From contig SWDP01000037.1 of NCBI GenBank assembly GCA_005116885.1, positions 117,473-152,817 of the forward strand: a stretch of 35,345 nucleotides of DNA, read 5' to 3'. Made by a program: the position numbers and the translations under genes. The notes below the pieces were generated by a model. It worked only from the letters and a program-made list of their open reading frames with translations, was not told where the DNA came from and ran no database searches. This stretch comes from Nitrospira sp. (GTDB lineage: Bacteria; Nitrospirota; Nitrospiria; Nitrospirales; Nitrospiraceae). Numbering within the stretch: position 1 is the stretch's first letter; each line of letters starts with the position of its first letter. This document shows positions 1-35,345 of the stretch, one piece after another.

Positions 1-387
1 GGATTGGCGCGAGGCGGTTCGAGGCACGGACACATCGTCTATTGTGGATCCGGAGGGGGTCTTTCGCGGCATTCCCATCAGTGGGGGCAGGTTATAGGAC
101 CAGTTCGCTTTGTTCGATCGATGGAGGATTGAAACCGAGTCTGTCGTGGTGACATTCTCGTGGTCTCGATCATCGACCCAGGTATGGCACCGTTGTTTCG
201 CATGGCAGCGGGGTTGGTCGCCGAGATGGGCGGGACATTGCCACACGGGGCCATCATTGCCCGCGAGTACGGATTGCCGGCGGTTGCGAATGTGTCCGGC
301 GTGACCACCAGACTGAAAGAAGGCGATCACATCAGCCTGGATGCGGAGCGAGGGGAGATCGTCGTTCAAGCACGGGCCGGAGACTAA
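1..387 (+). pseudogene. 3' end of PEP-utilising enzyme / phosphoenolpyruvate synthase-like gene (mobile domain), with frameshift and in-frame TGA
   Basis: Frame 2 gives DWREAVRGTDTSSIVDPEGVFRGIPISGGR. Frame 1 continues [68 protein letters not shown], containing the PEP-utilisers motif [16 protein letters not shown]. Reading needs a 1-nt correction near 90-93 and a TGA to TGG correction at 130-132. Confidence 0.75.
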
Positions 388-390
388 CAG

Positions 391-580
391 GATGCTGAAA
401 ACGTCCGCCAGCAGCGTTCTCGCATCGCTCAGAGGCTCTCGGATGTCGGAATCCTTGAGGGATTTTTCCGTTCGCCAAGATGCATTGCAAGGGCGAACGG
501 CCCACACGAAGTGCGGTACGTAGCTCCTCGCCTCTTCGCTCGCTGCGGCCTTGCAAGATGGCCTTTTTGAGCATCCTGCT
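391..580 (+). repeat. Dispersed repeat copy A (long form with internal hairpin insertion)
   Basis: aggatgctgaaaacgtccgccagcagcgttctcgcatcgctcagaggctc ... ctcctcgcctcttcgctcgctgcggccttgcaagatggcctttttgagcatcct matches the reverse complement of 6030-6152 at both ends. Confidence 0.8.
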
Positions 581-631
581 AATGCTGCTCGCGAACTCAG
601 AACTTCTACCCCCTGATTCACGCGCAAGAGA

Positions 632-1915
632 TCACAATTCCTTCGACCATAAAATAAACGCTCCATGTCCACCCTTAGTTGGTGGCGCTCCGCCCGGATC
701 GCGAAACATGCCGAAGTTGTAGCTATAGTTGAGCTCGATCTGGGACTTCCAGGGGGCTCCCGTGACGATGCCGCCGCCGAGAGCCGGTAATGAATCAGTG
801 GTATTGCTGATGCCTTCGGACGTGAACCGAGGCCGCTCGACGAGGCCATAGGTTGCCGTCACGTAGGGATAGAGAAAAAAGAGCGCCTCGTATCGATAGG
901 TGACACTCGCAATGGCATACTGTCGAGGGAACAATTCGTTGAACTGCACGCCGGGCATGGTGGGTAGCGATAAGGCTTCCCATTCGAATCCAGTCGGCCG
1001 GCCGGGAAGGCGGAACGCGCTGAAGCGGTCCAGGTCCTTCCCGATTCCGCCATGAATACTGGTGATTAATCGATGCTTGTCGCTTTCAATGGCAGGAAGC
1101 CCGCCGGCAAATACGGCATAGGCGGACGCCGAGATGTAGGTTTGCTCTTTCTTGAAATCCGGCGTGTCGAACGGCGCGCCGCCCCACGCATCCCATTGAG
1201 CCCGGTGTCCGTGGAAAACATCTCCACCCACAGAAAATCCACGATGAGGCAGCTCCATTAAATTGCGAACCATGGCATCCCAACGAATCTTGCCGTGGAT
1301 CCGGCCTTCGTAGGTATCTTTAGGCACGCCGTACCGCGGGGAGGTGTCATTTGTGCCTCGGAACCATCGATACCCAGGTTCATAGGTCAAAGACACATTG
1401 ATGGCGCTATCTTGCTCGAAGGGGGTCATCGGGAAGCGATACCCGACTCCGAACCCCGCAAACACATAGCTCCATTCGAGCTCAGATTCGCTGATGCGTT
1501 GCCCCTCCACATATTCCGAACGCCCACGAGGCAAAATGAAGTTATCGAGGGTAAAGAGCAGCGACCAGTTTGGGTACGTGCGGAGTCCAATCGTATAATC
1601 GATATCATTGACCACACCGGAAAACGTGCCTCGGAATTGCCTGTTATCTTCGTTCCAATTCCGCCACACATACAAGGCGCCGAACGGAAGCGTTTCCATC
1701 TCACTCGGACCATTGGGAATCCAGTGAAGGCCAAAGTTTGCCGCGGTCACACTGCGGCGATCGCGCGAGGGAACATGGATCTTTTCTCCAAACAAGGTGG
1801 TGTGAAATTCCTTGCCGGCTTCAGCGGTCTTTTCACCCTCCGCAAATGCACTCATTGGGAAGAGGCCGATCACGAAGAATAGTAGGATGACGAGAGGCCG
1901 GTCTTTCTCCCACAT
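632..1915 (-). CDS. Outer-membrane beta-barrel protein (hypothetical), signal peptide
   Basis: ORF 632..2011; likely start at 1915 (MWEKDRPLVILLFFVIGLFPMSAFAEG, a clear signal peptide). Alternating aromatic/polar strands such as YVTATYGLVERPRF and SQIELNYSYNFGMF. Confidence 0.7.
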   Translation of the reverse strand: MWEKDRPLVILLFFVIGLFPMSAFAEGEKTAEAGKEFHTTLFGEKIHVPSRDRRSVTAANFGLHWIPNGPSEMETLPFGALYVWRNWNEDNRQFRGTFSGVVNDIDYTIGLRTYPNWSLLFTLDNFILPRGRSEYVEGQRISESELEWSYVFAGFGVGYRFPMTPFEQDSAINVSLTYEPGYRWFRGTNDTSPRYGVPKDTYEGRIHGKIRWDAMVRNLMELPHRGFSVGGDVFHGHRAQWDAWGGAPFDTPDFKKEQTYISASAYAVFAGGLPAIESDKHRLITSIHGGIGKDLDRFSAFRLPGRPTGFEWEALSLPTMPGVQFNELFPRQYAIASVTYRYEALFFLYPYVTATYGLVERPRFTSEGISNTTDSLPALGGGIVTGAPWKSQIELNYSYNFGMFRDPGGAPPTKGGHGAFILWSKEL

Positions 1916-2166
1916 GGTCAGGCAACCTGCAATCGTGGGATAGGAATAGGAACATCGTAATCTGACGAAGCCGAGCGGAGAGATCCTGCCAAACGCGTGA
2001 CACGTTCCCATAGTTCAGATGCCCAATGTGCCCCGAGCTGCTGAACCCAACACCAGTGGAATCGATGCGGCTCGCACGTCCTCTCCTTCTTGATAAGTGT
2101 ATGCATTTCCCACGCTTCCTGTTACTTGGGAAGAAAACAGACGAGACCTTCGAGGTCCGCAATAGT

Positions 2167-2212
2167 CTTATAGTTTGGAACTTGCCTCGACGGCCCTAGG
2201 GGATTCCCTAGG
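2167..2212 (-). promoter_or_regulatory. CTAGGG box CCTAGGGaatcCCCTAG plus -10 TATAAG
   Basis: Box starts at 2212 on the minus strand; TATAAG at 2172-2167, exactly 40 nt downstream; faces the OMP gene at 1915. Confidence 0.6.
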
Positions 2213-2375
2213 GCGCGGAGCAACCAGTCCCAGCGACGACCTGTATGGGCGTCCTGCGTATCTCATGTTTGAGTGCTGACAGGGGTATTAACACTCAGAT
2301 ATAGTTAGACAGGTCAGCGCCAAGTGAGCGGGTTACTGACCACCACCGATAGTGCGTCCAGTTACCATAAATTCC

Positions 2376-3083
2376 ATGAAGGGATTGGTTGCCGTGAAGC
2401 CGAAAGTCATCGTGGCCGATGATCATCGTCTTGTTGCCGAAGGCATCGTCAAAATATTGGAGAAGGCATATAGTGTGGTGGCGACGCCCGCAGATGGACG
2501 CAGCTTTATCGAGGCGGCTGAGAAGTTTCACCCTGATCTGGCAGTAGTTGATATTTCTCTTCCTCTGTTGAATGGACTGGATGCCTGCCGCCATGTGAAG
2601 AAATCCTGCCCGGAAGTCAAGATCATCATCCTGACAATGCATGCGGAGCAGCACTTTGTGAACGAAGCATTTCGTGTCGGAGTTGGAGGATACGTCTTGA
2701 AAACCTCGGTTGCGGATGAGTTGTTGTTTGCAGTAAATGAAGTCTTGCAGGGCCGCATGTACATTTCCCCGGTCGTGACGCAGGGTATGGTCAACCAGGC
2801 GTTGGAAACGACCACTCAGGCGCCGAAGCCTCCGGCAAGCACTCCAGTCGTAATGTTAAGTCTACGACAGAGGGAGGTCCTGCAGCTGGTGGCTGAGGGC
2901 AAATCCAACAAGGAAATTGCGTCTGCGATTAACGTAACGGTGAAAACCATTGAATTCCACAAGGCCAGAATCTCGAAGGAACTCGGCGTCCGCACCACGG
3001 CCGAACTGACGAAGCAAGCCATCTCCCTCGGGCTCATTGCCCCTCCCCAGGTATCTTCGACACCAAACGTCCACCCTAACTAA
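2376..3083 (+). CDS. NarL/FixJ-type LuxR-HTH response regulator
   Basis: REC domain (VIVADDHRLVAEG, VVDISLP, GYVLK) plus LuxR HTH (LSLRQREVLQLVAEGKSNKEIASAINVTVKTIEFHKARISKELGV). ATG 2376; GTG 2352 possible. Confidence 0.92.
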   Translation: MKGLVAVKPKVIVADDHRLVAEGIVKILEKAYSVVATPADGRSFIEAAEKFHPDLAVVDISLPLLNGLDACRHVKKSCPEVKIIILTMHAEQHFVNEAFRVGVGGYVLKTSVADELLFAVNEVLQGRMYISPVVTQGMVNQALETTTQAPKPPASTPVVMLSLRQREVLQLVAEGKSNKEIASAINVTVKTIEFHKARISKELGVRTTAELTKQAISLGLIAPPQVSSTPNVHPN

Positions 3084-3132
3084 TTAAGGCCCCTTCACCG
3101 AACTCCTCCAGGCAGGGTCGGATAATTGAGCG

Positions 3133-3774
3133 TCAGAGCTCGGTCAGTCCCTGTACCAACGCAAACCTCGTCAGCTCGGCTATGGTCTTGATGCCGAGCT
3201 TATTCATGATCCCTGCCTTATGAAACTCCACCGTTTTCACGGAGATGCCTATCGTTGTGGCAATCGTATGTGTTGGAACACCATTGGCAAGCATGCGCAA
3301 GACCTCATGTTGCCGCGGTGTCAATTGGACGTGGTATCCATCGGGACGGCTCCACGGTTGCTCGATCGATTCCCGAACATCTGCCGCAACCTCAGGCGAC
3401 ACATAACGGCGGTTGTTCATCACCGTGCGGATAGCGGTCAGCAACTCGGTCGAAGCGGATTGTTTGAGGACGTAGCCGTTCGCACCCTTTCGAAACCCTT
3501 CGCTGACATAGAACGGCTCGCTGAGCATCGTCACGAGAATGATTTTTACTTGGGGCAGTTTCTGTTTGAGCAACGGGATGAGATCAAACCCGTTCGCGTC
3601 AGGCATCGAAATGTCCAGCAACACAATGTCCGGGGCCGCGCTCTGGGCATTCTCGAGAAGTTCCGCCCCACTATGAGCCGTGCCGACAATACGCGTGTCA
3701 TCGGCAAGTAACTGCCGAAACCCTTCCAATACCAAGAGGTGATCGTCGGCAATGAAGACCCGTGGTTGATACAT
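3133..3774 (-). CDS. NarL/FixJ-type LuxR-HTH response regulator
   Basis: MYQPRVFIADDHLLVLEGF..., VLLDISMPDANG, GYVLKQS, LTPRQHEVLRMLANG...ISVKTVEFHKAGIMNKLGI. Confidence 0.92.
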   Translation of the reverse strand: MYQPRVFIADDHLLVLEGFRQLLADDTRIVGTAHSGAELLENAQSAAPDIVLLDISMPDANGFDLIPLLKQKLPQVKIILVTMLSEPFYVSEGFRKGANGYVLKQSASTELLTAIRTVMNNRRYVSPEVAADVRESIEQPWSRPDGYHVQLTPRQHEVLRMLANGVPTHTIATTIGISVKTVEFHKAGIMNKLGIKTIAELTRFALVQGLTEL

Positions 3775-3842
3775 ATTTCTCCGAAGCGCTGTACTCAACC
3801 GAGACACCACGGTCATCGGCTGAACAATGACTAAGAGTGCAG

Positions 3843-3887
3843 ATGATATCACATCGCCAGGCAACACTAGCTGTGGTTTGCCCTAGT
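3843..3887 (-). promoter_or_regulatory. CTAGGG box ACTAGGGcaaaCCACAG plus -10 TATCAT (offset 39)
   Basis: Box starts at 3887 on the minus strand; TATCAT at 3848-3843; upstream of the RR at 3774. Confidence 0.45.
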
Positions 3888-4005
3888 TCGGGCATCTCAT
3901 TTCCTGTCGGCGAGGAAGATTTCATCTAGCGGGCGAAATGCAATTCCCCACTGACGGACTCTCCCTGTCCAGATGTTGAGCAGGGCACAACACTCCTTCA
4001 AATGA

Positions 4006-4051
4006 ACTAGGGATTCTTCCAGTGGCACGGAGCTGCCTCCCACAGTAGTCT
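4006..4051 (+). promoter_or_regulatory. CTAGGG box ACTAGGGattcTTCCAG plus -10 TAGTCT
   Basis: Box at 4006; hexamer at 4046-4051, offset exactly 40. Confidence 0.5.
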
Positions 4052-4357
4052 AGAACATATGGAGTTCTTGAAGTGATTCACCATATGTCTCGGCAAAGGA
4101 TAGAAAGAATTAGGAGCTGCGCAATGGACAAGGACGAGAACTTGCGACTACCAAGGATTGTCACGCCGTCAACACCTTCCAGCAACGATCGCACACCCAC
4201 GAGAACCGGAGGACTGGAGCGGTCGGGTATCTATCTCGAATCCACCGAAGACGAACAAGGGGGAGTCCTCCCACACGAATGCACCTGCATCAAAGACGCT
4301 CGCAGATTGACCGCCCTCCCCGTTCGAGATTCCAGAGGCCTTCTTTCAGGAATAGTG

Positions 4358-4693
4358 ATGAAGGCTATGGGAACAACGGTGATCTTCCTCTTCTTGGCCC
4401 CCTTGATAATCGCCTTTGGGCTTTCCGTGGCTTGGTCAGCAGACGTTACTCCGGCGCCCCCGCCGTTAGGATCACGTCCCGAGAATCCTCAAGGACCGAC
4501 TGCGCCGCCTCCTTCACGCATCGATCCAGGTATTGAACGACGCCCTCAGACGATTCCTGATCCTCGTTCGGCAGTGACTCCCGCCATTGTCGATCCCAAG
4601 ATGGCGATCGATCCTGAAACGGCTCCTCCTGCCATGGAGAAACTGAAGCCTGGCGGCTCTAAGGAACCTCCTCGTAACCCTTCGCCACGCTGA
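4358..4693 (+). CDS. Proline-rich secreted/anchored hypothetical protein
   Basis: Start region MKAMGTTVIFLFLAPLIIAFGLSVAWSA (signal/TM), then a Pro/Asp-rich tail ending ...KEPPRNPSPR. An upstream in-frame start at 4124 or 4073 is possible. Confidence 0.55.
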   Translation: MKAMGTTVIFLFLAPLIIAFGLSVAWSADVTPAPPPLGSRPENPQGPTAPPPSRIDPGIERRPQTIPDPRSAVTPAIVDPKMAIDPETAPPAMEKLKPGGSKEPPRNPSPR

Positions 4694-4760
4694 GAGGTGC
4701 TCATTTCATTTGCCTTTTACAAGGTGAATTCGCTGATTGACAGGGAAGTCCTACCCGGCA

Positions 4761-5477
4761 CTACGAAGCAAGGACGACATTGAGGAGGGATCTGTGCACA
4801 TGCAATCCGTCGGTGTACTCAATGAATCCGAGCTTTTTGAATCTATTCAGAAAGAAACTCACTCGTGATCGGGTCGTACCGATCATTTCGGCCAGCGTTT
4901 CCTGACTGATCTTGGGAATAACCGCCTCTGGGCTATCTTCTCTCCCAAAATGGGCCAACAACAGCAGCGTCCGCGCCAGCCGTTTCTCCGCAGGGTTAAA
5001 AAGTTGATCGATCAAGTCCTCTTGTATGCGTACATTACGATTCACGAGATGAGACATGAACAGCTCGGAGAAGGCCGGCTCGTGCTGGAGCACGCGGCTC
5101 ATGGTGGCTCTGTCGATTCGCACAATCGTGGAGGCATCTAAGGAGGTGGCGGTCGACGAGCATACCCGCTGCCCTGCGAGACAGGCTTCGCCGAAAAAAT
5201 CCCCGCCTTCCAACATCGCGACGACAGCTTCTTTGCCTTGCCTTGACACGACGGTGAGCTTGACCCAACCGTTTACGATATAGAACACGGCATTGGCCGT
5301 ATCCCCTTGCGTAAAGAGAATCTGCTGTTTCCGACACTCCAGAGTCGCCCTTCCTTCTCCGGCCCCTGAGAGAATGGACGTGGAGTTGAATGGCATGGCT
5401 CGTTTGTGCGCCGGCGGCATCCCGTGAAGTGGTTTCAACGTCGGGGTGTGAGGTCTAGCTGAAATGTCGAGGTCCAT
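4761..5477 (-). CDS. Crp/Fnr family transcriptional regulator
   Basis: cNMP-binding fold (FTQGDTANAVFYIVNGWVKLTVVSRQGKEAVVAMLEGGDFFGEACLAGQ) and HTH (ISQETLAEMIGTTRSRVSFFLNRFKKLGFIEY). Confidence 0.93.
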   Translation of the reverse strand: MDLDISARPHTPTLKPLHGMPPAHKRAMPFNSTSILSGAGEGRATLECRKQQILFTQGDTANAVFYIVNGWVKLTVVSRQGKEAVVAMLEGGDFFGEACLAGQRVCSSTATSLDASTIVRIDRATMSRVLQHEPAFSELFMSHLVNRNVRIQEDLIDQLFNPAEKRLARTLLLLAHFGREDSPEAVIPKISQETLAEMIGTTRSRVSFFLNRFKKLGFIEYTDGLHVHRSLLNVVLAS

Positions 5478-5563
5478 GACGGAAACTCCTTTCGAAAGTA
5501 GAAACTAGTGGCAAAGTAGACTGGTGTTATCAGGCACTCATCACATAAAGGTCCCTGTCATGA

Positions 5564-5800
5564 TCATGCCGCGGCAGCATTCATCGCTTCGGGGCTAGAC
5601 AAGGAGCGGTTTCGAAGAATCACCTCGTCAACCATGTCGCCACATTGAATACAGCGGTGAGCCCAAAAGGTGCTATACCCGCTGTCGCTATCAAGATCGA
5701 TACACATTTCAATGCTCACGTATCCGCCGCATCGCCTACAGTTTTGTCGAGCGCATTTCTTTGTCGTCAACCCCGCTGTCCGGGAAAGGATTGTATTCAT
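5564..5800 (-). CDS. Small zinc-ribbon protein (CxxC...RCIQCG..VDE.ILRNR)
   Basis: MNTILSRTAGLTTKKCARQNCRRCGGYVS...HRCIQCGDMVDEVILRNRSLSS. Start at 5800 preceded by ggaggttcac. Paralogue at 33693-33956. The longer ORF start at 6145 reads through a repeat. Confidence 0.75.
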   Translation of the reverse strand: MNTILSRTAGLTTKKCARQNCRRCGGYVSIEMCIDLDSDSGYSTFWAHRCIQCGDMVDEVILRNRSLSSPEAMNAAAA

Positions 5801-5865
5801 GTGAACCTCCTCTCTATGGATTCGTCTGGTGTCGATGAGATGGTCTGCGCGTCTCGTATGTGCGT

Positions 5866-5911
5866 AACCTACCAGCGCCAGACTCGATACTTCCCTAGCG
5901 TCTACCCTAGT
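5866..5911 (-). promoter_or_regulatory. CTAGGG box ACTAGGGtagaCGCTAG plus -10 TAGGTT, with an extra upstream box at 5933-5927
   Basis: Box starts at 5911 on the minus strand; TAGGTT at 5871-5866 (offset 40). Further CCCTAG units at 5893 and 5927. Confidence 0.55.
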
Positions 5912-6029
5912 TTGAACGAGCAAGGACCCTAGCTCCCTCTGGTCTCCAGGCAGGCTGCCGGAAAAACTCAATTTATACACAAAATGCCGTAGGAATATTT
6001 CATATGGCGCCGATTCCAAAACAGGATCA

Positions 6030-6152
6030 GGATGCTCAAAATGGCCGTCCAGCAAGGCCGTAGTGAGCGAAGAGGCGAGGCGTAAGCTTCGGTACGTTGA
6101 GCCTCTGAGCGACACGAGAACGCCGCTGGCGGAATTTTTCAGCATCCTGCTA
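6030..6152 (-). repeat. Dispersed repeat copy B (short form)
   Basis: gatgctcaaaatggccgtccagcaaggccgtagtgagcgaagaggcgaggcg...gcctctgagcgacacgagaacgccgctggcggaatttttcagcatcctgct; same family as 391-580 in inverted orientation. Confidence 0.8.
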
Positions 6153-6275
6153 GAGGTATGGACAAAGCCATAGACCCCAAGTAGTCGAAAAATGGTGAGG
6201 TGGGACGTTGAGAGACGAGAGAGACGGGTAGGCCTTGGAGCCCAAGGTCAGAGGCCGACGAACGATGATCCAGAA

Positions 6276-7408
6276 TTAGAGAGGGCCGGAAGATCCCTGC
6301 AGAGGAACATCAAGAACCAGGGCAGTTGTCGCCTCGGGCGAAGTCTCTATACTGACAGCAATGCCCAAGAGCGTACCGCGAGCCTGAATTCCAGCGAAAC
6401 ACATGCCCATCGTCTGTCCAAATAGCGATGCGTGCTCGGTTTCGGAGGTCCGAGTCTCTCCGTTAATCGCGACCCTCACGCGTATGATCGATGCCGGTTC
6501 GCCTTCCATGGACACGGTGATCAGCGAGGATACGCCATCTCTTATAGCTTGTCGGAGAAAACTACGAGCGGCACGGTACAGAAAGGTGGTGATCGGCTCA
6601 GACAGCCTGACATCCGAAGGAACGTTCGCCACATGTACCGGATGACTCCCGTGGCGCATATCGAGTGCCAAGATTTCAAGGGCACTCATGAGTTGCCCTG
6701 TTTGCAGGCCGGACGGAGTCAACTCCTCAATCAATAACCGGGTATAGGCGAGCGATTCCTCCAGCAGCTGATCCACGATAGGGAGGCCGCCAGACGCGTG
6801 TCCTCGCGAAGCTGGTCGTTGCGCTTGGTCGAGATGCAAGCGAGCCACGATGAGGAGCTGCCGCAGTCGGTCGTGGATGTCGCCCACTAAATGTTGCCGT
6901 TCCCGATTCTCGCTCAGGATCCATTCGGTCGCCAGGCGCTGAACGGCGGATTGGAGCTTTCCAGATGGCGTGGTGTCCTCAATAGGAGGAAGTTCCGGTG
7001 ACAACATCGTCGGGCCGGCCGGTGCATTGAAGTCGCAACGTCGCAGCCGGTGCTCATGTCCCAGCAGGGTTTCGAGCAGACTGCGGCGAGTGACGACCCC
7101 CACGAACTGGTGCTGAGACCCGAGAACGGCGACTGCGTTGGCGCTGAAGTGTTCAAATCGAGATACGACATGGGCGAGCGGAGTTGAGCGTTCAAACATG
7201 AAGGAATGCTGCCTGGGGACGAGATCGGCGAAGATTCGGAGCGGGTAGCGTCCGACCCTTTCGGGCTCAATTAAGCCGAGGAAGGGAGCTCTTTAAAAAT
7301 AGCAAACACCTCACACAACGGATCGATGGCGACATTGCGCGGACGCATGTCTTCATGGACCGCAACGATGTTCGGAGTCAGCGCATCCTCAACGGTGAGT
7401 CCGGTCAC
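6276..7408 (-). pseudogene. CBS-domain HisKA_3 sensor kinase, frameshifted near 7281 and with degenerate ATPase
   Basis: GTG at 7408: VTGLTVEDALTPNIVAVHEDMRPRNVAIDPLCEVFAIFKELP, then a frame change to FLGLIEPERVGRYPLRIFADLVPRQHSFMFERSTPLAHVVSRFEHFSANAVAVLGSQHQFVGVVTRRSLLETLL..., then HisKA_3 RERQHLVGDIHDRLRQLLIVARLHLD. Confidence 0.7.
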
Positions 7409-7752
7409 TCGACTTCCCCGGTAAGCAAAATCTCCAGGTCCAATTGGACTTGGAGGATGTCTTGCGCGCCCATGAAAGGTTTGATCTGCTCCATAACGAA
7501 TTTGACCAGGCGGTCTTTCGTCATACGTCGAAGTAAAATCGACTTGATCAGCACGTCGCTTATGATCTCATCGTCGATAATGAGATGTTCGAAGTGATCG
7601 GGAATGAGCAGATTAAGAGCCTTTTGGAGCGCGACGGTGCCGATCGAGGCCTCCCTCCCAATGACCAACCCGTCGGTGATCGGCGGAATGGCGAATTCTT
7701 TGATTCGTGCCTGTAAAACGAATTTGGGACCGGGGGAGGAAGCGGGCATCAT
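7405..7752 (-). CDS. Hypothetical protein, translationally coupled to the CBS-kinase gene
   Basis: MMPASSPGPKFVLQARIKEFAIPPITDGLVIGREASIGTVALQKALNLLIPDHFEHLIIDDEIISDVLIKSILL...; its stop overlaps the next GTG (GTGA). Confidence 0.6.
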   Translation of the reverse strand: MMPASSPGPKFVLQARIKEFAIPPITDGLVIGREASIGTVALQKALNLLIPDHFEHLIIDDEIISDVLIKSILLRRMTKDRLVKFVMEQIKPFMGAQDILQVQLDLEILLTGEVE

Positions 7753-7821
7753 GATTTTCCCTCCGTGATGGGGAGCGAAGCCACGGCCCTGTATACCACA
7801 GCCGCTCCCGGATTCGATAGG

Positions 7822-7867
7822 CCTAGGGGACTTCCTAGTGGGATTGATCATGGAATGGTGATGGAAT
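7822..7867 (+). promoter_or_regulatory. CTAGGG box CCTAGGGgactTCCTAG plus weak -10 TGGAAT
   Basis: Box at 7822; TGGAAT at 7862-7867 (offset 40). Lies between the divergent genes 7405-7752 and 7944-8219. Confidence 0.4.
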
Positions 7868-7943
7868 GCTGGAAGTAGGTGTAACGGCAAGTCCGAGGAT
7901 GGCAATTCCAATTGATTGTCGAGAGGCCGATAGGAGGCCGGAG

Positions 7944-8219
7944 ATGAAGATCGTCGAAAAGGGCCTATTTATCCCGATTTGCTGCGTGTGCGATCAAGTG
8001 AGGGACGATCAACAGACCAGTGAGCGGCCCACCGGCAGCGGTCTCGAGCAGTGGATGCCGTTGAGATCCTTCCTGCGTCTCTACCACGTTCCACACGATG
8101 CGTACAGGCTAACCCACACGTATTGCCCACGATGTATGGAGCACCTGGGGTATGATCGAAAGAAGTCTGAACCGAGGAAGCCTCTTCAGGAAGAGATCAG
8201 GCGCCGGATCATCTCGTGA
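7944..8219 (+). CDS. Small CxxC...YCPRC zinc-binding protein
   Basis: MKIVEKGLFIPICCVCDQVRDDQQ...QWMPLRSFLRLYHVPHDAYRLTHTYCPRCMEHL resembles the CxxCxxIRDD..W...SHgiCPeC element at the ends of many signalling proteins. Confidence 0.65.
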   Translation: MKIVEKGLFIPICCVCDQVRDDQQTSERPTGSGLEQWMPLRSFLRLYHVPHDAYRLTHTYCPRCMEHLGYDRKKSEPRKPLQEEIRRRIIS

Positions 8220-8490
8220 TCGAGTCTGTCATTGAGTGCGATTGGATACCCTCGTGTCGCGCTGTAAAGATCTTTCTTGGGGTCGGACTTGCTTGGAGGT
8301 GGATCATATGAGCCGGGAGGGGTCGTCTATTTAACCCGATCTGCCGATGGGAGATACAGCCTAGGTCTGCCAACATTGGCGCGATCCGACGAAGCGCAAG
8401 TTCTCAGTGGACGACTGAGTGCACGTCTTCCACCAACCCTTGAATGCGCGATGCCTTGAGGCGCGATCAGATACCAGATCTCAAGATTCT

Positions 8491-9597
8491 TCAGTTCGTG
8501 ACCGCCATCGGGCGCCGGTCGGTCTGGACCGCCTGGACGATTGATGCGCTGAACCGTCGATGCGACGCGGCGGAGGCGATCAGGCGCTGATATAAATGAA
8601 CATACTGATCCGCCATCCGCTCTCCGCTGAATCGTTTCTCAAAGACATTCCGGCACCCCTTTCGATCAAGGTCTTTGACCAATGGCAGCACGTGGACCAT
8701 CTCATCGAGACTGTCACAGGCGAATCCTGTGACGTGATCGTAGATCATTTCCCCCGCCGGTCCACCATGCAAGGCCACGACCGGTGTGCCACAGGCCAAG
8801 GCTTCCGCGACGCAGAGCCCAGAAGGGCTGGGCGAGCTCTGAGTGCAGAGGAGGGCCAAGGCTCCACCCAGGAAACTGATTTTCTCCGGCTCAGTTAGTT
8901 CTCCCAGCCATTCGACACCATTGCCGGCGATCAGCAACTTGCTCGGTATCGAGAAAAGCAGCCCGTCGATGCTGTTTTGCCGGGAGGCGACGCGAAGCGG
9001 GAGGTGTGCCCGCCTTGCGATTTCAATCGCCATCCCTAACCCCTTTCCCATGGATAGGCTGTCGATAAAGGCCAGATATTTTCCGGGTCGCGGATTGAAG
9101 CGATAGAGCTCAGACGGCACTCCCGGGTAGATGGTCTGCTGGCAAGACGCCCAGGCCAGAGGCGCCCGCTGTGTATCAGACGTGGCAACAAGCGGGAGGT
9201 CTCGAAATTGTTTGAAGACCGGAACATACTCCGGCAAATCGAGCCGGTCGTATAGGGTCGTGACCGTCGGGGTTGGACAGCGCTGGGCCATTGAAAAGCC
9301 GTCGATCCCAAAGTGCGAGTGAATGAGGTCGAATTCATCCGCGCGAGGCCCGAAGACCTCTTCGACGGCCAAGATCGCCGCACCAGCCCGACTCCAATTG
9401 TCCGGCGTTCGATCCAGTCGCGTCGAACACAGGACTTCAAGCGTAGCGCTGGTGCGTGAATCGGCGCCGGCAAACAGCGTGACCTCGTGGCCCCGGCGGA
9501 CGAGTTCCTCAGTGAGATACGACAGCGCACGCTCACTGTCCGAGGGGCCACGAGAAGACACGTTGTTCCACAGAGGTGCAATTTGAGCAATCTTCAT
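8491..9597 (-). CDS. GT4-type glycosyltransferase
   Basis: MKIAQIAPLWNNVSSRGPSDSERALSYLTEELVRRGHEVTLFAGADS...FDLIHSHF...SPSPSGLCVAEALACGTPVVALHGGPAGEMI. Confidence 0.88.
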   Translation of the reverse strand: MKIAQIAPLWNNVSSRGPSDSERALSYLTEELVRRGHEVTLFAGADSRTSATLEVLCSTRLDRTPDNWSRAGAAILAVEEVFGPRADEFDLIHSHFGIDGFSMAQRCPTPTVTTLYDRLDLPEYVPVFKQFRDLPLVATSDTQRAPLAWASCQQTIYPGVPSELYRFNPRPGKYLAFIDSLSMGKGLGMAIEIARRAHLPLRVASRQNSIDGLLFSIPSKLLIAGNGVEWLGELTEPEKISFLGGALALLCTQSSPSPSGLCVAEALACGTPVVALHGGPAGEMIYDHVTGFACDSLDEMVHVLPLVKDLDRKGCRNVFEKRFSGERMADQYVHLYQRLIASAASHRRFSASIVQAVQTDRRPMAVTN

Positions 9598-9676
9598 ACA
9601 GGGCCCTATCTTTATCGAATGGTTCCCTCTCCCATCGGCCTTTCGCGCGGACGTGAAAGGCCGTCACGGTGTCTCC

Positions 9677-9722
9677 TGTATATCGCATGTGGTTGGTGGC
9701 AAGTACTCTGATATTCCCTAGT
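9677..9722 (-). promoter_or_regulatory. CTAGGG box plus -10 TATACA, facing the glycosyltransferase
   Basis: ACTAGGG starts at 9722 on the minus strand; TATACA at 9682-9677 (offset 40). The second half-site is weak (TCAGAG). Confidence 0.5.
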
Positions 9723-9741
9723 CTACATTCGATTCGGAAAA

Positions 9742-9787
9742 ACTAGGGATTTTCCTAGGGGGACATGATCGGCGGCTCTTGTATGCT
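9742..9787 (+). promoter_or_regulatory. CTAGGG box ACTAGGGattttCCTAG plus -10 TATGCT, facing the CheB/CheR kinase
   Basis: Box at 9742; TATGCT at 9782-9787 (offset 40). Confidence 0.6.
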
Positions 9788-9918
9788 GCTGGCCGCTGAA
9801 GCATCGAGGGCGGCCGTGAGTCCTGGAGGAATCGGCCTACACAAAAGGTATCCGCGGCGATGATTGCCTTCCCCTCCCGGCAGAGCTAGAATCGGCTGTC
9901 ATTTCCCCGTCATCAACT

Positions 9919-12900
9919 ATGCCATCGCGCCGCACGCCATCCGCTGCTCGTACTACGAAGCGACGCCAGACCGTTGCGGTCCGTCCCGCTCATCCGCAGG
10001 TCGAGCCGGAGCAAAAGGACCGGCCGGACGATCGCAGTCATCGTATGCTGATTGTAGGGGTCGGCGCGTCCGCCGGAGGGCTGGAAGCCTTTACGCAGTT
10101 GCTCAAGCATCTGCCGCTGGATACCGGCATGGCGTTCGTGCTGGTGCAGCATCTCGATCCGAACCATGAGAGCGCGCTCACGCACATCCTTTCGCGCGCC
10201 ACATCGCTGCCGGTCGGCGAAGTCATGCACAATCAGCCGCTCCAGGCTAATCACGTCTACATCATTCCGCGCGACACGAATTTGAGCATCGTGGAGGGCC
10301 TGTTGAAGCTCGAGCGGCGTGAGCGGACGCGCACGCCGCATCGGCCGATCGATATGTTTTTTGAATCGCTGGCGCAAGACCAGCGCGAGCGGGCTATCGG
10401 CGTCGTGCTGTCCGGCACGGCCAGCGACGGCACGTTGGGGCTGGAGGCGATCAAGGCCGAGGGCGGGATCACCTTCGCGCAGGACGACTCGGCCAAGTAC
10501 GACTCGATGCCCCGCAGCGCCGTGGCCGCCGGCTGCGTCGATCTGGTTCTTTCGCCCGCGGACATCGCCAAAGAGCTGGTGCGCATCGGCAAGCATCCGT
10601 ACGTCGCCGGGCGCCCGCTCGAACTGCCGACGCGCGCGGAGAAGGATCACGAGCACGCGATCGGGCATCAGGATGACGATCAGCCGCTACCCTCGGGAGG
10701 ACGCGGAACCCCACCTACGGGTGGAAGGCAGGCGCGCGACGAGGCCGAGCGGGGAGAGAAGGACCCACCGAACGGCTACAAGAAAATCATGTTGCTTCTC
10801 CGCAACCATAGCGGCGTCGATTTTTCGCTCTACAGATCCAGCACCATCCAGCGGCGCATCGCCCGACGCATGGTCCTCACCAAGCAGCACAATCTGAAGG
10901 GCTACACGCGCTTTCTCCGGGGCAACGCCGGTGAACTCGACTCGCTTTTCTCCGACGTGCTCATCAGCGTCACGAGTTTCTTCCGCAACCCCGAAACGTT
11001 CGAGGCGCTCCAGCGCAACATCCTGCCCAAGCTCCTGACACAGCATGGGGACGATCCGATTCGTTGCTGGGTGCTCGGCTGCTCTACCGGCCAAGAGGCC
11101 TATTCCCTCGCCATGTTGTTGCTGGAAGCGGCGCGGAAAACGCCACACGCGCGAAAATTCCAGATCTTCGCCACCGACCTCAACGAGAAGCTCCTCGAAA
11201 AGGCTCGGCATGGCCTGTATGCGAAGACGCTCGCGCAGGACATCTCGTTCGAGCGCCTGCGGCAGTTTTTCGTCGAGGAGGACGGCGGCTACCGTATCAG
11301 CAAAGCGCTGCGAGACATGGTTGTGTTCGCGCGGCAGAACCTCATCGCCGATCCGCCCTTCTCACGCATGGACCTCATCAGTTGCCGAAATCTCCTCATC
11401 TATCTGGATCCGAGCCTGCAGCAGAAGGCGATGCCCACGTTCCATTACGCGCTCAAATCCCACGGATACTTGCTGTTGGGCGCCTCGGAATCGGTCGGCG
11501 AGTTCACGAGCCTCTTCGAACCGGTGGACCGGAAGCACAAGATCTTCTCCAAGAAGCCCACGCCGACCCCGGGGTTTCATATGCTGGTCAGGAAAGAGCA
11601 GGCCAAGCGAGCCGCACGGGGACCGCTGCCGCCTCTTCCGATCGGGAAGGCGAGCCTGCCGGATGGAGTGGAGCGGCTGGAGAATTTCCGCGGCGAACTC
11701 AACGCGCAGCGTGAGGCCGACCGGATCGCCATCAGCCAGTTCGCTCCGCCGGGGGTCTTGATCAACGACGCCCTGCAAGTACTGCAGTTCCGCGGGCCGA
11801 CGGGGGCCTACCTGGAGCCGCCGGCGGGCAAGGCGAGCTTCGACGTGCTGAAGATGGCGCGAGAAGGGCTGATGCTGCCGTTGCGTGCCGCCATCAACAA
11901 AGCCAAGCAGGGAAACAAGATCGTACGCACGGAGCGCGTGCGGGTCACGCGCGACGGCGTGATTCAGACGATCCACGTGGCAGTGATTCCGCTGAAAAAC
12001 TTGCGGGAGCGCTGTTTTTTGGTGGTGTTCGAAGAAGCGGGCGAGGCCGGACGCGCGACCGCCCTCGCGCCGCTGCGCCGGCAGCCGGCCGCGCTGCTTC
12101 CGAGCGCTCAACTGAAATTGCGCCGCATCGCCGAACTCGAAGCCGATCTCTCCGAAACCCGCGAGTATCTCCAGTCCTGGCAGGAGGAGCACGAAGCGGC
12201 CAACGAAGAACTCCAGGCGGCCAACGAGGAAGTCCAGTCCGCCAACGAAGAATTACAGAGCCTCAACGAGGAACTCGAGACGTCCAAAGAAGAGCTGGAG
12301 TCGGCCAACGAAGAGCTGACCACCGTCAACGAGGAAATGTTGAGTCGGAACGTCGAGCTCCACCGCCTCAACAGCGATCTGGTCAACTTCCAGAACTCGA
12401 CCAAGCTCGCCGTTGTGCTGCTGGGGCGCGACCTGACCATTCGCCGGTTCAGTCCGCAGGCGGAAAAGCAGGTGGGTTTGCTGGCAGCCGACGTCGGGCG
12501 GCCGATCGGCCACATCCGGCATACGTTCGCCTTCGCCGACGGCGGATTGCCGCTCGACCTGGAGACGCTCAGCGCCAAAGTCATTGCCGACGTGCGCGAG
12601 CAGGAACATGAGGTGCGGGACGCAAGCGGCTACTGGTATGCCCTTCACGTGCGCCCGTACGTGACGCTTGATAACAAGGTGGACGGCGCGGTGTTGGTGC
12701 TGGTGGACATCGATGCACTCAAGCGTGCCCGGCAGGCTAGCATCGTGGCGCAGGCATTTGCCGAGAACACGCTCGAGACGGTGCGCGAGCCGCTGCTCGT
12801 GCTTGATCGTCAGTTGCGTATCGACTATGCCAATCGCGCCTTCTACCGCTGCTTCCGCATCGGGCCGGTTGAGGTCATCGGTAGATTAATCTATGAAGTA

Positions 12901-15072
12901 AGCAACCGCCAGTGGGACATTCCGTCCCTGCGCATACTCCTCGATGAAATCCTCCCGCAGCGCACCACCATCGAAGATTTTCTCGTCGAGCACGAATTCG
13001 AGCATGTAGGCTTTCGCTCCATGCTGCTCAATGCCCGGCGCATCGAAGACCCCCTGTCCAAGGCAGAACGTATTCTCCTGGCCATGGAGGACATCACCGA
13101 ACGAAAAGAGAGGGACGCAGTGAAGGCCAGACTTTCCGCGATCGTGGAATCGTCGGATGACGCCATTATCGGCAAAAACCTTCTCGGCGTCGTGACCAGC
13201 TGGAACATGGGGGCTCAGCGGCTGTTTGGCTATACGGCTCAGGAAGCGATGGGCCAGCCGGTTGCCATCCTGATCCCACCGGACCGTCTGGACGAGGAAC
13301 CGCGCATGCTGGAGCAGCTCAGGCACGGTGAAAAAATGGATCGTTACCAGACCATTCGCCGGCGCAAGGATGGGAGCCGGGTGGACGTGTCGCTGACCGT
13401 CTCACCCATCAAGGACGCCCAGGGCCAGCTCATCGGCGCGTCGGAGATTGCGCGTGATATTACCGAGCGCGAGCTGCTGGAAGCAGCGATACGCCAGAAC
13501 GAGGCGTTGTTTTCCACCATCCTCGAGCAGGCGCCCGTCGGCATGTATATCGTCGACGCCCAATTTCGCATGCGGCAGGTCAACTCCCTGGCGCTGCCGT
13601 TGTTCAACGAGGTGAAGCCGCTGTTCGGCCGCGATTTCTCAGAAGTCATCACGATCCTTTGGGGTTCGGAGGTCGGCGGACAAGTCGCGGACATCTTCCG
13701 GCACACCTTGGAGACAGGTGAGCCGTACATCTCGCCCGGGTTTTCCAAACGACGCTTTGATCTCGACGTGGAGCAATCCTACCATTGGGAAACGCGGCGG
13801 GTGACCTTGCCAGACGGTCAGTGGGGAGTGGTGTGCTATTTTACCGACATCACTGCACGCAAGCGGGCCGAAGGGGAACTCGAACAGCGTGTGGTGGACC
13901 GCACACAGGAACTCTTGCAGTTGCACGTACAGCTGAGAGCGTTGACGACGGAATTGAACCTCACCGAGCAGCGTGAACGCCGGCGTCTGGCCACCGAGTT
14001 GCACGATCATCTGGCGCAACTGTTGGTGCTCGGGAAAATGAAACTGGGCCAAAGCAAGCGCCTGACTCAACCGCTGGAGAAACGCGACGAGCTGATCGAA
14101 GAAACGGACGCGGTGTTGTCCGAGGCTCTCGCGTATACGCGGACATTGGTGATCGATCTCAGCCCGCCGATCCTGCGCGAGTTCGGTTTACCGGCGGCGC
14201 TTCGATGGCTGGGCGAGCGGATGCAGCGGCATGAATTGATGGTGACGGTACAGATCGAGGTCGAAGACCTACCGTTACCGGAAGATCAAGCCGTGCTCCT
14301 GTTCCAATCGGTCCGCGAGCTGTTGATGAACACGATCAAACATGCGCGCTCCCACACCGCCTCGGTACGGATGCAGCAGGAGTCAGGCTCCTTGCGCATC
14401 GAGGTGCGCGACGAAGGCGTCGGCTTCGATCTTGAGGGGGATATTCAGACCTCCATATCTTCGAAATCTTCGAAGTTCGGACTCTTTAGCATACGCGAGC
14501 GCATGCGAGCGCTGGGCGGGCACTTCCATTTGAAATCCGCGCCAGGCGAAGGGGCGACGGCCACGCTGATCCTCCCGTTGATAGGGAGTCCTGAGACGAA
14601 AGTGCTGAGTCCGCTGAAAGACAGTTCTCAGTCCTTGCTGAGTGCTCAAGTGGATTCTCCTCAGCAGTCAAACCCCAGCACGCAGCACTCGAATCGGATT
14701 CGTGTCCTGTTGGTGGACGATCACGCCATGGTGCGGCAGGGCTTGCGCACGGTGCTGGACTCCTATCCAGACCTGGATGTGGTGGGTGAAGCGTGGAACG
14801 GTCAAGAGGCGGTGGCGTCTGCCGAACGGCTGCAGCCGTCCATCGTCGTGATGGACATCAATATGCCGATGATGAATGGGATCGACGCGACGACCGAGAT
14901 CGTCGCCCGGTATCCTGACATCGTCGTCATTGGCTTGTCGGTGCAAGCCGGTGGCGCCAACGAGGAGGCCATGAAGAAAGCGGGCGCCGCGATATTGCTC
15001 ACGAAAGAAGCCGCGGTGGATGAGCTCTACCAGGCGATTCTGCAAGCGCTAAAAGAAAAAGCGCTCGGCTAG
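9919..15072 (+). CDS. CheB-CheR-coiled-coil-PAS(n)-HisKA_3-HATPase-REC hybrid sensor kinase
   Basis: CheB triad regions GVGASAGGLEAF, VLVQHLDP, SGTASDGTLG. CheR FSLYRSSTIQRRIARRM...VTSFFRNPETF...WVLGCSTGQEAYSLAM. Repeated NEELQ heptads. PAS domains. RERRRLATELHDHLAQLLVLGKMKL. C-terminal REC RVLLVDDHAMVRQGL...VVMDINMP. Confidence 0.95.
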   Translation: MPSRRTPSAARTTKRRQTVAVRPAHPQVEPEQKDRPDDRSHRMLIVGVGASAGGLEAFTQLLKHLPLDTGMAFVLVQHLDPNHESALTHILSRATSLPVGEVMHNQPLQANHVYIIPRDTNLSIVEGLLKLERRERTRTPHRPIDMFFESLAQDQRERAIGVVLSGTASDGTLGLEAIKAEGGITFAQDDSAKYDSMPRSAVAAGCVDLVLSPADIAKELVRIGKHPYVAGRPLELPTRAEKDHEHAIGHQDDDQPLPSGGRGTPPTGGRQARDEAERGEKDPPNGYKKIMLLLRNHSGVDFSLYRSSTIQRRIARRMVLTKQHNLKGYTRFLRGNAGELDSLFSDVLISVTSFFRNPETFEALQRNILPKLLTQHGDDPIRCWVLGCSTGQEAYSLAMLLLEAARKTPHARKFQIFATDLNEKLLEKARHGLYAKTLAQDISFERLRQFFVEEDGGYRISKALRDMVVFARQNLIADPPFSRMDLISCRNLLIYLDPSLQQKAMPTFHYALKSHGYLLLGASESVGEFTSLFEPVDRKHKIFSKKPTPTPGFHMLVRKEQAKRAARGPLPPLPIGKASLPDGVERLENFRGELNAQREADRIAISQFAPPGVLINDALQVLQFRGPTGAYLEPPAGKASFDVLKMAREGLMLPLRAAINKAKQGNKIVRTERVRVTRDGVIQTIHVAVIPLKNLRERCFLVVFEEAGEAGRATALAPLRRQPAALLPSAQLKLRRIAELEADLSETREYLQSWQEEHEAANEELQAANEEVQSANEELQSLNEELETSKEELESANEELTTVNEEMLSRNVELHRLNSDLVNFQNSTKLAVVLLGRDLTIRRFSPQAEKQVGLLAADVGRPIGHIRHTFAFADGGLPLDLETLSAKVIADVREQEHEVRDASGYWYALHVRPYVTLDNKVDGAVLVLVDIDALKRARQASIVAQAFAENTLETVREPLLVLDRQLRIDYANRAFYRCFRIGPVEVIGRLIYEVSNRQWDIPSLRILLDEILPQRTTIEDFLVEHEFEHVGFRSMLLNARRIEDPLSKAERILLAMEDITERKERDAVKARLSAIVESSDDAIIGKNLLGVVTSWNMGAQRLFGYTAQEAMGQPVAILIPPDRLDEEPRMLEQLRHGEKMDRYQTIRRRKDGSRVDVSLTVSPIKDAQGQLIGASEIARDITERELLEAAIRQNEALFSTILEQAPVGMYIVDAQFRMRQVNSLALPLFNEVKPLFGRDFSEVITILWGSEVGGQVADIFRHTLETGEPYISPGFSKRRFDLDVEQSYHWETRRVTLPDGQWGVVCYFTDITARKRAEGELEQRVVDRTQELLQLHVQLRALTTELNLTEQRERRRLATELHDHLAQLLVLGKMKLGQSKRLTQPLEKRDELIEETDAVLSEALAYTRTLVIDLSPPILREFGLPAALRWLGERMQRHELMVTVQIEVEDLPLPEDQAVLLFQSVRELLMNTIKHARSHTASVRMQQESGSLRIEVRDEGVGFDLEGDIQTSISSKSSKFGLFSIRERMRALGGHFHLKSAPGEGATATLILPLIGSPETKVLSPLKDSSQSLLSAQVDSPQQSNPSTQHSNRIRVLLVDDHAMVRQGLRTVLDSYPDLDVVGEAWNGQEAVASAERLQPSIVVMDINMPMMNGIDATTEIVARYPDIVVIGLSVQAGGANEEAMKKAGAAILLTKEAAVDELYQAILQALKEKALG

Positions 15073-15260
15073 AAAGACAATCTTGAGTGCTGAGTTGCAT
15101 CCGGCTCGGCATCCTTCAGCCGAGTCACGAGGACGCGAGATAGCTAGTCCGGTCCAAGGCTTGATCCGGAGCGACATATCAACGAGAGACAGGTGGGGCT
15201 CATCATTCGGATCCTTCTCAACGAGTATTTCGAACGTATAATTTCACCGCTCCTCCTTCG

Positions 15261-15283
15261 GCAGACTTTTTCAGCATCCTGCT
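15261..15283 (-). repeat. Terminal fragment of the dispersed repeat (copy C)
   Basis: gcagactttttcagcatcctgct matches the termini of copies A and B and abuts the CTAGGG box at 15281. Confidence 0.5.
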
Positions 15284-15326
15284 AGGGGTTTTCCTAGTTT
15301 AGCATCAGAGCCCCTTGCTCTATACT
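15281..15326 (+). promoter_or_regulatory. CTAGGG box GCTAGGGgtttTCCTAG plus -10 TATACT
   Basis: Box at 15281; TATACT at 15321-15326 (offset 40); upstream of the three-gene signalling operon. Confidence 0.65.
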
Positions 15327-15453
15327 CGCCCTACTGAATCGGCGCAGACATGTCGATGCGGCATAGACATACCGCCTTCATTCATCCACGTCACGCGGTC
15401 CAATTGTGTGTTTTCATGGGGAAGTTGATGGAGAAATCTTCGCGTTCAACAAC

Positions 15454-18087
15454 ATGGAACGAAGAGAGATGACCATGGGGCCGGCCGGTCTCCGCTGGAA
15501 GCTCGAGGACGCCGTGACGATCGCATTGGCCGCCGTTGGCGTCCTGGGTGTGTTCGTCTTGGACCTCCTGACCCCGCGTGGCTACGTGGTGTGGATTGGG
15601 TATGGCTTGCCGCTGTGGGCCGTGTCCCGGCTTCCGACCAAAACAACCGCCCTGCTTCTTGCCACGGCGCTCGCCTGCACCGGATTGATCGCCACGGCGT
15701 ATGTCCTGTCACCCCCTGGAATTGATCTGGTCATCGCTCTTGTGAATCGGGCATTGGGCGCCGGATTTCTGTGGATCATGACCATCGTACTTCTCAGGCA
15801 GAGAGCCACTGACGAACAGTTCAGAGCCGCCCAGGAGCGCCTTCAACAGAACGAGGCGCGTTATCGGGAACTCGTCCAGGCTCTTCCCGCAGCCGTGTAT
15901 ACCTGCGATGAGCGTGGCCGGATCACGCTTTATAATCAAGCCGCGGTCGCCGTGTGGGAGCGTGAACCGGAAGTTGGCAAGGATCTGTGGTGCGGATCGT
16001 GGAAGATCTACCGGCCGGACGGCGCTCCGCTTCCCTTGGACGAATGTCCGGTGGTGGTCACCTTGCGCGAAGGCCGTGCGATTCACGGTGAAGAGATCGT
16101 CGTCGAGAGGCCAGACGGCACGAGACGCCATGTCCTGTTGCACCACGAGCCCATGCGGAACGCAACGGGAACGGTCGTCGGCGCGGTGAATATGCTGATG
16201 GACATTACCGACCGTAAACAGGCCGAGCATGCAGTGGCGCATCTGGCGGCGATTGTGACATCGTCCGGCGATGCGGTGATCAGCAAGGATCTGCGGGGGA
16301 TTGTCCGCAGCTGGAATGGGGCAGCGGAACGTCTGTTCGGATATACGGCGGAGGAAATGATCGGGCAGCCGGTGAGTTTGCTCATCCCTCCCGATCGGGA
16401 CAATGAAGAACCCGACATTCTCAAACGGATCGAGCGAGGCGAAACGATCACGCAGTATGAAACGATCCGGCGTCGAAAAGACGGGACCGATCTGCACATC
16501 TCTCTGACGGTATCTCCGCTCATCGATCCTCACGGGAGAGTCATCGGAGCCTCAAAAATCGCGCGGGATATTACGGAGCAGAAACGCGTCGAGAATGCTC
16601 TGCGTCGTAGTGAACAGGATCTCTCCGACTTCTTCGATAATGCCAGCACCGGCCTGCACTGGGTCGGACCGGACGGCATCATTATGCGAGTGAACCAGGC
16701 TGAGCTGGATCTGCTCGGATACAGCCGTGAGGAATATGTCGGCCATCACATCGCCGAATTTCACGTCCATCAGCCTATCATTCAGGATATCCTCGGCCGG
16801 CTGGCCGGTGGTGAAACCCTGCGCGAATATCCGTCGAGAATCCGATGCAAAGACGGTTCGATCCTCGACGTGCTCATCAATTCAAATGGTTTGTTCGAGG
16901 AGGACAAGTTTATCCATACCCGCTGTTTTACCCGTGACGTGACCGCCCGCAAGCGTGGGGATAAGGCGCTGAGGGAAAGCGAGGAGCGTTTTCATACGTT
17001 GGCCGATAATATGTCGCAGTTCGCGTGGACGGCGGACCCCACGGGCTGGATCTTTTGGTATAACCAGCGTTGGTATGAGTATACCGGTACGACGTTCGAG
17101 GAGATGCAGGGCTGGGGGTGGGAGAAGGTTCATCATCCAGACCATCTCGATCGTGTTGTCACCAAATGGCGGCACGCGCATGTCACAGGCGAGCCGTGGG
17201 AAGACACATTTCCGCTGCGCGGCCTTGACGGAACTTACCGCTGGTTTCTCTCGCGAGCATTGCCCATTCGGGATGCAGAGGGTCGAATCGTTCGGTGGTT
17301 CGGCACCAACACGGACATCACCGAGCTGCGCGAGGCGCAAGCTTCTCTGCTCATCAGCGAGGAACGGATAAAGAAGCAGGCGTCTGCATTGGCCGAAGTA
17401 AACAAGGAACTGGTATCCTTTTCCTATTCGGTCTCGCACGACTTGCGAGCCCCGCTGCGGACGATCGACGCCTTCAGCCGCATCGTGGAAGAAGATCATG
17501 GCGCTCATTTGAATGCCGAAGCGAGTCGCTGCTTGACCATCGTCCGAAAGGCTGCCGGTTATGCAGGCGAATTGATCGACGATCTGCTGGAGTTTTCACG
17601 GCTGGGTCGGCAGGACATGGCTTTCAGTGTGGTCACGATGGAGCAATTGGCGCGTGAGACGGCAGAGGATCTGAGGACCATGCAGGGAGACCGTCAGATT
17701 CATCTCACCGTGGGGACTTTGCCCCCGTGTCAGGGAGACCCGCGGTTCCTGAAACTCGTCTGGACCAATTTGCTCACCAATGCCTTCAAGTACACCAAGA
17801 ATCGGAATGAGTCCAGCATCGAAGTCGGGTGGATACCGGACGACGCGAGCGTGGAGGCGGTGACGTACTATGTCAAGGACGACGGTGTGGGGTTCGACAT
17901 GAAATACGTGCACAAGCTGTTCAACGTGTTTCAACGGTTGCACCGGAAAGAGGATTTCGAGGGCACCGGCGTCGGACTGGCTATCGTGCATCGCATTGTC
18001 CTCCGCCACGGAGGGCGGATATGGGCCGAAGGCAAGGTGGACGGCGGCGCCACGTTCTTTTTTTCCCTGCGAAAGGCTACGGCATGA
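15454..18087 (+). CDS. Membrane PAS-domain sensor histidine kinase
   Basis: N-terminal TM helices ([37 protein letters not shown]), multiple PAS/PAC, His[27 protein letters not shown], HATPase [13 protein letters not shown]...DDGVGFD...[13 protein letters not shown]. Confidence 0.93.
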
Positions 18088-18545
18088 TGAACGGGACGGA
18101 GATTTTATTGATCGAAGACAATCCCGAAGATGTGGAAATCACGTTGCGGGCGTTTCAGAAATATCATTTGGCGAACAAGATTCATGTGGCGCGGGACGGC
18201 GAGGAGGCATTGGAATGTCTCTTCGGCACAGGGCGATACGCCGATCGGCCTCTTTCCTCGCAGACCCGGTTGATTCTTCTCGACATCAAGCTTCCGAAGG
18301 TCGACGGCCTTGAGGTCCTCCAGCGGTGTAAATCGGACTCACGCACCAAGAATATTCCGGTCGTAGTGTTGACGTCCTCCAGGGAAGATCGCGATTTGGT
18401 CGAGAGTTATAATCTGGGCGTCAACAGCTATGTCGTCAAGCCGGTCGATTTTTCTCAATTCACCGAAGCGGTTCGGCAATTGGGCCTGTATTGGATCCTG
18501 TTGAACCAGCGTCCGTCAGAGCTGTACTCAGAGGGGAGGGACTAA
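18084..18545 (+). CDS. Single-domain response regulator (Rcp1-like)
   Basis: [37 protein letters not shown]...[17 protein letters not shown]...VVVLTSS...[13 protein letters not shown] overlap with the upstream kinase. Confidence 0.93.
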
Positions 18546-18549
18546 GCGC

Positions 18550-20322
18550 ATGGACGACTTACGCGTCTTGTTCGTCGAAGACGATCCGGTGGATACCGAA
18601 TTGGCTGTCCGGGAACTGCAGAAAAGCGGCTTCGACATGAAGTGGCAGCGGGTCGATACACAGCCGGACTTCATGAACCGCCTGACCCAAGATCCTCCGG
18701 ACATCATTATTTCAGACGATGCCATGCCTCAATTCAGTGCTGGTGAGGCACTACAGTGTTTGCGAGAAAGCGGGCTGACGATTCCTTTCATCGTCGTGTC
18801 GCACGCCATCGGGGAAGAAGAAGCCGTGCAACTGATGCGCAACGGCGCGGCCGACTATCTCCGCAAGGACCGGATGAGCCGTTTTGGCGAGGCGGTGCGC
18901 CATGCGTTGGAGGAACAGCGGTTACGTTCGCAATACGCCGAAGTGCAGGAAGAACTGTGGCTCCTCAATCGAGATTTGGAAAAGCGGGTCGTGGAGAGAA
19001 CTGCCGAGCTCGAGGCGGCCACTCGTGCGAAGGCTCACGAACTCTTCGAACGTCAACAGGTCGAACAGCGGCTTCGCCAACTGGCCGATACGCTCGAGGA
19101 TCAGGTCAAGGAACGAACACAGCAGCTCGCGACGTCGTATGCCAGACTTCGCGCCCTCGCCACAGACTTGACGATCGCTGAACAGACCGAACGACGGAGG
19201 CTTGCCACGGAGCTGCACGACTATTTGGCCCAGATGCTCGTTGTCACTCGCATGAAGGTCAGTCAATTGCTGAGACAAGATCACAATCTAGACGTACGGA
19301 CGATTTTGCAGGAGGCCGATCAGTTGCTCCACCAATCGCTCGACTACACCAGGACGCTGGTGTCGGAGCTGACACCGCAAGCGCTGTACGAGCGCGGATT
19401 GAGCGCCGCCGTTCGATGGCTGGGGGATCAGATGCGCCGGCAGCAGATATTGACCGTCGAGATTTCTCTCGATACACCGGAACTGCCCCTTCCCGAGGCG
19501 GATGCGGTGCTGCTGTTCCACTCGATACGGGAGTTATTGTTCAATGTGCTCAAGCACGGGAAGACAGATCGGGCATCTGTATTGATGAGCTACGATCAGG
19601 ATGTGTTATCCATCACCGTGTCGGATCATGGATGCGGCTTCCATGTTTCAGGCTTGAGCGAGGATCGTTCAGATCGATTCGGCCTGCTGAGTGTTCGGGA
19701 GCGGATGATAGCCCTCGGTGGCGACTTCGACCTGCAATCGGAGCCGGGCAAGGGAACCGTTGCGTCGCTCCATTTCCCTTTTAGGATGCCTAGCATACAC
19801 ATTGAAGCCCAACAGGCTGAAGAGGAGAGTCCCTCTCCCACAAGAGCCCAACTGTCTAGGGAACATACCGATCCACACGTGACGATCGCCTCAGCTGAAA
19901 AGAGGGGTATCGCGACTGCACTCCGGGTGCTGGTCGTCGACGATCACCAAATGGTTCGAGAAGGTTTGTGCTGTATGTTAAAGGAGTACGACGACTTGAC
20001 GGTGGTAGGAGAGGCTTCAACAGGAGAGCAAGCGCTCCAATTGGTCGGCACGCTTGTACCCAACGTCGTGATTATGGATATGAACATGCCAGGTTGGAAT
20101 GGGGCTGAAACTACCAGGCGGATTTTGAAAGCGCATCCCTCGACGACTGTGATCGGATTGTCCGTTCAAACCGATCCACATGTAGCCGAATCTATGCTGA
20201 ATGCAGGGGCTGCGGCCTTCGTGCAGAAAGACACCGTCGGGCAGGAGCTGTATTTGACCATTCAAACGGCTGTCCACCGTATGACATCTTCTCCGTCTAC
20301 CACATCACGTCCTTGTGTCTAA
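18550..20322 (+). CDS. REC-coiled-coil-HisKA_3-HATPase-REC hybrid kinase
   Basis: N-terminal REC RVLFVEDDPVDTELAV...IIISDDAMP; HisKA_3 ERRRLATELHDYLAQMLVVTRMK; HATPase IRELLFNVLKHGKTDRASV...DHGCGF; C-terminal REC VLVVDDHQMVREGL...VIMDMNMPGWNG. Confidence 0.93.
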   Translation: MDDLRVLFVEDDPVDTELAVRELQKSGFDMKWQRVDTQPDFMNRLTQDPPDIIISDDAMPQFSAGEALQCLRESGLTIPFIVVSHAIGEEEAVQLMRNGAADYLRKDRMSRFGEAVRHALEEQRLRSQYAEVQEELWLLNRDLEKRVVERTAELEAATRAKAHELFERQQVEQRLRQLADTLEDQVKERTQQLATSYARLRALATDLTIAEQTERRRLATELHDYLAQMLVVTRMKVSQLLRQDHNLDVRTILQEADQLLHQSLDYTRTLVSELTPQALYERGLSAAVRWLGDQMRRQQILTVEISLDTPELPLPEADAVLLFHSIRELLFNVLKHGKTDRASVLMSYDQDVLSITVSDHGCGFHVSGLSEDRSDRFGLLSVRERMIALGGDFDLQSEPGKGTVASLHFPFRMPSIHIEAQQAEEESPSPTRAQLSREHTDPHVTIASAEKRGIATALRVLVVDDHQMVREGLCCMLKEYDDLTVVGEASTGEQALQLVGTLVPNVVIMDMNMPGWNGAETTRRILKAHPSTTVIGLSVQTDPHVAESMLNAGAAAFVQKDTVGQELYLTIQTAVHRMTSSPSTTSRPCV

Positions 20323-20326
20323 CAAA

Positions 20327-20376
20327 CAGGATAAGGCTACGCGAAGACTTGGTTTCTTCATTGTAGCCTTATCCTG
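20327..20376. terminator. Perfect 14-bp inverted repeat hairpin between convergent genes
   Basis: caggataaggctac (20327-20340) and gtagccttatcctg (20363-20376), with gaaga/tcttc inside the loop. Confidence 0.65.
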
Positions 20377-20394
20377 CTCTCGACCTTGGCGTCT

Positions 20395-20559
20395 TTAAGC
20401 AGGAGGCCGCCGGCCCATCACGAAACTGACAAGGGCGGTGATGAGAAATACGACAAACAGCACATACGCGATCTGCGTCGCCGCCCCTGCGACTCCAGAG
20501 ACTCCCAGAAGCCCCGCGACCAGCCCAATGATAAGAAATGTAATGGACCAACTCAGCAT
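20395..20559 (-). CDS. DUF1328 family small membrane protein
   Basis: [54 protein letters not shown]. Confidence 0.85.
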
Positions 20560-20623
20560 AATGGAACCTCCTTCCGATGAAAACAGGCGGCACGTACTAC
20601 AGGCCAAGAGATCTTGCTAATGG

Positions 20624-20660
20624 GCACCGATTCCGCCGCCGGCCGGCGCGGAATCGGTGC
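20624..20660 (-). terminator. Hairpin gcaccgattccgc/gcggaatcggtgc downstream of the OMP gene
   Basis: 13-bp perfect stem at 20624-20636 and 20648-20660; palindromic loop cgccggccggc. No clear T-tract. Confidence 0.5.
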
Positions 20661-20714
20661 GGTTGTCTCAGTCCCCTCTTTGGTCCTTGCCCATCGCCCG
20701 TTCCGACTCACCAA

Positions 20715-21308
20715 CTAGAAGTGGAAGTTGAGGCCGGCCGTGACCATATGGCCGTTGTCGTTGAAGCTTTTATCTCTGATGTTTTGGTCTCTCGATTCAA
20801 TGTTCTCTAGCCAAATGTAACGATACGTGCTGTCGATCGAGATGTGGTCGCTGAAGAAGAACTGGAGCCCTCCCCCGGCATGGAGGCCGAATCGATTTTG
20901 CGTGTCGTCGAAATTGCCCGGTCCTTTGACGGTCGTGTAGTACCATCCTCCCCCGCCGAGCAGAAAGGGGGCCAAGCGAGTGTGGCCCAAGGGATAGATC
21001 AATGCAGAGACTTGCACAGGGTAGGTGTGCGTCTTGGTACCTTCTGTATCCTGTTGCCGATAGTCGGCGGACCCTTCGAAAGACAAATATCTAAACGGAT
21101 TGACTCGGACCTGTGCGCCACCGAACCACCGCGATTGTCCTTCCTGCGGATCGTAATAGGTGGCTCGACCACCGACCGAGAAAAAGCCGATATCCATTTG
21201 TTTAAACAGATCGTTATCTGCGGCTTCGGACTGCGGGATTGTCATCGGGGCCAAAGCCTCCGCAATAGCGAGTGCGAAACCGGTCACAATCGTTTTTACT
21301 TTCCACAT
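20715..21308 (-). CDS. Outer-membrane beta-barrel protein (porin/OMP_b-brl type)
   Basis: Signal-like N-terminus MWKVKTIVTGFALAIAEALAPMTIPQSEA; ...PFLLGGGGWYYTTV...FGLHAGGGLQFFFSDHISIDSTYRYIWL...HMVTAGLNFHF. Confidence 0.8.
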   Translation of the reverse strand: MWKVKTIVTGFALAIAEALAPMTIPQSEAADNDLFKQMDIGFFSVGGRATYYDPQEGQSRWFGGAQVRVNPFRYLSFEGSADYRQQDTEGTKTHTYPVQVSALIYPLGHTRLAPFLLGGGGWYYTTVKGPGNFDDTQNRFGLHAGGGLQFFFSDHISIDSTYRYIWLENIESRDQNIRDKSFNDNGHMVTAGLNFHF

Positions 21309-21692
21309 CCTGGAACCTCCCTGTAAAGCTGTTGAAATTTCATCGTTTTAGACCCTTCACTTCTTCATCCCGTCTTCTACCGTGGGCATTTAAAGGTGCG
21401 CTAGGTGAGTCAGACCCACCGCACCCGTGGTCGTACATTCTCCACCGACCTAGATGGACATTCGCCGACTCACGTCATCGAAACGCGGTGGAAATAGCGT
21501 CATATATCTCCAGCCGTTCTCGATGTCCCATGTCAGCCTGCGATCATCACATCTCTGTCGGCATCGCCAGATCGGACAGCCCGTCTCAAAAACGGTCTGC
21601 CCTTGCAACTGGTGCCGAAACCCGGTGGAAGCGCTCGACAGCTTCGCTTTCTCGCTTCTTCCGAAGGAGAAGGAAGGGGCGGACCTGTCGAG

Positions 21693-21938
21693 CTACTTGG
21701 GTCCCGAACGTCCGACCGTCTCCGGTTCTTTCGTGTTCGTTTGGGCGGTTCGGAACCATTCATCCGCCCATTTACCGACCTCGTCTTTGCGATCAGCGTA
21801 CCGTTCCTGCATCAGCCCCTTGAACTTGTCATAGTTCCCTTCCACTGTCGTAAGATCGTCGTCCGTAATCTCTCCCCACTGTTTCTTGAGCTCGCCCTTG
21901 AATTGATTCCACTTACCCTTGAAATGATCGGCGTTCAT
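21693..21938 (-). CDS. CsbD family stress protein
   Basis: MNADHFKGKWNQFKGELKKQWGEITDDDLTTVEGNYDKFKGLMQERY. Confidence 0.92.
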   Translation of the reverse strand: MNADHFKGKWNQFKGELKKQWGEITDDDLTTVEGNYDKFKGLMQERYADRKDEVGKWADEWFRTAQTNTKEPETVGRSGPK

Positions 21939-22105
21939 GTTGCTCCTCCTTTTGGTTATGAGATGAAGGGGTTCCGGCGTACGCGACGTCGAGGGAGGTC
22001 ATTTTGAGAAAAAACGCGGCGCGGCTCACTTCCAGGCCTGACTGATATTTGATTGTGGGAAATTTCATGGTCCTTCCTCGGCTCGCTTGCCCTACTGATA
22101 CTGTA

Positions 22106-22151
22106 CATATACCGCGGCCATGGAAGAGCGAGGACTGGGTTGTTCCCTAGT
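22106..22151 (-). promoter_or_regulatory. CTAGGG box ACTAGGGaacaACCCAG plus -10 TATATG (csbD-like gene)
   Basis: Box starts at 22151 on the minus strand; TATATG at 22111-22106 (offset 40). Confidence 0.6.
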
Positions 22152-22432
22152 TTTTGGGGAAGGCAACCCATCCGGTATAGGAAGCTGTTGTGAAGCCTTG
22201 AGATCGCGATGGAGATCGAGCAGCCGTCGTGCTGCTCAATCCTAGAGCGGCATGAAGTAATTAGTAGTACCAGTCAGTGCCGAGAGCTCCTCAGTATGTT
22301 TTTTATCCTCGGCCTGAATCTCTTCAAGCAATCGATGTGCGGGAGGTTTCGGACTTAGGGACCGTGCAACTGTTTACCGAAGAATACGCCTCACGCTCAG
22401 GGAAGAGGTGGTGACCAGCAAGATGTGGCTCA

Positions 22433-22576
22433 TTAGGAAGTTTTCTCCTTGCAGCCTGCGTGATTGCAGGGACAGCGTCCCGACAGACTCGTATTCCTGC
22501 ATGGATCAGAGCAGAATTCTTTCCCTTTTTCCGCAGCGCAGCCGCAAGATGGATGCGCACATTTTTTCTCTGCCAT
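22433..22576 (-). CDS. Bacterial metallothionein-like protein
   Basis: MAEKKCAHPSCGCAAEKGKEFCSDPCRNTSLSGRCPCNHAGCKEKTS; start at 22576 with a RBS-like aggagg upstream. Confidence 0.85.
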   Translation of the reverse strand: MAEKKCAHPSCGCAAEKGKEFCSDPCRNTSLSGRCPCNHAGCKEKTS

Positions 22577-22664
22577 GATGTTCCTCCTGGATGATGGGTG
22601 AAGTAGTGATGAGACTATCTTTTGAGCCAGAACGCGATAACGGGTATTCCCATCGAAGAGAGGC

Positions 22665-22979
22665 TTACCAGACCTCGTCAAAACTTCTGCCTGAACGTCC
22701 TTGTTCCTTAATTCGCTGCTCCGCGTTGAACCAATCCTCCAGATCATGCCCATCCTTCCGCCCACGTTGCTCATACAGTGCATAGGCCAATTCTGCGACT
22801 GGTGTGTGATCCTCGCCAGATAGCGCGTGAGATGGAGCCGTAGATGCATGCGCGTCCGTGTCTTGTTGTTTCTCTTCTCTCTTTTGCAAGGAGGTTGAGT
22901 GACTCTGGGAGGGAGTTGAGGGGTTATATTTGGTGTCGGATTGTGTGTTTCTCCTGGTATGTTCCTGTTGTCTTTCCAT
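22665..22979 (-). CDS. DUF2934 domain protein
   Basis: C-terminal ELAYALYEQRGRKDGHDLEDWFNAEQRIKEQ; start MERQQEHTRRN at 22979. Confidence 0.75.
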   Translation of the reverse strand: MERQQEHTRRNTQSDTKYNPSTPSQSHSTSLQKREEKQQDTDAHASTAPSHALSGEDHTPVAELAYALYEQRGRKDGHDLEDWFNAEQRIKEQGRSGRSFDEVW

Positions 22980-23200
22980 CACATGTTCCTCCTCATGATG
23001 TGGTGATAGGCGCACTCCATTCTCCTCGTCAACGACGCGCAGCAGAAGGCGTCGCACGTTCGATCTGCAGCCCAGGGGATCAGGAACGATCGGCTCGTGC
23101 CCTGCGTCTCATAGAACCCGTGCACAAAGTGCCCCTGTCTCAGGCTCGATGAGGGTGCGTTCAGATCATCCTTCCTCGCCCGCATCTCCTTGAATTGTCC

Positions 23201-23284
23201 TTATCGAAGTACACCGAAAAACCAGAGGATGACAAGCAATGTGACCGGAACTCCTAACAGCCAGAGGATGAAAGCTTTTCCCAT
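23201..23284 (-). CDS. 27-aa membrane micropeptide
   Basis: MGKAFILWLLGVPVTLLVILWFFGVLR*, one TM helix, preceded by aaggaaagg; below the 60-aa cut of the ORF track. Confidence 0.55.
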   Translation of the reverse strand: MGKAFILWLLGVPVTLLVILWFFGVLR

Positions 23285-23526
23285 GGTATGAGCCTTTCCT
23301 TCTTATGCGGTTCGCTACCTTGATCACCTGCATTCGCTGCGACCCCAGGTCTTTCAGGAAGCTCGTAGCATGCTTTTGGTCGAACGCCGGTTCGCTCTCG
23401 AATTTCCGCAAGCTCCCCCTCGTGCCGATTTGCTTCTGCTTTTGAAATCGGAAATTGACGTCCTCATCGTTCCCCCTCGACACCGCCGCGCCTCACCTGA
23501 GAGCCCCGGCTTGGTTCATTCATGCT

Positions 23527-25710
23527 TCAGGCCGGCTGAGACTTCAATTCTCGCGCCCAATGGCGATGGTGGGCCATTGCATCGATGAACTTGGAGGCCA
23601 CGCCGCGGGTATCATTCTCCTTACCGATGATGAGACCCTCATCCTCTGTGTTCTGAACACCTTCATGCTCGGACCCGCCTGCGAGATCTCGCCCGAGACA
23701 TGTCATGCGCACAAACCGGCCCCCCGCGCCGGTGGCGGCGATGGTCTTGCAATGTTTGTAGGCCTCCTTCACAAATTCTATGGCGTCGTCTTCTTGTTGG
23801 AGAGCTTGGATGCTCTTGTCCCCACCTGGGATATAGACGGCATCGAAGAGGACTGAACTGGAGGTGAGGAAACTGAAATCGATGTGAATGTCCGCTCCCT
23901 TGTCGCTGGTCAACTTCCCAAGACGAGGGGCCACGATCTTTGCCTGAGCGCCGGCCGCGATCAACGCTTTCTTCATCCCGGTGAGATCCGCGTCATTGAC
24001 TCCATCGCCGGCGAGGATCGCCACTTTGCGCGTCTTGATCCCGCCTTTCACGGAATTGGCCATCGACAACGCGGGTGAGCGGTTCGCTGAGCTTTTGTTG
24101 GGTTTGGGCTGATACTCTGCGGGGTTCCCATCCGCCGGCACGCTCTCGTTCAACAGCGTAGGGGACTTCGTGGGAACGTTCAGTCCCAGTCCTTGTGCCA
24201 CGCGTTTGGCCAGAGAGGAATCGACCTGCGCGAGCATGCCGATCATGCGCTCTCGGATAGCGGGGACTTCCAGCTTGCCGAGCTCAAATCGGAAGGCTCT
24301 CACGATATGAGCTTGCTCCGGTTCGGATTGGCTGTGCCAGAACAGCGAGGCCTGGCTGAAATGATCGAAGAAACTCCGACTTCGCTGCCGTACTTTTGCC
24401 CCGACCATCTTTTCCGCATAGCTGACAAAGCCGCCCAGGTCGGCCTTCGCCTGCATGGGGCAGCCTCCGCCAAGTGAGTTCGGCTGGTAGCTGGTTCGCC
24501 CGTCGTTGATGGCCTGCCGCATGTGTCCGTCGCGTTGGTTGTTGTGAACAGGCGCGACCGGACGGTTGATTGGAATCTCATGGAAGTTTGGACCACCCAA
24601 CCGGATCAGTTGCGTATCCGTGTACGAGAAGAGGCGTCCCTGTAGGAGCGGATCGTTGGAGAAATCAATCCCGGACACGAGATGGCCCGGGTGAAACGCG
24701 ACTTGCTCCGTTTCCGAGAAAAAGTTGTCCGGATTCCGGTTGAGGATCATCTTGCCGACGCGCTGCACGGGGACCAATTCTTCAGGGATGAGTTTTGTAG
24801 GATCCAGCAGATCGAAGCCGAACTTCTGTTCGTCTTTTTCCTCGACGACTTGTATCCCGAATTCCCATTCGGGATAGGCGCCATGTTCGATCGCGTCCCA
24901 CAGGTCGCGCCGGTGAAAGTCCGGATCTTTCCCCGAGATCTTCTGCGCCTCATCCCAGACGACCGAATGGAGACCGAGCAGCGGCTTCCAATGAAACTTC
25001 ACGAAGCGGGCCTGCCCCTTGTCGTTGATCAACCGGAAGGTGTGAACGCCGAAGCCTTCCATCATGCGGTAACTCCTCGGGAGCGCACGGTCCGACATCA
25101 CCCACATGATCATGTGCATGGATTCCGGCATCAAGGAGATGAAGTCCCAGAAGGTATCGTGGGCAGCAGCCGCCTGCGGCATCTCATGATGTGGCTCGGG
25201 CTTCACCGCGTGCACGAGATCAGGAAATTTGAGCGCATCTTGGATAAAGAACACAGGTACATTGTTGCCGACCAGATCGTAATTTCCTTCTTGTGTATAA
25301 AACTTCACCGCGAACCCTCGGGCGTCGCGGGCAAGATCGGATGAGCCCCGCGAGCCGACGACTGTCGAAAACCTCACAAAGACGGGCGTTTTGATCGACG
25401 GATCCTGGAGAAATACGGCCTTGGTCAGTGGAGCCAACGATTTGTACACTTGGAAATACCCATGGGCGGCTGAACCGCGCGCATGCACAACACGCTCAGG
25501 AATTCGCTCATGGTCGAAGTGAGTCATCTTCTCGCGAAGATGAAAATCTTCCAGAAGCGATGGTCCCCGCTCGCCAGCTTTCAGCGAGTTCTGATCGTCG
25601 TTGATCCGTAGACCCTGATTCGTGGTGAGGTATTGCCCTTCGCCGGTCTCACGAAATGCGCACAGGTCAGTACTTTTGGGATTCTGTGCTTCTTGTTTCT
25701 TCTTCGCCAT
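23527..25710 (-). CDS. katE: Large-subunit catalase (HPII type) with C-terminal DJ-1/PfpI-like domain
   Basis: DHERIPERVVHARGSAAHGYFQVYKSL...FVRFSTVVGSRGSSDLARDARGFAVKFYTQEGNYDLVGNN...RLFSYTDTQLIRLGGPNFHEIPINRP; C-terminal KVAILAGDGVNDADL...VFIPGG-like region (AVYIPGGDKS). Confidence 0.96.
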   Translation of the reverse strand: MAKKKQEAQNPKSTDLCAFRETGEGQYLTTNQGLRINDDQNSLKAGERGPSLLEDFHLREKMTHFDHERIPERVVHARGSAAHGYFQVYKSLAPLTKAVFLQDPSIKTPVFVRFSTVVGSRGSSDLARDARGFAVKFYTQEGNYDLVGNNVPVFFIQDALKFPDLVHAVKPEPHHEMPQAAAAHDTFWDFISLMPESMHMIMWVMSDRALPRSYRMMEGFGVHTFRLINDKGQARFVKFHWKPLLGLHSVVWDEAQKISGKDPDFHRRDLWDAIEHGAYPEWEFGIQVVEEKDEQKFGFDLLDPTKLIPEELVPVQRVGKMILNRNPDNFFSETEQVAFHPGHLVSGIDFSNDPLLQGRLFSYTDTQLIRLGGPNFHEIPINRPVAPVHNNQRDGHMRQAINDGRTSYQPNSLGGGCPMQAKADLGGFVSYAEKMVGAKVRQRSRSFFDHFSQASLFWHSQSEPEQAHIVRAFRFELGKLEVPAIRERMIGMLAQVDSSLAKRVAQGLGLNVPTKSPTLLNESVPADGNPAEYQPKPNKSSANRSPALSMANSVKGGIKTRKVAILAGDGVNDADLTGMKKALIAAGAQAKIVAPRLGKLTSDKGADIHIDFSFLTSSSVLFDAVYIPGGDKSIQALQQEDDAIEFVKEAYKHCKTIAATGAGGRFVRMTCLGRDLAGGSEHEGVQNTEDEGLIIGKENDTRGVASKFIDAMAHHRHWARELKSQPA

Positions 25711-25815
25711 ACATCCAATCCTTTCTGGGAGATCCGTGTTCCCTCCGGTCAGAGGGGTATGTCATGCACAACGCTACATCTATAGCTCGCATTGAAGTGC
25801 CGTATGGCTCTGCTC

Positions 25816-26017
25816 TTACGTCTTGCGCTCGTGGATCTCCGTCTCAAATCGGGGTAACGTATGCCGCTGCAGACTCTCATCGCCAAATCCCGCTTGATGG
25901 CCTGACCCGCGATCGCTCCCTGACCCGCTGCGATAATCATCTGACGGTTGACCAGGGTCACACAGCCGCGGCATAGAGACCTCCGCCGATGAAGATGACT
26001 TCCCGAAATCCTGTCAT
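25816..26017 (-). pseudogene. Decayed thioredoxin-reductase-like (FAD/NAD(P) oxidoreductase) remnant
   Basis: Across frames on the minus strand: MTGFREVIFIGGG / LYAA / CVTLVNRQMIIAAGQGAIAGQAIKRDL / DESLQRHTLPRFETEIHERKT*. IIAAGQGAIAGQAI resembles the TrxR C-terminal motif; at least two frame changes. Confidence 0.5.
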
Positions 26018-26035
26018 GCGAACGGGTCCGATCTT

Positions 26036-26938
26036 TCAATTCGTGGCGCCGGCCAATTTGACCTCGGGCTTCGTTTGTATGTGCGGCGATGACGCCAAAT
26101 GGGAACCACGAGACTCTGCATACACAGCGGTGAACTCGGCGCCGAACAGAAATATCTGCGACGCATAGTAGACCCAAATCAACATGACCACGAGAGACCC
26201 AGCCGCGCCGTAGGCGATGCCGACATCGCTCTTGCTCAGATAAAAGCCGATTAAGAACTTGCCGATCGTGAAGAGCAGCGACGTGATGATCGCGCCCATC
26301 CACACATCGCTCCACTGAATGGATGCGTCAGGGAGCAATTTGTAGATCATGGCAAATAGGAGTGTGACGATGGCAAATGACACGAAGAAATTGATGAGTT
26401 GCAGCAGCAACCCGGGGACCGGGATAAAATGTTCCAGGGTCGTGCCTATCGCCGATATCCCAGCGCTGATGACCAAGGAGATCAACAGCAGGAATCCGGT
26501 ACCGAGAACCGCCAGGAGTGAAATGAAGCGGTTCCTGAGAGCTTGCCACATGCCCGCCCCCGGCTTTTCCTCGACCCTCCAAATCGTGTTCAGCGCTTCC
26601 TGAAGTTGAGCAAATACACCGGTGGCCCCGAGCACCAGCAGAACAAGGGCCAGGACTGTGGCAATGATGCCGGCGGCGGGCTTCCGGGCTTCTTCGATCA
26701 TGCTTTGAATGGCTTTTGCGCTCTCCTCGCCGACGAGACCTTGAATCTGCCCGATAATCTCGCCTTGCGCCGCCTCCTGCCCGAACACTGACCCCGCAAT
26801 GGCAATGACGATAAGGAGCAAGGGCGCCAGAGAAAAGATCGCATAAAATGCCAAGGCGGCTCCCAGGCCTTGGGCATGATCTGCAGTCCATTTTGTGTAG
26901 GTGGCGCTCAACAGTTTCCACATGACGTTCAGCCCCAT
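26036..26938 (-). CDS. YihY/BrkB family membrane protein
   Basis: WTADHAQGLGAALAFYAIFSLAPLLLIVIAIAGSVFG...ATGVFAQLQEALNTIWRVEEKPG...GSLVVMLIWVYYASQIFLFGAEFTAVYA. Confidence 0.93.
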   Translation of the reverse strand: MGLNVMWKLLSATYTKWTADHAQGLGAALAFYAIFSLAPLLLIVIAIAGSVFGQEAAQGEIIGQIQGLVGEESAKAIQSMIEEARKPAAGIIATVLALVLLVLGATGVFAQLQEALNTIWRVEEKPGAGMWQALRNRFISLLAVLGTGFLLLISLVISAGISAIGTTLEHFIPVPGLLLQLINFFVSFAIVTLLFAMIYKLLPDASIQWSDVWMGAIITSLLFTIGKFLIGFYLSKSDVGIAYGAAGSLVVMLIWVYYASQIFLFGAEFTAVYAESRGSHLASSPHIQTKPEVKLAGATN

Positions 26939-27025
26939 AGGCTCCTCCAGACACCGACAACTTGGGGACGCCCAGCGCATGCTTGTCACTCGGCGTCCCC
27001 GTTGCACCTAGACCGATAAGTTGCC

Positions 27026-27505
27026 TTACTTCTTCTTGGGGGCCTTCTTTGCCGTCAACTGTTCCTTGCGCTTCACGACTTGGGAACAGAGTGCTTCCCA
27101 ATCGATCTCGCAGTCTTCAGCCTTCGAAAACATTTCTGCCTCTTCTTCCTTAATGTGATGCCGGACGTTCTCGGCCAGCACGGTAAACTTGGCATCGTAG
27201 CGTTCGTCGCTGGGCTTCATTTTCTTCAGTTCCCCGAGCAGCCCGTGCACGACATGATGCTCCTCAAGCGCCTCATTCATCAGGTCATCGTCATCGATTT
27301 CCGCGCGAATGGCCGGATAGATGAGTTCTTCCTCCAACTTGCTATGCACCTCCAGTTCCATCAACGCCGTCTCGACGATCTGCTGTTTTGCTTTGGTGTC
27401 TTCGGCCTGCTCGAATTTATCGAAGAGACCCTTCACTTTCTTATGGTCTTCCCGAAGCATGTCCGTTACCGATGACGCGCCGGCTTCCTGAGATTTGGTA
27501 AACAT
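27026..27505 (-). CDS. Hemerythrin HHE-domain protein
   Basis: LREDHKKVKGLFDKFEQ...LMELEVHSKLEEELIYPAI...ALEEHHVVHGLLGEL...VRHHIKEEEAEMF. Confidence 0.9.
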   Translation of the reverse strand: MFTKSQEAGASSVTDMLREDHKKVKGLFDKFEQAEDTKAKQQIVETALMELEVHSKLEEELIYPAIRAEIDDDDLMNEALEEHHVVHGLLGELKKMKPSDERYDAKFTVLAENVRHHIKEEEAEMFSKAEDCEIDWEALCSQVVKRKEQLTAKKAPKKK

Positions 27506-27649
27506 GAGCGATCCTCCCTTTGATGAATAAATGAAATCGGGTACTCGACGATTACGAATGGAAACGATTGCAACGCCCATCTCGCGTGACACGCGCCGCC
27601 ACATCTTTCCAATAGCGTCTTCATCGCTATTGTTTCTCTCACCGTTCTG

Positions 27650-27695
27650 ATTATGCCGTGGCCGAGGAAGGTATAAGACTGGGTTCTACCCTAGT
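27650..27695 (-). promoter_or_regulatory. CTAGGG box ACTAGGGtagaACCCAG plus -10 CATAAT (hemerythrin)
   Basis: Box starts at 27695 on the minus strand; CATAAT at 27655-27650 (offset 40). Confidence 0.6.
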
Positions 27696-27905
27696 CCGTA
27701 GTACTCATACCGGTTCGTCGAGAAAATGCGAGCCTTGTTGCGAGACCGATTGGGGGGAGCCGTGAGCAATCGAACTCGTGCGTGAAGAGTCCGAGGGCGA
27801 GCACCGGCGAAGAGCTTGTGGTGGCAGCGGCTAGGCGATTGCTGCGGTGATGAGGCCGCCGAGCCGACGGCGAATTCAGCAAGCGGCACGGTATAGAGAC
27901 GAAAT

Positions 27906-28556
27906 TTATCGACGCGTAGAGTCGTGCTCGGACCGAGGGGCCTGTTCTCGGCGGTTACCTGCGATCATCTGCACGAGGGCCGGGACCGCTTGACGGAGCA
28001 TCTCGTGGAGGAGACCACGTCCGAATCGGACGAAGCCGCTCCGTACGACACCGAGTTCGTCTTGGAGAACTCGCTCCAGCTCAGCCCATAATGTGAATCG
28101 ATTGGACTGGCCTTGTTCCTTACTCGCATTGTCCGCTTCGCGATGAGGGTAGAAGGAATAGACTCCGGACTCTTGCTGTTCGGACGAGGGTGAGCCGCTC
28201 GTGGGCATCACTGCCGCACTCTTTGCACCTCGGGGGTAATAGGGAACCACTCCGTCGATCCTCCAGCCGCGACGGTAGAGGGTGCCGACCGCATAGCCGA
28301 GGACCATGGTCCCGCCCACGAACACCCATGGGTGGCGTGCGACATGGACGCGTGGATCAAAGGCTTCCTTGGTCGCCTGCAACGTTTCATGCACAGATGC
28401 CGTCGTTTTGTCCGCAACGTGAGTCATTGTAGTCCTCGCATGTTGCATCGTGGATCCCACGTGTTGCTCAATGGCTCCCAGTTTTTCGGCAATTGCGATT
28501 CTGGTCTGGACGATATCTTTGATGTCTTGGGCAATGCGATCCGCGCCTTTGTCCAT
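27906..28556 (-). CDS. ElaB/DUF883-like membrane-associated hypothetical protein
   Basis: Helical N-terminus MDKGADRIAQDIKDIVQTRIAIAEKLGAIEQHV, then HPWVFVGGTMVLGYAVGTLYRRG. Confidence 0.55.
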   Translation of the reverse strand: MDKGADRIAQDIKDIVQTRIAIAEKLGAIEQHVGSTMQHARTTMTHVADKTTASVHETLQATKEAFDPRVHVARHPWVFVGGTMVLGYAVGTLYRRGWRIDGVVPYYPRGAKSAAVMPTSGSPSSEQQESGVYSFYPHREADNASKEQGQSNRFTLWAELERVLQDELGVVRSGFVRFGRGLLHEMLRQAVPALVQMIAGNRREQAPRSEHDSTRR

Positions 28557-28655
28557 GATTTCCCTTCCTGTCTTAGTCTAAAATATTTAAGTCAATGAGG
28601 GGATCGTTCTTCCGCCGCCGGATTCCACTCTATACTGGGGCATCAGGATCTGACG

Positions 28656-29000
28656 TCACCGCCGCCGAGATCGAGAGAACAGGTATCCCACTGAGACCCC
28701 GAGCACCATAACTTGAAGTGGATGGCGACGGATAAGCGTCGCCACGTCCTCGACCACGCCCACCATTCCACGCTTACTGAGATACGCGGTTGAGGTGTCG
28801 AGACCGTCTGCAACCATTCCCATCGCAGCACAAGTACTGTTCTGGGTTCGTCGCAGGGTATCCTGTATCGTGTGCGCCACCGTGTTTTCGGTCTGACCGA
28901 TTGAGCCGGCCAATTCTTCGGCCTGTTCGGGTACCCTCTCCCTCGCTTGTCGCACAGAGGGTCCGCTTGATTTCATTGCGAATTCTTTTATGGGCGCCAT
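28656..29000 (-). CDS. ElaB/DUF883-like small membrane protein
   Basis: RVPEQAEELAGSIGQTENTVAHTIQDTLRRTQN...LIRRHPLQVMVLGVSVGYLFSRSRRR. Confidence 0.55.
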   Translation of the reverse strand: MAPIKEFAMKSSGPSVRQARERVPEQAEELAGSIGQTENTVAHTIQDTLRRTQNSTCAAMGMVADGLDTSTAYLSKRGMVGVVEDVATLIRRHPLQVMVLGVSVGYLFSRSRRR

Positions 29001-29043
29001 CTATCCTCCTTTTCCTCACCACGGTGCGAACCCTGTCCTCGTG

Positions 29044-29601
29044 TCAGCCTCCTGATCGGCCTGAAAGAACCGCACGCGTAGCACGGACTGTCTCGCGCGC
29101 GTTGACAATCACGGGCACCCCAAGCAGCCATAACGGTTTTTGCTCTAAGCTTTGACGTCGCTGTACCACGTGTGTCGTCAGACGCTCCCAGTCCAGGTCT
29201 GTCTGCTCTGCGAGGGGGAACATCTTCCCCTCCTCGTTGATATGGTGTGTGACCTGGTCCCTGAGGGCCGTACACATGGACTCATATCGCTTATCCTCGG
29301 GATCCATGTTCTTGAGCGCGTTGACCAGCGCGTGAACGATATGGAGTGTCTCGCGAACCTCGTCCATCAGATCCAGGCTCTGCTCGTGAACATGTTCCCG
29401 CCAGGCAGGGTAAATGAGTTCCTCTTTGAGCCTGGTATGGACTTCCAGGACTGCGAGAGCTTCCCTCACGATTTCCGGTTTCTTTGTCATCGTCGTGTTG
29501 TCAAACTGTTCAAACAGCTGTCTAAGATTACGATGGTCTTCACGGAGCATCAACGTGATAAAGGTAGCTCTGGCCTCGATCGTCTGTGCCTGATTCGCCA
29601 T
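29044..29601 (-). CDS. Hemerythrin HHE-domain protein (second copy)
   Basis: LREDHRNLRQLFEQFDN...LAVLEVHTRLKEELIYPAW...VTHHINEEGKMFPLAEQTDLDWERL. Confidence 0.85.
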   Translation of the reverse strand: MANQAQTIEARATFITLMLREDHRNLRQLFEQFDNTTMTKKPEIVREALAVLEVHTRLKEELIYPAWREHVHEQSLDLMDEVRETLHIVHALVNALKNMDPEDKRYESMCTALRDQVTHHINEEGKMFPLAEQTDLDWERLTTHVVQRRQSLEQKPLWLLGVPVIVNARETVRATRAVLSGRSGG

Positions 29602-29728
29602 AGATCCTCCTTATGTTCGGTTCGTAGTTCACGGGCCTCGCCGCAGTCCAACGGCGAGGGAAGCTCCTTCCCGATTGTTTCCATCTGACGGTCTCCGATA
29701 GCGTGGCAGCGTTCCATCATTACCACGG

Positions 29729-29774
29729 ATGATTGCATGGGTCCGGCCGACCCACCACTCGGAGTTCCCCTAGT
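29729..29774 (-). promoter_or_regulatory. CTAGGG box ACTAGGGgaacTCCGAG plus weak -10 AATCAT
   Basis: Box starts at 29774 on the minus strand; AATCAT at 29734-29729 (offset 40); upstream of hemerythrin 29601. Confidence 0.45.
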
Positions 29775-29910
29775 TCTTGGGACCTTCCTCGTAAGAACCC
29801 GTCGGCATAGACCGTTCTACTGCGGCGATCTGGGGTCTCGCATCTGGCCGTATCTCTCTTGCCTCGGCACGAAGGCAATGTCGGACAGGCTCCTGGAGGA
29901 GCCCCTCGCA

Positions 29911-31056
29911 TTACACTGTCTTGTCAGCCAAATTATGAGCGGCGCGCAGATCTTCGCGAGGATCGCTCGTGACGCCAATGATCATGCCGCTGCCTTGTTG
30001 CTGGTATTCTTCCTGGTAGATCACAAACGTGACGAGGACGACGGCGAGGAGAACGGGGCCGAGAAATAGACCGAGAAATCCGAAGTACGCGAGGCCCCCC
30101 AACGAGGCTAAGAACAGGGGAAGCACCGGGAGCCGCGCTTTCCCACCGACGAGAAGGGGCTGCAGTAGATTGTCCATCAGGCCCACCAGGCCGAGGCCGA
30201 TCCCGATGAGAATGACGCCTTTGGCTACCGCCCCGCTGAACAATAGGTATAATGCGACTGGCGCCCACACTATCGCTGTGCCGCCGACGGGGAGCAGAGA
30301 AAGCAGCCCAGATAAAGCGCCGAGAAATACTGAAAAAGGCACTCCCAATAAATAGTACGTCACCCCGGCCGTCGCCCCCTGGGCAACGGCGGTCAATAAC
30401 GTGCCCCTCACGACTGCCTTCATGGTCGTATTGAGACGTTCGAAGATCTTTGCCTTGTGCTCCTCTTCGAGGGGAATCGCCCGGAAGATTGTGTCCCACG
30501 TACGGGGTCCGTCGCGGAATAAGAAGAACAAGGTGAAGAGCATAATGAGAAAGTTTGTCGCGAGGAGCAATGCATTCCTGGCAAAATCAGCCCCTTGCGA
30601 AAGAAGAAAGCCACTGACGGCCCTCCCGCCTTCCAGGAGGGAGTCCTCGACTTGCCCGCTGCCGCTCACAATGAGACGTCCCGCCAATTCCTGGATCAGC
30701 CCTCCGACCCCGGGTACCTTGGCAAGCACAACGCCTATGTCTTTCAGATGTCCTCCCTTCAGCCACTCTGAAGCTTGAGCATACGCTTCCACTCCTTGCT
30801 GACCGGCGAGGATCATGCCGTATAAGGCAGGAGCCACCGCCATGATCAGTACTCCCCCCGTCATGATTCCGGCAGCCACATTTCCGCGTTGTCCCACGCA
30901 AGCCAATAATCGTATGTACACAGGATACGTCGTGGTCGCGAGGATCACAGCCCAGAGAATCGGCGAGAAGAACGGACTGAGAATCAGTCCCAGTTGCCAC
31001 AGGAGCAGAAGAAACACCAGCAGAAAGGTCACTGTAAATAGCTGTCGTCTAGACAT
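29911..31056 (-). CDS. AI-2E family transporter
   Basis: Multi-TM; LGLILSPFFSPILWAVILATTTYPVY...VPFSVFLGALSGLLSLLPVGGTAIVWAPVALYLL...GLMDNLLQPLLVGGKARLPVLPLFLASLGGLAYFGFLGLFLGPVLLAV. Confidence 0.92.
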   Translation of the reverse strand: MSRRQLFTVTFLLVFLLLLWQLGLILSPFFSPILWAVILATTTYPVYIRLLACVGQRGNVAAGIMTGGVLIMAVAPALYGMILAGQQGVEAYAQASEWLKGGHLKDIGVVLAKVPGVGGLIQELAGRLIVSGSGQVEDSLLEGGRAVSGFLLSQGADFARNALLLATNFLIMLFTLFFLFRDGPRTWDTIFRAIPLEEEHKAKIFERLNTTMKAVVRGTLLTAVAQGATAGVTYYLLGVPFSVFLGALSGLLSLLPVGGTAIVWAPVALYLLFSGAVAKGVILIGIGLGLVGLMDNLLQPLLVGGKARLPVLPLFLASLGGLAYFGFLGLFLGPVLLAVVLVTFVIYQEEYQQQGSGMIIGVTSDPREDLRAAHNLADKTV

Positions 31057-31140
31057 CGGCTCAAAACCAGCAAGATGATCGCAAAGGGACTATCGGCTTA
31101 CTCAAAAGACTGAGGGACACCGAGCACTATCTATGTAAAC

Positions 31141-31557
31141 CTATGTAAACCGCGTGCGCACCCACTCCGTCATCCATTTGGCGTCGTCCATCAGGGTTCG
31201 TACCGTTCGTAGTGGGATGATATGAACGGACTTTGCCACTCCCCATCCGGCCGCTGCGAGCCCCCACGCCCCACCCAGGAGAACAACACTCACGATGGCG
31301 GCACAAGCCCAGGCAGGCAACCCTGTATACTCAAAGAGGATCAGCACACAGACCGCGGCGGCGACGAACAATCCGATCAGTGCCAGCACCGCAGCGATCC
31401 CGCACCACAGGACCGACTTGATGATCTTGCCGATTTCGTACTGAACCTCATGTTGCGCCAAGGCCATTTCCTGGCGTATGAGCGCGCGCACATCTCTCAA
31501 GAGCCCGCCCACCACTGTCTCAATTCCTGATCGTTCTGTGTCGTGCGTCTGTGGCAT
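31141..31557 (-). CDS. Phage holin family / DUF1469-like membrane protein
   Basis: LLRDVRALIRQEMALAQHEVQYEIGKIIKSVLWCGIAAVLALIGLFVAAAVCVLILF. Confidence 0.8.
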   Translation of the reverse strand: MPQTHDTERSGIETVVGGLLRDVRALIRQEMALAQHEVQYEIGKIIKSVLWCGIAAVLALIGLFVAAAVCVLILFEYTGLPAWACAAIVSVVLLGGAWGLAAAGWGVAKSVHIIPLRTVRTLMDDAKWMTEWVRTRFT

Positions 31558-31624
31558 CGTGACCTCACTGTAATTCCAGGAAGAACATATCCTAGTGTGA
31601 CTCCGATGAGCACAACATCGGACT

Positions 31625-32728
31625 TCACCGTGTCGGTGACGGAGCGTGAACCCGGGGTGGCACCTTGGACGGCGGAATTCGCATCATCTGCGCGAGGGAG
31701 GGACGAGTTTTTTTCGACGCCACTTGTACGCTCACGGGCTGACCGGTTCGCGCCGACCGTCGCAACGCTTCGATGATTGTCACGTCGATGAGCCCTTCGT
31801 GGCCGGACGGCTCGGGTTCCCGGTTCCGAAGAATGCAATCAGAAAAATAGCGAATTTGTGGCGCGAATTGGTCATGAACCGGATAGCGTCGCGTCTCCGT
31901 GCGTTCACCGATACGGATGACTTGCTTCATTCCAGCCGAATATTCATAGGCGGATTCAAGTCGCACGCTCCCCTTGGTTCCGACGACATCGATGTCGGCA
32001 CGGTCGGACGCTCCAAAACTGCAGACAAACGAGGCCAGACGGTCCCCTGGGAATCGCAGGAGCGCTCCGTCCATCTCTTCTACACGACGAAATCGAGGGT
32101 CTTTGTTTTTCAGTCGCATCGCGACCACTTCATGCGGTTCCGCTTGAAACAGGTAGCGAGCCGCATTGATGCAATAGATCCCGATATCGGGCAAGGGGCC
32201 TCCACCGACCCTCGGGTCTAGTCGCGTATCTCCCTTACGGACCTGCTGGGTAAATAGCGAATGCACGATGCGCAGATCTCCTAGACGGCCCGACTGTCCT
32301 AGGCTGATAAGATTCAGATTCGCCTCATCAAAGTGGAGGCGATACGCGACCATAAGTTTCGCTCCGCCTTCCTCCGCTGCGCGAATAATCGCTTTGCAGT
32401 CCGAGACCGTCAGGCTCAATGGCTTTTCGCAAAGGACATGAATACCCTTCCGCAATGCCGCGCTGGCGTAGCGCTTATGGAGATGGTTGGGGATGGCCAG
32501 GTACACCGCGTCCACTGCGCCACTTTCCAAGCACTCATCGTAGCGATCGTAATCATAGGTGTGCTCCACCTTGTACATGGTGGACAGCTTCGATAATGTG
32601 ACTCGACTTCCTGATACGAGGGCGCTCAGTTGAGAGTTGATGCGTGCGTGGCGAAACGCCGGCAGCACTGCCGCCTGCGCAATGTGACCCAGCCCCACTA
32701 CTGCATATCGCACTTTTTTTACCGACAC
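31625..32728 (-). CDS. Gfo/Idh/MocA family oxidoreductase
   Basis: VRYAVVGLGHIAQAAVLPAFRHA...DAVYLAIPNHLHKRYASAALRKGIHVLCEKPLSLTVSD...GGGPLPDIGIYCINAARYLF. Confidence 0.95.
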   Translation of the reverse strand: MSVKKVRYAVVGLGHIAQAAVLPAFRHARINSQLSALVSGSRVTLSKLSTMYKVEHTYDYDRYDECLESGAVDAVYLAIPNHLHKRYASAALRKGIHVLCEKPLSLTVSDCKAIIRAAEEGGAKLMVAYRLHFDEANLNLISLGQSGRLGDLRIVHSLFTQQVRKGDTRLDPRVGGGPLPDIGIYCINAARYLFQAEPHEVVAMRLKNKDPRFRRVEEMDGALLRFPGDRLASFVCSFGASDRADIDVVGTKGSVRLESAYEYSAGMKQVIRIGERTETRRYPVHDQFAPQIRYFSDCILRNREPEPSGHEGLIDVTIIEALRRSARTGQPVSVQVASKKTRPSLAQMMRIPPSKVPPRVHAPSPTR

Positions 32729-32831
32729 CGGTCTGTCCTCTTTGGGCTTCGCGTCTTCAGTTGAACATGGTTATGTGCATGAGGGTGGGGGCGGATGACC
32801 GGTGTCGCCATCGACGCCCCTCACCCACACA

Positions 32832-33152
32832 TCAATTACTCGATGACAAGGATTGTATTTGCAGATTGTTGTTCACTTTCGACACCCCCTCCACCATACG
32901 CGCGAGGGATTCTGCTCGTGACTTCTCCTCTACGGTCTGTACCACACCGTTCAGCGTGACAACACCCCGCTCGGTATCCACATTGATGCGCGTAAAATTG
33001 GACGCCTTGTCATTCGTCAACTTTGCTTGAACCGATGCGGTCGTCGTGGCGTCGTCTATGGTTCGGCCTGCAGTTTTTCCGGTCATGGACTCGCAGGCTG
33101 TAAGACTCATCGCACTCAATCCGAGAATGCCGACCATCAATAAACGATACAT
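32832..33152 (-). CDS. BON-domain lipoprotein
   Basis: Lipobox-like MVGILGLSAMSLTACESM; BON DDATTTASVQAKLTNDKASNFTRINVDTERGVVTLNGVVQTVEEKSRAESLARMVEGVSKVNNNLQI. Confidence 0.9.
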   Translation of the reverse strand: MYRLLMVGILGLSAMSLTACESMTGKTAGRTIDDATTTASVQAKLTNDKASNFTRINVDTERGVVTLNGVVQTVEEKSRAESLARMVEGVSKVNNNLQIQSLSSSN

Positions 33153-33210
33153 AATAATCCTCCTATGGATAAAAATGAGTTTTCCGGTTGGGACAGTTGC
33201 CTATCGACGC

Positions 33211-33546
33211 CTAGCGATGCTGTGACGCCAGCTCATCCTTTGTTTCATTGACTGCTTGTTTGCCCGCCTCGGCAAAATCTTTAACCTGGCGACCGGCCTC
33301 TCGCAACGAATCCTTCCCCTTCTCGACGAATTCATGGCCGCGTTCCATAGTGTTGTCCAACGCTTCGGCGCCCTGGTCGACGACGTCATCGAGCTCATCT
33401 TTGGCGCGCGCCGCATAGTCGCGAAGAAGCCCGCGCATCTGCTCGCCTGACTGTGGCGCGAAGAGGAGTGCGACACCCGCGCCGATCAACGCTCCTGTGA
33501 TAAACACCGACAGATTCCCTGATTCGTAGTTATTCGATGATTGCAT
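33211..33546 (-). CDS. YtxH domain protein
   Basis: NLSVFITGALIGAGVALLFAPQSGEQMRGLLRDYAARAKDELDDVV. Confidence 0.88.
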   Translation of the reverse strand: MQSSNNYESGNLSVFITGALIGAGVALLFAPQSGEQMRGLLRDYAARAKDELDDVVDQGAEALDNTMERGHEFVEKGKDSLREAGRQVKDFAEAGKQAVNETKDELASQHR

Positions 33547-33692
33547 GTTCTGTTTCCCCCTATGATGAGTTAATTGGTTTTACTGTCGCGCCCATCCCTC
33601 ACTGATTGCACATGCAATGATTGTTGGTTGAAGAAACCAATACACGATTGCCTGCTCCTCTCCCGTTAACCCGTAAGCGTTCATGAGAGGAA

Positions 33693-33956
33693 TCACATCC
33701 GGACGGTCTGTTGCCGGGTCGGTGTCTCCCGTCTTCTGGACACCACGCGGTTCCGCAGGATGATTTCATCGAGCCACTCGCCACACTGGATACAGCGCAA
33801 CGACGGCATCTTTCTATCAATGGACAGGCTGAACTCCTCATCTCTGGTCAAGAGCCCGCCGCATCGCCCGCAGGCACTCATCCCAAGAAGCACGCCATTC
33901 CACCGATGATCGTCCGGTTTATCTCCGTCAGAGTTTCGTAGTCTTCTGTCTGTCAT
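33693..33956 (-). CDS. Small zinc-ribbon protein, paralogue of 5564-5800
   Basis: MTDRRLRNSDGDKPDDHRWNGVLLGMSACGRCGGLLTRDEEFSLSIDRKMPSLRCIQCGEWLDEIILRNRVVSRR. Confidence 0.7.
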   Translation of the reverse strand: MTDRRLRNSDGDKPDDHRWNGVLLGMSACGRCGGLLTRDEEFSLSIDRKMPSLRCIQCGEWLDEIILRNRVVSRRRETPTRQQTVRM

Positions 33957-34161
33957 AGCGACCTCCACAATGAATTGCCGTCTCTTGTGTTGTGTATGGT
34001 TGTAGCAAGCTTCGCCATATCGATGACCTGGCAAATACCCCAGCTCTTGGACCATTTACCCCTGGTTGAGCTGTTGTCCTGTTTTTCTATGCCTCTCCAC
34101 ACTGTCTCCCCCCGGAGGTTGAACCGTTTCGGTGAACGGGCATGACAACCGCCCATCATCA

Positions 34162-34207
34162 ATCATACCGTCGAGATCGCGTAAGAGGAGCTAGGACGTT
34201 CCCTAGC
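34162..34207 (-). promoter_or_regulatory. CTAGGG box GCTAGGGaacgTCCTAG plus -10 TATGAT
   Basis: Box starts at 34207 on the minus strand; TATGAT at 34167-34162 (offset 40); upstream of zinc-ribbon gene 33956. Confidence 0.6.
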
Positions 34208-34332
34208 CCGCATTATTCACGAAGGCTTCTACTGCAACCGCCGATACGCTGCTGCGACAAGCCTAATGGCGGGCGGGCTCGCCTGGCGTCTCAGCGGTTT
34301 CGTCACGAACCCTCATGAATAATGCGGGCTAG
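34203..34332. mobile_element. MITE-like palindromic element with 17-bp perfect terminal inverted repeats, CTAG at both ends
   Basis: ctagcccgcattattca (34203-34219) and tgaataatgcgggctag (34316-34332). Confidence 0.6.
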
Positions 34333-34552
34333 GCCCATGACTCATGGAATCTTATGCTGCAGATATGAATCGCCGCGCGTGCGCGTGAAGCGTCTCCAAT
34401 GCGTGAAATGTCGTAGGTGAAGCGTATTTCGTTCCAGAGTCGGACGTTCATATTTCGCGCCTGTTTCAAGCGCTTCACGCTTCACGAGATACGCTTCACG
34501 ACGAAGGCGCTTTGGGGGATCGCAACGAACTGTCATGAATAATGTGGGCTCG
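34305..34552. repeat. Direct repeat acgaac..tcatgaataatgyggct flanking a block of GTGAAGCG-type short repeats
   Basis: acgaaccctcatgaataatgcgggct at 34305 and acgaactgtcatgaataatgtgggct at 34525. In between, gtgaagcgtatttcg and cgagatacgcttcac plus further gtgaagcg/cgcttcac units. Confidence 0.6.
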
Positions 34553-34658
34553 TAGGCTTGTGGTCCTTGATCTTTCACGGACCTTTACGTATTCTTCAAA
34601 ATTATTCTCCTTCGCCTTGGCGGAGGGGGGTAATGGCTTCGGAGAATTTCGCAAGATA

Positions 34659-34678
34659 CCCCGCAGCTTGCTGCGGGG
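34659..34678. other. Perfect GC-rich hairpin CCCCGCAGC-TT-GCTGCGGGG upstream of ndk
   Basis: 9-bp perfect stem with 2-nt spacer, followed by agcttcattcttt. Confidence 0.6.
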
Positions 34679-34717
34679 AGCTTCATTCTTTAACTGTGTG
34701 GAGGAACCTCAGAGCTC

Positions 34718-35140
34718 ATGAGTGAACGAACGTTAGCGATCATCAAGCCCGATGCGGTGAAGAAGAATGCGATCGGCGATATTATCGCCAGTTACGAGAA
34801 AGCCGGCCTGAAGCCGGTGGCCATGCGCATGATGCAGTTCTCACAATCAACGGCAGAGGGGTTCTATGCCGTGCATAAGGCCCGTCCGTTTTTCGATAGC
34901 CTGTGCACATTCATGGTGTCCGGTCTGGTCGTGGTGCTGGTGTTGCAAGGCGACAACGCGATCAAGAAGAATCGTGAGCTGATGGGTGCGACTGATCCGG
35001 CCAAAGCGGACGCAGGCACGATTCGCAAAGCCCATGGGGCGAACATCGAATTTAACGCCGTGCATGGATCCGATTCGCCGGAGACCGCCAGGTTCGAAAT
35101 CGGATATTTCTTTCCTGGAATGGATCTCATTGGATCGTGA
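34718..35140 (+). CDS. ndk: Nucleoside diphosphate kinase
   Basis: [40 protein letters not shown]...[20 protein letters not shown]. Confidence 0.97.
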
Positions 35141-35179
35141 CCGCCACCGTTACCAGTCCTTCTCCAAAGGGGAGTACGC

Positions 35180-35345
35180 ATGATTCCGAAAGACCTCCGT
35201 TACCACCAAGAGCATGAATGGGTGCGAGTGAGCGGCATACAGGCGACTGTGGGCATCAGTCATTTCGCCCAAGATGCGTTGGGCGATATCGTCTTCATTG
35301 ATTTGCCGAAGTCCGGCGCCGTCGTCAAGGCCGGGCAGCAGATCG
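35180..35345 (+). CDS. gcvH: Glycine cleavage system H protein (5' part, truncated by window)
   Basis: [55 protein letters not shown]. Confidence 0.93.

Follow-up and report, generated by a model that had tools for sequence, protein, structure and literature searches.

A divergent promoter region of Nitrospira with putative LuxR-type operators facing a glycosyltransferase gene and a CheB/CheR hybrid kinase gene

Introduction

Class II promoters of the lux box or LuxR type carry a palindrome of ~20 bp that is centred near position −42, takes the place of the −35 element and is bound by proteins with a LuxR-type HTH. Kinases with a HisKA_3 domain are of the type usually paired with LuxR-type response regulators. 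A different arrangement is found in the alphaproteobacterial EcfG regulon, whose targets include CsbD and catalase; CsbD and KatE are members of general stress regulons. Among described LuxR-family systems, CrbR, which acts at the Pseudomonas ACTU promoters, depends on an imperfect inverted repeat that spans −52 to −36 (PMC5715377). Our literature search on CTAGGG-type motifs, stress regulons of Nitrospira and CheB/CheR kinases in stress responses returned nothing on the Nitrospira system considered here.

Nitrospira, among them the complete ammonia oxidisers close to CG24A, are central to nitrification and hard to manipulate. Here we describe a window of 35,345 nucleotides (the whole stretch of DNA analysed) from a 3.19-Mb Nitrospira draft genome that is 84% complete. 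We consider it likely that positions 9677–9787 of this window form a divergent pair of class II activator-dependent promoters, at which a LuxR/NarL-type response regulator would act on inverted repeats (IRs) and which would feed a GT4-type glycosyltransferase gene and a sensor kinase gene.

Results

The divergent region lies between the gene for the GT4-type glycosyltransferase (368 aa; 8491–9597, − strand; Pfam PF00534/PF13439) and that for a hybrid kinase of 1717 aa (9919–15072, + strand) with the Pfam domain order CheB-CheR-PAS-HisKA_3-HATPase-REC. The kinase corresponds to a fusion of two proteins of other Nitrospira, a CheB/CheR-PAS protein of ~1030 aa and then a kinase of HisKA_3 type, with a REC domain as an additional C-terminal part. 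The first-pass annotation had reported two ACTAGGG boxes 20 bp apart, at 9722→9716 (−) and 9742–9748 (+), each with a hexamer that starts 40 bp from its own box, TATACA at 9682→9677 (−) and TATGCT at 9782–9787 (+), and a re-check of the sequence found all of these positions to be exact. The letters and place of the box are therefore right, but the heptamer is not a complete element: it is one arm of an 18-bp IR. Likewise, the offset of 40 stands and is recast as the length of the IR (18) plus 22 bp to the −10 hexamer, a spacing that recurs genome-wide.

The GT4-facing IR, ACTAGGGAATATCAGAGT (9705–9722, −), has two arm mismatches relative to ACTAGG-N6-CCTAGT, and its right arm (CAGAGT) matches at 4/6 positions. 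The kinase-facing IR, ACTAGGGATTTTCCTAGG (9742–9759, +), has one mismatch, and a third CTAGGG, at 9755, is part of its right arm. The centres of the two IRs are 37 bp apart. Each IR would occupy about −52 to −35 of its promoter, with predicted transcription start sites (TSSs) near 9670 for the GT4 gene (−10 at 9677–9682, −) and near 9794 for the kinase gene. A weak −35-like GGGACA is present at 9759–9764 (+), 17 bp from the −10 hexamer, and is not conserved at other IR sites.

The IR was defined by aligning all CTAGGG sites, each on its own strand, which revealed a second conserved arm 12 bp beyond CTAGGG and the consensus ACTAGGG-N5-CCTAGT. An initial reading as a direct repeat, CTAGGG-N6-CTAGGG, was dropped after this alignment showed the repeat to be inverted. 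The heptamer ACTAGGG occurs eight times in the window, where 1.3 are expected, and IRs with ≤3 mismatches occur 17 times, where six are expected; in neither case did any of 100 shuffles reach the observed count. With ≤1 mismatch, the IR is found at 16 places in the genome, six of which are in this window that makes up 1.1% of it (binomial about 1e-8), the genome-wide counts being derived from sequence searches and selected stretches of the genome.

A TA dinucleotide at exactly +22 follows nine of these 16 IRs (background 1.7; p = 9e-6), and it follows 20 of the 54 IRs with ≤2 mismatches (background 4.5; p = 5e-9), a set that comprises all listed IRs of this kind and includes many chance sites. 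Both −10 counts are restricted to the source genome; counts in its relatives are inflated by orthology, and another offset is equally high there. No conserved −35 hexamer was found between IR and −10 in the aligned set, as expected if a bound activator takes its place, and the two arms of the IR show about the same degree of conservation. With the TSSs as predicted, the palindrome overlies or replaces the −35 element, has its centre close to the −42 of class II promoters and is followed 22 bp downstream by a TA-initial −10, a predicted geometry typical of class II activation by LuxR-family regulators.

Further IRs are distributed across the window. Four precede signal transduction or unassigned genes: 2195–2212, between the gene at 632–2011 (−) and a response regulator gene starting at 2352 (+), with TATAAG at +22 on the − side; 3870–3887 (−; three mismatches, two in CG24A), just upstream of the response regulator gene at 3133–3867; 4006–4023 (+), upstream of the ORF at 4073; and 15281–15298 (+), upstream of a PAS histidine kinase gene (15406–18087), with TATACT at +22. 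Three are upstream of genes for small proteins: 5894–5911 (−), before a zinc-ribbon ORF that occupies the 3′ part of 5564–6145, with a CRP-family gene (4761–5477) further down; 7822–7839 (+), before a small Cys-motif ORF (7866–8219), an IR that has no TA at +22 and is a perfect palindrome in CG24A; and 34190–34207 (−), before the zinc-ribbon ORF at 33693–34055, with TATGAT at +22. Three others are upstream of a CsbD gene (22134–22151, −; TATATG at +22) and of two hemerythrin genes, at 27026–27604 (IR 27678–27695, −; CATAAT) and 29044–29601 (IR 29757–29774, −; a weak AATCAT).

The small zinc-ribbon family (CxxC ... RCxxCG ... ILxNR) follows IRs in several genomes; besides the C-terminal part of 5564–6145 (−) and 33693–34055 (−), neither of which has a Pfam match, it includes L217 70–489 (−). 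A second small family with the motif CCxCxxxRDD is represented by 7866–8219 (+) and by a protein encoded downstream of 12283 (+) in L030.

Correctly oriented genes just 3′ of IRs, largely of stress or signalling type, include those for the GT4 enzyme, the CheB/CheR kinase, the second PAS kinase, CsbD and the two hemerythrins, as well as genes for small proteins with zinc ribbons or Cys motifs, a response-regulator protein, a membrane protein resembling YgaP and a protein of polyketide-cyclase type. Genes for a long-type catalase and for BrkB, YtxH and AI-2E-type proteins are interspersed in the window as neighbours of IR genes and are not assigned to IR promoters. The IR appears to mark some two dozen genes in the genome, mostly of stress type. 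The genome-wide IR set resembles general stress regulons, with CsbD and KatE as points of comparison, and looks like a regulon of that type. Independent support for a stress-type regulon comes from EcfG-type promoters at alphaproteobacterial homologues of the GT4 gene. The EcfG-type motif GGAAC-N16-17-GTT is present upstream of 11/31 of these homologues, compared with 2.2% of random same-locus stretches and 3/31 on the opposite strand. It was found upstream of none of 44 GT4 homologues outside the Alphaproteobacteria and was not found upstream of the CG24A GT4 gene. One EcfG-like GGAAC-N16-17-GTT precedes the GT4 homologue of Nitrospira sp. HEB_FP_1_bin.25 (L074) by ~119 bp, a single case that may be due to chance.

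Among named relatives, Nitrospira sp. CG24A (NEWT02000029.1; G027) is the closest; its GT4 gene (85%), kinase gene and intergenic region are all alignable. Each of the divergent IRs retains 12/12 arm bases (24/24 in all), compared with 69–73% identity in the flanks, and the TA is kept in both −10 hexamers (TACACA on the GT4 side and TATGGT on the kinase side). Over ten alignable window sites, identity is 96% in the arms, 88% in the spacers, 91% in the −10 hexamers and 85% in the flanks (arms versus flanks, p = 2e-4). In another genome (G025), the GT4 gene is a relic of which only residues 307–368 remain, with an internal stop and without the 5′ part (L232 931–1116; G025:C284). The kinase gene is still present there and is preceded by an intact kinase-facing IR whose −10 is TATACT, whereas the GT4-facing IR has lost, in its better arm, one base that is almost invariant. 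This pattern fits an assignment of each IR to its own gene, although a single base is weak evidence. The earlier proposal of a divergent promoter pair, one promoter per gene, that shares element and spacing is borne out by the arrangement, IR arms and −10 TA kept in CG24A, and this combination of element and spacing is found repeatedly in the genome and in the genus. With the exact offset of 40, this conservation and recurrence make co-control of the GT4 gene and the sensor kinase a well-supported prediction.

The IR is probably read by a LuxR-type response regulator. The window encodes two REC-LuxR (GerE) candidates in convergent orientation, RR2352 (2352–3083, +; Pfam PF00072 and PF00196), whose homologues adjoin IRs in other genomes, and RR3133 (3133–3867, −), and the convergent pair is also present in G032, G081, G025 and G027. 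We sought RR2352 homologues in 61 genomes and compared them with exact IR positions. Such a homologue lies ≤7.5 kb from 15/36 exact IRs, with 0.51 expected, and is present in 18/19 IR-bearing genomes versus 20/42 genomes in which no exact IR occurs (Fisher p = 3e-4); owing to the relatedness among these genomes, the linkage counts are not independent samples. A REC-GerE regulator is thus both present in the genome and linked to IR sites, as for class II promoters of the LuxR/NarL type. Perfect IRs are located 150 bp upstream of the RR3133-type regulator of the convergent pair in G032 and, in G030, 114 bp ahead of the RR2352 homologue. G089/G094, from a different family within the order, have two response regulator genes in tandem, with perfect IRs in the gap and behind the second gene, and TAT falls on +22 or directly beside it.

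The genus-wide cluster has the order IR, CheB/CheR protein, kinase, response regulator, IR and second REC protein. This second regulator is apparently REC-only, with no HTH, and has an IR directly upstream (L030, downstream of 8860 (−); L217 8111–8608 (+); L214 14894 (+)). The layout varies: in several clusters, the −10 of the IR 5′ of the CheB/CheR gene lies towards the divergently transcribed neighbour, so that this IR points away from the CheB/CheR gene, an orientation that counts against the LuxR-type activator model, as does the poor right arm of the GT4-facing IR. The initial RR2352 homologue search yielded ~45–125 candidates per genus genome, so that several LuxR-type regulators may be the binder, and by tblastn the linked regulators almost all have the same generic recognition helix, T-V/I-E-F-H, which singles out none of them. 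Candidate readers are RR2352 and/or RR3133, or one of several LuxR-type paralogues.

Alternative explanations

The IR could instead be the operator of the CRP/FNR-family protein encoded at 4761–5477, which we consider unlikely. CRP/FNR relatives, too, recognise palindromes with a centre near −41.5 and act as class II activators, the gene is in the locus and probably downstream of an IR promoter, a CRP homologue lies ≤7.5 kb from 5/36 exact IRs (0.3 expected), and the presence of IR and CRP homologue is correlated across genomes (Fisher p = 5e-4). However, a CRP homologue at 1e-30 is missing from 7/19 IR-bearing genomes, including the complete or near-complete G005, G008 and G032, all seven of which have LuxR-type regulators, and the sequence surrounding the g32 IR clusters and the G032 pair, in pieces of 16–20 kb, yielded none. 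A CRP/FNR-dependent class II promoter is disfavoured, as this regulator is not found wherever the operator is.

It is about equally improbable that the kinase-facing promoter alone is real and that the half-perfect GT4-facing IR is decayed or auxiliary. The weak right arm would suit this explanation, and two IRs at this distance could serve a single promoter. Nevertheless, the TATACA on the GT4 side is at exactly +22, both arms are unchanged in CG24A, no alternative GT4 promoter was identified, and GT4 homologues elsewhere are stress-promoter genes.

Somewhat less probable still is an alternative sigma factor that recognises ACTAGGG as its −35-type element with no activator. In favour of this, the spacing to the −10 is fixed, all Nitrospira examined have several sigma-70-family proteins, and most carry a 331-aa RpoS-like group-2 sigma. 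By contrast, the element is palindromic with a similarly conserved right arm, is centred near −43 rather than −35 and precedes a −10 of sigma-70 type, and exact IRs track a LuxR-type regulator; these features disfavour the sigma-only explanation. The RpoS-like sigma apparently has no counterpart in a few genomes, such as G015, G018 and G020. Its best rpoS_proteo scores (319–334 bits) are below the curated cut-off of 378.7, which disfavours an RpoS-directed regulon, although the RpoS-like sigma exists and may have a role. An EcfG/PhyR general stress response, sought as NepR together with GGAAC-N16-17-GTT, was also rejected: NepR was detected in the positive control, Caulobacter, and in 0/32 genomes of the genus, which argues that this is not an EcfG/PhyR system. 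Both sigma-70 and the RpoS-like group-2 sigma are candidates for transcribing IR promoters.

Chance CTAG-rich words in a promoter region are very improbable as an explanation: 7-bp motifs by themselves are weak evidence, but the shuffles, fixed +22 spacing, footprint conservation and regulator linkage all speak against chance.

Discussion

The preferred reading, built on the computed motif, spacing, recurrence, conservation, linkage to regulator genes and target types, is that of paired LuxR-type activator promoters. In the mechanism that we infer, as regards binding and activation as the direction of control no less than the phosphorylation route and the signal, a LuxR/NarL-type response regulator would bind each 18-bp operator at about −52 to −35 as a phosphorylated dimer. 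At both promoters the operator would stand in place of a good −35, with the TA-initial −10 lying 22 bp downstream, and the bound regulator would recruit RNA polymerase leftward to the GT4 gene and rightward to the CheB/CheR-PAS-HisKA_3 kinase gene. Given its HisKA_3 domain, the kinase is a likely input of the LuxR-type pathway, and its own rightward promoter would then give positive feedback.

More broadly, and only tentatively, Nitrospirales may possess a general-stress-type regulon in which HisKA_3/CheB-CheR kinases and LuxR-type response regulators act through one 18-bp palindrome, without a dedicated stress sigma switch and with kinases and regulators inside the regulon as feedback. A compact operator with fixed spacing would offer a testable operator-regulator pair and make the regulon predictable from sequence, and the giant CheB/CheR kinase and the GT4 gene would turn from orphans into likely members of a stress pathway.

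Comparison with known systems

The EcfG regulon is similar in its overlapping target types and in that homologous GT4 genes have EcfG-like promoters; it differs in using an ECF sigma with PhyR/NepR. The lux box system resembles the proposed Nitrospira one in palindrome size, predicted centre, predicted replacement of the −35 element and LuxR-type HTH, whereas quorum-sensing LuxR has an autoinducer domain where the Nitrospira candidates have a REC domain, and the palindrome sequences differ. CrbR is likewise a LuxR-family response regulator with an imperfect inverted repeat just before an RpoD promoter, the symmetry of which is needed for activation (PMC5715377). Its geometry matches that of the Nitrospira IR at about −52 to −35, the CrbR promoters being tested and the Nitrospira promoters predicted (PMC5715377). 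The CrbR system has another repeat sequence and serves acetate-gene promoters, and the available part of its report describes no divergent pair (PMC5715377); it is not known to be related to the Nitrospira system. The divergent region looks like a known kind of promoter in an undescribed LuxR-type stress regulon.
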